Below are positions 1-64,000 of a stretch of 64,000 nucleotides of DNA, piece after piece. The notes beneath the pieces are model-generated. The model did not search any database, was not told where the DNA came from, and was given only the letters and a program-made list of their open reading frames with translations. The stretch comes from Fibrobacter sp. UBA4223. Lineage in GTDB: Bacteria > Fibrobacterota > Fibrobacteria > Fibrobacterales > Fibrobacteraceae. Position 1 is the first letter of the stretch. The number at the start of each line of letters is the position of its first letter. Where the stretch lies: the NCBI GenBank assembly GCA_002382975.1, contig DFTB01000006.1, positions 186,001-250,000 of the forward strand. The letters run 5' to 3'. Made by a program: the position numbers and the translations under genes.

Positions 1-921
1 CTTCACATGCTTGATATGGGCCTTGCCACCCTTGGCCACAAATACGTAGGCGCCTTCCCTGTCGAGAATCAACGCCTCGGCAGGAATAGTGGTACTCTTG
101 TTTTTTCCGGCCTTCATCTGGATGGTGGCGCTCACGTAACCGCCTGCAATAAGTTTGCCGCTGGAATTATCGACAGAAACCACCACCTGCCGGGTACGGC
201 TGCTTTCCGAAATGGTGGCGTCCAGGGCAGAAACCTTCCCCTTCTTCTCTACGTTCCGTTCCTGGTCCTTCAGGGTGACCCGGTCCCCCACCTTCACGCT
301 AGAGGCATAACGCTGAGGCACGGCAAAGCGGGCCTTCAATTTTTTCACGTCGCTCAGTTCGACAACGGGGGCGCCCGCGTTCAGCCACTGGCCTACCGAA
401 ATGTTCACCAGGCCAAGTTTGCCAGCAAAGGGCGCCCGGACTTCGGTCTTTTCGATTTGGGCCTTGATGTATTCTACGCTGGCTTCCGCCGACTGCAGAT
501 TCGCCACCGCCGCTTCCAAATCTTCTTGAGTGGCGCCCCCCTGCTGGTACAAAGTGCGGGTGCGCTGTTCCCGCTGGGCGGCAAGTGAAAGGCTGGATTC
601 CGCCTGCTTCAGCTGGGCCCTGAGTTCGGAATCGTCCAGCTTGGCAAGGAGAAGCCCCGCAGGCACGCTGGCACCGTCCTTGGCGTGGAGTTCCACCAGA
701 CGGCCAGAAACGGCGGCACTCAAGGAGACGCTGTTGTTCGCCTCCAGGGTAGCCATGGTCTGGAATTCCTGTTTCTGGTTCGAGAACTCCGCGATGTAAC
801 CCTCTACGTTCAGGCTGCGACCACCCTTCGCAGGCTTTCCGCCTGCACCCTGGGGAGCGTCCTTGGCGGAACAGGCGACAAGCATCGCAACAGTCAAAAG
901 TAGCAGGAACAGGTTTCTCAT
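1..921 (-). CDS. RND efflux periplasmic adaptor lipoprotein (partial)
   Basis: The first 307 residues are visible; the C-terminus runs off the left edge. This is a membrane-fusion (HlyD/AcrA-type) adaptor that links an inner-membrane RND pump to an outer-membrane channel. The N-terminus is a lipoprotein signal with lipobox LVAC (Cys18). It is followed by the first half of a lipoyl-like barrel (around residues 50-90, with SGRLVELHAKDGASVPAG), a helical hairpin (about 90-160, Gln/Ala/Glu-rich), and the returning lipoyl half with the hallmark VRAPFAGKLG and VGQWLNAGAPV (about 165-195). A beta-barrel segment follows. The ATG at 919-921 is the only start that gives a complete signal peptide. No Shine-Dalgarno is seen. 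The pump and channel genes would be expected to the left of the window. Substrate cannot be judged. Confidence 0.88.
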   Translation of the reverse strand, partial: MRNLFLLLLTVAMLVACSAKDAPQGAGGKPAKGGRSLNVEGYIAEFSNQKQEFQTMATLEANNSVSLSAAVSGRLVELHAKDGASVPAGLLLAKLDDSELRAQLKQAESSLSLAAQREQRTRTLYQQGGATQEDLEAAVANLQSAEASVEYIKAQIEKTEVRAPFAGKLGLVNISVGQWLNAGAPVVELSDVKKLKARFAVPQRYASSVKVGDRVTLKDQERNVEKKGKVSALDATISESSRTRQVVVSVDNSSGKLIAGGYVSATIQMKAGKNKSTTIPAEALILDREGAYVFVAKGGKAHIKHVK

Positions 922-994
922 AAAAATTTTCAGGTTTTCAAAAATCACTTATTTAGATGATCATCAAATTCATATGGTTGCAAAAACATCTAAT

Positions 995-1026
995 TCCGAG
1001 TTCTGAATTTCGAATTCTGAATTTCC
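995..1026. repeat. Low-complexity intergenic tract (GAATTCTGA type)
   Basis: A short tract repeats the words 'gagttctgaattt' and 'gaattctgaattt'. A similar tract ('ttcggagttcggagttt') lies at about 5935-5952. Function unknown. Confidence 0.5.
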
Positions 1027-1737
1027 TCAAAATTTCACGTTTACCAATAGCCCACCGCCATCTTCGCCAAACTCCGGCGCGAACTGCATCCGCTCTCCGA
1101 AGGACTTGGATGATGTCTTGCGGTAAATGCGCATGGCGTCCAGCATGGAGACCACACGGTTCAGCACCAGCGCCCCTACCGACACCTGAAAGACAATCCG
1201 GCTGATGCGGTAGTTCCGCAGGCGGTTCTTGTATTCGTCGATATGTTCCGAAGTCTCGGGATTGTCACTACTCCCCCAGTCCCACTGGATGTCGTCAGAA
1301 AATTCCTCGTTTGTCGCTTTGCCGGCGCGAATCATGGACTGGTTGTAGTCCTCGTCGTTATCCGGAGATGAATTCTGACCAGCCACGCCGCTACGGCTAC
1401 GGTAGTCCCCTACCGTATTCAAAAGCGAAACTTTCTTGCTGGAGGTGTTGAGCCCCGCGTGGCGCACCGCATAATCGTGGGCCGAAGAAATGTAACGCTC
1501 CCCTACGTAGTAAGACCCCACCGCCGCCATCCAGAGGGCAATGTCAGTCCACATGAAGGGGCGGACCATCTCCCGTTCGTCCAGGTAAAGTTCACCCATG
1601 CCAGGCAAAAGAGCAGAAGCACCCAGCGCCACGGCAAGGCTCTTCTCGCTGTTCTTGCTCACGCTTTCGTCAACAGAAATCACCACCTGGGAAAAAGCAC
1701 AGGCCGCACAAAACAGGATGGCGAGAAAGATGCGCAT
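1027..1737 (-). CDS. DUF5683-like envelope protein
   Basis: A 236-residue exported protein with a signal peptide (about residues 1-16). A hydrophobic segment with LLPGMGELYL at about 43-52 resembles the PGxGQ/ExY motif of DUF5683-like proteins. A second hydrophobic stretch follows, then a polar linker around 85-165 and a further hydrophobic segment near 180-200. Its ATG shares one base with the stop codon of the gene upstream (TAATG at 1735-1739), so the two are almost certainly translationally coupled. Both share the PGxGxxY region, so they look like divergent paralogues. Function is unknown; an envelope or outer-membrane-associated role is inferred. Confidence 0.6.
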   Translation of the reverse strand: MRIFLAILFCAACAFSQVVISVDESVSKNSEKSLAVALGASALLPGMGELYLDEREMVRPFMWTDIALWMAAVGSYYVGERYISSAHDYAVRHAGLNTSSKKVSLLNTVGDYRSRSGVAGQNSSPDNDEDYNQSMIRAGKATNEEFSDDIQWDWGSSDNPETSEHIDEYKNRLRNYRISRIVFQVSVGALVLNRVVSMLDAMRIYRKTSSKSFGERMQFAPEFGEDGGGLLVNVKF

Positions 1738-3125
1738 TAGAATCCCCAGCTGGCCTGGACCCCAACATCAAACCCATCGAAGAAACTCATGTAACTTTCG
1801 AAGTGGAGCCTGTCGTACCAGGAGACATCTTCGGAGTAGAGTTCCTTGTTGTGGGCGTTGGCCGCAAAGGCCGCATCCACGGCAGAAACCAGATGGTTCA
1901 GGATAATACCCCCGAAGAACCAAACCTGCAGGTCGGCATAGTCGTTGGCCTTGCTACGCATATCGCGGTACTTGGACTGGTTCTTGGACTTGCCAAGAGG
2001 AACAATTTCATCAACAACGGCCTCTTCCAGAAGCAGGTTCTGACCCAGGGCTACGGAATCCACATCATCCCAGCCGAGAACATAGGACCTTTCGCTCACC
2101 AATTGGTAAACACTGGAGTTGTCGTAGAAGTTCTTCTGGCTTGCAATTTCTTGACCTAGAGATTGCGGGTTCGTCACAGAAAAACGATCCGTATGGGCCT
2201 TGTCATTGGTAAAGAGTTTGCCCTTGGTGTAACAGCCCGAAGCGTTTGCGTCACCGTAAATGGCCTTGCAGAAATCTTCCCGGCTGGTCATGTAGCGGGT
2301 CTCGAACCTTGATTCTTCCGTTTCATCTGAAAGCTGATTCAAGTAGATGTCGCGCATCTGGGATTCATAGCGGCCAATGGAGAAATGATTCTTGGCAAAC
2401 TTCTTGTACTTGTGCACCTGCTTGTCGTACTTGTAAACGGTGTAATAATACCAACCACCCCAGAGGGCCGCTTCAAGAGCGAGGTAGGCCGCACCGCGGG
2501 CGTAGTTGAAGGTAGAACTACCTACATAAAGCTGGCCAGAGCCGGGAACCACCAACGACATGAACAGGGCCTTGCGAGGACTCCGGTACTTGCCTTTCAT
2601 TTCGTCAATACTGTGGACCTTCGAGACCTTCACCGGGCCAAGCAGGTCGCGACGGCTGATGCTGCTGGACGACGGGACGACCGCAACCTCGACAGAACTG
2701 GAAGACTCGACCGAGCTGGAGGATATGGCCGAGCTAGACGACACCTCAGAACTAGAAGACAAGCTATCCTGGGGAACTTCGCTGGACGAGGACAGTTGCA
2801 GAGAATCCGCCACAACGCTGCTGGAAGACTGCTGAAGGGTATCTGCCACGGCGATACTCGAACTAGACTGTACAGAGCTAGACAACGCTTCGGAACTGGA
2901 GGATTCCTGAGCAGCGACACTGGAGCTGGAAACGACACTACTAGAAGAGACTGCTGCGGAACTAGACAAGACTTCCGAGCTTGAACTCTGAGCCGTCACC
3001 GCCGCCTCGCTGGACTGGGCGGCCTCTGTTTCCGCCTCGAATTCCGCAAACAGGTCGCGGGGCTGGGCAAACGCCGATACCGCCAAAAGGCTCGCCACGC
3101 AGGCGATAAAAGAAAACTTGCGCAT
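1737..3125 (-). CDS. Exported DUF5683-like protein with poly-serine linker
   Basis: A 462-residue protein. Signal peptide at residues 1-20 (cleavage after AFA). A very long serine-rich linker spans about 38-155, made of SSSS blocks separated by E/A/V/I/D residues, which is typical of Fibrobacter exported proteins. A DUF5683-like region then begins with ALFMSLVVPGSGQLYVG (about 186-202) and aromatic hydrophobic segments. A second hydrophobic stretch occurs near 400-420. The start ATG at 3123-3125 is directly followed by a clear signal peptide. The gene is coupled by TAATG to the smaller paralogue downstream. The linker probably tethers the folded C-terminal part at the cell envelope. Function unknown. 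Confidence 0.62.
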   Translation of the reverse strand: MRKFSFIACVASLLAVSAFAQPRDLFAEFEAETEAAQSSEAAVTAQSSSSEVLSSSAAVSSSSVVSSSSVAAQESSSSEALSSSVQSSSSIAVADTLQQSSSSVVADSLQLSSSSEVPQDSLSSSSEVSSSSAISSSSVESSSSVEVAVVPSSSSISRRDLLGPVKVSKVHSIDEMKGKYRSPRKALFMSLVVPGSGQLYVGSSTFNYARGAAYLALEAALWGGWYYYTVYKYDKQVHKYKKFAKNHFSIGRYESQMRDIYLNQLSDETEESRFETRYMTSREDFCKAIYGDANASGCYTKGKLFTNDKAHTDRFSVTNPQSLGQEIASQKNFYDNSSVYQLVSERSYVLGWDDVDSVALGQNLLLEEAVVDEIVPLGKSKNQSKYRDMRSKANDYADLQVWFFGGIILNHLVSAVDAAFAANAHNKELYSEDVSWYDRLHFESYMSFFDGFDVGVQASWGF

Positions 3126-3160
3126 ACGGAAATAAAATAGAAAATTAGGTAAAGCGAGTT

Positions 3161-3205
3161 ACGCCCTGCGGGCTAGTTACTAGTTACTAGCTACGCCCTA
3201 CGGGA
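3161..3205. repeat. Low-complexity intergenic tract (CTAGTTACTAG type)
   Basis: 'gttactagttactagctac' lies between two copies of 'acgccctNcggg'. A related 'ctagtaactagtaactac' tract is present at about 44858-44876. Confidence 0.5.
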
Positions 3206-3217
3206 TAGTTTACAGAC

Positions 3218-3249
3218 AAAAAGCCGTCCCTTTTCAGGAGCGGCTTTTT
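3218..3249 (-). terminator. Rho-independent terminator of rpsF-rpsR-rplI
   Basis: Inverted repeat aaaaagccg / cggcttttt with a partly paired interior (tccc / gga), followed by a U-run on the minus strand. It lies 25 bp past the rplI stop. Confidence 0.85.
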
Positions 3250-3273
3250 AAGATTTCTAGCAGTCCGAGAGAA

Positions 3274-3723
3274 TTAAGCCTTCTCAGCGACTACCCAAAC
3301 CTTGACCTGAGCTTCAACATCGCTGAACACCTTGATAGCGACGGTGTAAACACCGAGCTGCTTGATGGGTTCGTCGAGCTGAACCTGGGCGCGGCTGATC
3401 TTCACACCGGCCTTGGTGATAGCTTCGGCAATGTCGCCTGCAGTGACGGAACCGTAGAGGCGTTCGCCTTCCACAACCTTGCGTTCCAGGTTGACGGAAA
3501 TCTGAGCGAGCTTGGCGGCAACGTCGCCGGCAGCAGCGAGTTCCTTCTGGAACTGGGCTTCGAGGGCGGCACGGTTGGTTTCAATCTGGAGCTTCGCTTC
3601 CTTGGTGGCACGCACGGCGAGCTTGCGAGGGAACAGGTAGTTACGGGCGTAACCGTCCTTAACCTTCACGACGTCGAGCATCTTGCCCAGGTGAGGAACA
3701 TTGGCCTTAAGAATAATTTCCAT
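3274..3723 (-). CDS. rplI: 50S ribosomal protein bL9
   Basis: A 149-residue protein of normal bL9 length. The N-terminal domain carries the conserved pattern VPHLGKMLDVVKVKDGYARN followed by LFPRKLA. A long charged connecting helix (about 42-75) leads to the C-terminal rRNA-binding domain (LYGSVTAGDIAEAI). It is the last gene of rpsF-rpsR-rplI, 16 bp behind rpsR. A 'TAGGAGGAACTAG'-like strong Shine-Dalgarno lies upstream of its ATG. A terminator follows directly. Confidence 0.98.
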   Translation of the reverse strand: MEIILKANVPHLGKMLDVVKVKDGYARNYLFPRKLAVRATKEAKLQIETNRAALEAQFQKELAAAGDVAAKLAQISVNLERKVVEGERLYGSVTAGDIAEAITKAGVKISRAQVQLDEPIKQLGVYTVAIKVFSDVEAQVKVWVVAEKA

Positions 3724-3739
3724 AGTCTAGTTCCTCCTA

Positions 3740-3991
3740 TTAGCGAACGCTGTCCGATACAAAGGGGAGAATCGCCATCTGGCGGGCACGCTTGATAGCC
3801 TCGTTCAGCATACGCTGGTACTTGGCAGAGGTGCCGGAGATGCGGCGAGGAATGATCTTGCCGCGTTCGGAGATGAAGCGACGGAGAGTCTTCTCGTCCT
3901 TGTAGTCGATAAACTTGACATTGTTTTCCGTGAACCAGCAAGTCTTCTTGCGGCGGATACGGGGTGCCTGTTTCTTATCTTCAAAAGCCAT
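3740..3991 (-). CDS. rpsR: 30S ribosomal protein bS18
   Basis: An 83-residue protein with the bS18 core: a basic N-terminus, then [34 protein letters not shown] and [13 protein letters not shown]. It pairs with bS6 on the 30S platform. Its ATG overlaps the rpsF stop by one base (TAATG at 3989-3993), so synthesis of the two partners is probably coupled. Confidence 0.98.
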
Positions 3992-4362
3992 TATTCAGCC
4001 TCCCCTTCTTCTGCGTCAACCGGAATGATTTCTTCGGTGGACTGAGCCATATCCTGGTTGTAAACGATTTCGCTCATGGGATAGTCCACGAGGGTCATCC
4101 AGCGGAGAGCGTTTTCGTTGAGCTTGAGAGCGGCTTCCATGTTTGCCACTACGGCGGCTTCGGCCTTGTAGTAGAAAATCACGTAGTAGCCGTGCTGGCG
4201 CTTCTTGATGGTATAGGCGAGCTTGCGCTTGCCCCAATCGTCGCGGCGGAGAATTTCGCCACCGCCGTTGGTGATCATGGAGGCGATGTTCTCGACTTCG
4301 GCATTGATAGCGTCGTCGGAGATCATGGCATCGATAATCACCATGGTTTCGTACTGTCTCAT
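3991..4362 (-). CDS. rpsF: 30S ribosomal protein bS6
   Basis: A 123-residue bS6. The start is taken at the ATG at 4360-4362 ([12 protein letters not shown]), which matches bS6 N-termini and has an AAAGGGA Shine-Dalgarno. A longer in-frame extension upstream is not protein-like and covers the leader. Conserved features include [18 protein letters not shown] and the acidic C-terminal tail ([14 protein letters not shown]). It binds bS18 and 16S rRNA in the platform. The structured leader upstream may be a site for bS6:bS18 autoregulation. Confidence 0.97.
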
Positions 4363-4436
4363 AATGAGTCCCTTTGGTCTTTCGCCCAGGTCCACCATTG
4401 GCCCTGGGAGGGTTCCGGTTTTAAAAACCGGTGGAC
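4363..4436 (-). promoter_or_regulatory. rpsF mRNA leader, candidate bS6:bS18-binding hairpin
   Basis: The leader holds an almost perfect palindrome ccggttttaaaaaccgg (4415-4431). An outer pair, ggtccacc/ggtggacc (4389-4396 with 4430-4437), could close a larger hairpin. rpsF leaders of many bacteria carry a bS6:bS18-binding structure with a CCG element; a CCG is present here. The assignment is by position and pairing only. Confidence 0.4.
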
Positions 4437-4444
4437 CAAATATA
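4437..4444 (-). promoter_or_regulatory. TATATTTG promoter box upstream of rpsF
   Basis: On the minus strand the sequence reads TTTTTTC-TATATTTG, fitting TAnnTTTG. The same box precedes tRNA-Gln, tRNA-Arg, obgE and the ubiquitin gene in this window. Confidence 0.5.
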
Positions 4445-4475
4445 GAAAAAAGGGGTCTTTTGTCAAACCTCGGGG

Positions 4476-5294
4476 CTACATTCCCAGGATAAACCCGAAA
4501 ATCAGGGCCCTGTTCCAGTCCGAGACCCCCCTGTGGAAATACCTCTGGAAGCCCCCTTCCACGGTAAACCACAGGGAATAGGTGTTCTTTTGGGCCCAAT
4601 CCCAGACACTCCGCAAATTGAAGCCCAAACCGGGGGTCATGGTCAGGAGCTGGGAATTGTTGAAATTGTGCTCGTAATGGACTGCCCCGAAAACCCCAAG
4701 GTATTTGGGGAACGCATACCCCATGCCAAACTCCAGCCCCGCCGAAAAGCCGTCCAGGGAGAACATCTTTTCGCAGTTGGTCGCCTTTATCGCAGAATCC
4801 GCCACCGAGGCGATTTCGTCATCATCGTCGATATCATCAATGTCGTCCCCATCCTTGGAGCGGTTCTTCCACTGCTCCCGAAGCTCCGAAATGTCCGTAG
4901 TTTCTAGCCCCACCAGAGGAGAAAGGTACATGGAAAAGTTTGAAAAAGACAGGTGGAACTTGCCGGACAGGCGGTACCGCTGGTACAGAACCGAAGTCCT
5001 GGAGTCCATCTCACCGCCGAAAAAACGGACTTCCACCCCTCCCGAAAACCAAGGCGTATAGAAGTAGTCCGCCTGACCCTGCCAGATTCCCACACAGTCG
5101 CATTTCTCGCTGGCGTCAAACAAGCCCATGCCGATACCCACCGTAAAGCCCTTGCCCGTATAGGCAGACTGTTTCGGGAGTGGGATGTCGGAAACGCTGT
5201 CCGCAGATTCGGCGGCAAACGCAAAGGAAACCCCTGCCAAAAGCAGGATTATGGCATAACGCACAAACACAGGTAAAATGTACAAAAATTGCAC
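4476..5294 (-). CDS. Predicted outer-membrane beta-barrel protein
   Basis: A 272-residue protein with an N-terminal hydrophobic signal region (about 8-27, ending SFAFA). Alternating aromatic/glycine strands follow, for example GKGFTVGIGMGLFD, FSGGVEVRFFGGEMD, SGKFHLSFSNFSMYLSP, GLEFGMGYAF and GFNLRSVWDWA. It ends in a strand at the extreme C-terminus (RALIFGFILGM). An acidic DDIDDIDDDDE loop sits near 150. Function unknown. It is divergent from the thioredoxin-like gene at 5378 and ends about 30 bp upstream of the rpsF promoter. Confidence 0.55.
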   Translation of the reverse strand: MQFLYILPVFVRYAIILLLAGVSFAFAAESADSVSDIPLPKQSAYTGKGFTVGIGMGLFDASEKCDCVGIWQGQADYFYTPWFSGGVEVRFFGGEMDSRTSVLYQRYRLSGKFHLSFSNFSMYLSPLVGLETTDISELREQWKNRSKDGDDIDDIDDDDEIASVADSAIKATNCEKMFSLDGFSAGLEFGMGYAFPKYLGVFGAVHYEHNFNNSQLLTMTPGLGFNLRSVWDWAQKNTYSLWFTVEGGFQRYFHRGVSDWNRALIFGFILGM

Positions 5295-5377
5295 AAAATT
5301 CGTCTCTTTTTCGTTTTGCCGTGCTTTTCCAATGGAAATTTCGTATTTTAGGGGTCATACTAGGAGTTTTATCGCCA

Positions 5378-5920
5378 ATGCTCAAACGCTTTTTCGCTCT
5401 CGTGACCCTGACTGCCGGACTTAGTTTTGCACAACTTGCCGCCGAACCCAAGGTGGCAGACATCCAGCTCATGCAAGATTCTACAACCCATGCCCCCATG
5501 AAGATGGACTTTTCCAAGCCCCTGGTGGGCATCAACGATCCTGGCATCCTGTTCAGCCATTTCAGCAACCGTCCGCTGCTCATCTACTACTTCAGCCCCA
5601 AGTGCCCCCACTGCCAGCGGCATTTTCCCGAAATCCAGGACCTAATGAAGGAGTATGAATCCGCAGGCCTTACGGGCATTGCCATCGGTCTTGGCGGCGG
5701 CATCAAGAAGAACGACATCCGCATGTTCATCGACCAATTCCACGCCGTGATTCCCGTGTTCCAGGACGCAAACAGCAAGTTCGGTCCGGCTTACGGCACG
5801 GGCTACATCCCGGTGCTCTACTTTGTCCAGAGTGACGGTACATTTTACCGCTATGAGACTTTGGACGAAGCCAACATGAACCACCTGAAGGCTACGCTGA
5901 ACAAGGTGTTGAAGAAATAA
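5378..5920 (+). CDS. Exported thioredoxin-like (TlpA/AhpC-TSA) protein
   Basis: A 180-residue protein. The start is placed at the ATG at 5378 because it gives a clean signal peptide (MLKRFFALVTLTAGLSFA) and follows TAGGAG; the reading frame upstream is not protein-like. The thioredoxin fold carries a CPHC active site (YFSPKCPHCQRHFPEIQDLM, around residues 72-91) and a cis-Pro region (GTGYIPVLYFVQSDG). It probably acts as a periplasmic thiol-disulfide reductase or thiol-dependent peroxide-handling protein. It stands alone. A hairpin terminator lies about 105 bp downstream. Confidence 0.8.
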   Translation: MLKRFFALVTLTAGLSFAQLAAEPKVADIQLMQDSTTHAPMKMDFSKPLVGINDPGILFSHFSNRPLLIYYFSPKCPHCQRHFPEIQDLMKEYESAGLTGIAIGLGGGIKKNDIRMFIDQFHAVIPVFQDANSKFGPAYGTGYIPVLYFVQSDGTFYRYETLDEANMNHLKATLNKVLKK

Positions 5921-6024
5921 TTCGGATTTTTGAATTCGGAGTTCGGAGTTTATAGCTTAAGATAATCAAGCTCTCTTCCTCCAGGGGTTACAGAACTTCG
6001 CTCGCAAAAAAAATTTAAGCAGCA

Positions 6025-6058
6025 GAAAACCCGGGCCTTGCGGTCCGGGTTTCTGTTT
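6025..6058. terminator. Hairpin terminator between convergent genes
   Basis: The stem aacccgggcc/ggtccgggtt has a ttgc loop, with U-rich flanks on both strands. It lies 42 bp past groL (minus) and 107 bp past the thioredoxin-like gene (plus). The single imperfect pair is a G-U wobble in the plus-strand RNA and an A-C mismatch in the minus one. Confidence 0.7.
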
Positions 6059-6094
6059 TAAGGAGAAAATGATTGTTCTCTTGACCGGCGACGA

Positions 6095-7870
<1,776 letters not shown>

Positions 7871-7875
7871 ACCTA

Positions 7876-8157
7876 CTAAAGAGTAGCGATGACGTCCGGT
7901 TCCTTCACGATGAGGTAGTTTTCGCCGTCAACGGTGACTTCAGTGCCGCTGTACTTGCCGTAGAGCACCACGTCGCCCACCTTGACTTCCATCGGGACGA
8001 TTTCGCCCTTGTCGTTCTTGCGACCCGGGCCCACGGCCACGACCTTGCCCTGCATGGGCTTTTCCTTGGCGTTATCCGGAATGAAGAGACCCGAGGAGGT
8101 CTTCTGTTCGGCTTCTGCCGGCTTGACAACGATTCGATCTGCTAAAGGCTTGATCAT
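7876..8157 (-). CDS. groS: 10 kDa co-chaperonin GroES
   Basis: A 93-residue GroES. It starts [20 protein letters not shown] and contains the mobile-loop region ([17 protein letters not shown]). The beta-barrel has [29 protein letters not shown]. It caps the GroEL ring. An AAAGGA Shine-Dalgarno precedes the ATG. No CIRCE (HrcA) operator is visible upstream, so heat-shock control, if any, works through another element. Confidence 0.98.
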
Positions 8158-8486
8158 TTTACTTTTCCTTTTTTGCGGACGGCCGCTTTCGCGGGGCCCT
8201 TTGTTTAAACACTGCCCAGAAGGGCGTTTTTGTTTTCGCCATCAAATCAGCAATTTCCGTGCCAAAACTTGCAAGTTCCATATCAAGGGGCGAAAACCGC
8301 GTTATGCTCCCCGATAACGACAAACGAGCTTCCGATTTATGGTGTTTTCTGGCCAAATTCCCGATTTTTGGCAAAAAATTTGCTACTTAGGAAACAAGCC
8401 CACCTAAAATCCCATTTTACTTAGATTTTTGACGTTTAATTTTGAAACGTATTTTCACAGCGTTTCAAATTTAATCACTTTGGGCC
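8158..8486. other. Intergenic region upstream of groS
   Basis: 329 bp without a supported gene. It must hold the groS promoter, and GC-rich inverted repeats (gcccttctgggc, gcggccgc region) lie near groS. A 71-codon frame on the minus strand lacks a ribosome site and family features. No CIRCE element found. Confidence 0.6.
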
Positions 8487-8834
8487 CTAGCCCCGGAGTT
8501 GTTTTATGTATTCCGCACTGCGGACCTTGTCGGCCGCCAGCAGGACCTCCTTCCTGGAAAGCCTCCTCAGCTTTTCTTCCATGCTACGATACTCCCTTTC
8601 GTAGATGGAACGAAATTTCTCCGTCATTTCTACCGGAGAAATACCCAAACCCCGAGCCAGAAGGCAAAAACTTTCGAATGAGGGAATGCGTTTGCCGCTT
8701 TCCATCATGGAAATGAATTGCCTCGTCAAACCTGATTCCATGGACAGCTGTTTCTGAGATATAAATGACTCCTTTCTCGTCCGCAGCACCAGTTTTTGGA
8801 ACGCTATGCAAAAGATATCGTGATTGTGAGTCAT
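8487..8834 (-). CDS. XRE-family transcriptional regulator
   Basis: A 115-residue protein with an N-terminal helix-turn-helix of the XRE/Cro type (residues about 9-66: QKQLSMESGLTRQFISMMESGKR, then PSFESFCLLARGLGISPVEM). A charged C-terminal helix follows (REYRSMEEKLRRLSRKEVL). Length and layout suit a small stand-alone repressor. Two AT-rich inverted repeats sharing TTTTATCAAA lie 8 and 62 bp upstream of its ATG and are good candidates for autoregulatory operators. No linked target genes can be named. Confidence 0.85.
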   Translation of the reverse strand: MTHNHDIFCIAFQKLVLRTRKESFISQKQLSMESGLTRQFISMMESGKRIPSFESFCLLARGLGISPVEMTEKFRSIYEREYRSMEEKLRRLSRKEVLLAADKVRSAEYIKQLRG

Positions 8835-8841
8835 GGCGCCA

Positions 8842-8853
8842 ATTTTATCAAAT
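8842..8853. promoter_or_regulatory. Candidate operator 1 of the XRE gene
   Basis: attttatcaaat, an inverted repeat with ATTT/AAAT ends, 8 bp upstream of the ATG. It shares TTTTATCAAA with operator 2 in opposite orientation. Confidence 0.4.
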
Positions 8854-8895
8854 CATGACGGGGAATCGTGCAAACAATTGTTACCAAATTACTAC

Positions 8896-8910
8896 GATTT
8901 TGATAAAATC
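8896..8910. promoter_or_regulatory. Candidate operator 2 of the XRE gene
   Basis: gattttgataaaatc, arms GATTTT/AAAATC around GAT. It lies in the promoter region of the XRE gene. Confidence 0.4.
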
Positions 8911-8929
8911 TTATTTACATTAAGCAAAT

Positions 8930-8952
8930 AGGGAGGGTGAATCACCCTCCCT
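8930..8952. repeat. Perfect 10-bp-arm inverted repeat
   Basis: Arms agggagggtg and caccctccct around a 3-nt AAT loop. No U-run follows on either strand, so it is not a standard terminator. It opens a hairpin-rich stretch that continues to 9378. Confidence 0.6.
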
Positions 8953-9045
8953 AAAACCCTCCCTGCGCTCGAAACCAGTTTCTTCGCGGCCACCTTCGGT
9001 GGCTATGCGAATAGGGAAGGGGTGCCCAAACGTCGATATAAAAAA

Positions 9046-9082
9046 AAGAAAGGGCCGACCGAATGGTCGACCCTTCCTTTTT
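9046..9082 (-). terminator. Terminator behind the partial tRNA-Arg copy
   Basis: gggccgacc / ggtcgaccc around gaat, with A/T runs on both sides. The imperfect pair is a G-U wobble only in the minus-strand RNA, so that is the likely direction. Confidence 0.65.
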
Positions 9083-9111
9083 ATGCGGGTGCCAGGACTC
9101 GAACCTGGAGC
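9079..9111 (-). repeat. Partial copy of the tRNA-Arg 3' end
   Basis: The 28 bases at 9084-9111 are identical to the 3' part of tRNA-Arg (9381-9408): T-arm, acceptor strand and discriminator. The 5' part of a tRNA is missing. The upstream 'cccaaacgtcg.tataaaaaaaag' flank is also duplicated (about 9025 and 9327), so a ~300-bp unit has been duplicated. Confidence 0.75.
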
Positions 9112-9113
9112 AG

Positions 9114-9211
9114 GGTGACGACCGGACTAGCCCAAATTCTCGTATAAAAGGCCGGATTGGCTAGTCCTCTCGCAACCGCCCCAGTTCAATAACTGGGGCT
9201 TTGTTGCTCAC
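9114..9211. repeat. Two-hairpin unit 1 (variable hairpin + constant hairpin)
   Basis: After GGTGACGACC comes a hairpin with arms ggactagcc (9124-9132) and ggctagtcc (9159-9167). A 44-bp constant block (9168-9211) follows, containing gccccagtt/aactggggc nested in gcaac/gttgc. See unit 2 for the variation. Confidence 0.7.
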
Positions 9212-9307
9212 GGTAATGACCGCATCGGCTAAAAGCTAAGACTCTTCTACGGCCAGCCGATGCTCTCGCAACCGCCCCAGTTCAATAACTGGGGCTTTGT
9301 TGCTCAC
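9212..9307. repeat. Two-hairpin unit 2 (variable hairpin + constant hairpin)
   Basis: After GGTAATGACC comes a hairpin whose 9-bp arms are entirely different from unit 1 yet self-complementary: gcatcggct (9222-9230) and agccgatgc (9255-9263). The 44-bp constant block (9264-9307) is identical to that of unit 1. The period is 96 bp. Confidence 0.7.
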
Positions 9308-9342
9308 AAAGGCCCCAGGTTCTCGCCCAAACGTCGGTATAA

Positions 9343-9378
9343 AAAAAAGACCCCTCTCTTACCGAGAGGGGCCTTTTT
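9343..9378 (-). terminator. Terminator of tRNA-Arg
   Basis: cccctctc / gagagggg with A/T runs on both sides, starting 3 bp past the tRNA 3' end. Confidence 0.75.
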
Positions 9379-9380
9379 TA

Positions 9381-9454
<74 letters not shown>

Positions 9455-9464
9455 ATTGGTGCCC

Positions 9465-9494
9465 CAAATATAGCATTATCGGCCTATATGTCAA
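9465..9494 (-). promoter_or_regulatory. tRNA-Arg promoter
   Basis: On the minus strand TTGACA (9489-9494) lies 16 bp ahead of TATATT (9467-9472), and the box extends to TATATTTG (9465-9472). The tRNA 5' end follows 10 bp later. Confidence 0.7.
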
Positions 9495-9526
9495 GGGATT
9501 TTCTTTAAATTTCTTGAAAGAATTAC

Positions 9527-9534
9527 TAAATTTG
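9527..9534 (+). promoter_or_regulatory. TAAATTTG promoter box ahead of the PBP1A gene
   Basis: Fits TAnnTTTG and leaves a leader of about 30 nt before the ATG at 9569. Confidence 0.35.
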
Positions 9535-9568
9535 GGCAAAAGAATCAAGTTCCGCGCAGAAACATAAA

Positions 9569-11851
9569 ATGGTCAAGAACATTATTTTCAAGATACTGAA
9601 CGCTCTCAAGTCCGCCTTCCTGAAAAAGAAAGTCATCCTGTGGCTGCTCATTTTGTTTCTGCCGGTCCTGCTTGTGGCGGCCGCCGTCGTGGTCACCTAC
9701 AACCACTTCTTGCCGGAACTTCCTTCTCTCTCCCAGCTGGAACAGATCAACCCCAAACTGGTCACCAACATCTACGACATGAACGGGAAAATCGCCCACG
9801 AATACTACGTGGAGCGTCGTGAATGGGTCAGCTTCGACTCCATCCCCGAAAACGCCATCCGTGCGGTGATGGCCACCGAAGACCGTGAATTCTACAACCA
9901 CTGGGGCATGAACGTTTGGGCCATTCCCTCCGCCATCATGGAAAGCGTCTCCAGCGGCAAGAAACTCCGCGGAGCTTCCACCCTCACCCAGCAGCTCACC
10001 AAGCTTTTGTTCCTTACTCCGGAGCGTTCCATTTCCCGTAAGATCAAGGAGGCCATGACGGCCATCCGTATCGAGCAGACCTACACCAAACAAGAGATTC
10101 TCGAATTCTACATGAACGAGGTTTACCTGTCTGCCGGTAACTACGGTTTCCAGGCCGCGGGCAAATATTATTTTGGCCGCCCCCTAGATAGCCTTACCAT
10201 TCCGGAGTTGGCCGTGCTGGCAGGCATGCTCCAGCGCCCGGAGGCCTACCGCCCCGACAGGCACCCCAAGGCATCTCTAGAACGCCGCAATACCGTGCTC
10301 TTTGCCATGATGGATGCGGGCTACATCAGCAAGGAAGATTACCGCAAGTACGTGGACACCCCCATCACCTTGGCCGAAAAAGAAGAGGAAAAAGGCGCAG
10401 GCCTCTACTTCTACGAAGAAATCCGCAAGTACATGGAAAAGAAGTACGGCGAAAATTCCCTCTATGCCGACGGTGTTTCCATCTATAGCACCATCGACCC
10501 CGATATCCAGGCCTACGCCGACAGCGTGGCACAGGTCCAGGTAGAAAAAGTCCGCCGCCGCATCAAGTACCGCGCCACACGCCGTCTGTTCCTCGCGAAC
10601 AAGTACGATATGCCCGAAGACAGCGTTGTCGCCCACTTCGACAGCATCTATACCCTGTTCAAGAAAGACTACCTGGCCAACGACACCAACCCGGATCCCA
10701 AGAAAAGACGTTTCCCTGACAGTATCCTGTACCACCACGCCGAAGTGGCCGCCATCTTGATTGAAAACGAGACCGGAGCCATCCGCGCCATGGTGGGCGG
10801 AAGCGACTGGAACAGCTCCCGCTGGAATCGCGCGGTGCAGTCCCTGCGCCAGCCGGGCTCCAGCTTTAAGCCTATTGTGTATGCTACCGCCATGGACAAT
10901 GGAGCCAGCCCCTGCGACTCGGTGAACGACCAGCCCGTCACCATCCCCGACCCCGACGACAAGGACAAGAACAAGGTCTGGCGTCCGGCAAACTTCGGTC
11001 ACGACTTTGAAGGAATGATGACGCTCCGCAAGGCCCTCTACAAGTCCAAGAACCTGCCCGCTATTCTCACCGGCATGAAATACGGGCTCAGCAACGTGGT
11101 GAATTACGCCCGCAAGTTCGGCATCGTGAAAGCTCCGCTCCTTGCAGTCCCGAGCCTTGCCCTGGGTTCCGTGGGCGCCACCCTGATGGAAATGACTTCG
11201 GCCTATACCGTGTTCCCCAACGGCGGTAACCGTATCGAGCCTTACATGATCGAATCCATCGTCGATAAGAACGGTGAGACCATCGAAAAGAACATGAAGG
11301 TGGAGCACGAAGTGCTCCGAGCCCCCAGCGCCTACCTGATGGTGGACATGCTGAAAGACGTGAACGTCCGCGGAACAGCCGCACGCGTTTGGGCCAGCGG
11401 CTTTACCCACCCCAGCGGCGGAAAGACGGGCACCACCAACGACTATACCGACGCCTGGTACATCGGATTCACCAAGCAGTACACCATGGGCGTGTGGATT
11501 GGTTCCGACAGCCCGGGCACTATGGGTGCGGGCCACACCGGCACCGAAGACGCCCTGCCTGTTTGGCTTGCTGTCATGACCGAACTCCACAAGGACCTTC
11601 CGAGACTTCCCTTCCCCGTGCCTGCAGGCGTTTCCAGCAGGGGCATCTGCAACTACACCGGCAAGGTGGCCGGAGAGTTCTGCTCTGAAAAGACCTACTG
11701 CCTCTACACCGCAGGTTACGCCCCTACCGAAGTCTGCGACGGCAACCATTTCGAAGTCAAGACGAAGTCCGCCGACGACGCCACCCTCTTCAGCAACAAG
11801 GGTGCAGCGGAGACCTCTACCGGGCCTAAAAAGACCCGAAAAATGTTCTAG
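9569..11851 (+). CDS. Penicillin-binding protein 1A (bifunctional glycosyltransferase/transpeptidase)
   Basis: A 760-residue class A PBP that polymerises and cross-links peptidoglycan at the inner membrane. A short cytoplasmic tail and one TM helix (about 21-44) lead into the GT51 domain, with catalytic Glu104 in ATEDREFYNHWG and RGASTLTQQLTKLLFL (134-148). The transpeptidase domain has SxxK at 431-434 (QPGSSFKPIVYA), SKN at 493-495 and KTGT at 619-622. A C-terminal cysteine-containing extension (about 680-730: GICNYTGKVAGEFC) precedes a basic end. All catalytic motifs are intact. The gene stands alone upstream of rlmN. Confidence 0.96.
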   Translation: MVKNIIFKILNALKSAFLKKKVILWLLILFLPVLLVAAAVVVTYNHFLPELPSLSQLEQINPKLVTNIYDMNGKIAHEYYVERREWVSFDSIPENAIRAVMATEDREFYNHWGMNVWAIPSAIMESVSSGKKLRGASTLTQQLTKLLFLTPERSISRKIKEAMTAIRIEQTYTKQEILEFYMNEVYLSAGNYGFQAAGKYYFGRPLDSLTIPELAVLAGMLQRPEAYRPDRHPKASLERRNTVLFAMMDAGYISKEDYRKYVDTPITLAEKEEEKGAGLYFYEEIRKYMEKKYGENSLYADGVSIYSTIDPDIQAYADSVAQVQVEKVRRRIKYRATRRLFLANKYDMPEDSVVAHFDSIYTLFKKDYLANDTNPDPKKRRFPDSILYHHAEVAAILIENETGAIRAMVGGSDWNSSRWNRAVQSLRQPGSSFKPIVYATAMDNGASPCDSVNDQPVTIPDPDDKDKNKVWRPANFGHDFEGMMTLRKALYKSKNLPAILTGMKYGLSNVVNYARKFGIVKAPLLAVPSLALGSVGATLMEMTSAYTVFPNGGNRIEPYMIESIVDKNGETIEKNMKVEHEVLRAPSAYLMVDMLKDVNVRGTAARVWASGFTHPSGGKTGTTNDYTDAWYIGFTKQYTMGVWIGSDSPGTMGAGHTGTEDALPVWLAVMTELHKDLPRLPFPVPAGVSSRGICNYTGKVAGEFCSEKTYCLYTAGYAPTEVCDGNHFEVKTKSADDATLFSNKGAAETSTGPKKTRKMF

Positions 11852-11947
11852 GAATCTGTCCTGAATTTCGGCAAGAAAACGCCTGAAATCCGCTAGATAT
11901 CAAGGGTTTGAGCATACTCAACCCTTAACAAAATCTTATATTTTTTC

Positions 11948-11955
11948 TATCTTTG
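11948..11955 (+). promoter_or_regulatory. TATCTTTG promoter box ahead of rlmN
   Basis: T-run followed by TATCTTTG, ending 7 nt before the rlmN ATG. The leader would be a few bases at most. Confidence 0.5.
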
Positions 11956-11962
11956 CGGTGCT

Positions 11963-13036
11963 ATGGATTGGCCGCACAACATAAAGACCCTTACAGGCGA
12001 CGAGCTCAAGGCTTGGCTTCGCGAACAAGACGAGAAGCCCTTCCGTGCCGACCAAATCCAGAAATGGCTTTTTTGCCAGCAGGTCAAAACCTACGACGAG
12101 ATGGTGAACATCTCCCCCGCCCTCCGCGAAAAACTGGCCGCCAAGTTCAGCCTCCGGGCCCTTACCGAAGAGACCCGCATGAAATCCGCCGATGGCACCG
12201 TCAAGTGGCTTTTCAGGACCCACGACAACCACCACATCGAGACGGTGATGATTCCCTCCAACGGACGCTTTTCCGTTTGCGTCTCCACCCAGGTGGGCTG
12301 CGCCATGAACTGCGCCTTCTGCCGTACCGCCAAGATGGGCTTCACCCGCAACCTGGAAGCGGGCGAAATCCTAGAAGAAATCATCAACGTGAACTGGTTC
12401 CTGAAAGATTCCGGCACTCTCGATGCCGACGGGAAAATCGCCCAGGTCACCAACATCATCTTCATGGGCATGGGCGAACCGCTGAACAATCTTGAAAACG
12501 TGCACCGGGTCTGCTGCACGCTGCACAACCAGAGTCTGTTCAACATGGGCTCCAAGCGCATGACGGTAAGCACCAGCGGCGTAGTGCCCAAGATCAAGGA
12601 ACTGGTGGACCGGAACACCCCCTGCTGCCTTGCGGTAAGCCTGAACAGCACCAACAACGAATACCGCTCCTCCGTGATGCCGGTCAACAAGACCTGGCCC
12701 ATCGAAAAGCTTTTGGAAGCGGTGGACGAATACATCCGCCGCACCGACAACTACGTAACTTTCGAATTCGTCCTCATCAAGGACATCACCTGCACCCCCA
12801 AGGCCGCCAAGGAACTTATCCGCATTTGCGCCCCCCGCCGGGTGAAGGTGAACGCCATCGTGCTTAACGACGGCGACGACCCCACACTGCACGCGCCCAG
12901 CCCCGAAGAAGTGGAAGACTTCCTTGCCAAGGTGCGTGCCGCCGAAATTCAAATAACGATCCGCAATCCGAGGGGCCGGGACATCTTGGCCGCCTGCGGA
13001 CAACTCGCGTACAAAAAGGATGGTAAAACATGTTAA
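11963..13036 (+). CDS. rlmN: Dual-specificity 23S rRNA m2A2503 / tRNA m2A37 methyltransferase RlmN
   Basis: A 357-residue radical-SAM methyltransferase that methylates C2 of A2503 in 23S rRNA and of A37 in some tRNAs. The [4Fe-4S] ligands are the CxxxCxxC at Cys113, Cys117 and Cys120 (VGCAMNCAFCRTAKMGF). The SAM region MGMGEPLNN follows at about 170. The methyl-carrying cysteine is probably Cys345 (ILAACGQL). No Shine-Dalgarno; the promoter box nearly abuts the ATG. The stop overlaps the next gene by 7 bp, so the two form an operon. Confidence 0.97.
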   Translation: MDWPHNIKTLTGDELKAWLREQDEKPFRADQIQKWLFCQQVKTYDEMVNISPALREKLAAKFSLRALTEETRMKSADGTVKWLFRTHDNHHIETVMIPSNGRFSVCVSTQVGCAMNCAFCRTAKMGFTRNLEAGEILEEIINVNWFLKDSGTLDADGKIAQVTNIIFMGMGEPLNNLENVHRVCCTLHNQSLFNMGSKRMTVSTSGVVPKIKELVDRNTPCCLAVSLNSTNNEYRSSVMPVNKTWPIEKLLEAVDEYIRRTDNYVTFEFVLIKDITCTPKAAKELIRICAPRRVKVNAIVLNDGDDPTLHAPSPEEVEDFLAKVRAAEIQITIRNPRGRDILAACGQLAYKKDGKTC

Positions 13037-13650
13037 CGCAGAACCTCCCCGAATTCTGGGACAACCTCTACATGGACGGAAAGGACTACTGGAATTTCAA
13101 GAAGGCGACACCCGCCCTCCTGGAATTCTTCAAGAACCCTTCCTGCCCCGCTACCGGCTCGGTCCTGATTCCTGGAGCGGGTTTCGGCTACGATGCCGAA
13201 GCCTGGGCAAATAAAGGTCACGACGTGCTGGCTGTAGATTTCGCACCTACCGCCGTAGATGAACTGGACCACCTAAGCCGCAAGTACAAGAACCTCCGCT
13301 CTTTGGACCTGGACCTGTTCACCCTCTCTCCCAAAGACCCCAAGCGTGGCGGCCAGCTGTTCGACATCGTCTATGACTACGGCACCTTCTCGGCAATCCA
13401 CCCGGGCCGCCGCGACGAATTTTTTGAAGTCTGCTACAAGATGCTCAAGGACGACGGCCTGTTCATCTGCCTCATGTACCCCCTCATGAACGGAAAGACA
13501 CTGCAGGGGCCTCCCCACTGCACCAGCGAGGGCGAACTCATGGCCCGCTTGGACGGCGTTTTCGACATCGTGGAACGCATCAAGCCCGTAAACAGCATTC
13601 CTGGCCGCGAAGGCAAGGAAGAATTCTGGCTCATGAAAAAGGTCGTGTAA
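13030..13650 (+). CDS. TPMT-family SAM-dependent methyltransferase
   Basis: A 206-residue class I methyltransferase. The start region (NLPEFWDNLYMDGKDYW) and the motif-I loop IPGAGFGYDAEAWANKGHDVLAVD (about 48-71) match the thiopurine-methyltransferase-like family, as do the later DIVYDYGTFSAIHPGRRDEF and CLMYPL segments. It could act on thiol, selenium or tellurium compounds or on metabolites; the substrate cannot be told. It overlaps rlmN by 7 bp. Confidence 0.82.
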   Translation: MLTQNLPEFWDNLYMDGKDYWNFKKATPALLEFFKNPSCPATGSVLIPGAGFGYDAEAWANKGHDVLAVDFAPTAVDELDHLSRKYKNLRSLDLDLFTLSPKDPKRGGQLFDIVYDYGTFSAIHPGRRDEFFEVCYKMLKDDGLFICLMYPLMNGKTLQGPPHCTSEGELMARLDGVFDIVERIKPVNSIPGREGKEEFWLMKKVV

Positions 13651-13690
13651 TTTTAGACGAAAGGACGGGCCTACGGCCCTACAGACGAAA
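13651..13690. repeat. Low-complexity tract (GACGAAAG type)
   Basis: 'gacgaaaggacgggcctacggccctacagacgaaagacgatag' is built of GACGAAAG words around a cctacggcc palindrome. Similar words occur at 14238-14262 and 31448-31478. Confidence 0.5.
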
Positions 13691-13740
13691 GACGATAGAA
13701 TTATATTTTTTGATTAAAAAACAAACACAAGGATTATATT

Positions 13741-14237
<497 letters not shown>

Positions 14238-14238
<1 letters not shown>

Positions 14239-14398
14239 ACGAAAGACGAAAGACGATAGATGAGAGAAAAGGGGAAAGCCTTCCCCTGGCTCGCACTCCG
14301 AAGACTCCGTCGCTCGCCACCCCTTCGCCTAGGGGCTCCGCCCCTAAAACCCAGATTAGCACACCTAAAACCTACAACCTAAAACCTAATACCTAGCA
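14238..14398. repeat. Composite low-complexity intergenic region
   Basis: GACGAAAGACG words (14238-14262), a GC palindrome (cctaggggctccgcccctaaa) and a CCTA-word tract (acctaaaacctacaacctaaaacctaatacctag) run right up to the argC ATG. No Shine-Dalgarno is left for argC. Confidence 0.55.
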
Positions 14399-14399
14399 C

Positions 14400-15365
14400 A
14401 TGTTCAAAGTTTTCGTAGATGGTGAAGCAGGAACCACAGGCCTGCAGATTTATGAGAGACTCGCGAAGCGTAGCGACGTCGAAGTGCTGCGCATTTCTCC
14501 CGAACTCCGCAAGGACATCGCCGAACGCAAGAGGCTCATCAACGAGTCCGACGTGACGTTCCTGTGTCTGCCCGACGCTGCCGCCATCGAAAGCGCCGCC
14601 CTCTGCGAAAACCCGAACACTTGCGTCATAGACGCCTCTACGGCCCACCGCGTGAACCCGGCCTGGACCTACGGCATGCCGGAACTCAGCCCCGCCCAGC
14701 GCGAAGCCATCGCGAAGGCCAAGCGTATCGCGAACCCTGGCTGTCACGCCTCCGGATTCATTCTCGGCGTGCACCCGCTGGTCGCCGCAGGGATCCTCCC
14801 GAAGAGTGCGAACCTCGCCGCCTACAGCATTACCGGTTACTCCGGCGGCGGCAAGAAGCTCATCGCCGAATACGAGGACGCAGCAGCCCTTTCGCACGCT
14901 GCCGGCGAATCGAAGGCCATCATGGCTCCGGCCCCGTACGCGCTTGCGCTCGCACACAAGCACCTCCCCGAGATGAAAAAATACTGCGAACTTGAAAACG
15001 TTCCGTTTTTCAATCCGGTGCTTGGGCCATACTACAAGGGTATGGCCGTGACCGTCGCCATTTTCGCGAACGAACTCACCAAGAAGGTGGGCCCGGTCGG
15101 CCTTACCGAAATCCTCATGAAGCATTACGAAGGCAGCCGCTTTGTGAAGGTGATGCCCTACGAAGCCGCCCCCGTGCTTTTCAACGGCCGCCTTGACGCC
15201 ACCGTCTGTAACGATACCAACAACGCTCGCATCCAGGTTTTCGGCAACGAGAACATGATGCAGGTGACCACGATTATCGACAACCTGGGCAAGGGCGCCA
15301 GCGGTGCCGCCATTCAGAACATGAACATCGCCCTTGGGTTGGACGAAGGGCTCAGCTTGGTTTAG
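14400..15365 (+). CDS. argC: N-acetyl-gamma-glutamyl-phosphate reductase, type 2
   Basis: A 321-residue short-form (type 2) ArgC. It reduces N-acetylglutamyl-5-phosphate to the semialdehyde in arginine synthesis. NADP-binding N-terminus (KVFVDGEAGTTGLQI), then CLPDAAAIE and VIDASTAHRV. The catalytic nucleophile is Cys115 in IANPGCHASGF. Length 321 matches the type 2 family (about 310) rather than type 1 (about 345). No other arg gene is near. The ATG directly follows a CCTA-word tract. A terminator follows. Confidence 0.96.
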   Translation: MFKVFVDGEAGTTGLQIYERLAKRSDVEVLRISPELRKDIAERKRLINESDVTFLCLPDAAAIESAALCENPNTCVIDASTAHRVNPAWTYGMPELSPAQREAIAKAKRIANPGCHASGFILGVHPLVAAGILPKSANLAAYSITGYSGGGKKLIAEYEDAAALSHAAGESKAIMAPAPYALALAHKHLPEMKKYCELENVPFFNPVLGPYYKGMAVTVAIFANELTKKVGPVGLTEILMKHYEGSRFVKVMPYEAAPVLFNGRLDATVCNDTNNARIQVFGNENMMQVTTIIDNLGKGASGAAIQNMNIALGLDEGLSLV

Positions 15366-15390
15366 ACTTTCTCAATACAAGAAAATTAAA

Positions 15391-15421
15391 GAATCTACCG
15401 AGAAGAACTCGGTAGATTTTT
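15391..15421 (+). terminator. Terminator of argC
   Basis: aatctaccgag / ctcggtagatt around aagaa, followed by a U-run on the plus strand. Confidence 0.85.
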
Positions 15422-15452
15422 ACAAATAAAATTTTAAACTTTTCGCCAATTT

Positions 15453-15779
15453 TTACCAACCAAAACTATTTAGAGCGTCTTGCACAATAAAAAGCATCGA
15501 TCCAGGTTCCGTTTGCCACATAACACGAGAGCCATCGGATGTTATATCAACAGGAACTTTGTAATCTTTTCCTTTATATATAACGGTCGCCATTCCCTTA
15601 TAGGAGTTGCCAGCATTATTCACCACAAGCACTTCTTTCACTTTCAAGTTATATCCCTTGAAATTTGCATCCGTATTAAATGTTTCCTGCATCGATGATT
15701 TTACAGTTTCTTCAATACTACTGGTATCGCATCCAATCAAGGCAAAGGATAGAAGCAATCCCGCAATAATTCGTTTCAT
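15453..15779 (-). CDS. Small hypothetical lipoprotein
   Basis: A 108-residue protein with a lipoprotein signal (MKRIIAGLLLSFALIGC, Cys17). The mature part is small and beta-rich with VKEVLVVNNAGNSYKGMATVIYKG. This layout resembles small lipoproteins with a DUF4333/cystatin-like fold, but no family is recognised with confidence. A perfect AGGAGG lies upstream of the ATG, which is unusual in this window. It is convergent with argC and divergent from obgE. Confidence 0.65.
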   Translation of the reverse strand: MKRIIAGLLLSFALIGCDTSSIEETVKSSMQETFNTDANFKGYNLKVKEVLVVNNAGNSYKGMATVIYKGKDYKVPVDITSDGSRVMWQTEPGSMLFIVQDALNSFGW

Positions 15780-15868
15780 CTTAACCTCCTGTGTATCAAA
15801 TACATTGGAAATAAATATAAATAAAAAGCGGTATCAGAGTCTATTTTTTTATTTTTTCGATATTTTTC

Positions 15869-15876
15869 TACATTTG
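15869..15876 (+). promoter_or_regulatory. TACATTTG promoter box ahead of obgE
   Basis: TTTTTC-TACATTTG ends only 4 nt before the obgE ATG, so the transcript should be leaderless or nearly so. Confidence 0.55.
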
Positions 15877-15880
15877 TTGC

Positions 15881-16927
15881 ATGTTCCTAGACGAAAAATC
15901 CATAGAAGTACGCTCCGGCAAGGGCGGTGACGGCATCGTAAGCTTCCACCGTGAAAAGTTCGTGCCCCTGGGAGGCCCTGACGGCGGCGACGGCGGTCGC
16001 GGCGGTCACGTAATACTCCGAGTGAACGAGCAGTATTCCACCCTCCTGGACATGGGGAACGCCCGCCTGTACAAGGCGAAAAACGGTCAGCCCGGTGGCG
16101 CCAAACGCTGCACCGGAGCTTCTGCCGAAGACCTGATTGTGGACGTACCCCGCGGAACCATCGTCAAGGACGCCGAAGGGCGAATCCTGGCAGACCTCAC
16201 CGAAGCAGGCCAGAAATGGATTGCGGCCCGTGGCGGCAAGGGCGGCATGGGCAACCAGCATTTCGCCACCCCGAAGGTCCAGGCACCCCGCAAGTGCACC
16301 CCCGGCGAAAAGGGCGAAAAGCGGGAACTTTTCTTGGAACTGAAACTCATGGCCGACGTGGGCCTGGTAGGGTTCCCAAACGCGGGCAAGTCCAGCCTGG
16401 TGAACAGGATTTCTAGCGGCCGCCCAAAAGTCGGAGACTATCCGTTTACCACGCTGGAGCCGGTACTCGGCATTGTGCAGATGAATGGTCACAGCTTTGT
16501 GGTGGCTGACATTCCGGGGCTTCTGGAAGGAGCCAGCGAAGGCAAGGGACTAGGCCACCAGTTCCTGAAGCACATCGAACGCACGCACACGCTGCTGTTC
16601 GTCATCGACGGCTTTGCCGAAAACGCCTATGAGCAGTTTACCGTGCTCAAGAGCGAACTGAAGGCATTCCACCCGAAGCTCGCCCAAAAGTCCTACGTAA
16701 TTGCCCTGAACAAGAGCGACCTTGGAATCGAAGAGTCCATCAAGGAATTCAAGAAGCACAGGGAAAAAGTCATCGTGACCTCAGCCATTACAGGAGACGG
16801 CTGCAAGGAACTGCAGCAGGCCCTGGACGATGCCGTGCCCCATGTGCAAAAGAAAAAAGTGGGCTGGGAAAGCAAGAGCAGTTCCGGCAGCGACAGCAAA
16901 AAGGGCGGCTGGAAAAAGAAGGCCTAA
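15881..16927 (+). CDS. obgE: Obg-family GTPase
   Basis: A 348-residue ribosome-associated GTPase. The Obg domain (1-157) has the glycine-rich repeats KGGDGIV, GGPDGGDGGRGGHV and RGGKGGMGNQHF. The G domain has G1 GFPNAGKSS (164-172), G2 region DYPFTTLEP, G3 DIPGLLEGA and G4 NKSD. A short lysine-rich tail ends the protein. It acts in 50S maturation and stress control. First gene of obgE-smpB-amidase. No Shine-Dalgarno; the promoter box is 4 nt upstream of the ATG. Confidence 0.97.
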   Translation: MFLDEKSIEVRSGKGGDGIVSFHREKFVPLGGPDGGDGGRGGHVILRVNEQYSTLLDMGNARLYKAKNGQPGGAKRCTGASAEDLIVDVPRGTIVKDAEGRILADLTEAGQKWIAARGGKGGMGNQHFATPKVQAPRKCTPGEKGEKRELFLELKLMADVGLVGFPNAGKSSLVNRISSGRPKVGDYPFTTLEPVLGIVQMNGHSFVVADIPGLLEGASEGKGLGHQFLKHIERTHTLLFVIDGFAENAYEQFTVLKSELKAFHPKLAQKSYVIALNKSDLGIEESIKEFKKHREKVIVTSAITGDGCKELQQALDDAVPHVQKKKVGWESKSSSGSDSKKGGWKKKA

Positions 16928-16930
16928 CCT

Positions 16931-17404
16931 ATGGCTAAAAAGGAACAGAGTACACCTGTTATCGTGAACCGCAAGGCGCAGCACCTCTACTTCGTGGACG
17001 AGACCTTCGAAGTGGGTATCATGCTTATCGGTTCAGAGGTCAAGTCCATTCGCGACGGCAAGTGCACCCTGGGCGAAGCCTGGATCGACATCGACGAGAA
17101 AAAGAACGAGCTCTGGTTGGTGGGCGCCCATATCGACGAATACGTTTTCGCAAACCGTTTCAACCATTTCCCGGCAAGGCGCCGCAAGCTTTTGGCCCAT
17201 GTCCATGAAATCGCCAAGATGCGCAAGGCCAAGGAGCAGAAGGGCTGTACGCTGATCCCCCTGAAGCTCTATTTCAAGAACCGCCGCGCCAAGCTGGAGA
17301 TGGGAATCTGCCGCGGCAAGGACCAGCGGGACAAGCGGCAAGATATTATCAACCGCGACGCCAAACTGGAAATGGCCCGGGCGGCAAAGGTGCACCTGCG
17401 ATGA
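16931..17404 (+). CDS. smpB: SsrA-binding protein SmpB
   Basis: A 157-residue tmRNA partner for ribosome rescue. Conserved segments include VNRKAQHLYFVDETFEVGI, LIGSEVKSIRDGKC and the basic tail (GICRGKDQRDKRQDI) that enters the decoding centre. It begins 3 bp after obgE and its TGA overlaps the next ATG (ATGA at 17401-17404). No tmRNA gene is seen in the window. Confidence 0.97.
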   Translation: MAKKEQSTPVIVNRKAQHLYFVDETFEVGIMLIGSEVKSIRDGKCTLGEAWIDIDEKKNELWLVGAHIDEYVFANRFNHFPARRRKLLAHVHEIAKMRKAKEQKGCTLIPLKLYFKNRRAKLEMGICRGKDQRDKRQDIINRDAKLEMARAAKVHLR

Positions 17405-18624
17405 AAAAACTGGTTGCCGCCATATTCGCCTGTTTTGTCTGTGCCACCTTCGCATGGGGGGCTTCCAATGCGGCATCGGTAAATTTTCTGGATGCAGAGA
17501 TTCTTTCCAAGGACGCCGGGGCATCCTTCCATTGGTTCCCCATCCAAAAGACATTCATCTTGGTTACCGCCAAGGATACGGCCAAGTTTGCCGTCGGGAT
17601 TCCCTTCGTTTCCCACAACAGCAACGTGATGGAGCTTGCGGCAAGTCCCAAGCTTGAAAACGACCACCTCTGGATTTCAAGAGACGACGCCTACAAGCTT
17701 TTCCCAAACGCAAAACCCAGCAGTTCAAGCGCCGCACCGGCATCTAGCTCCGTGACGCAGTCCAGCTCCAGCGCAACGCTTACGTCTAGCTCAAGCGCCG
17801 CTCCCGCTCCAAGCACGACAGCTCCTGCGGCGGTGGCCACACCGGCAAGCACAATTCCCGCCGCCACGCCTGTCGCTCCCCCGAAAAACGAAACCGCCGG
17901 CACCCGCGAAGTCAAGACCATCGTCATCGACCCCGGTCACGGTGGAAAGGATACCGGCGCCCAGGGTAAAAAGTCCAACGAAAAGGACATCGTGCTCGCC
18001 ATCGGAAAGCTCCTGAAAAAAGAACTGGAAAAAGAAGGTTTCAATGTCAAGATGACCCGCGACAAGGACGTGTTCATTGAGCTGGGCCAGCGGGCGAATC
18101 TCGCGAACCAGTGGGACGGCGACCTGTTCATCAGCCTGCACTGCAACGCCATCGACGCTACCGCCGAGCGCAAAAAGCAAGTCAAGGGCTACCATGTTTA
18201 CGTGCTGCGCGCCCCCGAAAGCGAAGAAGACAAGGCCATCGCCCGTCGTGAAAACAAGGTGGCCACGCTCTACGGCGAAAAGAACGCCAAAGAAGAACTG
18301 TCCCCCATCGAATGGTTCAAGCTGGAAGCCCGCCTAGAAAAGTATAAGCAGAACAGTTACATGTTCACCGAAGAGATGCTCAAGGCCATGGACGGCGGAA
18401 AAATCCGCAGGCAGGCAGGCGGCGTGGGCGGTGCCGGATTCATGGTGCTGGTGGGTGCGCTGATGCCAGCGGTCCTCTTTGAAATCGGGTTCATCAGCAA
18501 CCCCGAAGACGAAGCCTACATGATAACCGACAAGGGCCAAAAGGACATCGCCGAGCGCATTTCCAAGGCCGTCAGCACCTACAAGGCCGCAGTCCACAGC
18601 TACAGAGAGACGCTAGGGCGGTAG
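17401..18624 (+). CDS. N-acetylmuramoyl-L-alanine amidase (Amidase_3) with Ser linker
   Basis: A 407-residue exported peptidoglycan amidase. A signal peptide (1-20) is followed by an N-terminal region (21-103) that may be a degenerate AMIN-like domain. A Ser/Ala/Pro-rich linker (about 104-165) leads to an Amidase_3 domain (about 172-400). Zinc ligands visible are His180 (DPGHGG), Glu194 (NEKD) and His247 (SLHCNA). The catalytic Glu is in LFEIGFISN near the C-terminus. It cleaves the amide between MurNAc and L-Ala, typically in cell separation. ATGA overlap with smpB makes it part of the obgE operon. Confidence 0.93.
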   Translation: MKKLVAAIFACFVCATFAWGASNAASVNFLDAEILSKDAGASFHWFPIQKTFILVTAKDTAKFAVGIPFVSHNSNVMELAASPKLENDHLWISRDDAYKLFPNAKPSSSSAAPASSSVTQSSSSATLTSSSSAAPAPSTTAPAAVATPASTIPAATPVAPPKNETAGTREVKTIVIDPGHGGKDTGAQGKKSNEKDIVLAIGKLLKKELEKEGFNVKMTRDKDVFIELGQRANLANQWDGDLFISLHCNAIDATAERKKQVKGYHVYVLRAPESEEDKAIARRENKVATLYGEKNAKEELSPIEWFKLEARLEKYKQNSYMFTEEMLKAMDGGKIRRQAGGVGGAGFMVLVGALMPAVLFEIGFISNPEDEAYMITDKGQKDIAERISKAVSTYKAAVHSYRETLGR

Positions 18625-18653
18625 CGTCTGCGGCATCATTAGCAGCTATTAAA

Positions 18654-19640
18654 TTATTTTAGACTGTTTACTTTATCATTTATCAGATCACGGCATTCCT
18701 GCAGAATCTGGGCGTATTTTTCTTGATAGAGCGCCGTCATTTTCGATGTTCCGTCAGCACATGTTTCGGTCCTAGCTATATAACCATTAAACCAATTTTT
18801 TGTCAAAAAATTCAGTTCTATTTCTTCTACAGGATAATCTTCCATCGTCCATAAATAAGGAGTAAAAGTTCCTTTTAGCTTCTTATTTGCCCTATCTAAA
18901 AGTTGCTCTAAAAAAACTTTTCTTTTTTCAGAAATGTTTTCTGCATCCTCTAACTTTTTCTCTATTCTCTCATACAATTGTTTCTGCACATCGGCAAGAA
19001 TATCCGCAAACAAAGCAAAATCCCCCTGCGGGCAGGATTCAACAAAGCTCTCGGGTTTTAATCCAATTGCATCGTAATATTCTTTCCAACTTGTATAAAT
19101 AAGATTTTCATCTACACTATAATCAACATATGTTTCATCGTTAGAACATCTCATCTTGAAAACATACCTTGGGGTAATGTCAAGACCAGAAGAAACTGAT
19201 GGAACCCCATAAGCAGCCGTAACATCATCAATGGCTCCACACGACATTAAATCATCTTCCCATGATTTTAATGCGCTCTTATATACAGCAGTGTCCCTTG
19301 ACAACAATTCCTGCAATTCCGAGCATGAATATTTGGGAGGATAAAGCATCTCTCCAACAGAGTCTTTTTCACAAGTTACAGAAGAATCCCTAGCCAAGAC
19401 ATATTTCATTGTGCTAGATGAACTAGACAAGGGTTTCAAAAACTCTTTACTAGATGAACTTAGCAAAGGCTTCAAATGCTCATTAGTAGAACTACTAGCA
19501 ATGTCTGCCGAAGGATCTATAAAATCCTCCGAAGCCGGAGGACTTGTACTGGAAGCATTACTACAATCAGTCCAAAAAAAAGCGGTCAGGGACAAGTAAC
19601 ACAAACGCCAAACATTACGAATGTTCATACAAAACTTCAT
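18654..19640 (-). CDS. Hypothetical exported protein with Ser-rich segment
   Basis: A 328-residue protein from the chosen ATG at 19638-19640. An upstream in-frame ATG at 19670 lies directly against the yebC terminator and has no ribosome site, so it was not used. The N-terminus is signal-like (MKFCMNIRNVWRLCYLSLTAFFWTDC); the cysteine context is not a good lipobox. A Ser-rich stretch follows (about residues 25-80), with two SSSSKEFLKPL/SSSTNEHLKPL-like repeats, then a polar domain with several cysteines (CEKDSVGEM, YSCSELQELL, MRCSNDETY). No family recognised. Base composition is clearly more A+T-rich than its neighbours. Confidence 0.6.
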   Translation of the reverse strand: MKFCMNIRNVWRLCYLSLTAFFWTDCSNASSTSPPASEDFIDPSADIASSSTNEHLKPLLSSSSKEFLKPLSSSSSTMKYVLARDSSVTCEKDSVGEMLYPPKYSCSELQELLSRDTAVYKSALKSWEDDLMSCGAIDDVTAAYGVPSVSSGLDITPRYVFKMRCSNDETYVDYSVDENLIYTSWKEYYDAIGLKPESFVESCPQGDFALFADILADVQKQLYERIEKKLEDAENISEKRKVFLEQLLDRANKKLKGTFTPYLWTMEDYPVEEIELNFLTKNWFNGYIARTETCADGTSKMTALYQEKYAQILQECRDLINDKVNSLK

Positions 19641-19667
19641 TCTCTTTAATATACTTTTTTCATCAGA

Positions 19668-19700
19668 CAAAAAAACCGACTGCTTTTGGCAATCGGCTTT
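19668..19700 (-). terminator. Terminator of yebC
   Basis: Minus-strand stem ccgattgc / gcagtcgg (one G-U) with a CAAAA loop, then a run of 7 U. Confidence 0.8.
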
Positions 19701-19767
19701 TAACTTTACTCAAAGGGAGCCTGCGACCGAGCTCACACCCCAAAGGGCGTAGCCCGACCTCAAGCCT

Positions 19768-20511
19768 CTACTCAGCGTCCATGTCCGCTTCGTCGATTTC
19801 GGCGTTGTGGTACACATCCTGAACGTCGTCGTGGTCTTCGAACTTGTCGATGAGCTTCAAAAGCTTCTGGGCGTCGTCATGACCGAGTTTTACAGGGTCG
19901 TTGGCAACGTAGCTGAGTTCGGCACTCATCATTTCGATCCCTGCAGCTTCAAGAGCCTTGGAAACAGCGTCGAAGGCTTCGGGGCTGGTGGAGATTTCGT
20001 GCACGCCGTCTTCGGTGGACATGTCTTCGGCACCGGCTTCCAACACCAGGTCCATCACCTTTTCTTCGGGGTACTTTTCGGCATCGACGATAATCACGCC
20101 CTTGTAGGTAAAGGCCCAAGAAACGGAACCGGATTCGCCCATGGAACCGCCGTTCTTGTTGAAGATGTTACGGACTTCGGCAACGGTACGGACCTTGTTG
20201 TCGGTCAGGCACTGCACCATGATGGCAACACCGGCCGGGCCGCGTCCTTCGTACAGCGGCTCCGTCATTTCGGTACCGGAGTTGGCACCCGTACCCTTGG
20301 CGATGGCGCTTTCAATGTTCTTGGTGGGCAAGCTCTGGCTCTTGGACTTAAGGATAGCTGCACGCAGACGGGGGTTTGCGTCGGGGTTTCCACCGCCGAG
20401 CTTGGCGGCAATGGAGATTTCCTTAATCAGCTTGTTCCACGCCTTGGCGCGGGCGACGTCAGTCTTAGCTTTCTTGCGTTTGGTGGTGGCCCATTTGGAG
20501 TGACCAGACAT
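19768..20511 (-). CDS. YebC/PmpR (TACO1) family protein
   Basis: A 247-residue protein with the family N-terminus MSGHSKWATTKRKKAKTD and the conserved AKLGGGNPDANPRLRAAI and YEGRGPAGVAIMV. Members were long annotated as transcription regulators; recent work places YebC/TACO1 at the ribosome, helping translate proline-rich stretches. GAGGT precedes the ATG. Its terminator lies 65-100 bp downstream. Confidence 0.95.
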   Translation of the reverse strand: MSGHSKWATTKRKKAKTDVARAKAWNKLIKEISIAAKLGGGNPDANPRLRAAILKSKSQSLPTKNIESAIAKGTGANSGTEMTEPLYEGRGPAGVAIMVQCLTDNKVRTVAEVRNIFNKNGGSMGESGSVSWAFTYKGVIIVDAEKYPEEKVMDLVLEAGAEDMSTEDGVHEISTSPEAFDAVSKALEAAGIEMMSAELSYVANDPVKLGHDDAQKLLKLIDKFEDHDDVQDVYHNAEIDEADMDAE

Positions 20512-20564
20512 AAATACCTCTATCGGGGTTTAAAGTTGATGTTTTGTTAAACTCTTCAGGAATA

Positions 20565-21539
20565 CTATTCCTCTTCCTCGTCATCTTCGTAGACGACTTT
20601 TTTCTTTTTCTTCTTTTTCTTCTTCTTTACGACAGGTTCCTCTTCATCTTCGTCGTAAGATTTTTTCTTCTTTTTCTTCTTCACGACAGGAGCCTCTTCC
20701 TCATCTTCGTCGTAGGAGCGCTTCTTCTTTTTCTTCTTCACGACAGGAGCTTCTTCCTCGTCTTCGTCATAGGAGCGCTTCTTCTTTTTCTTCTTCACAA
20801 CGGGTTCTTCCTCTTCTTCGGCCTCTTCTGCCGCAGCTTCGCGCTTTTTCTGCAGCATAGCACGGCGGCGCTTTTCCTTGACCGTCAGGTTAGAACCATC
20901 TTCATCTTCTTCGTCTTCGTCATAGGAGCGTTTCTTTTTCTTCTTTGCAACAGGAGCCGGTTCAGGTTCGGCAACGGGAGTCGGTTCAGGACGTTCCTTC
21001 TTCTTCAGGTTTGCCTGAAGTTGCTTCTTGTCCAAAGGAACAGCGGATGCTTTGGTAATCTCTTCTTCGTATGCTCCGCCCCAAACAGAACCCAGGGCCG
21101 TACCGGAGGCAATAGCGTCCTTAAAAATACCCATGGCCCACTCGTCATTTGCCGGCGGTAAAAGACGGAACTTCACGTTACGCACCTGGGTGGGTTCGTC
21201 TTCCAAGAAGAGCATCATGTCGAACACGCCCACCTGATATTCCTTACCGTCGGTCCCAGCAGCAGGGGCCGGAATATAGGCGACTATAGAATAGAGGGTA
21301 CCGTCATAAAGAGCGGAATTCAGAAGTTCCGGGTCACCAGCCACCACATGGACTTCACCGATAGCCTGGAATGCCCAAGGAGCCACTTCAACCTTGAGAG
21401 AGAACTTCTGCCATCCACCCTCGGCAGGTTTCAGTTTCAGAAGCGAACTCGAAAAAGCCTGGAACTCAGGCTTCGTATTCCCCTGTGCAAAGCTCAGCAC
21501 AGCGAGAGCCATAAAAAGCACGCATAGCAGTTTTTTCAT
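20565..21539 (-). CDS. Exported protein with Lys/Asp-Glu repeat tail
   Basis: A 324-residue protein. Signal peptide at 1-19 (cleavage VLSFA-QG). A beta-rich domain (about 20-165) follows, with VAPWAFQAIGEVHVV and FDMMLFLEDEPTQVRNVKF. From about 190 the chain is a polyampholyte: a block of basic KKKKKKRSYDEDEEE units in which 19-residue (57-bp) repeats are nearly identical, ending in K-runs and DDEEEE. The charged tail may bind nucleic acid, polyphosphate or wall polymers; this is a guess. AAAGGA lies upstream of the ATG and TATGTTTG at 21565-21572 is a candidate promoter. Confidence 0.65.
   Translation of the reverse strand: MKKLLCVLFMALAVLSFAQGNTKPEFQAFSSSLLKLKPAEGGWQKFSLKVEVAPWAFQAIGEVHVVAGDPELLNSALYDGTLYSIVAYIPAPAAGTDGKEYQVGVFDMMLFLEDEPTQVRNVKFRLLPPANDEWAMGIFKDAIASGTALGSVWGGAYEEEITKASAVPLDKKQLQANLKKKERPEPTPVAEPEPAPVAKKKKKRSYDEDEEDEDGSNLTVKEKRRRAMLQKKREAAAEEAEEEEEPVVKKKKKKRSYDEDEEEAPVVKKKKKKRSYDEDEEEAPVVKKKKKKKSYDEDEEEPVVKKKKKKKKKKVVYEDDEEEE
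20628..20810 (-). repeat. 57-bp tandem repeats inside the Lys/Glu-tail gene
   Basis: The segment from 'tcacgacagg' at 20681 recurs at 20738 and, less exactly, on both sides, a 57-bp (19-codon) period encoding a VVKKKKKKRSYDEDEEE-type unit. Confidence 0.7.
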
Positions 21540-21564
21540 CGTCCTATCCTTTTTTGTTTAATCT

Positions 21565-21572
21565 CAAACATA
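21565..21572 (-). promoter_or_regulatory. TATGTTTG promoter box ahead of the Lys/Glu-tail gene
   Basis: Fits TAnnTTTG. It lies between the pgm stop (21575) and the ATG at 21539. Confidence 0.35.
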
Positions 21573-21574
21573 CC

Positions 21575-23188
21575 CTAGTTTTTGAAGAACAGAGCCTTCG
21601 CAGCCTCGAACATCGGGTCCTTTTCATCCGGGTTGCGGCATTCCGTATAAATGCGCACCTTCGGCTCGGTACCGGACGGACGGACCAGCATCCAGGAGTC
21701 GTCGTCGAAGATGACCTTCACACCGTCGAGGGTGAGGAGCTGTTTCACAGTCTTTTCGTTATTGCCGACCATGACCTTTGCACCGGGCTTTGCGATATCG
21801 GCGATAGCGTTCACCTTGGCCTTCAAAGGTTCGCCCACCAGGGACTTGTCTACTTCGAAACCGGAGCGGGTCGGGTAGAAACGGCCGTATTCCTCGTAAA
21901 GGGCATCCAGGTATTCACCCAGGTTCTTGCCCGTGGTAGCCATAATTTCAAGAGCGATGAGAAGACCGAACTGGGCATCCTTCTCTAGTGTGTTGTTGAG
22001 GCCAGAGATACCGTCAGATTCTTCGAAAGCCACGAGAGCCTTCTGCTTCGCGTTGCGGGAAAGCCACGGGCGGAAGTTCTTGAAGCCCACCGGAGTTTCC
22101 ATCACGGGCACGCCCAGCTTTTCGGCGATGATGTTCACAAAGTTAGAAGTAGCGACGGACTTAGCAACACAGCCCTGTTCCTTGCGCCAGGTAGCCATGT
22201 AGTGGAAAGCAATAGCACCGAACTGGTTCATGTCGATTTCGCGGGTGCCGTCATAGAAACGGATACGGTCTCCATCCGGGTCAAAGATGGCGCCCAGGCG
22301 GAACCAGGACTTGCTTTCGTCCAGCACCTTGCGGACCTTTTCGAGGTTCTTGCTGGACGGTTCGGGGGCGATACCGCCGAACAGGGAATCGTCTTCGTTG
22401 CGGAGCGTGATGAGGCATTCCGGATTGTCGAGGAGAGCGGCCGGACGGCGACGGGTAGAACCGTGCACATGATCGCAAACGAGGGTCAGGCGGCCCTTCT
22501 TGATGAAGTCCTTGATGCGGTCGAACTTGATGGTGCCCTGCTTGACCAGGAATTCCTTGTAAATCTTGAGGGAGTCGATGATTTCCCAGTCAACCTTGCC
22601 CACCGGTTCAAACTTCCAGGTGGCCATCATTTCGTTGCTGAGCTTGGTAATGACGTTCGTGATTTCCGGACCAGCAGGACCGCCGTCGGCCGGGTTGAAC
22701 TTGATACCGTTGTAGTGGCTCGGGTTGTGACTCGGGGTCATGTTGATGGAGCAGGCAGCACCGAGCATTTCGATGCAGGCGCTGAATTCCGGTGTGGGCA
22801 TTTCGCCACCATAATAGACCTTCACGCCGGCCTTCGCAAACTGGTCGGCAACGGCTTCGCAGAATTCGTGACCGAGCAGGCGGTTGTCGTGACCTACGAC
22901 CACGCCACGTTTCTGGAGTTCGGCAAAATCCTTCACACCGAGAGCTTCAAAAAGTTCAGGAGTCGCTTCCTTATAGAGGCGGACGATTGCCGCACCCACC
23001 ACCTGCAGATTGCGGAGCGTAAATTCGGAACCGATTTCTCCGCGCCAGCCGGAGGTACCGAAGCTCACCTTGGCGGGCTCCTGGGAGGTCAGAGCGACCT
23101 GTTTCACCTGTTCGACCAGACCCATGTCTGTGGCAGGATTGAACTCGGGGGACTGAATTTTCTTCCAAATCTGGGTAATATTATCCAT
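21575..23188 (-). CDS. Phosphoglucomutase/phosphomannomutase family protein
   Basis: A 537-residue alpha-D-phosphohexomutase. The start is taken at the ATG at 23186-23188 (MDNITQIWKKI) because AAAGGAACC sits 5 bp upstream; an in-frame ATG 24 bp earlier has none. The four family motifs are seen: active-site serine TPSHNPSHYNGIKF, metal loop DPDGDRIRFYDG, the sugar-specificity loop region AFEESDGISG, and phosphate-binding RPSGTEPKVRIY. It interconverts hexose 1- and 6-phosphates, feeding glycogen and cell-wall sugar pathways. The loop EESDG suits glucose/mannose substrates. Confidence 0.93.
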   Translation of the reverse strand: MDNITQIWKKIQSPEFNPATDMGLVEQVKQVALTSQEPAKVSFGTSGWRGEIGSEFTLRNLQVVGAAIVRLYKEATPELFEALGVKDFAELQKRGVVVGHDNRLLGHEFCEAVADQFAKAGVKVYYGGEMPTPEFSACIEMLGAACSINMTPSHNPSHYNGIKFNPADGGPAGPEITNVITKLSNEMMATWKFEPVGKVDWEIIDSLKIYKEFLVKQGTIKFDRIKDFIKKGRLTLVCDHVHGSTRRRPAALLDNPECLITLRNEDDSLFGGIAPEPSSKNLEKVRKVLDESKSWFRLGAIFDPDGDRIRFYDGTREIDMNQFGAIAFHYMATWRKEQGCVAKSVATSNFVNIIAEKLGVPVMETPVGFKNFRPWLSRNAKQKALVAFEESDGISGLNNTLEKDAQFGLLIALEIMATTGKNLGEYLDALYEEYGRFYPTRSGFEVDKSLVGEPLKAKVNAIADIAKPGAKVMVGNNEKTVKQLLTLDGVKVIFDDDSWMLVRPSGTEPKVRIYTECRNPDEKDPMFEAAKALFFKN

Positions 23189-23280
23189 AACGGTTCCTTT
23201 TAAGTTTAGCAAGGAAAATTTAGTAAAAACACGTCACCCAACCACTAAATACCAACCACCAAATAGCTATATTCCCCCCC

Positions 23281-23493
23281 ATGGTTTACGTTCTATTGAT
23301 TCTCGCCAGCTTAATCGGCATCGCCATATCTGTTTTTTACCTGCGTAAGAATATTGTACGCATTCGCGAAAAAAACAAGAACGAGCCCAAGGCCTATAAG
23401 CGCGGGCTCAACTATGTCATGACCTACCTGTGGTACGGCTACCTGCTGGTATTTTTTGCAGGGCTTACAATCAACAACCTTGGGAACTGGTAG
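23281..23493 (+). CDS. Small two-helix membrane protein
   Basis: A 70-residue protein with two predicted TM helices: residues 3-21 (VLLILASLIGIAISVFYL) and about 47-63 (TYLWYGYLLVFFAGLTI), separated by a basic loop (RKNIVRIREKNKNEPKAYKRG). No family recognised. A TATATTCC box lies 5 nt upstream of the ATG and there is no Shine-Dalgarno. The last 23 bp overlap the convergent Nudix-like gene. Confidence 0.6.
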   Translation: MVYVLLILASLIGIAISVFYLRKNIVRIREKNKNEPKAYKRGLNYVMTYLWYGYLLVFFAGLTINNLGNW

Positions 23494-24193
23494 CCTGTTT
23501 CCATCGTTCGTAAAGGAACAGCGCTATTAAGTTCTTTCCGTCGATAAACTGACGGGCGGCCTCTTCGTACGGAAGCACCACGGTCTTAATCCACTCTATT
23601 TCTTCGGTGTACTGCTGGTCCTTGCCGTCCATGGCAGCAAGTTGTTCTGGAGTCACATCCCGCTCAATGGCATACAAACGAATGCGTTCATCTAGAAGCC
23701 CACAACTGGCGGCAAAGCCTTCGCTCTTACCGTGGTACCAAAAATCCATCAAGTCAATGAGTTCAGAATCATCGGCCTTGATCTGAGCCTCTTCTTCCAG
23801 CTCCGAAAGGGCCACCTTGCGGTAGTCCCCCGTCCAATCCAGAATCCCTGCCGGAATTTCCAACGAGGCCTGCTCGCTGATGGCAAACCTGGGTTGCTTC
23901 ACCAGCAACAGGTATTTTTTTCCTTCGCAACGAAGCACCACCAAAATTCCGACAGCATTTCCGCGAACAAGGACAATACCGTGAACCGGGCGACCGTCAG
24001 GAAGCGTGGCCGTGGCGTTCAGCTTTATAAAGAGCGGTTGGCGGCCATTGCGCAAGAAATCCACCGAGGTAAAATGGATCTTGGTAATATTGAATTTTGC
24101 ACTAGTCGCTGCAAGCCAGTCCTTGAAAATACGACTTTCCAAAATCAAAGGATAGTCGGACTCGGCAATTTCAGAAGCAAAAGAGTATTCCAT
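23471..24193 (-). CDS. Nudix-fold hydrolase with a degenerate Nudix box
   Basis: A 240-residue protein resembling ADP-sugar/nucleoside-diphosphate pyrophosphatases (VHGIVLVRGNAVGILVVL, then LLVKQPRFAISEQASLEIPAGILD). The Nudix box GX5EX7REUXEEXGU is altered: the EIPAG entry and the C-terminal helix SELEEEAQI are present, but the Glu after the first Gly and the Arg before Glu-U are replaced (DYRKVALSELEEEAQ). It may have lost or changed metal-dependent activity. Convergent with the small membrane gene at 23281. Confidence 0.75.
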   Translation of the reverse strand: MEYSFASEIAESDYPLILESRIFKDWLAATSAKFNITKIHFTSVDFLRNGRQPLFIKLNATATLPDGRPVHGIVLVRGNAVGILVVLRCEGKKYLLLVKQPRFAISEQASLEIPAGILDWTGDYRKVALSELEEEAQIKADDSELIDLMDFWYHGKSEGFAASCGLLDERIRLYAIERDVTPEQLAAMDGKDQQYTEEIEWIKTVVLPYEEAARQFIDGKNLIALFLYERWKQATSSQGC

Positions 24194-24240
24194 AGTTAGT
24201 TCTCAGTTACTACTCAAAACTCACAACCCACAACCCACAA
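24194..24240. repeat. Low-complexity tract (ACTCACAACC type)
   Basis: 'ctcagttactactcaaaactcacaacccacaacccacaac', the complement of the GAGTTGTGAGT type seen at 29220 and 29580. Confidence 0.5.
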
Positions 24241-25335
24241 CTACTTCCGCTTATTCGGATTCACACTTGTCGCCACCGTTGCCTTTTCCCAAACCCCACG
24301 CAGGGAGTCCATGCTGATGGTGTCAGGAACCATACGGTTGTAATTCAAGTCAAACCAGAACATGTCCTTTTGCGTAGAAGGACCGCAGAATGATTCTGCA
24401 GCATCGGGAGTGTACAGTTCACGTACCGCAATCATTTCACGCTTTGTTCCATAAGCCGAGATGGAAAACCTATTGGGAACCACATTGACAGCACCACACT
24501 CGGGAATCTTTTCCACATAGTACAAGTGGGTATGCCACAGGGTATCCAAGCGCTCTTGCACATCTCCCAAAGCATTGGAATCATTTTCCCACCCGGCAGA
24601 TTTACAATAAAACAAGGTGGAATCGGCACATTTCTGACGCAACGGGACTAAGGCCGTATCGGTCAAGTTCCAGCTTCTAGGAAAAAGTGTATCGGGAACC
24701 ATCTTGTCGCATTTATCCATGGTAAACTTGCAAACCGATTTCATAGGACGCCAATAATAGACCCTTGGAGTCAAGGAGTCCAAGACCTTCAGAAATGAAG
24801 GAGACCCCTTTGTCCGCAAGGGCAATGTCTTTATGGAATCAAAAAGGGAATCTATATAAACTTTAAAAGTATCCAGGCTAAAAGAGCCATGGCGAACAAG
24901 AATCGTATCTAGCAGGGAATCAACATCGTTATAAATCTCTATTTGGGATATTCCCTTCAACGAATTCCTATCGAAAAGCACTTTTAGAACAGTGTCCGGC
25001 CGAAACATGGGAGACGCGCAGTCTTCTTTCTTGGTCTGGTACTGAATGATGGGTTCCAATTCTAAGGCGGTATCTCGCCACGCCGTATCAATCGTTATGG
25101 ATTTCAAGGCACAATTGGAAAAAGACCAGATACTGTCCAAATGGATGTACAGGGTATCATCTGCCAGGTGAATCAGGCTTCCTGAATCCAGTTCCGCACT
25201 CAAGAAAAATCCTTCGCCACCAAAGACATCCGAAGCACTGTAAATATCAATGGGGCCGTCATCATCCTGGGTACAGGCAACAACCAGCAGCAGCCCAAAG
25301 ACAAAGAACAACGGCACTTTCTTGATAAAATTCAC
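24241..25335 (-). CDS. Hypothetical lipoprotein
   Basis: A 364-residue protein with a clear lipoprotein signal (lipobox LVVAC, Cys21) followed by an acidic start (TQDDDGPID). The mature part is rich in Asp, Ser, Leu and Thr with many DTxL and DSLxD stretches and about ten cysteines (such as SNCALKS, KEDCASP, SVCKFTMDKCDKM, PECGAVN, ESFCGPS), suggesting disulfides in the periplasm. No family recognised. It follows the degenerate LytM gene by 17 bp and is probably the last gene of the cluster starting at 26930. Confidence 0.65.
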   Translation of the reverse strand: MNFIKKVPLFFVFGLLLVVACTQDDDGPIDIYSASDVFGGEGFFLSAELDSGSLIHLADDTLYIHLDSIWSFSNCALKSITIDTAWRDTALELEPIIQYQTKKEDCASPMFRPDTVLKVLFDRNSLKGISQIEIYNDVDSLLDTILVRHGSFSLDTFKVYIDSLFDSIKTLPLRTKGSPSFLKVLDSLTPRVYYWRPMKSVCKFTMDKCDKMVPDTLFPRSWNLTDTALVPLRQKCADSTLFYCKSAGWENDSNALGDVQERLDTLWHTHLYYVEKIPECGAVNVVPNRFSISAYGTKREMIAVRELYTPDAAESFCGPSTQKDMFWFDLNYNRMVPDTISMDSLRGVWEKATVATSVNPNKRK

Positions 25336-25352
25336 AACGACTCCAGGCCCAG

Positions 25353-26276
25353 TTACAAGCCAATCTGTTCCTTGAATTTAGAAATTTTAGCAGAATCTAC
25401 CGGATGGCTTTCGGCAAAGAAATCGTTCCAGCGGACAAAATGTCCATTGCGACGAATCGTCAAGTAAATAGCGGAACTGTCCCTTGGTGCAATACGCCCA
25501 ACCAGGGTTTGCAAGTCCACCCAGGAACCCGGCTCAAAGGAAACAGAATCCTTATCGTAGCGGAAAAGTCCAGACATCTTGGAGGTTACGTTATAACCAT
25601 GATCTAGTTCAACATAATAGCCCAAGGAATCCTTGCCGGTTGCCAGAACCTTTCCCGAAAGGATTGGCCTAACGGGAGCCTCCCCTATGCCGCGCAACTT
25701 ATCCATAGCGAGCAAGGCCTCTTGGCCACTAAAGTCAAAGTCATCCGAAATGGACAACGACGACCATCCCAAGGGCTGTTTTGGGCAAAGCCCCGGAAAA
25801 CGACAACCCGTAGAAGCGTCAATCCATATCATTGAAGAATCCGCCGCTGGAATATGCAAGTAAGCACTGGATATGGAGTCCTCGTGAAGGACAAAAAGGG
25901 CCTTGGAAAAATCCCCTATTGGAGCAACCCAATGGATAGATGACGCAGCCCCCTTGCGAAGCGAAGCCACATAGCGCAAGAAACTATTGGGCAATTCTGC
26001 CATAGAGTCCCGAACAATCCAAGAGCACTGGCCAAGACTGCCGTCTAGCTCAAAGGCTTTCCCTGAATATTTTTCGCAGGCGACTTTCCAAGAAGGTTTA
26101 TCGTTCATCTCTGCCGAACCAGGCAAGGGCAGCAGATCCACCACCATAGAGAAAAAGCCCAAACGGTAAGCCAACAAAAAGGCAAGTCCCAAAAGGATTA
26201 GCCGAAACAAAGGAAACTTGTGGGATCCCGATTTGTACTTACGTTTACAGCGGTATTCCGAAAATTCGACGGGCAT
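25353..26276 (-). CDS. Membrane-anchored protein with a degenerate LytM/M23-like domain
   Basis: A 307-residue protein: short basic cytoplasmic N-terminus, one TM helix (about 23-46), then a periplasmic part. Residues about 210-295 follow the lysostaphin/M23 beta-sandwich pattern (GKVLATGKDSLGYYVELDHGYN, GSWVDLQTLVGRIAP, IYLTIRRNG). However, the zinc ligands (HxxxD and HxH) are not preserved; the usual HxH position reads YLTI. Degenerate LytM proteins such as EnvC and NlpD activate amidases rather than cut peptidoglycan. The fold call is by pattern only. It begins 3 bp after the STAS-TM gene. Confidence 0.55.
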   Translation of the reverse strand: MPVEFSEYRCKRKYKSGSHKFPLFRLILLGLAFLLAYRLGFFSMVVDLLPLPGSAEMNDKPSWKVACEKYSGKAFELDGSLGQCSWIVRDSMAELPNSFLRYVASLRKGAASSIHWVAPIGDFSKALFVLHEDSISSAYLHIPAADSSMIWIDASTGCRFPGLCPKQPLGWSSLSISDDFDFSGQEALLAMDKLRGIGEAPVRPILSGKVLATGKDSLGYYVELDHGYNVTSKMSGLFRYDKDSVSFEPGSWVDLQTLVGRIAPRDSSAIYLTIRRNGHFVRWNDFFAESHPVDSAKISKFKEQIGL

Positions 26277-26279
26277 TCA

Positions 26280-26930
26280 TTACATCAAGATGAACACCGC
26301 CAATGCGGCAAAAATCAAAAGGACGACTGCTATCACAGGTGCAACCTTGTGAGTCGTGGGAGGTTCCTCGAATGGATCCTTAATCCCTTGATTTTCCAGG
26401 TTGTCCTTTTTCTTGATAATCGCGTTGAAACTCTTGGTAAAGCGCCTGTTGAGGCCTGTCTTTCTTTCGGTCCGCTTTGCAGGGGCCGCACCGCCACCGA
26501 TGTTCTGGGAAGCAACTGCTGCGACAACAGCGGGTTCCTCGGGAGCACTGGCAGAACTTTCCTGTTCGGGAGACTGGCTGTGCAAGGAGAAAGACATCAT
26601 CTCCGCTTCAAAGGAAAAAACCTTCAACTTGGAGGCGAGGCCCGCCTTCATAAGACCGTCGGCAATGGTCTTGCTGTTGGAAAGCAAGGCCAGCATTCCG
26701 CCTTTGGAAGACAGCTCTTGCTGGAATTGAATAAAAGCGTTATAAGCGTCACTATAGACGAAATCGAGCCCCATCAAATCTACGGCCACGAACTTGTCGT
26801 CGGGGTTGGCGTCGATCAAGGCGCGAACATCTTTCTTGAATTGCTCCGCATCGAAAGCCCCAATCGGGTTAAGGGGGGCAGACAAAAGGTCAAATATTCC
26901 GACTTCGCGATAGTTCTTCAAAGAATTCAT
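26280..26930 (-). CDS. STAS-domain protein with C-terminal membrane anchor
   Basis: A 216-residue protein. Residues about 5-110 look like a STAS (anti-anti-sigma) domain: GIFDLLSAPLNPIGAFD, then FVAVDLMGLDFVYSDAYNAFIQF, where Ser92-like SDAYNAF matches the phosphorylated DSSGL region of SpoIIAA relatives, then GGMLALLSNSKTIADGLMKAGL. A low-complexity linker leads to a C-terminal TM helix (about 196-215, VAPVIAVVLLIFAALAVFIL). It is first in a tight cluster with the LytM-like and lipoprotein genes. A TATATTTA box lies 4 nt upstream of the ATG. Confidence 0.65.
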   Translation of the reverse strand: MNSLKNYREVGIFDLLSAPLNPIGAFDAEQFKKDVRALIDANPDDKFVAVDLMGLDFVYSDAYNAFIQFQQELSSKGGMLALLSNSKTIADGLMKAGLASKLKVFSFEAEMMSFSLHSQSPEQESSASAPEEPAVVAAVASQNIGGGAAPAKRTERKTGLNRRFTKSFNAIIKKKDNLENQGIKDPFEEPPTTHKVAPVIAVVLLIFAALAVFILM

Positions 26931-26934
26931 GGTC

Positions 26935-26942
26935 TAAATATA
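26935..26942 (-). promoter_or_regulatory. TATATTTA promoter box ahead of the STAS-TM gene
   Basis: One base off TAnnTTTG; ends 4 nt before the ATG, predicting a leaderless message. Confidence 0.4.
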
Positions 26943-26997
26943 ACCAAAAATTAACGAAATTAAAGGTTTTTACTCTTTTTTCTTGATAAAACGCCAA

Positions 26998-28272
26998 TTA
27001 TTCTTCCCAATAGACGCCACCAGCAGGTGCATTGTAGAGGACTTCATCTGAAGATTCCTTTGATTCGTCGGCACCTTCTTCAGGTTGGACTGGATTTTCG
27101 TCGGGAACGGTTCCCTCAGAGGCTGCCGTTTCCGGAGCCGGGTTGGACTTTTCTTCGGCCTCAACAGAAACATCCTGCTCCACAGTCTCCCCTGCCGGAT
27201 CGACCCGATGTTCTACCGAGGCTGGCTTTTCTGGATGGGAGAACAGGTACGGGCTAATGCTGACGCTCACCCGATGGACCGGAGAGAGCACCGGGTGAGA
27301 TTCAAAGGCGTAGTCCACCCGCAAAAACTTAGCGATGACAAGACCCGCACCTGCGGTTACGCTTTGAAGGGTCGTAAAACTGCTGAGGCCGGCCCTGAGA
27401 GACAGTCCGAAATCAAAGGTGAATTCCACACCGCCGCGACCGCCGGAAAGCCAATCCACCGGATCGTCCCAGAGGCGGCCGCCGCTATCCTCGTCGGTAT
27501 CAAAATCCAGACTGCGGGCTTCGTGATGGAACAGTCCCGCGCTCTGCCAGTACAGTCCCAGTGTTCCATAGAGGTACGAAACCGGAAGGGAGTAACTTGC
27601 CGCTAGGTAAAATTCCGGCGACGAGTATTCCACCTCCCCCGACTCCCAGGTTGTGGCAGAAGAGGTCCAACCCTTCAACAAACCCGACAGGTAGAACTGG
27701 TCCAGCACCCTATACCGAAGGCCCGCATCGCCCCGGAATCCCCAACCGGTCTGGTCCATCTCGCGGTACAGACCATGAAACCCGACACCGATATCAAGTC
27801 GCGGCAAGATACGGCGGCCAAAAGTGACCGAAAACATCCAGTCCGCATAGGACAAGGTATTGTAATCGCTCCCTTCGGGAATGGGTTCTCCTTCACGAAT
27901 ATAGGGGATGTCGTCAGCACCGAATCGAGCAAAGGAAATCCCCAGGCCCTGACCCTCGCCCAAAGGTAATGCCGCCGAAGCAAAATCGTACTGGGTATCT
28001 TCGAAATAAGCCGTATGGGAAAAACTCGCCCAACCATAGCGGATATTGGAAAGCTGGTACGGATTGGAGACAAGTCCCAAATAATCCCCATCCACAGCCA
28101 TAGTGGCAGAACCGAGAGCCGCGGAACGGGCACCGGGTTCTGTGTCCAAGGTCGCATTCGCTCCTGACACGCGATCCATGGCGAACGCCTGAACCCCCAT
28201 CCCGAACAACAGGAGGGTGCTCCATAACCGCAAACAGAAAGATTTGCATTTTCTTTTCAATGCCATTGACAT
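26998..28272 (-). CDS. PorV/PorQ-like outer-membrane protein
   Basis: A 424-residue protein. Signal peptide (to about residue 32, VQAFA). The barrel starts with GARSAALGSATMAVDGDYLGLVSNPYQL, the hallmark of PorV/PorQ (UPF0164-type) proteins, and continues with alternating strands. PorV in Bacteroidota carries T9SS cargo at the outer membrane; this could be a relative, but other PorV-like paralogues have unknown roles. The C-terminal 90 residues are an acidic Glu/Pro/Ala-rich tail not found in PorV. Two in-frame ATGs (28272 and 28266) are possible. Divergent from the Xer gene. Confidence 0.65.
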   Translation of the reverse strand: MSMALKRKCKSFCLRLWSTLLLFGMGVQAFAMDRVSGANATLDTEPGARSAALGSATMAVDGDYLGLVSNPYQLSNIRYGWASFSHTAYFEDTQYDFASAALPLGEGQGLGISFARFGADDIPYIREGEPIPEGSDYNTLSYADWMFSVTFGRRILPRLDIGVGFHGLYREMDQTGWGFRGDAGLRYRVLDQFYLSGLLKGWTSSATTWESGEVEYSSPEFYLAASYSLPVSYLYGTLGLYWQSAGLFHHEARSLDFDTDEDSGGRLWDDPVDWLSGGRGGVEFTFDFGLSLRAGLSSFTTLQSVTAGAGLVIAKFLRVDYAFESHPVLSPVHRVSVSISPYLFSHPEKPASVEHRVDPAGETVEQDVSVEAEEKSNPAPETAASEGTVPDENPVQPEEGADESKESSDEVLYNAPAGGVYWEE

Positions 28273-28319
28273 TTTTACGGAATCAAAATAGATTTTTTCA
28301 TGTCTGCAGATGTAATGAC

Positions 28320-29213
28320 ATGAGCCTTCAAAACCACATATCCAATTTTTTGACCTACCTGGAAACCCGACGCCGGTTTTCTCCTAGAACAATTGACACC
28401 TACCGCAAGAGCCTGGACAAATTCCTAGCACTTGTAGGTGAAGAAGCTCTCCTGGAGTCTTTTTCGGAAATGCAGGTCAAAAGTTTCGTGTGGAATTTGA
28501 AAATGCGGCAAAAGCTTTCCCCCACAAGCATCTGCGAACACCTGGCCGCTCTAAAAAGTTTCGGCAAGTATCTGGTCCGGTCCTCTATTTTGGGAACCAA
28601 CCCGACAGAGAACATCCCCATGCCCAAACGGCCAAAACGCCTGGTGGCGTTCCTCGGACAAAAGGATCTTGCCGAAGAAAAATTTCCCGAAATTGAAAAC
28701 CCGACTCTTCCGCAGGTCCGAGCCCGAGTATTGCTGGAGCTCATCTACGGCTCCGGCCTCCGCATTTCGGAATGCCAAAGTCTCACCTGGGACCGTCTGC
28801 GGGAAAAAGAAAGGTTGGTTCGTGTGCTGGGCAAGGGCAACAAGGAGCGGATTGTGCCCATTACGGACTCCCTTGTGGAACGCCTCGGGCTTTTCAAGGC
28901 CAAGCTGACCGAAGCAGGGCACCTAGTTTCAGCCACAGGATTCGTCTTTGTCAGCGAAGACGGTAAACCTTACAGCATCCGGACGCTCCGAAACGATATA
29001 CAAAGCCTGCTCCGGGACATCGGCTGGGAAGGCAAGGCCAGCCCACACGTGCTGCGGCACAGCTTTGCCACCCACCTGCTGGAAAACGGAGCCGAAATCA
29101 TGAGCGTCAAGGAGATGCTCGGGCATTCCAGCATTTCCACCACACAAATTTACACCCACGTGAACGCGGAACGGCTGAAGCAGGCCTTCAAGAAGACCCA
29201 CCCGAGAGCGTGA
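28320..29213 (+). CDS. Tyrosine recombinase XerC/XerD
   Basis: A 297-residue tyrosine recombinase from the ATG at 28320; an upstream extension of 20 residues is not family-like. The SAM-like core-binding domain (MSLQNHISNFLTYLETRRRFSP) spans 1-100. Catalytic residues are Arg148 (SGLRISE), Lys172 (GKGNKER), His243 and Arg246 (HVLRHSFATHLLENGA), His269 (LGHSS) and the nucleophile Tyr278 (TTQIYTH). Length and the full motif set suit chromosome-dimer resolution at dif together with FtsK (present at 55184). XerC versus XerD cannot be decided. No attachment site or mobile cargo is adjacent, so it is not an integrase of an island here. Confidence 0.93.
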   Translation: MSLQNHISNFLTYLETRRRFSPRTIDTYRKSLDKFLALVGEEALLESFSEMQVKSFVWNLKMRQKLSPTSICEHLAALKSFGKYLVRSSILGTNPTENIPMPKRPKRLVAFLGQKDLAEEKFPEIENPTLPQVRARVLLELIYGSGLRISECQSLTWDRLREKERLVRVLGKGNKERIVPITDSLVERLGLFKAKLTEAGHLVSATGFVFVSEDGKPYSIRTLRNDIQSLLRDIGWEGKASPHVLRHSFATHLLENGAEIMSVKEMLGHSSISTTQIYTHVNAERLKQAFKKTHPRA

Positions 29214-29340
29214 GAAATCGAGTTGTGAGTTATGAGTAGTGAGTGGTGAGTAGCGTCTTCCGTTACTCAATTACTATATCCAAACTTCAAAATTCTTTTT
29301 ATCTATTGAAGCTCACAACTCGTAACCGACAACTGAAAAC
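29214..29340. repeat. Low-complexity tract (GAGTTRTGAGT / ACAACTCGTAACC types)
   Basis: 'gagttgtgagttatgagtagtgagtggtgagtag' at 29220-29253 and the opposite-sense 'gctcacaactcgtaaccgacaactg' at 29311-29335 flank an AT-rich middle. Confidence 0.55.
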
Positions 29341-29389
29341 TAATTCCCTACTACATTTTCTATATTCTTAATAGAAAAAAGGAGTTTAT

Positions 29390-29581
29390 ATGGTCGCCGA
29401 AGGTGAACACAATAAGTGGATTGCTCTGCTTCTCTGCATATTCCTAGGATACCTGGGAATCCATCGTTTCTATGAAGGTAAAATCTGGACAGGCATTCTC
29501 TGGCTCTGCACGGCAGGCCTCTGTGGAGTTGGCGTTGTCGTAGATGCAATCCTCATCGTGATGAAGCCGGAGAAGTACTGA
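29390..29581 (+). CDS. TM2-domain membrane protein
   Basis: A 63-residue protein that is just a TM2 domain: a charged N-terminus, TM helix 1 (WIALLLCIFLGYLGIHRFY), a short loop with EGK, and TM helix 2 (TGILWLCTAGLCGVGVVVDAILIV). The signature GxxGxHRFYxGK is intact. AAAGGAG lies upstream of the ATG. Role in bacteria unknown. Confidence 0.88.
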   Translation: MVAEGEHNKWIALLLCIFLGYLGIHRFYEGKIWTGILWLCTAGLCGVGVVVDAILIVMKPEKY

Positions 29582-29779
29582 GTGAGTTATGAGTTATGAG
29601 TTGTGAGTGGTGAGTTGTGTGGTATGAGATATGAGGCACGAACCTCAAAGGGAGCCTTTGGCACCTCAAGCGGATCCTCGCCGGAGCCTGCCCTGAGCTT
29701 GTCGAATGGGCGAGGATGACGTTCCTCAAAGCGAAGCGACCTCAAACCCTTAGCCCCTAGATCCTATCCCCTAAATCCT
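29582..29779. repeat. Composite low-complexity region ahead of rdgB
   Basis: GAGTTATGAGT words (29583-29625) are followed by a palindromic element (29671-29722, arms atcctcgcc/ggcgaggat, ending ggatgacg), then CCTA words (29745-29777) that run into the rdgB ATG. Confidence 0.55.
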
Positions 29780-30403
29780 ATGAAACACCTATTCGTCATC
29801 GCTACCGGAAGTGCCGGAAAAATTAGAGATTTCGCCCACATCCTGGGAACCGACCACTACGAATTCCAGACCCTGAAAGACATCGGGTTTGACGGCGACA
29901 TCGTAGAAGACGGCAAGACCTTTGCCGAAAACGCCATCATCAAGTCAAACACCACCGCCCGCTGGCTTATGGAACGGAGCATTGAAGCCACCGTGCTTGC
30001 CGACGATTCCGGATTGGAAGTTTTTGCCCTGAACGGGGAACCGGGAATCTACAGTGCCCGCTACAGTGGAGGCCATGGAAACGACACCAGCAACAACGAA
30101 CTGCTCCTGAAAAAGCTGGAAAATATCGAAGACCGCAGGGCCCGTTACTTCTGCGCCCTTTCGTACCAGACCGTTTCGCAAGTCGACGGCAAGTTCAGCA
30201 TCAGCGAGCCCCGTATTTTCGAAGGGGAGTGCCGCGGGTCCATCAACCACACTCCCGTAGGCGACATGGGTTTCGGTTACGACCCGCTCTTTGTACCCGA
30301 CGGCGAAACCCGCACCTTCGCCCAGATGGAATTGGAAGAGAAAAAGGCCATCAGCCACCGGGGAAACGCCATCCGCGCCCTGAAAGCGGCACTTGTAAAA
30401 TAG
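29780..30403 (+). CDS. rdgB: XTP/dITP diphosphatase (Ham1/RdgB)
   Basis: A 207-residue house-cleaning pyrophosphatase that removes dITP and XTP from the nucleotide pool. Conserved motifs include ATGSAGKIRDF near the start (family usually T/SxNxxK; here GSAGK), GKTFAENAIIKSNTTA, LADDSGLEVFALNGEPGIYSARYSG, and C-terminal GDMGFGYDPLFVPDG with SHRGNAI. The ATG follows a CCTA-word tract without a ribosome site. Confidence 0.95.
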   Translation: MKHLFVIATGSAGKIRDFAHILGTDHYEFQTLKDIGFDGDIVEDGKTFAENAIIKSNTTARWLMERSIEATVLADDSGLEVFALNGEPGIYSARYSGGHGNDTSNNELLLKKLENIEDRRARYFCALSYQTVSQVDGKFSISEPRIFEGECRGSINHTPVGDMGFGYDPLFVPDGETRTFAQMELEEKKAISHRGNAIRALKAALVK

Positions 30404-30622
30404 TGCGAGCGGTCTTATTCTAGCGCGAACGGTCTTACGTGAGCCGAAACAGTCGATATTAATCGGCTGTGAAGGCGAGAGTGAGCGCAAACCGGAGAGA
30501 CTGTCCCTGATTTTAGCGCGAACGGTCTTACGTGAGCCGGAACAGTCGATATTAATCGGCTGTGAAGGCGAGAGTGAGCGCAAACCGGAGAGACTGTCCC
30601 TGATTTTAGCGCGAACGGTCTT
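30401..30622. repeat. 93-bp tandem direct repeat
   Basis: A 93-bp unit starts at 30421 and 30514, with one base difference noticed (gccgaaac/gccggaac). A third partial copy (16 bp) begins at 30607. The start word 'tagYgcgaRcggtctt' also occurs at 30401. Each unit has a hairpin cagtcgat-atta-atcggctg and a second complementarity cagtc/gactg. It ends exactly against the stop of the dipeptidase gene. Confidence 0.85.
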
Positions 30623-31372
30623 TTACAGCGGAAAAAGCGAATAGTTTTCCTTGGTGTAGGCCCGAGTGTAGGCGTTAAAATGCCACCACTCGCTACTTAG
30701 AGGAACCCAACCCGCTCGAAGCATAATAGAACGCAAAATCTTGCGATTGTTTACCTGTTGTTCGGTAAGGCGACCGCTTTGCAGGGCATCCGCCTCCCCT
30801 ACCTCGCCTGCGCACCGCTCAAAGGAATCAAAGTCCGTTCCCATGTCCAGCAGGTTCCCTTCGGCATCGGTGATGCTCAGGTCCAATGCAAGCCCATAAT
30901 TGTGGAGTCCGCCGGTAACGCCAGATGACACATAGTTGGAATAGGGCGTGCCCGCCACGGTGCGTTTCAAGGCAGATTGGGCATACAGGGGGCGAGCCGC
31001 ATCGAAAATCACCAGCACAGAGCCCGGCATTTCCTTCTCCATAATCTTGATGGCCCGCTTGAGTTTTGGCAGGGCGTCTTTATGGACAAAGGCCCGCTGC
31101 ACTCCGCAATACAAATCGTGTCCCGTCACGTTGTTGAAAGTGCCATACCGCAAGTCCATGCGGAGGCCTTTCAGGCGCGTGATTTCCACCATGTTGGAAT
31201 CCGTAGTGGCAAATTCAATCCACTTCTTGACCGAAGAACAGAAACGCAGAGGCTTTTCGGGCTTGGACGGCACGAACAGGGAATCCGTTTCGTGAGCAAA
31301 AGCTACAGCACACAGAAAAAACACGGACAAAAATATCCAAAAGAAACATTTAGAAAAGCCGTCGTTTTTCAT
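30623..31372 (-). CDS. D-Ala-D-Ala dipeptidase (VanX/DdpX family, M15D)
   Basis: A 249-residue exported zinc dipeptidase. Signal peptide (about 1-26, ending VAFA). Zinc ligands fit VanX: His157 and Asp164 in GLHNYGLALDLS, and His231 with catalytic Glu228 in SEWWHF; Arg127 (DAARPLY) matches the conserved Arg. It would release D-Ala from D-Ala-D-Ala, in the periplasm because of the signal peptide. That suits nutrient recovery from wall peptides rather than vancomycin resistance, as no vanHA genes are adjacent. Confidence 0.9.
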   Translation of the reverse strand: MKNDGFSKCFFWIFLSVFFLCAVAFAHETDSLFVPSKPEKPLRFCSSVKKWIEFATTDSNMVEITRLKGLRMDLRYGTFNNVTGHDLYCGVQRAFVHKDALPKLKRAIKIMEKEMPGSVLVIFDAARPLYAQSALKRTVAGTPYSNYVSSGVTGGLHNYGLALDLSITDAEGNLLDMGTDFDSFERCAGEVGEADALQSGRLTEQQVNNRKILRSIMLRAGWVPLSSEWWHFNAYTRAYTKENYSLFPL

Positions 31373-31385
31373 AGTTCTTCAAGCC

Positions 31386-31418
31386 TGGATCCTTCGCACT
31401 TATGTGCTCAGGATGACG
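31386..31418. repeat. Palindromic element ending GGATGACG
   Basis: ggatccttcgcacttatgtgctcaggatgacg has nested arms atcct/aggat and gcac/gtgc. The end ggatgacg is shared with 29671-29722. Confidence 0.5.
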
Positions 31419-31439
31419 TTTCGCGAAGCTTCGCTCGCC

Positions 31440-31479
31440 ATGACAATCTTTCGTCTCTCGTCTTTCGTCTCTCGTCTAA
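31440..31479. repeat. Low-complexity tract (CTTTCGTCTCTCGTC type)
   Basis: 'ctttcgtctctcgtctttcgtctctcgtc', the complement of the GACGAAAG type. Confidence 0.5.
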
Positions 31480-33837
31480 CTAGATTCCCAGCTGCACTTC
31501 TACGCCGAACTGCAAGTAAAGTCCCATGCCTTTCGCCATAAAGGGAACCAGGTCGTAACCATCGTTGGAATCGCCGTCGGCATCTCGGGTCACCCAAGAA
31601 CGCTCACGAGCGTTCTCGCTGCCCAAGAACTTAAGAGCGGGCACATCCAGCTTGGCAAAGATGTTGTCCACTTCCAGGTAGAACCGGGCACTCCTGAAGA
31701 AATACTTCGAAGTCATCAGGTCCAGATTCAGGCGCAAGTCGGTGCGGAACAAGTCCGTAAATTCATTCAGGTCCTTGAGCCTGCGTTTGCCGTTGGTGCC
31801 ATCGGCACTGGAAGGTTCAATCTGGTAATAGTACAAGGGCCTGTGCCACAGGGCATGGTGGGTCAATATGACCGAAACCAGGGAATCCTTGCGAGGGTAA
31901 TAGCGGAAATGGGAAACCACGTCCAGGCGGGAGTTCGCCTCCCACGGGAGGGAATTGCCAGAGCCTTCCAGTTCGTATTCGCCATAGACGGAGCTGATAT
32001 TGGTGGACATGGAGAAATGGTGGGATGTTTTCCACTCCATCTTGGCACCGCCGCCAAAGACCCAGGCGAAATCCACGTCGGTCACGTCTTCGTACTGAGC
32101 GTAGGCCTTAGGCATGGGCAGCAGCGGATCCGGATAGTAACGACCAAAACCAGAAGCCTGCACATCCAGGTACTTGGAACGGTAACCGAGACCCAACTTG
32201 GCAGAGGTTCCCGATTCTAGACGGCCCGTCAGGTCGCCCTTGTCGTAGTAGGGTTTCCAGTCGCTGCGGTAGGCGGCGTTTCCGAACAGGCGCCAGTAGG
32301 CGGTATCCGCTCCCGACAAGTTCCGTTCCATGTCCAGCGAGGCCGTAGGAGCGGCCTTGTGGTCCATGGCGTCGGCCACGGCTCCCGCAGAAAGAATGTA
32401 CTGGTAGTAATCCCGCTTCCAGTCCAAACGACCCGTTCCGGAGACAACCCCCGTCTGGTAGTCGTCGGAATGTTCACCGTAATTCAGGTAGTTCCTTTCC
32501 AAAATGTGCTGCTCATATAGGAGGGCGCCGCTGAGTTTGGAGCCCAGAATGTTCCCCTTGAAATTCTTGTCCAGCCCGCCCGAAATGGTAGTGTGGGTAT
32601 AGTCGTAACCGTCAATGAAGGATCGTTGAGCCTGGTCCATATTGACATCCTCGGCAGGAGTCTTGAACCCGGTGGTATCACGCAGGGTATCGCTCAGGTA
32701 TTCCCGGACAAAACCCGCGTGGGCGCTGGTTCCAAAGCGGGAAGCGTATTCCGCCCCCAACACCAGGTAATTCTGCTCACCCGCGATAATATCGATGGAA
32801 TTCACCTCGTCGTAGGCCGTAGAAGTATCTTGCCGGATTTTGTATTCGTCGGAACTGTACAGGGTGCGGATAGCCCAGGTGTTGCCCATGGAATCGGAAC
32901 CGTTCAGCTGGGCGTATATGTCAAAGGCAGTCAGGTCGAAGGGGTCCGAAGACTTGACCCGGCAATCGTTTACACAGTCGCCGTCGCGCTTGCGGAATTC
33001 CGTAAAGAACTTTTCGCCCAGATTCTTGAGCATCTCGCCGTCCAGCCTACGGAAAGCGAAACGGAAACTATCCCAGAAAAGCCAGGGAGCATCCACCACC
33101 ACTTCTTGCACCGTAAGGCCAACGGCCCCCTTAAGCCCCCACTCTCCCTTGGTCTGTTCGGGCAGGTACTGGATAGAAGTGGCAAGGCCCTGGCCGATTG
33201 GGCCCGAACCGTAATGGTCGTGGACTTCAATCCCGCTCAAGATGTGGGGGTTGATTACCGAAAGGTTTCCGGGAAATCCCACATCCAGGTGACGCATGTT
33301 AGGAATCCGGAGCCTGCCCAAGTGGTAAGCCACGTCCCCCGCACGGGAACCGTCGTAGTAAAGAGCACTGCTAAAATCTTTCTGGCCCGAAATACCCGGC
33401 ATCTGGCTCAGGTGTTCCGTCACGTCGAAACGCATGCCCGCCGCATCTTCCAGCTTGTCCACCGAAATAGTACGGACGGGTTCCCACTTCTCAGGTTCTC
33501 CGCCGCCGACGATGGTGCTTGCCCCCAGGTCCCGCAGGTTCGAAGAAAGACTCACCACCATGTCCAGCACATCGGCAAAATCCTGCAGTTCCACAAAGAC
33601 GCTGTCGTAACCGGGTTTCTTGAACACCAGGGCCGCGTTACGGGAATCAACCGTAAACTCGAAACGGCCATCGGAATTAGTGGTCCCCAGTTTCTTGCCG
33701 GACCGGTAAGTCACCTCCACATCGGTAATAGGCAGTTCCGACTCCGAATCCACCACCACACCCACAATGGGCGTTGGCGTCGCGGCAAAAGCGTATGCCG
33801 CAAGCAGGGCCAAAATCCAGAGCCATCTAAAGTTCAT
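31480..33837 (-). CDS. TonB-receptor-like outer-membrane protein with N-terminal CarboxypepD_reg domain
   Basis: A 785-residue protein from the ATG at 33835-33837 (a TTG 9 bp upstream is not needed). Signal peptide (MNFRWLWILALLAAYAFA). A carboxypeptidase-regulatory-like domain (about 22-95: GVVVDSESELPITDVEVTYRSGKKLGTT) precedes a plug-like region (VDKLEDAAGMRFDVTEHLSQMPGI). A long barrel of aromatic strands ends near the C-terminus (GMGLYLQFGVEVQLGI). This order matches SusC/TonB-dependent-type receptors, but no clear TonB box is seen and the plug is shorter than usual. Substrate unknown. Confidence 0.7.
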   Translation of the reverse strand: MNFRWLWILALLAAYAFAATPTPIVGVVVDSESELPITDVEVTYRSGKKLGTTNSDGRFEFTVDSRNAALVFKKPGYDSVFVELQDFADVLDMVVSLSSNLRDLGASTIVGGGEPEKWEPVRTISVDKLEDAAGMRFDVTEHLSQMPGISGQKDFSSALYYDGSRAGDVAYHLGRLRIPNMRHLDVGFPGNLSVINPHILSGIEVHDHYGSGPIGQGLATSIQYLPEQTKGEWGLKGAVGLTVQEVVVDAPWLFWDSFRFAFRRLDGEMLKNLGEKFFTEFRKRDGDCVNDCRVKSSDPFDLTAFDIYAQLNGSDSMGNTWAIRTLYSSDEYKIRQDTSTAYDEVNSIDIIAGEQNYLVLGAEYASRFGTSAHAGFVREYLSDTLRDTTGFKTPAEDVNMDQAQRSFIDGYDYTHTTISGGLDKNFKGNILGSKLSGALLYEQHILERNYLNYGEHSDDYQTGVVSGTGRLDWKRDYYQYILSAGAVADAMDHKAAPTASLDMERNLSGADTAYWRLFGNAAYRSDWKPYYDKGDLTGRLESGTSAKLGLGYRSKYLDVQASGFGRYYPDPLLPMPKAYAQYEDVTDVDFAWVFGGGAKMEWKTSHHFSMSTNISSVYGEYELEGSGNSLPWEANSRLDVVSHFRYYPRKDSLVSVILTHHALWHRPLYYYQIEPSSADGTNGKRRLKDLNEFTDLFRTDLRLNLDLMTSKYFFRSARFYLEVDNIFAKLDVPALKFLGSENARERSWVTRDADGDSNDGYDLVPFMAKGMGLYLQFGVEVQLGI

Positions 33838-33864
33838 AAGACACAATGTAGAAAAAATGCCTTG

Positions 33865-34662
33865 CTATTTGACCAAAATTTGCCGAACCTTTGTCACATT
33901 CCCAACAGAAACACGGACAAGGTACAATCCAGAAGGGATGGACTCAAAACTCACAGAATGATTAAGAGATCTCTTTTTCAAGTTACCCATCATGTCAAAG
34001 ACAAGAATACTGACATCGGAACCTTGTGAATTTACCACCAACATGTTATCCGAAACAACAATTTCAAAGCCTTCGGCAGGCATGGGGTACAATGTCTGCG
34101 TCTCTCGACTTCCCGAACTAGACCCTGCGCCTTTTTCAGAGGAACTAGAAATTACACTTTCCGAATAACTCGACTCAATGTTTTGTGAAGAACTAGATTC
34201 TGCTATTTCCGAAGAACTTGACTCGATATTTTGCGAAGAACTGGATTCTGCTATTTCCGAAGAACTTGACTCAATATTTTGCGAAGAACTGGATTCTGCT
34301 ATTTCCGAAGAACTTGACTCAATATTTTGCGAAGAACTGGACGCATCATCCATAGAACTTGAACTTTCACCATGCAAGCGTTGAACAAGGTGGAGGGTCG
34401 ACTCTTTCCCTATATTGTAATCTGCCAAAGTATGACCATCTTCCAGTTGTTTCCCAGCAAAGATTAGTCGTTGTTCCTCCGGAGGAATGTTCTCCTTTTC
34501 CTGAATTTTCACCTTGACCGCATCTATGGAATCACTAGGTTCCACCTCCAACGTCAAAATTTTTCCCGTCAGCATCTTTACAAAAATTTGCATCGCACAA
34601 ACATTCGTTGCCACTACGAGAATCAACAATGCTGCAATTCTTTTGTAAAACAACCCTTTCAT
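33865..34662 (-). CDS. Exported ubiquitin-like protein with Ser stalk and T9SS-type C-terminal domain
   Basis: A 265-residue protein. The signal peptide (1-23, ending VCA) should be cut right before Met24, which is Met1 of a ubiquitin domain (24-99). By eye 59 of 76 residues match human ubiquitin, including all seven lysines (K6, 11, 27, 29, 33, 48, 63) and the Leu8/Ile44/Val70 patch; Leu71 is Gln, Arg74 is His and Gly76 is Glu, so the end reads RLHGE. A poly-serine stalk (100-186) has 16-residue repeats. The end (191-265) fits a type A T9SS sorting domain (NPMPAEG-like start, [29 protein letters not shown]). GGGAG precedes the ATG. The ubiquitin DNA is about 42% G+C. Origin by transfer from a eukaryote is inferred. 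Confidence 0.95.
34174..34341 (-). repeat. 48-bp tandem repeats encoding the Ser stalk of the ubiquitin gene
   Basis: About 3.5 copies of a 16-codon unit ([16 protein letters not shown]). The near identity at DNA level suggests recent expansion, so stalk length may vary between strains. Confidence 0.85.
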
Positions 34663-34700
34663 TTTTGCACTCCCAACATTTCATTACCCGAAATGTATGC

Positions 34701-34708
34701 CAAATATA
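34701..34708 (-). promoter_or_regulatory. TATATTTG promoter box ahead of the ubiquitin gene
   Basis: TTTTTT-TATATTTG on the minus strand, 38 bp from the ATG; a second box TACATTTC lies at 34690-34697. The gene therefore seems to have its own promoter of the local type. Confidence 0.5.
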
Positions 34709-34728
34709 AAAAAACGCCTCTTGCTTAA

Positions 34729-34806
34729 CCCCATACCTCTGCATCCTATTCCTACAGTCTAGCCCCTAGATTCTAGCCCCTAAATCCTATCCCCTACCCC
34801 CTATTT
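34729..34806. repeat. Low-complexity tract (CCCCTAGATCCTA type)
   Basis: CCTA words such as 'tagcccctagattctagcccctaaatcctatcccctaccccc' lie between the ubiquitin and nitrilase genes. Confidence 0.55.
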
Positions 34807-34808
34807 AC

Positions 34809-34816
34809 TACATTTC
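34809..34816 (+). promoter_or_regulatory. TACATTTC promoter box ahead of the nitrilase-family gene
   Basis: Ends 4 nt before the ATG at 34821; no Shine-Dalgarno is possible. Confidence 0.45.
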
Positions 34817-34820
34817 TGCC

Positions 34821-35576
34821 ATGCGCGTTTATCTCGTACAGATGGAATCCGTTCCGGGAGAAAAAGAAAAGAACTTGGAAAAGGCCAGGCGTATAGTACT
34901 CGAAGCCAAGCCCATACGCGAAAGCCTGATTCTTTTCCCCGAAATGTTTGCCACGGGGTACATTCCTGAACGCGCAGAGGAACTTGCCGAAGATTTACAA
35001 ACGGGCAGCGGTCCAACAGCGCAAATGCTGAGCGGGCTCGCAAAAGAAACAAACTGTTTTATCTTGGGTGGCGGCATGCACCGCGCAGACAACGGCTTTA
35101 CCAACCGCATTTGTCTTTACGGCCCAGCAAAAGCAACAGACAAACAGCTTTACTACGACAAGGTTCACCCCTTCTTTCCGGAGCAAAAAGAATTCACCGC
35201 CGGCAAAGGAGTTACTTTGTTTAAAATTCAAGACCTTGCCCTGGCAACAGCTATCTGCTACGACCTGCGATTCCCCGAAGAGTTCCGAAAAGCTAGAGCC
35301 AACGGCGCTCAAGCCTTTACCGTACAAGCCTCCTGGCCTGCCGTGCGCAACGAACACTGGGAAACACTGCTGCGTGCACGGGCCATCGAAAATCAGGCTT
35401 ATGTTCTTGCGGTGAACAACGTCTCTGCCGACGGCACCTACATCGGAAATTCCCAGGTCATCGCTCCCGACGGAGACATTATCGTAAAGGCAGAAACAAA
35501 AAAAGAACAGGTGGTTTCTGCAGAAATTTCAGCATCTGTTATCGAAAAAATCCGTAAAGAATTTCCCATCTTTTAG
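34821..35576 (+). CDS. Nitrilase-superfamily amidohydrolase (omega-amidase-like)
   Basis: A 251-residue carbon-nitrogen hydrolase. The catalytic triad is Glu41 (LFPEMF), Lys114 (YYDKVHPF) and Cys146 (TAICYDLRFPE). Length and sequence are close to the YafV/Nit2 omega-amidase branch, which repairs alpha-ketoglutaramate and related omega-amides. Single gene. The promoter box is 4 nt from the ATG. A CRP-like palindrome lies 18 bp after the stop. Confidence 0.9.
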   Translation: MRVYLVQMESVPGEKEKNLEKARRIVLEAKPIRESLILFPEMFATGYIPERAEELAEDLQTGSGPTAQMLSGLAKETNCFILGGGMHRADNGFTNRICLYGPAKATDKQLYYDKVHPFFPEQKEFTAGKGVTLFKIQDLALATAICYDLRFPEEFRKARANGAQAFTVQASWPAVRNEHWETLLRARAIENQAYVLAVNNVSADGTYIGNSQVIAPDGDIIVKAETKKEQVVSAEISASVIEKIRKEFPIF

Positions 35577-35593
35577 CATTTACATTTTTCGTA

Positions 35594-35609
35594 AGTGATT
35601 TATATCACA
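35594..35609. promoter_or_regulatory. CRP-like palindrome
   Basis: agtga-tttata-tcaca matches TGTGA-N6-TCACA at 9 of 10 positions. It lies between the nitrilase stop and the operon starting at 35806, about 150 bp upstream of that operon's likely promoter. Confidence 0.35.
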
Positions 35610-35742
35610 GGCATATTCCTATATGGAGTATTCCTGTTTGAAAAAACAAAAATTTTATCTTCATAGCATTCAAGAAGTTACGATTTTAATGCCGCTAAAA
35701 TCGATTTTTATTTCGACGATAAGAAAAAAATAACTTGGGGAA

Positions 35743-35773
35743 TTGTCATACTTTTGTCATAAAAATTATTTAA
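35743..35773 (+). promoter_or_regulatory. Candidate promoter of the maltokinase operon
   Basis: ttgtca at 35743-35748 and tattta at 35767-35772 are spaced by 18 bp; 'ttgtcata' is repeated 11 bp later. AT-rich context. Confidence 0.35.
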
Positions 35774-35805
35774 ATTAGAGAACAAATGGGAAAGCGAGGT
35801 GCCTT

Positions 35806-35946
35806 ATGACAAACCTGGACTTGAACAAAATGAACTACGCAAGAGCCCTGATCAGGGCTGGAGTCGCTAGGGATTTGATACTCAAGATCACCTCCATTTC
35901 CAATTACCAATACGCCCAAATCCAGCGGGAACTGCTGGCCGCCTAG
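35806..35946 (+). CDS. 46-residue small protein, first in the maltokinase operon
   Basis: ATG at 35806 preceded by GCGAGGTG with 5 bp spacing. The 46-codon frame ends in TAG at 35944-35946. The product is mostly helical in appearance (KMNYARALIRAGVARDLIL, YQYAQIQRELLAA) with an amphipathic pattern. The next gene can start one base after the stop (GTG at 35948). Its first five residues (MTNLD) resemble those of the maltokinase gene downstream (MTNLQ), possibly by chance. No family recognised; supported by the ribosome site and tight packing. Confidence 0.5.
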   Translation: MTNLDLNKMNYARALIRAGVARDLILKITSISNYQYAQIQRELLAA

Positions 35947-35947
35947 C

Positions 35948-36304
35948 GTGCAACTGGTATTGGAAATCGAAGCGCAACCGGCCACTAACGGAGTGGCAAG
36001 GCAAGGGGCATTGGCCTCGTGCCGCAGGGACGGCTCCCTCTTCATTGAATCCAGAGACGGCCTTAAGCCCGCCCAATTTTCATTGTCCCCCGCCGACAAA
36101 TTTCCCTGGGACCAGTTCCTGCCCAAGCTTCTTGCCGCCTGGCAAATGGGCGACATGGAAGATGTTCCCGCAGCATTCCGTCCACAGAAGAGAATCCCCG
36201 AATTCGTGCTGGAAGGCTTTTCCAGAGAACCTCTGGAAAACCAGCTGAAAATTCTTTCTACCTTGCGCAAGCAAGGATTCTTTCCAAAGCTTCCAACCAA
36301 ATGA
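35948..36304 (+). CDS. Hypothetical protein upstream of maltokinase
   Basis: A 118-residue protein. The GTG at 35948 gives the longest product; it follows the stop of the small gene by one base, so reinitiation is likely. The C-terminal half is best defined (FPWDQFLPKLLAAWQMGDMEDVP, then IPEFVLEGFSREPLENQLKIL). Its TGA overlaps the next ATG (ATGA at 36301-36304), placing it in the operon. No family recognised. Confidence 0.55.
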   Translation: MQLVLEIEAQPATNGVARQGALASCRRDGSLFIESRDGLKPAQFSLSPADKFPWDQFLPKLLAAWQMGDMEDVPAAFRPQKRIPEFVLEGFSREPLENQLKILSTLRKQGFFPKLPTK

Positions 36305-37548
36305 CAAACCTGCAGGACATCATCGGCAAGCGCTGGTACATGGGCAAGGGCCGCACACCCACCCATGTTGAACAAATTGACGAACTCACTATCGGCAGCG
36401 CCTCCATATCCCTTGTATCCCTGCGATTTCGGGAAGGGGAACCTGACCTTTACCTGCTCACCGAAAATGACAATTTTATTGGGCCCTTATTATACCGTGC
36501 CCTCGGGAAAACCGTAGGTTCCAAGAGCTTCAGAAGCAAGAAAGGAATCTTTTCGTTTGTAACCTACAGCAAATTTGGACGGGATGACCTTGAATCGCTG
36601 AAACCCATTTCTGCCGAACAGAGCAATTCTTCTTTTGTTGCTCCAGGAAAAATTTTCTTCAAGATTTTCAGGCGCTTGCAGGCAGGAGCCCATCCCGAAG
36701 AAGAAGTTTTGCGTTTCCTGAACGAACAGGGCTATCAGGGAAGCCCCGAACTGCTTGCATCTTGCCGCTACACCAGTGACAGCGGCAAGACCTTCGTTCT
36801 CGGGATTCTGGAAAAGCACCTCCCCGACGCCCAAAACGCCTGGGATGTTTTCACCCGGGAACCAACCGTCGAAAAGGCCTATGAACTGGGGTGCGAGACC
36901 GCCCGCATGCACAATGCCCTGCATGAAATGGACGGGTGCGAAGCTCCTTCGGAAATGCCACCCATTGAACGGTTGAGAGAACTTTTAAAACAAGGCGCAG
37001 CCAGATTCCGGGTCGGGGCCCGGAATGACGAGTCTGGAGACGCAAAGGGGTTTCCGGACGCTGCCGGAAATGACGAGTTTATTGCCATACAGTCCATCCT
37101 CCCCCGCCTACAAAAAATCTGGACCGAAACAGCCCCGAACATAAGCGCCATTTTCAAGCCACAACGGATTCACGGGGACTTTCACCTAGGGCAGGTCCTG
37201 ATGACGCCCGACGCGCATTTCAAGATTATCGACTTCGAAGGAGAGCCCACCAGAAGTCTGGAATTCCGTCGTGGACTCCGGAGCCCCGCCGTAGATGTGG
37301 CTGGAATGATCCGCAGCTTCGCCTACGCCGAAGCCGTCAGCAAAAAAAACATGGACAATGTCCGTCAGGCATTTATCCAGGGCTATGCAAAAACAGCAAA
37401 TGTTCCTGAAGACGCCCTGCAGCAAGAACTAAAGCCCTACATTATGGCAAAGGCCATCTACGAGGCGTGTTATGAATTGGAATTCAGGCCGGACTGGTTC
37501 TGGATTCCGGCAAGGGCGTTAATCCAGCTCGCCAATCCAGGGGAATAG
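36301..37548 (+). CDS. Maltokinase-like phosphotransferase
   Basis: A 415-residue kinase with the maltokinase/Pep2 layout: N-cap region with KRWYMGKGRTPTHVEQID, an intermediate region, and the catalytic part RIHGDFHLGQVLMTPDAHFKIIDFEGEPTRSLEFRR followed by SPAVDVAGMIRSFAYAEA. The HGDFHLGQ and IDFEGEP motifs carry the catalytic Asp and the metal ligand. Such enzymes make maltose 1-phosphate for GlgE-type alpha-glucan synthesis or act next to trehalose synthase. A 23-residue in-frame segment (about 237-259, RVGARNDESG...AGNDE) looks like an inserted palindromic repeat. Convergent with the GH57 gene, overlapping by 30 bp. Confidence 0.82.
   Translation: MTNLQDIIGKRWYMGKGRTPTHVEQIDELTIGSASISLVSLRFREGEPDLYLLTENDNFIGPLLYRALGKTVGSKSFRSKKGIFSFVTYSKFGRDDLESLKPISAEQSNSSFVAPGKIFFKIFRRLQAGAHPEEEVLRFLNEQGYQGSPELLASCRYTSDSGKTFVLGILEKHLPDAQNAWDVFTREPTVEKAYELGCETARMHNALHEMDGCEAPSEMPPIERLRELLKQGAARFRVGARNDESGDAKGFPDAAGNDEFIAIQSILPRLQKIWTETAPNISAIFKPQRIHGDFHLGQVLMTPDAHFKIIDFEGEPTRSLEFRRGLRSPAVDVAGMIRSFAYAEAVSKKNMDNVRQAFIQGYAKTANVPEDALQQELKPYIMAKAIYEACYELEFRPDWFWIPARALIQLANPGE
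37009..37078 (+). repeat. Palindromic repeat inserted in frame in the maltokinase gene
   Basis: The segment has gggcccggaatgacgag and, downstream, arms tttccgg/ccggaaa followed by atgacgag. The word 'ggaatgacg/ggaaatgacg' echoes the 'ggatgacg' end of intergenic elements at 29671 and 31386. It encodes a polar loop absent from the usual family pattern. Confidence 0.6.
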
Positions 37549-39123
37549 ATTATCCTGTTTTTCCAGCTTTTCTAGAATGCTTTCGCCGGAGCGCTTGCGG
37601 CCAAGCATCAGCGCAGACGTAGCCGCCGCATAAAGGGCGCAGACGTTCTTGTAGTGGGTATTCTGGCGGAACTTGGCGTAATCAGCGGCAGAGTTGTTGT
37701 GGATCATGAACGCCCAGTCCGAAGCCTGGAAAAGCACCAGTTCGCGAGCCACCTGGTCGTAACAGCGTTTCAAGAAACTGGCCAAAGCCTTGGGAGCCTT
37801 GTTCTGCCTGATTTTCAGGTCATTCATCATGCCCCGCATCTTGAAAAACAGCGGGTAGGCCCAGCTCACCTCGTCGTTCATCCAGACTTCGCCAAAGCCG
37901 CCCTCGCCCCAAGATGAAAAGATGGGGTCATGAATATCTGGATCTGGAGAGCTTTGCATGGTGTCTTCTAGAGAGGCCATTTCCACTACGCGGGAACTGG
38001 CGGCCCGCTCGAACAGTTTTTCGATGAACAGGGGGCCTTCAAACCACCAGTGTCCAAAAAGCTCGGCGTCGTAAGGGCACAAGATGGAGACCTTGTTGCC
38101 GTCCATCTGGGGCAAGAGTTCGGTAACGGTCGCTTCACGGTTCGCCACAAATAGGCGGGCGTGATCCTCTACCAGACGGAGCGCATTCCAAGGGCGGTAA
38201 ATCTGCTTGTCTTCGCTGCCGGTAATGCGGTAATACTTCAGGCCAGTCTCTATGGGAGTCTTGCCCGCCATAAAGTAATCGCCCAGGTATTCGGGACTGC
38301 GTTCCTGGGAAATATCCTTGAAGAATTCCCTATATTCGGGGTGCCCTGGGTAACCTGTCTTACGGCTCCAGACTTCCATAGAGCTGCTCTGTTCACGACC
38401 CATGCAATAAAGCCCCGCAGGGGTCTTTATTGGCGCAAATACTCCGTATTTGGGCGCGGGCTTTGCCAAAAGCACGCCATGGGTCTCCAAGAAGAAATAC
38501 TTGAAGCCGAATTCGGCCAGAATGGAATCCAGCCCCTGGAAATAGCCGCACTCCGGCAACCAGAGCCCGCTGGGCTTGCGACCAAAAGCCTCTTCGAAGG
38601 CGCGGACGGTAATGCCCAGCTGCAGGCGGATAGCCTCTACATCCGACTGGTAGGCGGGCAAGAAGGGGTGGGTCCCCACGCAGGTAATGAGCGTCAGCTT
38701 GCCCCGTTCTTCCAGTTCCTTAAGCACCGGAACAACCTCCATGTCGCAAGGGCCTTCCCAGGTGCTGATCAGAGCCAGCTGCCGACGGTAATAAAAATCT
38801 ACCACCTCCGACAAGGCTTCGTCACCACGGGCGCGAACGCGTTCCTTTTCCAGAAGGTCCAGTTGCTTGTGCAGGTGCCGGGTGAACTTTTCCAACAAGA
38901 GCTTGTCGGTAAGCATGGCAAGCAGGGCCGAAGACACGCTCAGGTTCAGGGTGCCGGGCACGCCCTTCTCTTGCAGGCGCCAGAGCATCTGGATTAGGGG
39001 CAGGTAGGTTTCCGCCATAGCCTCGAAAAACCAGTTCTCTTCTAAGAACCGGTCAAATTCGGGCTCACGCACAAAAGGAAGGTGCGCGTGGAGCAGCAAG
39101 TGTATCTTGCCGGGAGCGGACAT
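37519..39123 (-). CDS. GH57 1,4-alpha-glucan branching enzyme
   Basis: A 534-residue GH57 enzyme of the DUF1957-containing branching-enzyme type, making alpha-1,6 branches in glycogen. The N-terminal motif is HLLLHAHLPFVR. The nucleophile should be Glu191 (LWLPECGYF) and the acid/base Asp352 (LCPYDAELFGHWWFEGP); these positions are nearly the same as in characterised thermophilic GH57 branching enzymes. The C-terminal helical domain includes SWAYPLFFKMRGMM. It lies 33 bp behind the DUF4912 gene and runs into the maltokinase gene from the other side, forming a glucan-storage locus. Confidence 0.93.
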   Translation of the reverse strand: MSAPGKIHLLLHAHLPFVREPEFDRFLEENWFFEAMAETYLPLIQMLWRLQEKGVPGTLNLSVSSALLAMLTDKLLLEKFTRHLHKQLDLLEKERVRARGDEALSEVVDFYYRRQLALISTWEGPCDMEVVPVLKELEERGKLTLITCVGTHPFLPAYQSDVEAIRLQLGITVRAFEEAFGRKPSGLWLPECGYFQGLDSILAEFGFKYFFLETHGVLLAKPAPKYGVFAPIKTPAGLYCMGREQSSSMEVWSRKTGYPGHPEYREFFKDISQERSPEYLGDYFMAGKTPIETGLKYYRITGSEDKQIYRPWNALRLVEDHARLFVANREATVTELLPQMDGNKVSILCPYDAELFGHWWFEGPLFIEKLFERAASSRVVEMASLEDTMQSSPDPDIHDPIFSSWGEGGFGEVWMNDEVSWAYPLFFKMRGMMNDLKIRQNKAPKALASFLKRCYDQVARELVLFQASDWAFMIHNNSAADYAKFRQNTHYKNVCALYAAATSALMLGRKRSGESILEKLEKQDNLFPWIGELD

Positions 39124-39156
39124 AGACGCCGGACCTTGGAGAGACCCTCGCGGGAA

Positions 39157-40335
39157 CTACTCCGTACGCTTCACCACGATAGGAACAATCGTCGTCGGGA
39201 AATCGCCGTCCTTGTCGGTAGCGAACACCGGGATAATCTTCGTAGAATCGGGCAGGTCCTCTTCGAAGCTAAATGTTCCGTCCGGATTCAGGGGGAACGG
39301 TTCGCCACGCACCTGCAGGTGAGCGTCAGGACGGGTTCCGCCATAGACGATCAGGCGGGTCTTGACCCACAGGAAAAAGTCCTTGCCGTAGTTCACGGAA
39401 TCCTTGGGGAGTTCCAGCTTGTTGCTCTTGAGGGCCGCGCTGGAAAGAGCGCCCGAGAACATGGAGCCCGAAGAGCTGGAGAGGCTTTCAAGCCAGTTCT
39501 TGGCAGACATGCTGGAAAGGCCCGAACTGCCAAACCCGCCGAGGGCGGCACCGCCCAAAGAGGCCCGGACAAAGGCGTCGTTCAGGTTCACTTCGGAACC
39601 ATCCGTAGAGTAGGCCTGCACAGGAGCGGATTCCACGAGAGGCATAAAGTTCTTGCCGGCAGCAAAGCCCAGCACGGCCACCGTCTTTTCGGAAGCCTTG
39701 TTCTCTACATACCAGCTGCGGGCATCGGCCGGAACCTCGATGTCGTGGAACTTGCGCTTCTTGTTGCGCTTGACCGTCAGGTCGCCAGAGATGTTGAACA
39801 GGCGGAGCACCAGCTTGCCCTTACCCTTGCGGGCGCGCTTGATACGGTCTTCGGAAACATCCCAGAAAGCCTGCATCCAGTTGGGGTCCTTCTGCATGAG
39901 CACCAGGTATTCGGCGTCATAGGACTGGGCCAAAGAAGCCGTCTTTGTCACGGGCTTTGCAGAAGCCTTGACCGTGGAAACCTTTTCGGTTGCCTTCGCA
40001 GTCACTTTTGCTGCCGCTTTCGTAGCTTTCTTGGCCGTAATGTTCTTGGACACGTCGGTCTGTTCAGAAGCCTTAGGAGCTGACTTTGCCACCTTGGCAA
40101 GGGCCTTTGCCGTCGCCTTCACGGCTTCGGCCACCTTCTTGATAGACTTGGACCTGTCCAGAGTCTTCTTGGCGGATTCCACCTTCTTCGTTGCCGTTTC
40201 CACAGCGGCCTTAGCCTTGGTCGCCGCAGTCTTTACGGTCTTTTCGACCTTCTTTTCTACAGCTTTTGCCGTAGTCTTGGCAGATGCCTTCGGGGCAGCC
40301 TTCTTTGCTACAGCAGTTGTTTTCTTGACAGCCAT
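39157..40335 (-). CDS. DUF4912 protein with histone-H1-like Lys/Ala tail
   Basis: A 392-residue protein. Residues 1-140 are a Lys/Ala/Thr-rich tail (AVKKTTAVAKKAAPKASAK and similar) like histone H1 or bacterial Hc1. Residues about 145-260 are a DUF4912 domain (YDAEYLVLMQKDPNWMQAFWDVSEDRI, LVLRLFNISGD, RSWYVENKASEKTVAVLGFAA, NFMPLVES). A C-terminal segment (about 290-392) has a second carbohydrate-module-like region. DUF4912 genes often sit beside GH57 genes, as here. The tail suggests binding to DNA, RNA or another polyanion. AAAGGAGG precedes the ATG. Confidence 0.8.
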   Translation of the reverse strand: MAVKKTTAVAKKAAPKASAKTTAKAVEKKVEKTVKTAATKAKAAVETATKKVESAKKTLDRSKSIKKVAEAVKATAKALAKVAKSAPKASEQTDVSKNITAKKATKAAAKVTAKATEKVSTVKASAKPVTKTASLAQSYDAEYLVLMQKDPNWMQAFWDVSEDRIKRARKGKGKLVLRLFNISGDLTVKRNKKRKFHDIEVPADARSWYVENKASEKTVAVLGFAAGKNFMPLVESAPVQAYSTDGSEVNLNDAFVRASLGGAALGGFGSSGLSSMSAKNWLESLSSSSGSMFSGALSSAALKSNKLELPKDSVNYGKDFFLWVKTRLIVYGGTRPDAHLQVRGEPFPLNPDGTFSFEEDLPDSTKIIPVFATDKDGDFPTTIVPIVVKRTE

Positions 40336-40359
40336 TTTCAGCCTCCTTTAATAAAACTT

Positions 40360-41598
40360 TTAGCGGGTCTGACCCCAGTTGCCGACACCCATCAAGCCTA
40401 TGCGGAACCCTAAAAAGATTTCATCCCACCCACGGCCAGAATCGGCAAAACGCTTTCCTCCCTGGAAAGACAAGTCCAACGTTGTCCCCTTACGGCCCAG
40501 AGGGAATCCAGCACCCAAAGAACCGCCCAGTTCATAAACATTCTTCACATACCAGGTCTTGTACCAACCACCCAAGCGGTAGGTGATGCGATCCAGGTAC
40601 GGGTCATAGAACATGGGGCTTCCATCGCGCTGGAACCCCAAGGCCAGCAACATGTCCTTCTGGGTTTCCGTGACAGTTTCCATGTTGAAACTGCCTCCGA
40701 TATTTTCAATATCCTTGTCCCATCCGCGGGTAGCAATGTCAAACATCACATTGTTCCGTTTCATAAAGCGGAAATTCATGCCCGCGGCAAGCATTGCAGG
40801 GACATCGATTTCCCTGGATTTCTTGGTAGGAGCCAAAGTATCCAGCTCGCTCATGCGGAAATTATAGTCCAACTCATTCAAAAGGGTATGGGGCGTAGTA
40901 TAAGAGAAATAGAACGAAGACTGGCGACCGCGATACTGCAAAGCTGCCGTATAATACGCCGGATGATTCTTGATTTCCCAAGTACCATCTACATAGTCAG
41001 AAATCTCAGTTTTGCTTACCGCCCAAGTATCTTCAGAAGAAAGACCTTCCGTATTCGGGCCCATAGAAACTTTACGCATAGAGTTGCCCATCACTACATG
41101 AGCAGACGCACCTACAGAGAAATTGCGAATGACCGGCAGGCGGAACGTATAGCTCGGCACAATCTCATATACGCTACTCTGGTATTCAATAGTGGTTTCT
41201 ACCGAATTTTTGCCTTCGCTCACTTCTTCGTTCAAATTAGACGCATAGCTCTGCCACAGGGAAAGGCCCATGGCACCAAAGCCGCCCATAGGGAACGACA
41301 GGTTGAAAGAGGGCATGGTGATGTTGTTCAGCCCGAAATTATCCCCGTGATTTTCCAGGGATACCATTTCTATCAAGAAATTGACGTTGAAAACCACCTT
41401 GGTATCAAAAGCATTACGAGCTGGGTTCAGCACAGAAAGGCCTTCGGCATCACCCGTCTTTGCACCGCCGGCATACCCGCGGCCCGCCGTAGACGCCATG
41501 CCGCCGGCCACCTGCTCCTCGCCAAGAGCGTCAAGACCGATGACAGAGGCGAAACCGCTAACGGCGAAGGCAAAAAGAACAAGGATAACCTTTTTCAT
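40360..41598 (-). CDS. Predicted outer-membrane barrel protein (FadL/PorV-like)
   Basis: A 412-residue protein. Signal peptide (about 1-17, ending GFA). The early segment GGMASTAGRGYAGGAKTGDAEGLSVLNPAR resembles the N-terminal hatch/Asn-Pro motif of FadL/PorV-type barrels. Many amphipathic aromatic strands follow. The C-terminal strand region is EIFLGFRIGLMGVGNW. Coupled by TAATG to the lipoprotein gene upstream, so the two products probably work together at the outer membrane. Substrate unknown. 24 bp upstream of the DUF4912 gene. Confidence 0.65.
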   Translation of the reverse strand: MKKVILVLFAFAVSGFASVIGLDALGEEQVAGGMASTAGRGYAGGAKTGDAEGLSVLNPARNAFDTKVVFNVNFLIEMVSLENHGDNFGLNNITMPSFNLSFPMGGFGAMGLSLWQSYASNLNEEVSEGKNSVETTIEYQSSVYEIVPSYTFRLPVIRNFSVGASAHVVMGNSMRKVSMGPNTEGLSSEDTWAVSKTEISDYVDGTWEIKNHPAYYTAALQYRGRQSSFYFSYTTPHTLLNELDYNFRMSELDTLAPTKKSREIDVPAMLAAGMNFRFMKRNNVMFDIATRGWDKDIENIGGSFNMETVTETQKDMLLALGFQRDGSPMFYDPYLDRITYRLGGWYKTWYVKNVYELGGSLGAGFPLGRKGTTLDLSFQGGKRFADSGRGWDEIFLGFRIGLMGVGNWGQTR

Positions 41599-42992
41599 TA
41601 CTTATCCCCCCTCTTGTTTGCAAGCCAGAGTTTCAAGGTTGACGGTTGCTTCATGGCAGAACTGAAATCGTAGCGGGCATGATCAAAATGAGAGAAGAAT
41701 ACGTAAGACGTATCTTTCTTAGAGGTCACGTGGTCAGAATACGAGGAATCCTTCGGCTGCAAGACCGGGTAGCCCAGACGCATCATCATCTTGAAGGTGC
41801 GACCATCGCGAGCACGGTTGATAAAGTCCCGAAGGCCGTAAGTCACCTGCAGAGTGAGAGAGTCCCCGTCGTAGAACACCATATTGGGGTGACCTTTGGA
41901 CGCAATCAAAGACTTGTTCAGCTTGTAGGCTTCCATCTGACGTACGCTACTGCCAGCGCTGTCCGTATAAGACCCCACCACAACCTGGATGGGCAGTCCC
42001 AGCTCGCCTGAGCCCTGGCTATCGTCCCTTGCATAAGTCATCTGGGCAAGAATCACCGTCTGACGGACATCATCGCCGTTTCCTTCCGTATAGGGGAACT
42101 CGTCTCCGTAAAAGTCCGACAGGGCCTTCATAATAGGAGCGCTTTCATATTCCACAACTAAGGAATCATAGATACCACCGTGCAACACAAGGCAGTCAGT
42201 GCAAGATTCTTCATTAGAAACAATATGAGCCGTGCGGAACGGGTTAAATTCGACAAAACTTTTGTCTTTGGTAAACGAGGCCCAAATCTTGGGATAACTA
42301 GCCGTTTCGACCCCATAAAAACGATAAGCCCTGGACGCTTCTGGAGCGGACACCCTCAACTGTAGACGACACGCCTTGGAAAGGGCCTTCATCGCAGCCA
42401 GCAGTTCCGCAGGAAGACCAATCTTCAATACAGTATCTTTTGCGGAAACGGCAATAGTCACCGTCGTGTCTGCCGAACTGTCCGCTTTCCACTTGTTCAA
42501 ATCAGAAAGCCAAGTGTCGGTTTTTATTTCCCAAACGCTGTCCACGAAGGATTTGGAAGATCCCTTTTCCAATTTCCAGCTGATGTTCAATTTAACGTCT
42601 TCTTTTAGAGGAAGGGAGTCCGCAGGAAACTGTTTGGACAGATAAAAAGGCTTCAGAATATGAAGGGCCAAAAATGTTTCAACCGAATCCGTTTTTTTGA
42701 TATCCGCAAAGAAAACAGAATCGTAGAAAGCCACGTCAAAAACAAGATCATGGGAAACATTCGCCGTTTTTCCCAGAACCACCCTGTCATTTGCAAGCTT
42801 AGGCGCTGAATCCAAGAACACTTCCGATGAAAGAGGCGTCAAATCTCCAATACTCAGGGTTTGCACTTGATAACCGCTGGGGATTCCCTGATCGGAAAGC
42901 CAATCGGTCATGACCGTCTCTTCGGAATCAAAAATACACGCCGACAGAAATAGCGCAAACAGAGCTAAAAACACAACAAAAAACTTTTTCAC
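41598..42992 (-). CDS. Hypothetical large lipoprotein
   Basis: A 464-residue protein starting at a GTG (42990-42992) with TGGAGA upstream. Lipobox LSAC (Cys19). The mature part is Ser/Asp/Val-rich with many beta-strand-like segments and no recognised family; the C-terminal region (DLQVTYGLRDFINRARDGRTFKMMMRLGYP) and a tail with FDHARYDFSSAMKQP are distinctive. It may be a surface lipoprotein partner of the barrel encoded next, as the TAATG overlap at 41596-41600 couples them. Confidence 0.65.
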   Translation of the reverse strand: MKKFFVVFLALFALFLSACIFDSEETVMTDWLSDQGIPSGYQVQTLSIGDLTPLSSEVFLDSAPKLANDRVVLGKTANVSHDLVFDVAFYDSVFFADIKKTDSVETFLALHILKPFYLSKQFPADSLPLKEDVKLNISWKLEKGSSKSFVDSVWEIKTDTWLSDLNKWKADSSADTTVTIAVSAKDTVLKIGLPAELLAAMKALSKACRLQLRVSAPEASRAYRFYGVETASYPKIWASFTKDKSFVEFNPFRTAHIVSNEESCTDCLVLHGGIYDSLVVEYESAPIMKALSDFYGDEFPYTEGNGDDVRQTVILAQMTYARDDSQGSGELGLPIQVVVGSYTDSAGSSVRQMEAYKLNKSLIASKGHPNMVFYDGDSLTLQVTYGLRDFINRARDGRTFKMMMRLGYPVLQPKDSSYSDHVTSKKDTSYVFFSHFDHARYDFSSAMKQPSTLKLWLANKRGDK

Positions 42993-43058
42993 CCAGATCT
43001 CCAGGTCAAATCCTTAAATTCTGGGTAAAATATAGAAAAATAGGATGCTTGAGGCACC

Positions 43059-43496
43059 CTAAGGATTGTTATCCTGGGATTCACTCTGGAGTTTTTCGAG
43101 CCGGCGTTCCAACATAGCCTGAACTTCGGGAATCAGTTTGTCCTTGATTCGCTCCAAATAGAGGCACTGGAGCTGTATCATGCGGTTACGGTGCCTGCAA
43201 GCGTGTTCCTGAATCCAGTGGCTCACCGCCTCTTGGCGGTTCTGCACCTGGGTCTGCAGACTCTGCTGGATGTAAGTCCTCTGGACTTCCATATAGCGCT
43301 GCATGTTGAAAGGCAAACGGTAAGTCCGGATAAACTGTTTGAGCTTGACCAACAGGGAAAGGTTTTCGCCCTTGTGCTCCTGTAGAAATTTCTGCAATTC
43401 GTCAAGATGGGCCTTAAAAAAGGGCACAATAGCTTTATCGTCTATCTGATAGAGCTCTAGCGCATCTTGTTTCTTTGTAGCTTCGTCTACAGCCAT
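43059..43496 (-). CDS. Hypothetical helical protein behind the U32 gene
   Basis: A 145-residue soluble, nearly all-helical protein with coiled-coil-like heptads (about 28-60 and 105-140: EVQAMLERRLEKLQ). Two cysteines occur (EHACRHRN, LQCLYLE). No family recognised. It starts 9 bp after the U32 stop, so it is co-transcribed with that gene. Confidence 0.55.
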   Translation of the reverse strand: MAVDEATKKQDALELYQIDDKAIVPFFKAHLDELQKFLQEHKGENLSLLVKLKQFIRTYRLPFNMQRYMEVQRTYIQQSLQTQVQNRQEAVSHWIQEHACRHRNRMIQLQCLYLERIKDKLIPEVQAMLERRLEKLQSESQDNNP

Positions 43497-43505
43497 GGCA
43501 ACAAT

Positions 43506-44840
43506 TTATGTATTTGTACCGGAATTTGGGCACGTCCGCTTAACAAAAAAGCCAAATTTTACATTTTTCAGAGAAAAGTCCCCACTATCTTGTATAAAGA
43601 CCCTTCCTTCTGTGCCGGGATTCAGCCGGTCGGCGTCTTCGCCCCTGAAATTCTTCAACGATGAAATTTTACAAAGGGACATCCCTTCGGGAGTCATAAA
43701 CTCCAAGGAATCATCCATAGAGAATTGATTCTTCACATTCACGCGGAAAGAACGGCTCTGGGCATCGTAATCCAAAATCTGGGCACAGACGCAACCCGAT
43801 GGGGCTTCCACATGGGTGGACTCGTAGTTCTGGGGCAAAGGTCCTTTCAAAAATCCCGGCATGAACCCGCGACCATCCACAAAATCCAGTGCATGGCGGG
43901 CATCCTTCAAATCTGCAGGCAAAGAATCGCCCGATTCCAGAGCATCGACAGATGCATCGATGGCCATGCGGTAGGCGCGAACCACCTGGCTCAAATAATA
44001 GACCGAACGGGTGCGGCCCTCAATCTTGAAGGAATCCAGCCCGGCACGGACCAGCTCGGGCACAACGTCCAAGGCGCACAGGTCCCGACTGCTCATGAAG
44101 TAGGTCCCCCAGGTGTCTTCGTCCAGGGCCACCGGCTGGAGTTCCGGCCGATCGGTCCGCTGTAAGAAAAATTCTCCCTCGTGTTCCTTGTAGCCTTCGC
44201 ACTGCGGGCCTTCGTTGGCGTACAGGCGATAAGGCATGCGGCAGCTGTTGTCACAAGCGCCCTGGTTGGCATCACGCCTAGTCACCCAGTTCGAAAGCAT
44301 GCAACGGCCCGACATGGCCATGCATACCGCCCCGTGGACAAAGACTTCCAGTTCCAGGTCAGGAACCCGTTCCTTGATTTCAAGGATTTCGGACAACCTA
44401 AGTTCACGACTCAAGATAATGCGGCGAACCCCCAGGTCTTTCCAGAATGAGGCGGTCAAATAGTTGGTGGTGTTGGCCTGCACAGACAAATGAACTTCGG
44501 TCTGAGGAGAAACTTTCCGAAGCCAGCCTACGAAACCGGGATCTGCCACAATCAAAGCGTCCGGTTTCAATTCTAGGGCGGCAAGCAGAGCCTTCTGGAA
44601 TGGCTCCACCTTGGTGTTCCGGGGAATCACGTTACTGGTCAAGTAGAACTTTTTTCCCTGGCCGTGAACGTAGGCAACCCCCTCTGCCAGGTCGTCCAGA
44701 TTCTTGAAACCGTTCTCCCGGGCCCGCAAAGAAAAAGCGGGCTGGCCTGCATATACAGCATCGGCCCCGTAGGCCAAGGCGTATTTCATGCGGGTCAAAT
44801 CCCCCGCCGGTGCAAGCAATTCAGGCTTCTTTACAGACAT
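43506..44840 (-). CDS. U32-family protein (TrhP/YegQ-like)
   Basis: A 444-residue protein of the peptidase U32 family. Signature features are KPELLAPAGDLTRMKYALAYGADAVYAG at the start, SVQANTTNYLTASFWKDLG, and the cysteine cluster in FVHGAVCMAMSGRCMLSNW..RDANQGACDNSCR (about 165-195), which holds an iron-sulfur cluster in related proteins. The TrhP/RlhA branch installs ho5U on tRNA or rRNA by using prephenate. The family label 'peptidase' is historical. A CTAGTAACTAG tract lies just upstream. Confidence 0.88.
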   Translation of the reverse strand: MSVKKPELLAPAGDLTRMKYALAYGADAVYAGQPAFSLRARENGFKNLDDLAEGVAYVHGQGKKFYLTSNVIPRNTKVEPFQKALLAALELKPDALIVADPGFVGWLRKVSPQTEVHLSVQANTTNYLTASFWKDLGVRRIILSRELRLSEILEIKERVPDLELEVFVHGAVCMAMSGRCMLSNWVTRRDANQGACDNSCRMPYRLYANEGPQCEGYKEHEGEFFLQRTDRPELQPVALDEDTWGTYFMSSRDLCALDVVPELVRAGLDSFKIEGRTRSVYYLSQVVRAYRMAIDASVDALESGDSLPADLKDARHALDFVDGRGFMPGFLKGPLPQNYESTHVEAPSGCVCAQILDYDAQSRSFRVNVKNQFSMDDSLEFMTPEGMSLCKISSLKNFRGEDADRLNPGTEGRVFIQDSGDFSLKNVKFGFFVKRTCPNSGTNT

Positions 44841-44899
44841 CTTGTAACCAGAAATCCTAGTAACTAGTAACTACCAACTATTAACTGCGGCGAAGCCGC
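44841..44899. repeat. Low-complexity tract (CTAGTAACTAG type) with GC hairpin
   Basis: 'cctagtaactagtaactaccaactattaact' is followed by the palindrome gcggcgaagccgc, between the Wzi-like and U32 genes. Confidence 0.5.
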
Positions 44900-46474
44900 C
44901 TACCACTTGAACCCGGCCCTCAGGTAAACCTTCTTGTCGTCGAACAAGGTCACTTCGCCAAGGAAGCTCACGAACTGTCCTTCGTAGCTCAGGGCAGGCG
45001 TCAGGGAGTAAAGCATTTCCGCACCGTCCAGATACTTCTTGTGGATCTTCATGTGGTTGTGAAGAGGAGTAGTATCGTTTATGGCGCTGCCGTAGTCCGT
45101 GCCCTTCCAGAACCAGGTGTTCCGGATTCCTGCAAAGATGTGGTTATCCAAGCGGGCAAAGACGCTCCAATCTACCGTGCGGCTGTTGGGGCCGGCCTGG
45201 TTCCCGAGAGGGTAACCCAGGTGGGCCATCTGGGCCGTATTCTTTTCGAAGTGTCCATACACATAGGGCTCTATGCGGGCGTATTCCGCAATGGTTCCCA
45301 ATTCAAGCTTATGGCCCTTGAAATAAAAGTCGTGACCCGCCTGCAAGCCAGCCATCCAGGCCCACTTGGCCTCGATGTTATCATTTTTGACCAGGCTCAC
45401 CGGGCTTTCCATGTCATCCAGGAAAAATTCCGTATAGACACGCATGAACTGGAACAGGCGGTAGTTCAAGTCAAAAGCCAGAGCGCCGTTGTTGCTGTTT
45501 TCGGAATAGTTTCCCTTTTCCATAAACAAGGGCGCCGTCGGCACAAAGAGCCAAGGCTTCATGTTGTCGTAAAGCACCGTCAGTTCGCTGATGCCGATGG
45601 TGGCATCCCCTACGGCCAGTTCGTAACGATGGCCGAACAGGTTTCGCGTGTCGTCCTTGTTTTTCATGCTCATGCTGTTGTTGTAAACACGCAAGTCCGC
45701 ATAAAAGCTGATAACGCGCAAGGGGCCAAACCGCATGTCCATGGCAAGCATGTTGTACGGGAGAGCAAACTGGTTCAGGGTCAGGTTGTTATAATAACCG
45801 GGTCCCCAGTGCATCACGTCGCGTCCCAGATCAATGCGCAGCCAATCGTAATTGAATCCGAAATGAGTGCGGTAGCGGGCGTAGCTCGCATACTCCACGC
45901 CCGAATTATTTTCTTCTTTCTGGACCTCTACAAACTCCCGGTCAAAAGACTTTGGCGTCGCCGCCGTGTGGGACTCGTCATAGATGCGGGCGTCCAGCAC
46001 AAAGTCCACGGAGTCCGCATATCCACGCATGTAGATGCCGCCGTCAATTCCAGGCCAAATAGTATCGCCAAGGGATTCTCCCCCACGATAGTCGATACCG
46101 CCCACCACGCTGGTGGCTAGCGCTATACGGGGGGCACGAGCACGACAAGAATCCAAGTACGCCGCAGAATCAGTACCCAAATGTCCAGAAATCATCGCAC
46201 CGCAAGCATTATCGTAATACAGCAGGGCGTTGCGTTCCGTCTTCACGAAGTTCTTCTGGAATGTCGTATCCCGGCGGGGGTACGCAAAAGACTGGGGCAT
46301 GTCCCCCGTGGTCAAGCGGTGGTACTCGAAAAGGAGCGGTGCCGTTTCCAGCATCTTCAAGTTGCTGTGGCGGTCGGACCCGAGCACGGGAGATGCAGCC
46401 CACGCTACCCCGGCGGTTGCCGTCAACAACGCAACCCCAATAAAAGACCGCTTAATGTTTTTCAAGAACATCAA
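44900..46474 (-). CDS. Wzi-like capsule-assembly barrel protein
   Basis: A 524-residue outer-membrane protein. Signal peptide to about residue 26 (AWA). The signature region WLRIDLGRDVMHWGPGYYNNLTLNQ (about 208-232) matches the Wzi/capsule-assembly family, followed by many alternating barrel strands and a terminal strand KKVYLRAGFKW. Wzi proteins hold capsular polysaccharide at the surface. No other capsule genes are in the window. It follows the Ser-linker lipoprotein by 10 bp. Confidence 0.78.
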   Translation of the reverse strand: MMFLKNIKRSFIGVALLTATAGVAWAASPVLGSDRHSNLKMLETAPLLFEYHRLTTGDMPQSFAYPRRDTTFQKNFVKTERNALLYYDNACGAMISGHLGTDSAAYLDSCRARAPRIALATSVVGGIDYRGGESLGDTIWPGIDGGIYMRGYADSVDFVLDARIYDESHTAATPKSFDREFVEVQKEENNSGVEYASYARYRTHFGFNYDWLRIDLGRDVMHWGPGYYNNLTLNQFALPYNMLAMDMRFGPLRVISFYADLRVYNNSMSMKNKDDTRNLFGHRYELAVGDATIGISELTVLYDNMKPWLFVPTAPLFMEKGNYSENSNNGALAFDLNYRLFQFMRVYTEFFLDDMESPVSLVKNDNIEAKWAWMAGLQAGHDFYFKGHKLELGTIAEYARIEPYVYGHFEKNTAQMAHLGYPLGNQAGPNSRTVDWSVFARLDNHIFAGIRNTWFWKGTDYGSAINDTTPLHNHMKIHKKYLDGAEMLYSLTPALSYEGQFVSFLGEVTLFDDKKVYLRAGFKW

Positions 46475-46484
46475 CTATCGAGTC

Positions 46485-47675
46485 TTATTCTTCGTAAATA
46501 GGTACTTCCCACGCCTTAGGCATTGCAGGAGAGCACTTGTCCGAATGATTGTAGGTAAAGCCCTTTTCAGAGACGCCTGTCACATTTCCCTTAATGGCGC
46601 TAGCGCACTTGCGTTCGTCGGCCTTAAGCATCTTTTCAACCTTCAAGAGCAGCACGTCACCATAAACATCCCAGGCTCCAGACTTGTTCTCGTTCATGCC
46701 GGCATTAGCAACCAGGGTGTACTGCATAGGGGCCTTCAAGTTGAATTCCCAATCCGTGTTGGTAGACTTGTCCAAGGTAGCCCAGTCACCCTTCAAAGAG
46801 GCCACGTCCACGTCGGAGTACTTGAAATCGGACTTGACGCACTTGGAATTACCACGGATCGAATCCATGGACGTCGTAACCTGGCGAGTCATCATGGCCA
46901 GGTCTGCACCGGTGGCAAACTTGGACACAAAGAAGGTGTAGCCCCTGTAGGTATCCACATAACCGGCATTCCAGGACACCGTATCCTTGCCTACGACACG
47001 TTCCATAATGTAACGGCCCTTGTAGAAGCTATAGACCTGAGTCGTATCGTTGCCAGCAACTGTGCAAGCCAGGCGCTTTTTCTCAAAGTTTGCGGCATCG
47101 GTGACCAAAGACTGGTCAGCCTTCAACTGTTCCACCTCAGCCTCGGCAAAATCACCCTTATCCACACGATACATCAGCTTGTCGCCGTTCACGATAAACG
47201 ACAGTTCCATATCCTTCGAGGACTTCATGATATCCTTCAGGATCTTGTTGGTGGCGATTTTTTCGTCCAAGACCAGGGGATCCATGGTGTTGGAAGAATT
47301 CATCTTGATAATGCCATCCTTGAAATCAGACATAATCAACAACAGAGCCAGGTGCGGATTGCCGTTGGACTCATCGATTCCCCAGAGGGAGAACATACCG
47401 TTCTTGGAGCCGGTGCCCAAGTGGAATGTTTCACCCTTGATTTTTACGAGGTAGTACTTTTTAAGGTCATCCAGGGTTGCTGCCCTCGCCCCTTCGGGCC
47501 AGGTGGGATCCTTGTATTCCGCCGAAGAAGAAGACACATCCGTAGAATCTTCTACGCTAGAAGAGGATTCATCCGTCTCCTGGTCCACATTATTACCGGA
47601 ACTGCTATCATCGCCGCAGGCAGCGAAGAAAAGGGCCAAGGCAAAGCCGCCAGCCAACAAAAAAGACTTCTTCAT
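46485..47675 (-). CDS. Hypothetical lipoprotein with Ser linker
   Basis: A 396-residue protein from the ATG at 47673-47675, chosen because it gives a clean lipoprotein signal (lipobox FFAAC, Cys20) and has GCGAGG upstream. After the cysteine comes GDDSSSG and a short Asp/Ser linker (SSSSVEDSTDVSSSS). The globular part starts at PTWPEGARAATLDDLKKYYLVK and contains paired cysteines (LACTVAG, NSKCVKSD, KCASAIKG, KCSPAMP). No family recognised. Ten bp upstream of the Wzi-like gene, so a shared surface role is likely. Confidence 0.68.
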   Translation of the reverse strand: MKKSFLLAGGFALALFFAACGDDSSSGNNVDQETDESSSSVEDSTDVSSSSAEYKDPTWPEGARAATLDDLKKYYLVKIKGETFHLGTGSKNGMFSLWGIDESNGNPHLALLLIMSDFKDGIIKMNSSNTMDPLVLDEKIATNKILKDIMKSSKDMELSFIVNGDKLMYRVDKGDFAEAEVEQLKADQSLVTDAANFEKKRLACTVAGNDTTQVYSFYKGRYIMERVVGKDTVSWNAGYVDTYRGYTFFVSKFATGADLAMMTRQVTTSMDSIRGNSKCVKSDFKYSDVDVASLKGDWATLDKSTNTDWEFNLKAPMQYTLVANAGMNENKSGAWDVYGDVLLLKVEKMLKADERKCASAIKGNVTGVSEKGFTYNHSDKCSPAMPKAWEVPIYEE

Positions 47676-47773
47676 AAAAACCTCGCTTTTTGCATAAAGA
47701 TAAACACTAAACAAAAAAGGGAGGGCGAAGCTCCCTTAAAACAAGCCGAAAAAAAGGCCAAAATCGGCAAAAA

Positions 47774-49264
47774 TCAGCTTTCCAGCAGGTAACGGATGTC
47801 CTCGACGCGACGTTTGAGGCCTGCATCCTTGGAGAGCTGTTCCACGATGGAATTGATGGACGAAATCACCGTAGAATAATCCCTGTGGAAAGCCTCACCG
47901 ATGTTCTTGAGGGATTCCGTCGTAAGTTCCCGGCACAGGTACATGGCCACCTTCCGCGGGATAGACGCTCCTGCGTCTTGCCGCTTGGAGCAGAGCACCC
48001 GAGGCTCGACGGAAAACTCGGCGGCAACGGACTCCAGGATGTTATCCACCGTAAGGACGGTGTTCGCACCGGACTTGGGCGCCGAATGCATCCGCTTCAC
48101 GTTGGCAAGGTTCAGTTCCACGTTATTGAGCACATGCATGGCCCGAAGCCAGTTCATGAGACCTTCGATAATGCGAACGTTCGCCCTGGGCTGGATTGCC
48201 AGGTAACGACAGATTTCTTCGCGGTCGGATTCCACAAAGGGGATTCCTTCGGACATCTTGCGGATAAGGGCCATACGGGTGTTGAAGTCCGGCTCTGCAA
48301 GCCCTACGCCCACACAGTTTTCCAGCGGGTTCAGCAGGTCTGCCGTCAGTTCGTGGGACAGGGAATTCTTCTCGGGCTTTTCGCCTGCCGAAAGCTTCTT
48401 GAACTTGGAAGGATGGCAGTCGCAGCTGAGCACCACCTGACGGCCCATGCGGCTCATGTACTTGATGAGCATGGACAGGCGTTCCTGACTCTTGAGGCCG
48501 TTCTTCAAAAGCTGGATGTCATCAAGCAAGAGGACATCGCAATGCTCGTAAATGTCCGAAAATTTTTGCTTGAGCTCGTTTACTTTTCCCCAATCCTTAA
48601 TCTTGGCGGCATCGCCTATGGCCGAATAATCCCGCAAAAAATCATAAGCTTGACGGTAAAGGATTCTAAGTTCCGGACGAGTCTTCTGAAGGCTTGCCGC
48701 AATGGACTGGAGCAGGTGGGTCTTGCCAAGGCCCGGAGCCCCATAAACCAGAAGCAAATTCATGGCCGCATCGCCCGGATGCTCCACGATGGTCTGGCAG
48801 GCCTTGAGGGCCGTAAAGTTGCATTCCCCTTCGATAAAATTATCGAAGGTGTACTTTTCGTACAAATTAAGATTTTCTTTCGGTTTCTTAGCAGACTGGG
48901 GAGCAGATGCCCGAGCCTTGGAAGCGAGAATACGGCGCTCCACCTCTTTGGATATCTGGACCGCCGTGGCCGAGGGGGCAGCATCGGCAGGGGTTTCATT
49001 CAACACGCGGACCTTGTAATCCACAAAGTCACTGCCATATACAGAGGCAAAAGTCTTGCGGAGCAAGGCGCCATAATGGCTGTTGAGCCAAGTCTCCCTG
49101 AAGCTGTCGGGAACCGTCAAACAGACATAACCTTCACAAAATCCATCAAAACCAACGGCATCAAAAAAAGCGGCGCCAAACTCGGAGCATTCCTCGCGGA
49201 CAAGGGCCATGGCCCGCGCCCAGGGGGAGCTGTTTTCATCTAATAAATAAGCAATGTTATCCAC
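47774..49264 (-). CDS. dnaA: Chromosomal replication initiator DnaA
   Basis: A 496-residue DnaA. Domain I (about 1-90), a linker, AAA+ domain III with Walker A GAPGLGKTH (175-183) and Walker B LLLDDIQ (245-251), and domain IV with VAMYLCRELTTESLKNIGEAFHRDYSTVISSI. The domain IV signature differs slightly from the usual GxRDHxTV (HRDYSTV). The start is a GTG at 49262-49264 that lies inside a perfect DnaA box, so DnaA bound there would block its own start. dnaN and recF are not adjacent. Confidence 0.96.
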   Translation of the reverse strand: MDNIAYLLDENSSPWARAMALVREECSEFGAAFFDAVGFDGFCEGYVCLTVPDSFRETWLNSHYGALLRKTFASVYGSDFVDYKVRVLNETPADAAPSATAVQISKEVERRILASKARASAPQSAKKPKENLNLYEKYTFDNFIEGECNFTALKACQTIVEHPGDAAMNLLLVYGAPGLGKTHLLQSIAASLQKTRPELRILYRQAYDFLRDYSAIGDAAKIKDWGKVNELKQKFSDIYEHCDVLLLDDIQLLKNGLKSQERLSMLIKYMSRMGRQVVLSCDCHPSKFKKLSAGEKPEKNSLSHELTADLLNPLENCVGVGLAEPDFNTRMALIRKMSEGIPFVESDREEICRYLAIQPRANVRIIEGLMNWLRAMHVLNNVELNLANVKRMHSAPKSGANTVLTVDNILESVAAEFSVEPRVLCSKRQDAGASIPRKVAMYLCRELTTESLKNIGEAFHRDYSTVISSINSIVEQLSKDAGLKRRVEDIRYLLES

Positions 49265-49562
49265 AGTTTTCCAAACACAAAAAGAGGGTCAAACAAAATC
49301 GTTCACCAAAATTAAATAAAACATACGAAAAAGAGATTTTTCGCTGAAATTTTTTCAAAAACCGCCGTTTTCCGCTTAAAAAGGGCAATTTTTTGTTATG
49401 CCCCGTCTATGTCCGTTTCTCTCCGAAAAACACCCTTTTTACACCCTTGATAATCAAAACCACATCCCTATGGTTTTCACAAGTTATCAACATATTTTTT
49501 TTCAGAGATGTCTTGACAAAAAAAAATAGAGATTAGGATCTAGGATCTAGAGATTAGAGTAA
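49257..49562. other. Candidate origin of replication (oriC) upstream of dnaA
   Basis: The 306-bp gap upstream of dnaA is very A+T-rich with long A and T runs. It has a perfect DnaA box TTATCCACA (49257-49265) and a one-mismatch box TTATCAACA (49484-49492). No protein-coding frame is supported. A TAGGATCTAGG-type tract (49529-49560) closes it. More boxes would be needed for confidence. Confidence 0.45.
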
Positions 49563-49570
49563 AAAATCAA

Positions 49571-50008
49571 TCACTGGTCTCTAAATAGTTCTTCTAGGGA
49601 ATCAGAACTTTCGCAGGCGAGCGCCTGAGACTTCCACGCAGGATTGAGCAGCAACTTCGCTACACCCGCAATGGCAACCGTATGGGCTGTAGCCGATTCC
49701 GCCGGGGACAAGAGTAGGCACAGGAACTGTGCCGTTTCTCCGCGGGGAGTAGAAACGCCCTGAATTTCGGGAGCGACGGCAAATGCCATCAGGGGCGATT
49801 CAAGCCCAGAAATTCTCGTATGGGGCAACAGAAGGCCAGACCCCATGTAGATTCCCTCCCCTATCCGCTTTTCGACGGCCTTCCAGGCGGACAGGGCATC
49901 AAAGGGAACGCCCGCATTCACAAGGCCCTCAAAGGCAAAACCCAGCGCCTTCTGGAAAGCAACCGGTTCCTTATAGACTTGCGTATAAGCGGGGATCAGG
50001 GAACTCAA
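49571..50008 (-). CDS. PTS EIIA domain protein (fructose/nitrogen type)
   Basis: A 145-residue stand-alone EIIA of the mannitol/fructose-PtsN class. The phosphorylated His is His63 in GLLLPHTRISGL. It uses a TTG start overlapping the TGA of the sugar-kinase gene (TTGA at 50005-50008), so translation depends on that gene. No EIIB/EIIC permease, HPr or EI gene is nearby, so a regulatory role (PtsN-like) is more likely than sugar transport. Confidence 0.8.
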   Translation of the reverse strand: MSSLIPAYTQVYKEPVAFQKALGFAFEGLVNAGVPFDALSAWKAVEKRIGEGIYMGSGLLLPHTRISGLESPLMAFAVAPEIQGVSTPRGETAQFLCLLLSPAESATAHTVAIAGVAKLLLNPAWKSQALACESSDSLEELFRDQ

Positions 50009-51021
50009 AGGAGAACGCGCTCCATAAAGGAGAACACCTGGGAATCCGTGGCCTTGGCGATGTTTCGGAATTCCGAGAAAACAGAACGCAGCTGTTTCTT
50101 GCCAGGCTCAATATACTGCTCGAACTTCTGGATACCCTTGGTCTTGGATAGGAAGCAATAGGCACCCAGGGCTTGCATCACGCGCTGGAGGCTTGCATGG
50201 ATAAAGCTTTCCCAGGCATCTTCCTTGGTGTAGATCTTTGCGCCCTTGTACTGGAACCGCCAGTACTCAAAGAAGTCCTTCACCATGTCTAACGGCAGAC
50301 CCACGTAGGGGTCCCAAAGGAGGGACGCAATGTCGTAGAACATGGAACCGCGGCGCGCCCCCTGGTAATCCACGAACACGATTTCGGAGTTGGGGCGGAT
50401 CATGATGTTCTGGCTCTGGAAATCCCGGTGCATCAGCACCTTGGTCTGAGCATCTACGGAAACCGCCAGGAGGGAATAGAAATTACGGACGTAGTCGGGA
50501 ATGTCGTCGATTCCGCAGTGGGCCTTCAGGTAATTATCGGTGAAGTAATCCGTTTCCCACTTGAGGGCGGCAAAGTCAAAGCGGCGAAGCCACAGGTCCG
50601 TGTGGGAACTGAACAGGGACTGGGAGGCATTCTGCCAGCGAATCAGTGCCTCGATAACTTCGGGGTAGAGAATGCGGACACTGCCGGACTGGGGCTTGTC
50701 GGGAGACACGTCGTCCAGAAGGCGGCGATTTCCCAGATCCTCTTGCAAAATCTGGGCGGAATTTTCGTCGACGCTGAACAACTTCGGTACCGGAAGGCCT
50801 TCTGCCTTGAACACCTGGGAATATTCCACGAACTTCTTGAAATCGTCGTTTACTTCGGCGGACACCTGCAGCACGGAGGAACGCTCGCCAGAAGAAATCC
50901 GGTAGTAGCGGCGGCCCGAGCCCGCCCCAGCGATGGATTCTACAGAAAAATCATCGGCATAGCCATGGGAGCCGAGATAGCCCTTAATCTTTTCGGAAAT
51001 TTTCAATTCTTCACCATTCAT
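50005..51021 (-). CDS. AmgK-like sugar kinase (APH fold)
   Basis: A 338-residue aminoglycoside-phosphotransferase-fold kinase. The ATP loop region has IAGAGSGRRYYRI. The catalytic motif is MHRDFQSQNIMI (Asp200, Asn205) and the metal motif VDYQGARRGSMFYDIASLLWDPYV (Asp218). The RDFQSQN/YQGA-GP-YDxASLL pattern matches AmgK, the anomeric MurNAc/GlcNAc kinase of cell-wall recycling. No MurU gene is adjacent, so substrate is not proven. Its stop overlaps the EIIA start. Confidence 0.78.
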   Translation of the reverse strand: MNGEELKISEKIKGYLGSHGYADDFSVESIAGAGSGRRYYRISSGERSSVLQVSAEVNDDFKKFVEYSQVFKAEGLPVPKLFSVDENSAQILQEDLGNRRLLDDVSPDKPQSGSVRILYPEVIEALIRWQNASQSLFSSHTDLWLRRFDFAALKWETDYFTDNYLKAHCGIDDIPDYVRNFYSLLAVSVDAQTKVLMHRDFQSQNIMIRPNSEIVFVDYQGARRGSMFYDIASLLWDPYVGLPLDMVKDFFEYWRFQYKGAKIYTKEDAWESFIHASLQRVMQALGAYCFLSKTKGIQKFEQYIEPGKKQLRSVFSEFRNIAKATDSQVFSFMERVLL

Positions 51022-51079
51022 GGTATAGAATATACTTTATCCCGAGGAAAAAAGCCAATAATTATTATGAAAAAAGGTT

Positions 51080-51121
51080 CTTTTCCCTAGCCCCTAGATC
51101 CTAACCCCTAGACCCTAACCC
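51080..51121. repeat. Low-complexity tract (CCCCTAGATCCTA type)
   Basis: 'cctagcccctagatcctaacccctagaccctaacccc' enters the 3' end of the radical SAM gene, whose stop is within it. Confidence 0.55.
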
Positions 51122-52286
51122 CAATCTCTTCGTCCGTCAGGTAGCAAGCAGGGTCTTCGGCCCAGAAGTCGCCGGTCACGGCCTCGGCGCGGGTGCGGAA
51201 GTTGCCGTTGCACAGGTTCAGATAGGCGCACTTGGGGCAGCGGCCCTTCAGAAGGGGTTTGCGGTCCTTGAGGCCCGCCATAATGGGGTTGCTCAGGTCG
51301 GTCCAGATTTCACCGAAGGGGCGTTCCCGCACGTTCCCCAGGGAGATGTACTGGGTGAACTGGTCGGGGTGGACATTCCCTACACTGTCGATGTTTCCGA
51401 AGGCCATGCCGCTACGGTTCCCGCCGTTGCTCTGGATGAGTTTCAGCACGCGTTCCCCGAGGACGGGGTCTTTTTCCTTCATCTTGAGGTATAGGTAGAC
51501 GGCGTCGGCGTGGTTATCCACCGTGAGGATTTCCTTGTTGATGCCCCGGGCCTTGAAATCCAGGGTGCGTCTGATAATCAGGTCCATGACCTGGCGGCTC
51601 TCTTCGTGGCTCAGGTCCCGCTCCACCATAGCAGAGCCACGACCGCTGTAGACCAAGTGGTAGAAGCACACCCGATCAATATTTTCCTGTTCCAGCAAAT
51701 CGAAGATGGAATCCAGGTCCTGGAAATTGTCACGGGTGATGGTAAAGCGAAGCCCCACCTTTTGCCCAGTGGCCACGCAGTTGCGGATGCCCCGGAGCGC
51801 CATCTGGTATGCTCCCGGCTTACCGCGGAACTTGTCGTGAGTGGCTTCGCAACCGTCCAGGCTGATGCCCACGTACCCTACGCCCATGTCCTTCAGGCGT
51901 TTTGCGGTGTCTTCGTCGATGCGGGTGCCGTTGGTGCTGATGGTTGGGCGGATTCCCTTGCCGGCGGCATAATTCGCCAGTTCAAAGAAGTCCGGCCGCA
52001 ACAGAGGTTCGCCACCGCTGAACAAGATGACGGGAACGTTGAAATCGGCAAGCTGGTCGATGAGGGCAAGGCCTTCTTCGTGGGTCAGTTCGTTCTGATA
52101 CTTGATGGCCTCGGAACGGGCGTAACAGTGGACGCAGTTCAGGTTGCAAGTCTTGGTGCAGTTCCAGACCACCACAGGTCCACGACCTTCGCTCACCCCG
52201 TTCCGGGACTTGTGGGCGTGAGGCGTATAGCGGAGCGTGTCGCCGAAATTCGGCACATCCATCAACAGCTTGGTAATGCTAATCAT
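51108..52286 (-). CDS. Radical SAM/SPASM protein of the NirJ/AhbC/AhbD type
   Basis: A 392-residue radical SAM enzyme. The start and cluster motif GPVVVWNCTKTCNLNCVHCYARS (Cys47, Cys51, Cys54) and FSGGEPLLRPDF are those of NirJ/AhbC/AhbD proteins of alternative haem or haem d1 synthesis. The C-terminal SPASM-like cysteines (GRCPKCAYLNLCNGNFRTRAE, DPACYL) carry a second cluster. No other haem gene is adjacent, so the branch and substrate are open. A TACATTTC box ends 5 nt before the ATG. Confidence 0.82.
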   Translation of the reverse strand: MISITKLLMDVPNFGDTLRYTPHAHKSRNGVSEGRGPVVVWNCTKTCNLNCVHCYARSEAIKYQNELTHEEGLALIDQLADFNVPVILFSGGEPLLRPDFFELANYAAGKGIRPTISTNGTRIDEDTAKRLKDMGVGYVGISLDGCEATHDKFRGKPGAYQMALRGIRNCVATGQKVGLRFTITRDNFQDLDSIFDLLEQENIDRVCFYHLVYSGRGSAMVERDLSHEESRQVMDLIIRRTLDFKARGINKEILTVDNHADAVYLYLKMKEKDPVLGERVLKLIQSNGGNRSGMAFGNIDSVGNVHPDQFTQYISLGNVRERPFGEIWTDLSNPIMAGLKDRKPLLKGRCPKCAYLNLCNGNFRTRAEAVTGDFWAEDPACYLTDEEIGVRV

Positions 52287-52291
52287 GGGGC

Positions 52292-52299
52292 GAAATGTA
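52292..52299 (-). promoter_or_regulatory. TACATTTC promoter box ahead of the radical SAM gene
   Basis: TTTTC-TACATTTC, 5 nt from the ATG, predicting a leaderless message. Confidence 0.45.
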
Positions 52300-52304
52300 G
52301 AAAA

Positions 52305-53063
52305 CTAATCTTTAAGGCAACGGACGGATAGCGCGAAGTCCTTGCCGTCGTCCTCCAGGAATGCACACTCGTAGCTGTAGTTCAGATACATGCTGTACAC
52401 GTTGCTACCGATTTCAGTGGAGCTCCAGAAGGTGACATTGTTGCCCAAATTGCGGAAGCCGCTATCGATGTTGCGGGCGCCCGCAGGGAAAGCGGAAAAA
52501 CCATAAGCATCCGTACCGTCGCCATTACTATTCCAGCCGGATGTAGACTTGAGCATGGCACCCGCTACTTCTTGTCCGCCGACAGCCTCAAACAGTGTTT
52601 CAAATTCGTCCCAGTTGCTTGGCAGGTGCCAGCCCTGGGGGCATACGCCCCGCACATTTCCGCTGGGAGAACATTCCGAATTATAGCCGCAGCCGTTGGC
52701 CGTATTCCCCTCGATGATTCCCGCACTGTCCATGGCCGCACTCCACAGGTACAGGCGACCATACGTTTCGCAGTTGGCAGGGTCGTCATCGTAGCAGAAA
52801 CTGGAAGAATCTAAGTCATCGGTGGGTCCAAGGTATCGATAGTTCAGGTTCTCTGCCATCCAAGTCTGGTTCCCAATCTTGACCGTTCTGTAGGTTTGCC
52901 CGTCACGGGGGTCGGTAAATGTACCGGTAACCACGTCGTTCACGTCATTCTCACTGGAACTTGACAATTCGTCCAAGTCGTTAGCAATCGAACTATTGTC
53001 GTCACCACAGGCAACAAGCACCGCCATAGCGGCAAAAGAAAGTCCAAGACTCAGTTTTCGCAT
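52305..53063 (-). CDS. Lipoprotein with Fibrobacter succinogenes major paralogous domain
   Basis: A 252-residue lipoprotein from the ATG at 53061-53063 (AAGGGG lies 5 bp upstream). Lipobox LVAC, then GDDNSS and a short Ser linker. The rest is one Fib_succ_major domain (TIGR02145): FTDPRDGQTYRTVKIGNQTWMAENLNY, YGRLYLWSAAM, CPQGWHLPSNWDEFETL, GFSAFPAGAR, FWSSTE and the terminal SVRCLKD. The domain is hugely expanded in Fibrobacter and also found in Bacteroidota; its fold is C-type-lectin/FGE-like and its role unknown. It is the best lineage marker in the window. Confidence 0.95.
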   Translation of the reverse strand: MRKLSLGLSFAAMAVLVACGDDNSSIANDLDELSSSSENDVNDVVTGTFTDPRDGQTYRTVKIGNQTWMAENLNYRYLGPTDDLDSSSFCYDDDPANCETYGRLYLWSAAMDSAGIIEGNTANGCGYNSECSPSGNVRGVCPQGWHLPSNWDEFETLFEAVGGQEVAGAMLKSTSGWNSNGDGTDAYGFSAFPAGARNIDSGFRNLGNNVTFWSSTEIGSNVYSMYLNYSYECAFLEDDGKDFALSVRCLKD

Positions 53064-53392
53064 ATACACCCCTTATTAAGTCATTAATTTATAAAAATCC
53101 TTCAGAAATGCAAATGCAAGGACTATACAATATCTCGAAGGAAACTCGCAGGGACTAACAGTCACAAGAGTTTCCACCTGCGGTAACGTATCTTACCTGT
53201 AGTAAATGATCTTGCCAGAGAATACGTTTGACACCTAAACCCATCGCCAATTTTTTGACCGAGATGTGTGCTTCCCGAGAGAGCAGTCGAATGAAATGAA
53301 TCTGCGAGCGAGGGAATGTTCACATCGAGGGAAAGATTTGTAACAAAAACACCTCCCGCGAACGGGAGGCGCTATAAGTTTTTTACAACTTA
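53064..53392. other. Intergenic region between the Fib_succ lipoprotein and rplY
   Basis: 329 bp. It holds the promoter of the lipoprotein gene at one end and the rplY terminator at the other. No supported gene. A short minus-strand frame near 53190-53245 has a peptide ending SGKIIYYR but is closed by stops on both sides; it may be a gene remnant. Confidence 0.5.
53345..53371 (-). terminator. Terminator of rplY
   Basis: cctcccg-cgaa-cgggagg, perfect 7-bp arms (53352-53369), with a U-run on the minus strand. Confidence 0.85.
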
Positions 53393-54040
53393 CTACTTTG
53401 CTTCGGCAGCAGGTGCGGCGGCAGCGGCTGCGGGAGCAGCAGCTTCAGCGGCAGGTGCGGCAGCGTCGGCAGCATCCTTCTTCTTGGACTTAGAAGAGAT
53501 GGAGAAGATTACCGTACGAGGAACGGAAGCCAGAGTAACGCCTTCGGGGAGCTTGAAGTCCTTGGCGTAGAAGGTTACGTTGGTCTCGAAGTCGGAGATA
53601 TCCAGTTCCAGAACGGTAGGAATGGAAGCCGGCTTGGCAGAAAGCATCAGGTAATGAGTTTCCTGAGCCAGCAAGCCGCCCTGGGTCTTGACGCCCACCG
53701 GAAGGCCGGAGAGCTTGACAGGAACGCGAACCTTCACCGGAGTGGCTTCGTCGATCTTGAGAAAGTCAATGTGGACGAATTTCTGGGAAATGGCGTCTTT
53801 CTGGTAGTTGTAGATGACGGCGGGATTACCGGCCTTGCCATCGATTTCCAGGTCCAGAAGGGTGTAACGCTTACCGGGTGCGAGAACCTTACGAATATCA
53901 ATTTCACTGACGCTGATATTCACAGTCTCTGTACCCTTACCATAATAGACGGCCGGAATCTGACCAGCCTTACGCAAACGCTTGTTTTCGCGGTTTGCAC
54001 CTAGCACTCTCGAGGTAGCCTTGAGCGTTGTGAGTTCCAT
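53393..54040 (-). CDS. rplY: 50S ribosomal protein bL25 (CTC form)
   Basis: A 215-residue long form with the bL25 N-domain ([30 protein letters not shown]) and the CTC/TL5 C-domain ([52 protein letters not shown]). It ends in a Lys-rich and then Ala/Pro-rich low-complexity tail. Binds 5S rRNA. It follows tRNA-Gln by about 36 bp and may be transcribed with it. Confidence 0.97.
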
Positions 54041-54076
54041 TGTATTTCTCCAATTTTGGAATGGTTAAAAAATTCA

Positions 54077-54148
54077 TTGGGGTAGCTGGATTCGAACCAA
54101 CGAATAACGGAATCAAAATCCGTTGTCTTACCACTTGACGATACCCCA
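54077..54148 (-). tRNA. tRNA-Gln (anticodon TTG)
   Basis: On the minus strand: perfect acceptor tggggta/tacccca, anticodon stem ACGGA/TCCGT with loop TTTTGAT giving anticodon TTG, and T-arm GTTGG-TTCGAAT-CCAGC. Discriminator A, no encoded CCA. The U1-A72 pair is typical for tRNA-Gln. Confidence 0.95.
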
Positions 54149-54157
54149 ATGGTGGCG

Positions 54158-54187
54158 CAAATATAGAAAATACGCCCCAAATTCAAA
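54158..54187 (-). promoter_or_regulatory. tRNA-Gln (and rplY) promoter
   Basis: On the minus strand TTTG (54184-54187), an 18-bp spacer, then TATATTTG (54158-54165). This matches the Bacteroidota TTTG-N17to23-TAnnTTTG pattern. The tRNA starts 9 bp later. Confidence 0.65.
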
Positions 54188-54196
54188 GGGATTCGC

Positions 54197-55084
54197 CTAA
54201 AAACCCTGGAAAAAACGGGTCACGGCGAGGTATCTGGAAATGGGTTTCAGGGATTCCAGGGCAGATTCCGCCTGGCTCCGGGTCCCAAAAACGCCAAAGA
54301 CGGAGGCTCCCGACCCCGACATGAGGACAGAAGTCGCCCCCAGGCGGATCATCTGTTGCTTCAGCTGTTCTACCAAGGGGTGCTTGGGGAATACCGAAAT
54401 CTCGAAACTGTTGAAGACGTTTTCCAGGGCGAAATCCATAGCGGAACTCGAATTTTCTGCAGGACTAGAACCGGTCGCAGCCCTGAAACCCGACTTGTAC
54501 GCTTCCCAGCGGTCAGGGCCCGACTTGGGGACTCCGGCGTAGGCGTCCTTGGTGGGAACGGCGTCCAGCGGGGTCGCTACGAGCAGGTGCTGACCGTCTT
54601 TCAGCTGGAGCGGTTCGATGGGCGTAAGCTTTTCGCCGATGCCCTCGGCAAAAGCCGAGCCGCCTCTGACCAGAAAGGGAACGTCGGCCCCGAGACTTGC
54701 GCCCAGTTCTTCCAGGGCCTCCATAGACAGGTCCAACTTCCAGAGGCGGTTCAGCAACCTGAGGGTTGCTGCAGCATCGGCAGAACCTCCGCCAAGGCCA
54801 GCGCCCAAGGGCATCACCTTTTCCAGATACAGGTCAACGCCCTTCGGCACACGGTAGGCCTCTTGCATCAGGGCTGCCGCCTTGAACACCAGGTCCGATT
54901 CCTTGGGGTATTCCTGAGGAACGTTGTATTCCAGGGTAATCTTGTCGTCGTCTCGAAGGGTGGCCGAAACCGTGTCGCCCACGTCGATAGTCTGGAAAAG
55001 GGTTCCCAGATCGTGGTAACCGTCTTCGCGCTTGCGGATGACGTCGAGGAAGAGATTGATTTTAGCAGGAGCGAATTCGTGCAT
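54197..55084 (-). CDS. ispE: 4-diphosphocytidyl-2-C-methyl-D-erythritol kinase
   Basis: A 295-residue GHMP kinase of the MEP isoprenoid pathway. The start FAPAKINLFLDVIRKREDGYHDLGTLFQTID holds the substrate-binding Lys and Tyr-His. The ATP loop is MPLGAGLGGGSADAAATLRLLN (about 92-113), followed by LGASLGADVPFLVRGGSAFAEGIGE. The third motif is ATSVLMSGSGASVFGVF. Length is normal. It is transcribed toward tRNA-Gln and follows ftsK by 99 bp that hold a low-complexity tract. Confidence 0.96.
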   Translation of the reverse strand: MHEFAPAKINLFLDVIRKREDGYHDLGTLFQTIDVGDTVSATLRDDDKITLEYNVPQEYPKESDLVFKAAALMQEAYRVPKGVDLYLEKVMPLGAGLGGGSADAAATLRLLNRLWKLDLSMEALEELGASLGADVPFLVRGGSAFAEGIGEKLTPIEPLQLKDGQHLLVATPLDAVPTKDAYAGVPKSGPDRWEAYKSGFRAATGSSPAENSSSAMDFALENVFNSFEISVFPKHPLVEQLKQQMIRLGATSVLMSGSGASVFGVFGTRSQAESALESLKPISRYLAVTRFFQGF

Positions 55085-55183
55085 AGTGATTAGTGGCTAG
55101 TGGTTAGGTAGTAGGGGCATAGGAGACAGAACGTTACTCGCAACTGACGACTCGCAACTCATTACTCAAAACCCATAACTCGT
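55085..55183. repeat. Low-complexity tract between ftsK and ispE
   Basis: 'gattagtggctagtggttaggtagtagggg' and 'actcgcaactgacgactcgcaactcattactcaaaacccataactc', i.e. both word types back to back. Confidence 0.5.
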
Positions 55184-58072
55184 TTACCTGAACGTTCCGG
55201 AGCGTTCCAGTTGCATGAGCTGGTCCATGTCGATAAGCATGGCGCGGGGCTTGGAATTGCCTGTACTGCGGGCGCACAGGCCGAGACCGAACAGCTGGTC
55301 CACAATCTTGCCTGCGCGGCTGTAGCCTACGCTAAAGTGGCGCTGCACCGCAGAGGTAGAAAGGCCGTTGCCGCATTCGATAGCCCACTTGGCCACCTCA
55401 AACAACAGCTTGTCCTTCTTCTCGCTCATGGCGGCGTTTTCTTCGCCGTCCTCCCCTTCCCCGCCTTCTTCGGCAACCTCGAAGGTTTCCAGCTGCGGGT
55501 AGCACACGTTCTGGTTGGAGCAGGCGTCGGCCAATTTTTCCGCCTCTTCGTCGCTGAGGAAGGCCCCATGCAAACGTACCGGGTCGGGAGCGTTCACCGC
55601 CTTGTAAAGCATGTCGCCACGGCCCAAGAGTTTTTCGGCGCCGGCGTGGTCCATCACCGTACGGGCATCCACGTTAGAGGCCACCTTGAAGCTGATACGT
55701 GTAGGCAGGTTTGCCTTGATGTTACCGGTAATCACCTTCACCGACGGACGCTGGGTGGCAAGCACCAGGTGAATGCCAACAGCACGGGCCTTGGCGGCCA
55801 GGCGGCTCACGTTCTTCTCGATTTCTTTTCCGGCCACCATCATCAAGTCGGCCATCTCGTCGATAATCACCACGATAAAGGCCATGCGGTGTCCGCGATC
55901 CTCTTCGGGAACCTCTTCCGGGAGTTCACCCGCCTCGAACTTGGCATTGAAACCGCCAATGTTTCGGACCTTCGCCGAGGCAAGGACTTCGGTACGGCGA
56001 TCCATCTCGTAGCAGAGCCACTGGAGTGCCTGGATAGCCACCTCCGGCTTGGTAATCACAGGCGCCAGCAGGTGCGGGATGTTCTCGTACATCTTCAGTT
56101 CCACCGCCTTCGGGTCCACAAGGATCATGCGGAGTTCGTCGGGAGTCTTGCTGAAGAGCATGCTGGCCATGAGGGCATTAATGCACACGGACTTACCGGA
56201 ACCCGTCTGGCCCGCAATCATCAGGTGGGGAGCCTTCGCCAGATCCATGGCAAAAGGCTCGCCTGAAATGTCCTTGCCAAGAGCCATGACAATCTTTTCG
56301 GGAGAAGGCTTGAAGGCATCGCTCTCGAAAATATCGCGACCAAAAATAGTCTGCATCTTGCGGTTCGGGATTTCGATACCAACCGCTCCCTTTCCGGGAA
56401 TCGGGGCGAGGATTCGTATGGACACCGCCTTCAGGGCCATGGCCAAATCGTCTTGCAGGGCGCTGAACTGGGATACCTTTACGCCCGGACCTGGTTCCAC
56501 TTCGAAGCGGGTAATGACAGGCCCCGTCTCGCAACCCACCACCTTGCCTTTCACCTTGAAGTTTTCCAGCTTTTCTTCAAGCATCTTGCCGATGGCGTTC
56601 AACTCGTCCACCGTATAGTCCGCCGGCTGGGGCTCGTGGGTGTCAAGGATTTCATCTACGGAAGGCACCTTGTATTCGTCGTAATGGACCGTCGGGTCGG
56701 GCTGCGGAATTCCCGTAACGCCAGAGCCGGTGACGGTCGTGCCGCCAGAAGAGGTGCCGATATTGCCGGGCGGCACATAACTCGGGTCCTGGTCCACCTC
56801 GTCCGAAGAGACCACCTGGGGAATAAAGTCCTCTTCATCTTCATCGGGTTCTGCCGGCGGTTCTGCATCGCCCACTTGCGTCGGCTCCACATTGTCGGCC
56901 ATCGTTTTCGCGACGGTTGCCGCCTGGGTTTCTTCGACAGAACCCGCCACAACGGCAGCCTCTTCGGGTGCCGCTCCTGCCACGACAGTAGCCTCGTCCG
57001 TAGTTTCGCTTTCGCCTCCGCGAACAGCGCCCTTCACCACCAGGTTCCCCTGGCGTTCGTTTTCCCAGTTGATTTCTTCACGGGCCCGGCGTATTTCGGC
57101 AATCTTGTTCCGGATTTCGCGAATTTCTAGGGCACTCATGTGAGTTCCATTCTCGCGAAGTTCCTTTTCCAAACGTAAAATTTCGGGGTCTTCGCCCAAA
57201 GGTTTCGGAGCAGGCTTTTCAGCAACCGTTCCAAAGGAACCCTCTACAAGGGTTCCTTCCACCACCCTATCTACCATGGGCGTTTCCGCAGCGGTTGTAT
57301 CCACCGCCTCCATCCAGTTCTTGCGGGCACTGAAAGGCTTCAGCACGCCCTTGTGCTTGGTCCTGTAGGCATCGGGCACCTGGAAAATGGTGGTATCGCC
57401 ATCCATGGTGATACCCTTGCGAACCGTGGTCGTCTCGTCGGAGTCTTCCCCGTCGCTTTCGCCATCGCCTTCCCCTGCAGGGGTTTTCTCTTTCACACCA
57501 CGAATCCTGCGGAACAGGGCAGCAAAGTGACTGAAACGAAGGCCAAAGCAGAAGAACAGCACCGCCACCAGAACAAGGGACAGAACAATCACCGGAATAA
57601 ACAGCACGTCACCGCAAAGGGGGCCCACGATGTTGGAATCCAGAAAGCGTCCCACGATTCCGCCCCGCATGATGAATACATCTTCGGAAACGCCCGCCTT
57701 GCCATGAACAGGAATGGACATCAGAACGCACAGGTCCAGGCCCACGATAGAAAGGCCGAGAGCCACGCGGAACAGTTTCTTGCGCAAGCCCTGGAAAGTG
57801 ATGAACAAGCCCCACAGCATCACGGACAGGATAATGAAAATCACGGGCAACTTGCCGAAGGCAAAATTCAAGAAGTCCCCGAACCGGGTCATGATTCCCT
57901 TTTCGGAACCTACATAGACCACGCTAATGCAAGACAACAGGGCTATAGCGGAAAGGGCGATGAGCCCGTAGCCCACCACCATGGCCCCCAGGGAACGGTC
58001 CCCTGAATTATCAACCTGTTCCGTTTTTGCAGGTGTTGTTTTACGACCGGTTTTCTTTTTTTGAGTTGCCAA
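55184..58072 (-). CDS. ftsK: DNA translocase FtsK/SpoIIIE
   Basis: About 962 residues from a TTG at 58070-58072 that has AAGGAG 6 bp upstream; an in-frame ATG at 58096 has no ribosome site. Four hydrophobic segments lie in about the first 180 residues, then a long acidic/low-complexity linker (about 195-490). The motor domain has Walker A AGQTGSGKSVCI and Walker B VVIIDEMADLMM. The gamma winged helix (LLFEVAKWAIECGNGLSTSAVQRHFSVGYSRAGKIVDQL) reads KOPS-type sites. It pumps DNA at the septum and activates Xer recombination; a Xer gene is at 28320. Confidence 0.96.
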   Translation of the reverse strand: MATQKKKTGRKTTPAKTEQVDNSGDRSLGAMVVGYGLIALSAIALLSCISVVYVGSEKGIMTRFGDFLNFAFGKLPVIFIILSVMLWGLFITFQGLRKKLFRVALGLSIVGLDLCVLMSIPVHGKAGVSEDVFIMRGGIVGRFLDSNIVGPLCGDVLFIPVIVLSLVLVAVLFFCFGLRFSHFAALFRRIRGVKEKTPAGEGDGESDGEDSDETTTVRKGITMDGDTTIFQVPDAYRTKHKGVLKPFSARKNWMEAVDTTAAETPMVDRVVEGTLVEGSFGTVAEKPAPKPLGEDPEILRLEKELRENGTHMSALEIREIRNKIAEIRRAREEINWENERQGNLVVKGAVRGGESETTDEATVVAGAAPEEAAVVAGSVEETQAATVAKTMADNVEPTQVGDAEPPAEPDEDEEDFIPQVVSSDEVDQDPSYVPPGNIGTSSGGTTVTGSGVTGIPQPDPTVHYDEYKVPSVDEILDTHEPQPADYTVDELNAIGKMLEEKLENFKVKGKVVGCETGPVITRFEVEPGPGVKVSQFSALQDDLAMALKAVSIRILAPIPGKGAVGIEIPNRKMQTIFGRDIFESDAFKPSPEKIVMALGKDISGEPFAMDLAKAPHLMIAGQTGSGKSVCINALMASMLFSKTPDELRMILVDPKAVELKMYENIPHLLAPVITKPEVAIQALQWLCYEMDRRTEVLASAKVRNIGGFNAKFEAGELPEEVPEEDRGHRMAFIVVIIDEMADLMMVAGKEIEKNVSRLAAKARAVGIHLVLATQRPSVKVITGNIKANLPTRISFKVASNVDARTVMDHAGAEKLLGRGDMLYKAVNAPDPVRLHGAFLSDEEAEKLADACSNQNVCYPQLETFEVAEEGGEGEDGEENAAMSEKKDKLLFEVAKWAIECGNGLSTSAVQRHFSVGYSRAGKIVDQLFGLGLCARSTGNSKPRAMLIDMDQLMQLERSGTFR

Positions 58073-58135
58073 ATTAAAGCTCCTTCGCCATTGCATTGGA
58101 AATATAACTAAAACCCATTTATTATTATTGACAAT

Positions 58136-61100
58136 ATGCAGATAAAACTGTCAAAAAAAATAAAGAAGCTCCTGATTGGTTTTGGACTCACTTCTGTCCT
58201 TGTCTTTCTCATTTTGTTCTTGGGCAACGTGCAGAACCCACAGCTAGATGGAGTCCGCAACGGTGCAGAATCCCTAGAATACCTGTTCTACGACATGTTC
58301 TTCAAGGTCAAGACAGGCAAGACCCACAACCTTGAAGAAACTGGCGACAAGAACGCCCTGAACAGCCATTACGACCCAAACATCTTTATCGTGGATATTG
58401 ACGAGCCCTCCCTGGCAAAACTGGGAAACTACAACACCTGGGACCGTTCCATCCACGCCGACGTGGTCAAGAACCTGAGCAACGGAGGGGCATCGGCCAT
58501 CGGCTTCGATATTCTGTTCAAGAATGCCGATTTTGGCGAACAGAAAACCCAGCAGGTCACCACCATGCTGAACAGGCTGAGTCCGGACACGCCTTGGGAT
58601 TCCCTGGGGGGCGACATCCGCACCTTCTACAACTACGACTCCATGCTGGTGAGCGCCGTCAAGGAAAGCGGGAACACTATCGTCTGCAACATTTTTGATA
58701 GCTACCAGTCCTACAAGCACGAATCTCAATGGAGGCCCCTCAGCACCGCCGAACGGGCCGACGAAATCGGCTACAGTTCCACTTTCGAACTTTCGCAAGT
58801 AGACTCCGCCCAGAACATTGAGCCCAAGGACCTGCTAGACAACATCTTCCCGGAACTGGCCCAAGCAGGGGCCCAGATGGGTTCGGTAAACGCCTACCCC
58901 GATGACGACGGCGTGGTCCGCCGCGTGTCGCTCCTGTACCGGTTCCCCAGTCCGGAACTATACTCCGGGACCGAAAGCAAGATTTACTCCACCATGCCCT
59001 TGATGACGCTTTTGCACCTTTTCCACCAGAAACCGGAAAACGTGAAAATCAAGATGGGACAGTACATCGACCTGGGCAAGCCCTTCGGTATCTACAAAGA
59101 TTCCTCGGGATTTTATCACACCACCTTCCCCCAGTTCAGTTACCCTATGTTCCTTGCCCTCCACAAGAAAATCAGGGAGGCGGCCAAGAAGCCCGAAGAA
59201 AACACCCAGTTTATAGACATTTCTTCCAAGATTATCGCCACCAAGAACAGCGAAGGCTCTGTCACCTTCGAAATCTTTGAAGGCCAGATGTTGAGCGAGA
59301 CCCTTTCCGACGCCCTTTTCCAGATTGATGTTTCTATGTTGGATTCCTTGGGCGAAGACGAAGAAAAAGAGGTGGCCGAAAACATCACCGTCAAGCGGGA
59401 CGAAGAAGGCGCAGGCCGTTTTGTGCTTACCGACAGCGAAGAAGACGAAGAGGCGGTCATCACTCCCTATATCGTGAATACCGTCAAGTATTTTGCGGAC
59501 TCCCTACAGAAGCTCCCGCCGAACAAACCCACCCATATTTCCATGGACATGGACATCCATTACGACATCGCCAAGAAAAAGTGGGTATCCAACCTGGTCA
59601 TCCTGAACAACGACGTGCTGACAGACATCATCAACACCTCCGAAGAACGCATCAACAACCTGGGCGAAGGCAAAGAAATTCGATTCGGCAAGGTGAAACA
59701 GATTCCCATCGACCGCTGGGGACATTACCAAATCAATTACAAGGGTCGCTACAACACGGCTGAAACGGAAAGGGTTTTCCAGCACCTGTCCTATTACGAC
59801 ATCACCAAGAACCGTGTAGATCCAGGACTTTTCCAGGGCAAGATTTTCATTCTGGGTTCGGCGGCCCCGGCCCTGTTCGACTTTGTGACTGCGCCCCACG
59901 AAGAAAACTACCCCGGCGTGCTGACCCACGCCACCATCCTCCAAAATATCTTGAACGACGATTTCCTTGTCACCCTGCAGGAACGCTACCAGCAGATTAT
60001 CGTGGTGTTGCTCGCCCTGGTTTGCCTGCTGGTGGGCCTTTACGTAAAGAGCTACATCTCTATCGCGCTTTCCTTTGTGTTGATGGGCGGCTACCTGGGC
60101 ATCGCCTACCATTACTTTGAACAGGGGCTCTACCTTGGAGCTTCCAAGCAGATTTTCGTCATCTTGTTCACCAACATTATCGCCCTGATTATCCAGTTCT
60201 ATTTCGAGACCAAGGAAAAGCGCTTCCTGGGAAATGCCTTCAAGCAATACATCTCTCCTGAACTGATCGACGAGATGGTGAACAACGAAATCATGCCTAC
60301 CCTGGGCGGTTCCAAGTCTAACATCACCGCCTACTTTACCGACATCGCGAGCTTCTCCACCTTCTCCGAAAAAATCGGGGACCCCAGCAAGCTGGTGGAA
60401 CTTCTGAACGAATACCTCACCGCCATGACGGACACCCTGCTAGAGAACAAGGGAACATTGGACAAGTACGAAGGAGACGCCATCATCGCCTTCTTCGGAG
60501 CCCCCATGCCGCTTCCCAACCACGCCCAGAACGCCTGCGACAGCGCCGTGGACATGCAGACCAAGCTCATGGCCCTCCGCAAGAAATGGGCGGGCGAAGG
60601 AAACAAGTGGCCCAAGGTAGTCCATGACATGCACATGAGAATCGGTATCAACTCCGGCGACATCGTGACCGGAAACATGGGTTCCACCATGCGCAAGAAC
60701 TACACCATGATGGGCGACGCCGTGAACCTGGCCGCCCGCCTGGAAAGCGCCGCCAAACAGTACGGAGCCTACATCCAGATAAGCGAAGACACCCAGAAAC
60801 ACCTGGACGAAGGCCGGTTCATCTACCGCTCCCTGGACACCATCCGCGTGATAGGCAAGAGCCAGCCCGTAAAAACATTCGAGTTGCTGGCAAAGCCCGG
60901 CTGCGAAAACGAAGCGCAGTTATACAAGCTGGTGGAAATCTGGGAACAGGCACGCACCGCCTACCTAGCGATGGACTGGGACCGCGCCAAGGAACTGTTC
61001 ACGGAATGCCTGGATTACGAGCCCCACCATCCCGACCGGGATCCGGGTTCCAAGACCACGCCTTCACACGTGTACATCAAGCGCTGCGAAGCTTATAAGG

Positions 61101-61162
61101 TAAACCCGCCCGTAGCCCAAGGCGAAACCTGGGACGGCGTGTTTACGGCTACGGAAAAGTAA
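58136..61162 (+). CDS. Adenylate/guanylate cyclase with CHASE2 sensor
   Basis: A 1008-residue membrane cyclase. One N-terminal TM helix (about 11-30) leads to a large periplasmic CHASE2 region (about 40-615; NIFIVDIDEPSLAKLGNYNTWDRSIHADVVKNL, ASAIGFDILF, FQGKIFILGSAAPALFDFVTAPHEENYPGVLTHATILQNIL). Three TM helices follow (about 620-690), then a class III cyclase domain (about 725-905) with the metal Asp in FTDIASFS, GDAIIAFFGAP, and DAVNLAARLES. It makes cAMP or cGMP in response to an outside signal. The CHASE2 region carries an unusually long acidic insert (about 390-450). Confidence 0.93.
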   Translation: MQIKLSKKIKKLLIGFGLTSVLVFLILFLGNVQNPQLDGVRNGAESLEYLFYDMFFKVKTGKTHNLEETGDKNALNSHYDPNIFIVDIDEPSLAKLGNYNTWDRSIHADVVKNLSNGGASAIGFDILFKNADFGEQKTQQVTTMLNRLSPDTPWDSLGGDIRTFYNYDSMLVSAVKESGNTIVCNIFDSYQSYKHESQWRPLSTAERADEIGYSSTFELSQVDSAQNIEPKDLLDNIFPELAQAGAQMGSVNAYPDDDGVVRRVSLLYRFPSPELYSGTESKIYSTMPLMTLLHLFHQKPENVKIKMGQYIDLGKPFGIYKDSSGFYHTTFPQFSYPMFLALHKKIREAAKKPEENTQFIDISSKIIATKNSEGSVTFEIFEGQMLSETLSDALFQIDVSMLDSLGEDEEKEVAENITVKRDEEGAGRFVLTDSEEDEEAVITPYIVNTVKYFADSLQKLPPNKPTHISMDMDIHYDIAKKKWVSNLVILNNDVLTDIINTSEERINNLGEGKEIRFGKVKQIPIDRWGHYQINYKGRYNTAETERVFQHLSYYDITKNRVDPGLFQGKIFILGSAAPALFDFVTAPHEENYPGVLTHATILQNILNDDFLVTLQERYQQIIVVLLALVCLLVGLYVKSYISIALSFVLMGGYLGIAYHYFEQGLYLGASKQIFVILFTNIIALIIQFYFETKEKRFLGNAFKQYISPELIDEMVNNEIMPTLGGSKSNITAYFTDIASFSTFSEKIGDPSKLVELLNEYLTAMTDTLLENKGTLDKYEGDAIIAFFGAPMPLPNHAQNACDSAVDMQTKLMALRKKWAGEGNKWPKVVHDMHMRIGINSGDIVTGNMGSTMRKNYTMMGDAVNLAARLESAAKQYGAYIQISEDTQKHLDEGRFIYRSLDTIRVIGKSQPVKTFELLAKPGCENEAQLYKLVEIWEQARTAYLAMDWDRAKELFTECLDYEPHHPDRDPGSKTTPSHVYIKRCEAYKVNPPVAQGETWDGVFTATEK

Positions 61163-61183
61163 TTTTTGTAAACATTCATTATA

Positions 61184-61217
61184 CAAACGGCATTTTTATA
61201 CTAAAATGCCGTTTTTG
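61184..61217 (+). terminator. Terminator of the CHASE2 cyclase gene
   Basis: aacggcatttt / aaaatgccgtt, perfect 11-bp arms with a U-run on the plus strand. Confidence 0.85.
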
Positions 61218-61279
61218 TCTGTTGACAACTTGTCCAAGGAAACTTTATTCACATAGGTCTTTTTTGGGGTATGGAAAAA

Positions 61280-61287
61280 TATCTTTG
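61280..61287 (+). promoter_or_regulatory. TATCTTTG promoter box ahead of the GH141-like gene
   Basis: Fits TAnnTTTG, 8 nt before the first ATG (61296) and 20 nt before the second (61308). Confidence 0.45.
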
Positions 61288-61307
61288 TACCATAGATGGG
61301 ATTGTTT

Positions 61308-63968
61308 ATGGTTACAAGAATATTTTCTTCCGTTTCTAGGTGTGCCCTCATTTTAGCTGGGGCTGCCTTGGCCGCAACACAGGCCACATTCTACGTTTCG
61401 CCATCCGGCAGCGATTCTAACAAGGGTACCGAAAGTGCCCCCTTCAAGACGATTACCCAGGCGCAAAAGGCCGTGCGGACAATCAACAGCTCCATGACCG
61501 GCGACATCGAAGTCATCTTGCGGGAAGGAACCTACGCCCTCCCCTCCACTGTCAACTTTGACGAACGGGACGGAGGCAAAAATGGCCACTATGTGCGTTA
61601 CAAGGCTTACAAAGGCGAACACCCCCTGATTACGGGTGGCATGGGCGTTACCGGCTGGAAAATCCACGACGAAAAGAACAACATCTGGAAAGTCGAAGGC
61701 GTTGACACCCGTTTCCGCCAAATTTACGTGAACAACAAGAAGGGAATCCGTGCCCGCTTCCCGAACCTAAAGGATAACGGCGACCACAACTTCTTCCGCT
61801 TGAACAAGGTGGATTCTACCGGTTCCGCATTCCTCCTGAACAACAGCGATATTGGCGAAGCGAGCTGGAAAAATCTAGATAAGGTGGAAATCCACCTGAT
61901 GATCGCCTGGTCCGAAAACATCTTGCGGGCCTCCAAAATCACAAACCAGGGAAACGTTTCCAAATTTGAGCCCCAAGATCCCGAAAGGACAAGGCTGTTC
62001 CGGCGCAAGTACCCGATGCTCGGCACAGCCTTTATGAGCAACCCGCCTAAACAACAGGTCTATTACCTCGAAAACGCCTACGAATTTATCGATGCCCCCG
62101 GGGAATGGTATCTTGACGAAAAAGCCAAGACTCTGTATTACAAAGCCCGGGAAGGTGAAAACATGCAGACCGCAAACGTGGTCGTTCCCCGCATCAACAC
62201 CCTCTTCAGCGTGCTCGGCAAGGATACCAAGAACAAGGTGGGCTACATGAGCTTTGAAGGCCTGACATTTGCCCACAGCAACTACCTGCGACCCAGCGAT
62301 GAAGGATTCCTGGACTTGCAGGCAGGCATGTTCAATATTGATGTAAAAGATAGGGGGCTGCTAGAAAGTAATGAATTTTGGCTATGGCGCCCAGACGCCG
62401 GTTTCCGTGTCGAGAATGCCCACCATTTTAAGATTAGCGGTTGTGTGTTCACCCAGATGGCTGCCACAGGACTGGATTTCGTATCGGGAACCAATGACGA
62501 TGTCATCGAAGGGAACGTATTCTACGAGCTGGGCGCTGCCGGCATCATGATAGGCAAGTTCTCTCAGGACTCCACCACCGAAATCCACATTCCGTACAAC
62601 CCGACAGACAAAGACGAAATTAGCACCCGCGACACCATCAGATACAACCTGGTAACCAACGTGACCAACGAGCACCAGGGAGCCGTGGGCATCGGCGCAG
62701 GCTACCCGAGATACATTGTTATCGAGAACAACGAAGTTTCCTACACCAACTACTCAGGCATCTCGGTGGGATTTGGCTGGACCAAGAACGAAACCGCCAT
62801 GACAAACAACAAGATTAACAAAAACAATATCCACCATATTTCTCGCCTGCTCTGTGATTCCGGCCCAATTTACACCTTGTCTAACCAAGGCGAGGGCAGT
62901 GAAATCAAGGAAAACTACCTCCATGATTACGCTGCTTCCAAATGGTCCGACTACTGGGTATTGCCCATCTATCTTGACGAAGGATCTAGCGGTTTTGCCG
63001 TTGAAAACAACTCCTACAAAAATTCTCCTAGCGGCGTAGGCAAAAACGCACCCGGCTACTTTACCGAAAAGAACAACAGTGGCTACATATCTTCTGTTGC
63101 CGAGGCGGCGGGCCTTCAGGGTGAATTTAAGGATCTTGCAGACCGTATCAGTTCCATACCCCTTGCCGATTTCAGCGCCAAGATGGAACAGGCTCCCTAC
63201 AACAAGGCCTTCGTCATCCCAGGCATCGTCGAAGCCGAAGATTACGACGAGGGCGGCCAAGGCGTTTCGTACAGCGATAAGGATTACGTGAACGAAGGCG
63301 ACGCCTACCGTGCCGACGGCGTGGATATTGTCTCTCTTGAAGGAACCGCTTGCGGCACAACCCCGTGCAATGGCTACGCCATCGGCTATACCCAGGCCGA
63401 CGAGTGGCTGGAATACACATTGGACGTCAAGAAGACCTTGAACTACGACATGGCCGTAAACTACGCTACGGCTTTTGAAACCTCGTCCATGCAGCTTTTT
63501 ATTGATGGCGAAGCCATTACCGACACCATCGTCTTTGAAAAGGCGGACACCACATGGAATGTATATAAAACAACTTCTATCGGTTCTGTCATTCTTGATT
63601 CCGGAAAGCACGTTCTCAAGATTCTGATTACAGGGGCATACCTGAACATAGACTGGATCACGTTTACAAATCTTGATTATGTCGTTCCCGGCGGTGACTC
63701 CGATGAAGGCTCCAAGGACAAGCCCTCCGGAAAAGATTCCAAGGGAGACAAATCTGCCATCCGTAACCTGGAAATCCTGCGTCTGAATTATGGCGAAAGA
63801 GCCTATGACGTGTTCAAAACAGACGGCACCTACATTTGCCGCATTGAAGGGGCTTCGGCAAGAGGCGGATTTAGGGAAGCCCTTGTTTCAAGAGGCGTAA
63901 AACCGGGAATGTATATCGTTCGCGGGCTCGAAAGTCGTAGAACTGTCAAATTAAACATCGTGAAATAA
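61308..63968 (+). CDS. Secreted GH141-like beta-helix enzyme with CBM6 and T9SS-type tail
   Basis: About 886 residues from the ATG at 61308 (an ATG at 61296 adds four). Signal peptide (VTRIFSSVSRCALILAGAALA). A right-handed beta-helix domain (about 25-620) starts FYVSPSGSDSNKGTESAPFKTITQAQ and has GWKIHDEKNNIWKV and FRQIYVNNKKGIRARFPN, like GH141 family members (xylanase/alpha-fucosidase activities known). A CBM6 module (about 645-785; VEAEDYDEGGQGVSYSD, GYTQADEWLEYTLDV, NIDWITF) binds polysaccharide. A Gly/Asp/Lys-Ser linker leads to a C-terminal domain (about 815-886; GTYICRIEG, GMYIVRGL, TVKLNIVK) of T9SS-sorting type. Plant cell-wall degradation is the likely job. Confidence 0.82.
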   Translation: MVTRIFSSVSRCALILAGAALAATQATFYVSPSGSDSNKGTESAPFKTITQAQKAVRTINSSMTGDIEVILREGTYALPSTVNFDERDGGKNGHYVRYKAYKGEHPLITGGMGVTGWKIHDEKNNIWKVEGVDTRFRQIYVNNKKGIRARFPNLKDNGDHNFFRLNKVDSTGSAFLLNNSDIGEASWKNLDKVEIHLMIAWSENILRASKITNQGNVSKFEPQDPERTRLFRRKYPMLGTAFMSNPPKQQVYYLENAYEFIDAPGEWYLDEKAKTLYYKAREGENMQTANVVVPRINTLFSVLGKDTKNKVGYMSFEGLTFAHSNYLRPSDEGFLDLQAGMFNIDVKDRGLLESNEFWLWRPDAGFRVENAHHFKISGCVFTQMAATGLDFVSGTNDDVIEGNVFYELGAAGIMIGKFSQDSTTEIHIPYNPTDKDEISTRDTIRYNLVTNVTNEHQGAVGIGAGYPRYIVIENNEVSYTNYSGISVGFGWTKNETAMTNNKINKNNIHHISRLLCDSGPIYTLSNQGEGSEIKENYLHDYAASKWSDYWVLPIYLDEGSSGFAVENNSYKNSPSGVGKNAPGYFTEKNNSGYISSVAEAAGLQGEFKDLADRISSIPLADFSAKMEQAPYNKAFVIPGIVEAEDYDEGGQGVSYSDKDYVNEGDAYRADGVDIVSLEGTACGTTPCNGYAIGYTQADEWLEYTLDVKKTLNYDMAVNYATAFETSSMQLFIDGEAITDTIVFEKADTTWNVYKTTSIGSVILDSGKHVLKILITGAYLNIDWITFTNLDYVVPGGDSDEGSKDKPSGKDSKGDKSAIRNLEILRLNYGERAYDVFKTDGTYICRIEGASARGGFREALVSRGVKPGMYIVRGLESRRTVKLNIVK

Positions 63969-64000
63969 AATTTTAACCGCTGAAAACTTATTTATACTGA

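Follow-up and report, generated by a model that had tools for sequence, protein, structure and literature searches.

Textbooks treat ubiquitin as a hallmark of eukaryotes, and the presence of a ubiquitin domain in a bacterial gene raises the questions of whether the domain is genuine, where it came from and what it could do there. The window analysed here (the whole stretch of 64,000 nucleotides from Fibrobacter sp. UBA4223) contains such a gene. The ubiquitin is combined with a sorting tail, is predicted to be sorted to the cell surface and has spread recently within a genus of fibre-degrading gut bacteria. Moreover, the Fibrobacter fusion is one member of a far wider set of proteins with predicted export signals, in which the conjugation end of ubiquitin is mostly lost.

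Anatomy and identity of the ubiquitin fusion

The gene (33865..34662, minus strand) comprises 265 codons plus a stop codon, and we are nearly certain of its division into four parts. A predicted signal peptide (residues 1-23, 34594..34662), called by reading the sequence as a hydrophobic stretch that ends with Val-Cys-Ala (...NVCA) directly before Met1 of ubiquitin, is followed by the ubiquitin domain (residues 24-99, 34366..34593; PF00240, 95.4 bits, E 1.7e-27), a serine-rich linker (residues 100-190, 34093..34365) and a T9SS type A sorting domain (residues 191-265, 33868..34092; TIGR04183, 35.7 bits at a cut-off of 23), all on the minus strand. With the Pfam version of the sorting domain the tail scores 25.0 bits, which is below the cut-off of 27. 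The linker is predicted to be disordered (pLDDT below 50) and contains 3.8 copies of a 48-bp tandem repeat (34158..34341, minus strand). This repeat varies: most of the close relatives have protein lengths of 217, 233, 249, 265 and 281 residues, and these steps of 16 fit a gain or loss of whole 48-bp repeat units.

The preliminary description, made from the letters of the sequence, had taken residues 24-99 for a real ubiquitin, and this is borne out. The domain is identical to human ubiquitin at 59 of 76 positions (78%), the 17 differences being located at positions 7, 12, 13, 22, 24, 25, 28, 32, 35, 39, 40, 54, 57, 62, 71, 74 and 76, and a sequence search matched single ubiquitin chains of the PDB with approximately 116-121 bits. 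A prokaryotic ubiquitin-like fold (ThiS/MoaD) was rejected, since the matches are PF00240 and PDB ubiquitins and no ThiS/MoaD family occurs among the Pfam or NCBIfam matches up to an E-value of 1. The domain is therefore not nearer to ThiS/MoaD than to ubiquitin, an objection that had been named beforehand. In the AlphaFold2 model (34-row alignment; mean pLDDT 65.7, pTM 0.33) the ubiquitin fold and a beta-rich folded tail are both predicted with confidence and are connected by the disordered linker, with block means of the pLDDT of 81-90 for residues 21-90, 69 for residues 91-100 and below 50 for residues 98-196. A comparison of folds with the PDB gave as its 50 best matches what appear to be ubiquitins, variants thereof or ubiquitin-containing constructs with 70-79% identity, so that structure prediction, too, assigns residues 24-99 to the ubiquitin fold. 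The conservation of all seven lysines and of Leu8, Ile44 and Val70, which had also been pointed out, holds for the protein in the window but not for its relatives, in which Lys63, Lys33, Ile44 and Val70 vary.

The domain, the fold and, in the window's protein, the Ile44 face are those of eukaryotic polyubiquitin. Unlike polyubiquitin, the Fibrobacter protein is predicted to be exported, consists of a single unit and possesses neither a Gly-Gly end nor a processing site. Residue 76 is a glutamate and the chain continues beyond it, which excludes conjugation of the protein as encoded; the earlier statement that the normal route of conjugation is closed to it was thus correct.

Export had likewise been proposed, and the signal peptide predicted directly before Met1 agrees with it. 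The export route is further supported by the TIGR04183 tail and by the presence in the same genome of SprA, the outer-membrane pore of the T9SS (TIGR04189, 1120.9 and 227.4 bits in one frame of 2281 aa), and of 28 TIGR04183-type tail matches, among which the tail of the ubiquitin fusion has the lowest E-value. Residues 3-20 of the signal peptide form a helix in the AlphaFold2 model. Since Cys22 is replaced by Phe in one relative (L100 of genome G048), a lipoprotein site is not conserved. A close relative (P0053) is annotated as 'T9SS type A sorting domain-containing protein [Fibrobacter sp.]'. Judged from these features, the protein is predicted to be sorted to the surface of the Fibrobacter cell and displayed there, with the signal cleaved before Met1.

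Directly downstream of the ubiquitin gene lies a receptor-like gene (31480..33846, minus strand; 18-bp gap with a TTG start). Its matches to SusC/RagA (23.8 bits, cut-off 368) and CarboxypepD_reg_2 (29.6 bits, cut-off 32.2) are both below the cut-off, and these weak matches suggest a receptor of the TonB-dependent type. As the two genes are 18 bp apart on the same strand, it is plausible that they are co-transcribed. On the other side lies a divergent nitrilase-family gene (34821..35576, plus strand; PF00795, 159.5 bits). Farther away, about 4.7 kb from the ubiquitin gene, the window contains a gene for a tyrosine recombinase (28260-29213, plus strand; PF00589, 137 bits), which is perhaps a housekeeping Xer protein. 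At positions 30404-30583, translation of the minus strand yields SLRSLSPSQPINIDC.GSRKTVRA.I as a recurring segment, and this points to a short direct repeat in the DNA downstream of the Ham1-family gene.

Carriers, recent spread and origin in Fibrobacter

The window is part of a contig of 366 kb (C2) in an assembly of 2.15 Mb that is 65% complete and 0.08% contaminated. Ten of the 80 genomes of the genus contain PF00240, and across the phylum (167 genomes) the count stays at ten, all in this genus. Among the 40 most complete genomes of the genus (at least 90% complete and at most 5% contaminated) only one is a carrier. Contamination, which had been named as a possible objection, is rejected by the size of the contig with its genus synteny, by the ten carriers and by 48 distinct close proteins among the matches listed. 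The same fusion arrangement is present as an open frame in eight carriers (G000, G016, G022, G043, G048, G049, G074 and G084), is disrupted in G087 and is replaced in G007 by a different ubiquitin fusion. In G087 (L034, contig C142, about 8877-9538) the ubiquitin lies in a different frame from the serine-rich linker and tail.

The receptor-like and the nitrilase gene are the two flanks of an insertion. Among 30 nitrilase loci, which were examined out of 55 matching genomes, the ubiquitin gene is located between the two genes in seven, including that of the window, and in 21 loci the two genes are direct neighbours without it. The remaining two could not be assigned, one being cut by a contig end (L132) and the other having no adjoining receptor gene (L138). 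Eight of the ten carriers share the insertion site if G087, where the contig ends inside the nitrilase gene, is counted; in G007 and G084 the ubiquitin is found elsewhere in the genome.

The divergence of the inserted gene differs strongly from that of its flanks. For six carriers (15 pairs; G048 was left out as too distant, with a ubiquitin dS of 0.88-0.97 to three others), the pooled dS is 0.012 for ubiquitin, 0.038 for the tail and 0.065 for the short signal part, but 0.286 for the nitrilase gene and 0.255 for the receptor-like gene; the pooled dN is, in the same order, 0.020, 0.008, 0, 0.060 and 0.005. The synonymous divergence of the ubiquitin part is therefore approximately 20 times below that of the flanking genes. 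Likewise, G074 is 97-99% identical to the window between 33850 and 34850, and 82-96% identical in the closest bins to the left and right of this stretch. Judged from the low dS in comparison to the flanks and this peak of identity, the gene has moved between species recently. Positive selection on the ubiquitin domain is not claimed: dN exceeds dS, but the number of changes is very small and the comparison of all variable sites given below is not significant. Among plasmid records three matched ubiquitin, one of them strongly, and among phage records there was no ubiquitin match.

The preliminary description had also suggested a transfer from a eukaryote, partly on grounds of base composition. 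This argument fails, since the G+C content of the ubiquitin segment (43.0%; window 52.5%) is matched by an equally low one of the whole gene (41.2%), and low G+C was consequently rejected as evidence of a eukaryotic source. We instead relied on trees, of which three were made; they rest on 72 columns, with few forks resolved and bootstraps that had not settled. In the first tree (91 rows) the window's domain belongs to a set of 16 without any eukaryote (95/93). After addition of 25 eukaryote-type units and removal of the long-branched G084 row, this set also took in units of the polyubiquitin P0072 (88/85, unstarred). The fish polyubiquitin P0060 had two units beside Fibrobacter, on long branches. 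For the third tree, on which we rely, four long-branched rows were dropped (two of P0060, one of P0062 and one of P0197) and the four units nearest to Fibrobacter were added. In this tree, five Fibrobacter rows form a supported set without a eukaryote (97/91) together with the Clostridial loci L040, L041, L042, L052 and L053. Around this set stand more Clostridia, the Fibrobacter locus L100 and metagenomic polyubiquitin units of P0072 (96/80) and P0009 (97/82). A single difference in 72 positions separates one P0072 unit from L050, and likewise from L053.

The nearest named relatives are thus the Clostridial exported ubiquitins of this set and, more distantly, L050, in all of which a signal-like start is followed by ubiquitin. 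L041 shares 62 of 72 positions with the window's domain and 68 of 72 with the allele P0114. The DNA sequences of the Clostridial ubiquitins come just a little closer than those of the others (up to 72%, as against a median of 67%). In contrast to the Fibrobacter fusion, their C-termini are often long surface modules of the Gram-positive type instead of a serine-rich linker and a T9SS tail, and L040 and L052 retain the Gly-Gly that the window's protein has lost. A 'ubiquitin family protein' of Ruminococcus albus 7 (NC_014824.1) is 73.7% identical to the window's domain. It is likely that the ubiquitin passed from a eukaryotic polyubiquitin to gut bacteria and was then exchanged among bacteria as the last step. 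A eukaryote is hence the likely ultimate source, as had been assumed, but the third tree, with Clostridia and no eukaryote in the nearest set, lends no support to a eukaryote as direct donor.

The ubiquitin of G007 (locus L037, a metagenome-assembled genome from horse faeces) stands elsewhere in all three trees. It also begins with a signal-like start followed by ubiquitin, but differs from the window's protein in sharing 68 of 76 positions with human ubiquitin, in an intact LRLRGG, in a GLUG-containing region, in the length of its open frame (741 aa) and in its place in the genome. Because of its separate position in the genome and in the trees it is likely a separate acquisition, and Fibrobacter would then have gained ubiquitin at least twice.

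Putatively exported ubiquitins in other bacteria

The statement that bacteria normally lack ubiquitin proved too strong. A scan of the genome_contigs of bacteria and archaea with five ubiquitin domains of the Fibrobacter type gave at least 590 pattern matches, and at least 378 ubiquitin-encoding loci were confirmed, some of which are, by eye, eukaryotic contigs in metagenome bins. We read the best 80 of these at least 378 loci in detail. According to our own heuristic, 64 of the best 80 possess a signal-peptide-like hydrophobic stretch just before Met1 of ubiquitin, and in 60 of the 80 the -3/-1 rule is met at Met1. Random cuts in the same proteins (11,200) were signal-like in 7.6% and complied with the -3/-1 rule in 1.9%. 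The Gly75-Gly76 end survives in 10 of the 64 loci with signal, against 8 of the 16 without. Among these 16, L044, L046, L047 and L051 look by eye like eukaryotic contigs in metagenome-assembled genomes, whereas L065 fails the heuristic and looks exported by eye. The 64 include the isolates Conexibacter sp. CPCC 206217, Dyella sp. OK004, Sphingomonas canadensis, Ruminococcus albus 8, Loktanella sp. 5RATIMAR09, Pedobacter cryoconitis, Pseudohaliea rubra, Methylolobus aquaticus and Rhodobacter amnigenus.

A module scan covered 67 proteins, namely that of the window, 63 from genome loci (L090 and L104 were left out, L065 was added) and three from viral contigs. It matched 13 proteins to autotransporter barrels, six to GLUG modules, six to Listeria-Bacteroides repeats, three to IPTL-CTERM ends, three to T9SS tails, two to SLH, two to dockerin and two to SdrD_B modules. 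Of the 66 exported relatives, 34 have retained Gly75; 65 extend as far as position 76, and 15 of these have Gly76. Positions 1-72 are eukaryote-like and positions 73-76 are decayed, although these relatives are the best matches of the scan and overall likeness was therefore selected for. In a check independent of the best matches, PF00240 was found in 16 of 396 genomes of the family of R. albus 8, and 12 of the 16 pass the same hydrophobicity threshold, with L180 and L181 being divergent and their domain placement rough. The other four loci in this family are L172 (1.40), apparently exported when judged by eye; L175, where the ubiquitin is internal; L179, which is without signal; and L170, which was not located.

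Some loci deserve mention of their own. The exported ubiquitin gene of R. albus 7 (L157, NC_014824.1, 3853-8273) lies on the plasmid pRUMAL01, which is typed as mobilizable, near a gene with a PI-PLC domain, a dockerin protein and several small exported proteins, and its C-terminal part resembles these neighbours by eye. In an archaeal metagenome-assembled genome (Methanothrix sp., L066), ubiquitin stands between a signal-like start and a long C-terminal region resembling a surface protein. In the putative viral contigs L122, L123 and L124 from IMG/VR, a signal-like start and ubiquitin are followed by an end that is IPTL-CTERM-like by eye.

The best-studied bacterial ubiquitin is the antibacterial BfUbb (PMC5705921, PMC12396204), a secreted protein of Bacteroides fragilis with 63% identity to human ubiquitin (PMC3352274, PMC5705921). 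BfUbb and the Fibrobacter protein have in common that the ubiquitin directly follows a signal sequence and lacks a usable C-terminal glycine, and both genes are patchily distributed among strains and lie in low-G+C regions. BfUbb is a free protein of 76 aa with a C-terminal cysteine; the Fibrobacter ubiquitin differs from it by its 78% identity to the human protein, by ending with glutamate and by its continuation into a repeat linker and a T9SS tail. In the open-licence literature, a search of which does not prove absence, we found BfUbb as the only exported bacterial ubiquitin and no paper on an exported ubiquitin in Fibrobacter or in the wider set described here. One apparent report (PMC8100471) was a false lead concerning a SUMO fusion tag.

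Possible functions of a ubiquitin predicted to be displayed

Our first choice, held tentatively, is that the displayed ubiquitin is a non-covalent, non-conjugatable look-alike that binds ubiquitin-recognising proteins of eukaryotic neighbours. After cleavage of the signal peptide before Met1, the T9SS tail would sort the protein and the ubiquitin would be shown on the cell surface. The Ile44 face would be the working surface, with binding and not conjugation as its function, and the partners would be rumen or hindgut protozoa, fungi or the host. We read the eukaryote-like positions 1-72 together with the decayed positions 73-76 as selection for recognition without attachment, and we count the surface modules of the 67 scanned proteins for display. 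Known ubiquitin-binding proteins are mostly cytosolic, which counts against this reading, as does the free-living nature of some carrier genera in soil or water.

The Ile44 face is of special interest in this regard. We compared its 11 sites with 45 other exposed sites, using for face and core what we take to be the usual site lists. The fixed differences from human ubiquitin avoid the face (0 of 11 against 16 of 45; one-sided Fisher p 0.016, post hoc), and they still do so if sites varying in two or more alleles are added (0 of 11 against 20 of 45, p 0.004, post hoc); we count this avoidance for the look-alike. Once single-allele changes among the matches listed are included as well, the face does not stand out any more (4 of 11 against 21 of 45, p 0.39). 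These changes concern sites 44, 47, 68 and 70, each altered in one of 48 close relatives among the matches listed, and may be errors. As the single-allele count removes the significance of one face test, it makes the look-alike slightly less probable and the antibacterial and passive readings discussed below slightly more so. In G084, changes affect 10 of the 11 face sites, among them L8P, I44F and H68L, and 17 of the 45 other exposed sites (p 0.002); in G048 they affect three of the 11. The single-allele changes, G084 and G048 all count against the look-alike, and an intact Ile44 face is not claimed as a general rule. The concentration of the changes in G084 on the face suggests at the same time that the face matters, and G084 would represent at least one relative with a different or no canonical partner. 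The locus concerned (L036, G084:C14, 6885-7139) encodes an exported ubiquitin with nearly the entire Ile44 face replaced and the stretch TLADYNIQKES intact.

An antibacterial function of the BfUbb kind follows as a close second and is likewise possible. BfUbb is reported to inhibit other strains of B. fragilis, a synthetic 76-aa form being sufficient for this (PMC5705921), and to inhibit ubiquitination in vitro and form a covalent complex with human E1 (PMC3352274). The preliminary description had not taken the antibacterial activity into account. By analogy, the exported ubiquitin would inhibit related bacteria via a protein of their own, and its gene would spread by the competitive edge. The patchy presence of ubiquitin in the genus and its recent spread fit such a weapon equally well and are for this reason counted against the look-alike.

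The diversity of the alleles bears on this question, too. Forty-eight close relatives, the window's protein included, were drawn from the best 120 matches by clusters of 90% identity, and frequencies among them are not population frequencies. Among the matches listed, these 48 proteins have 27 distinct ubiquitin sequences, with Lys63 replaced by Asn in five and Lys33 by Met in four. In the 40 with the common tail, a minor residue present in two or more sequences was found at 10 of 76 ubiquitin sites against 3 of 98 sites of tail plus signal (p 0.018, among the matches listed), which together with the rebuilt face of G084 speaks for an antibacterial role. If all variable sites are considered, ubiquitin (18 of 76) does not differ significantly from tail plus signal (15 of 98; p 0.18, among the matches listed). 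The four-gamete test was failed by 22 of 66 pairs of shared sites among the matches listed, which fits recombination, although metagenome chimeras could also give this result. Further points against an antibacterial role are that the ubiquitin is not free but fused to a linker and sorting tail, with surface modules in many relatives, and that separate bacterial targets would not require a nearly eukaryotic body across phyla. The near-unchanged body in unrelated phyla would be better explained by one shared ubiquitin-recognising partner.

Third, ubiquitin might be only a stable, protease-resistant cap or a folding aid at the tip of surface proteins, without a specific partner. Ubiquitin is a stable fold and a known N-terminal fusion partner, it is the predicted first mature domain in 64 of the best 80 loci and it is joined to many unrelated modules; moreover, with single-allele changes included, the face varies like other exposed sites. 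We nevertheless consider a passive cap unlikely, since it is at odds with fixed differences that avoid the face and with a change in G084 that is concentrated there and not evenly distributed, and it leaves the recent spread within the genus unexplained.

It is highly improbable that extracellular trimming makes the ubiquitin conjugatable or that the bacterium has a ubiquitin conjugation of its own: the LRLRGG kept before the next domain in G007 and the exact Gly-Gly end after a signal-like start in five loci elsewhere (L043, L060, L067, L117 and, by eye only, L065) would suit it, but no trimming of a chain with Glu76 yields Gly-Gly, which largely refutes it for the window's protein, and Lys63 and Lys33 are lost in some alleles among the matches listed. 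A search for the E2 family gave no match in the 80 genomes of the genus, which shows little because the same search was silent in every control genome.

Returning to the look-alike, a more general claim can be formulated, which we put forward as a possibility that is somewhat more doubtful still: many phyla and some archaea may have repeatedly taken up eukaryotic ubiquitin and wear it as the tip of a surface protein, with the signal cut at Met1, the conjugation tail shed, the face kept or retooled and the anchor being the lineage's own. If this were true, ubiquitin would be a general contact ligand of bacteria with eukaryotic (or bacterial) neighbours, and Fibrobacter would be the example of a genus-wide sweep. 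An extracellular partner of the ubiquitin face would add a new layer to the way in which bacteria communicate with their neighbours. The question is open to testing in isolates, among them Ruminococcus albus 7 and 8, Dyella sp. OK004 and Sphingomonas canadensis.

A group of six loci is built differently. In L055, L057, L074, L076, L089 and L101 the ubiquitin is without a clear signal peptide, and after it comes a stretch of about 151 residues that these loci share, starting with TGVVTYQ or similar; four of the six are titled Actinomycetota or Acidimicrobiales and two are titled Bifidobacterium breve MAG, L055 being cut by a contig end.
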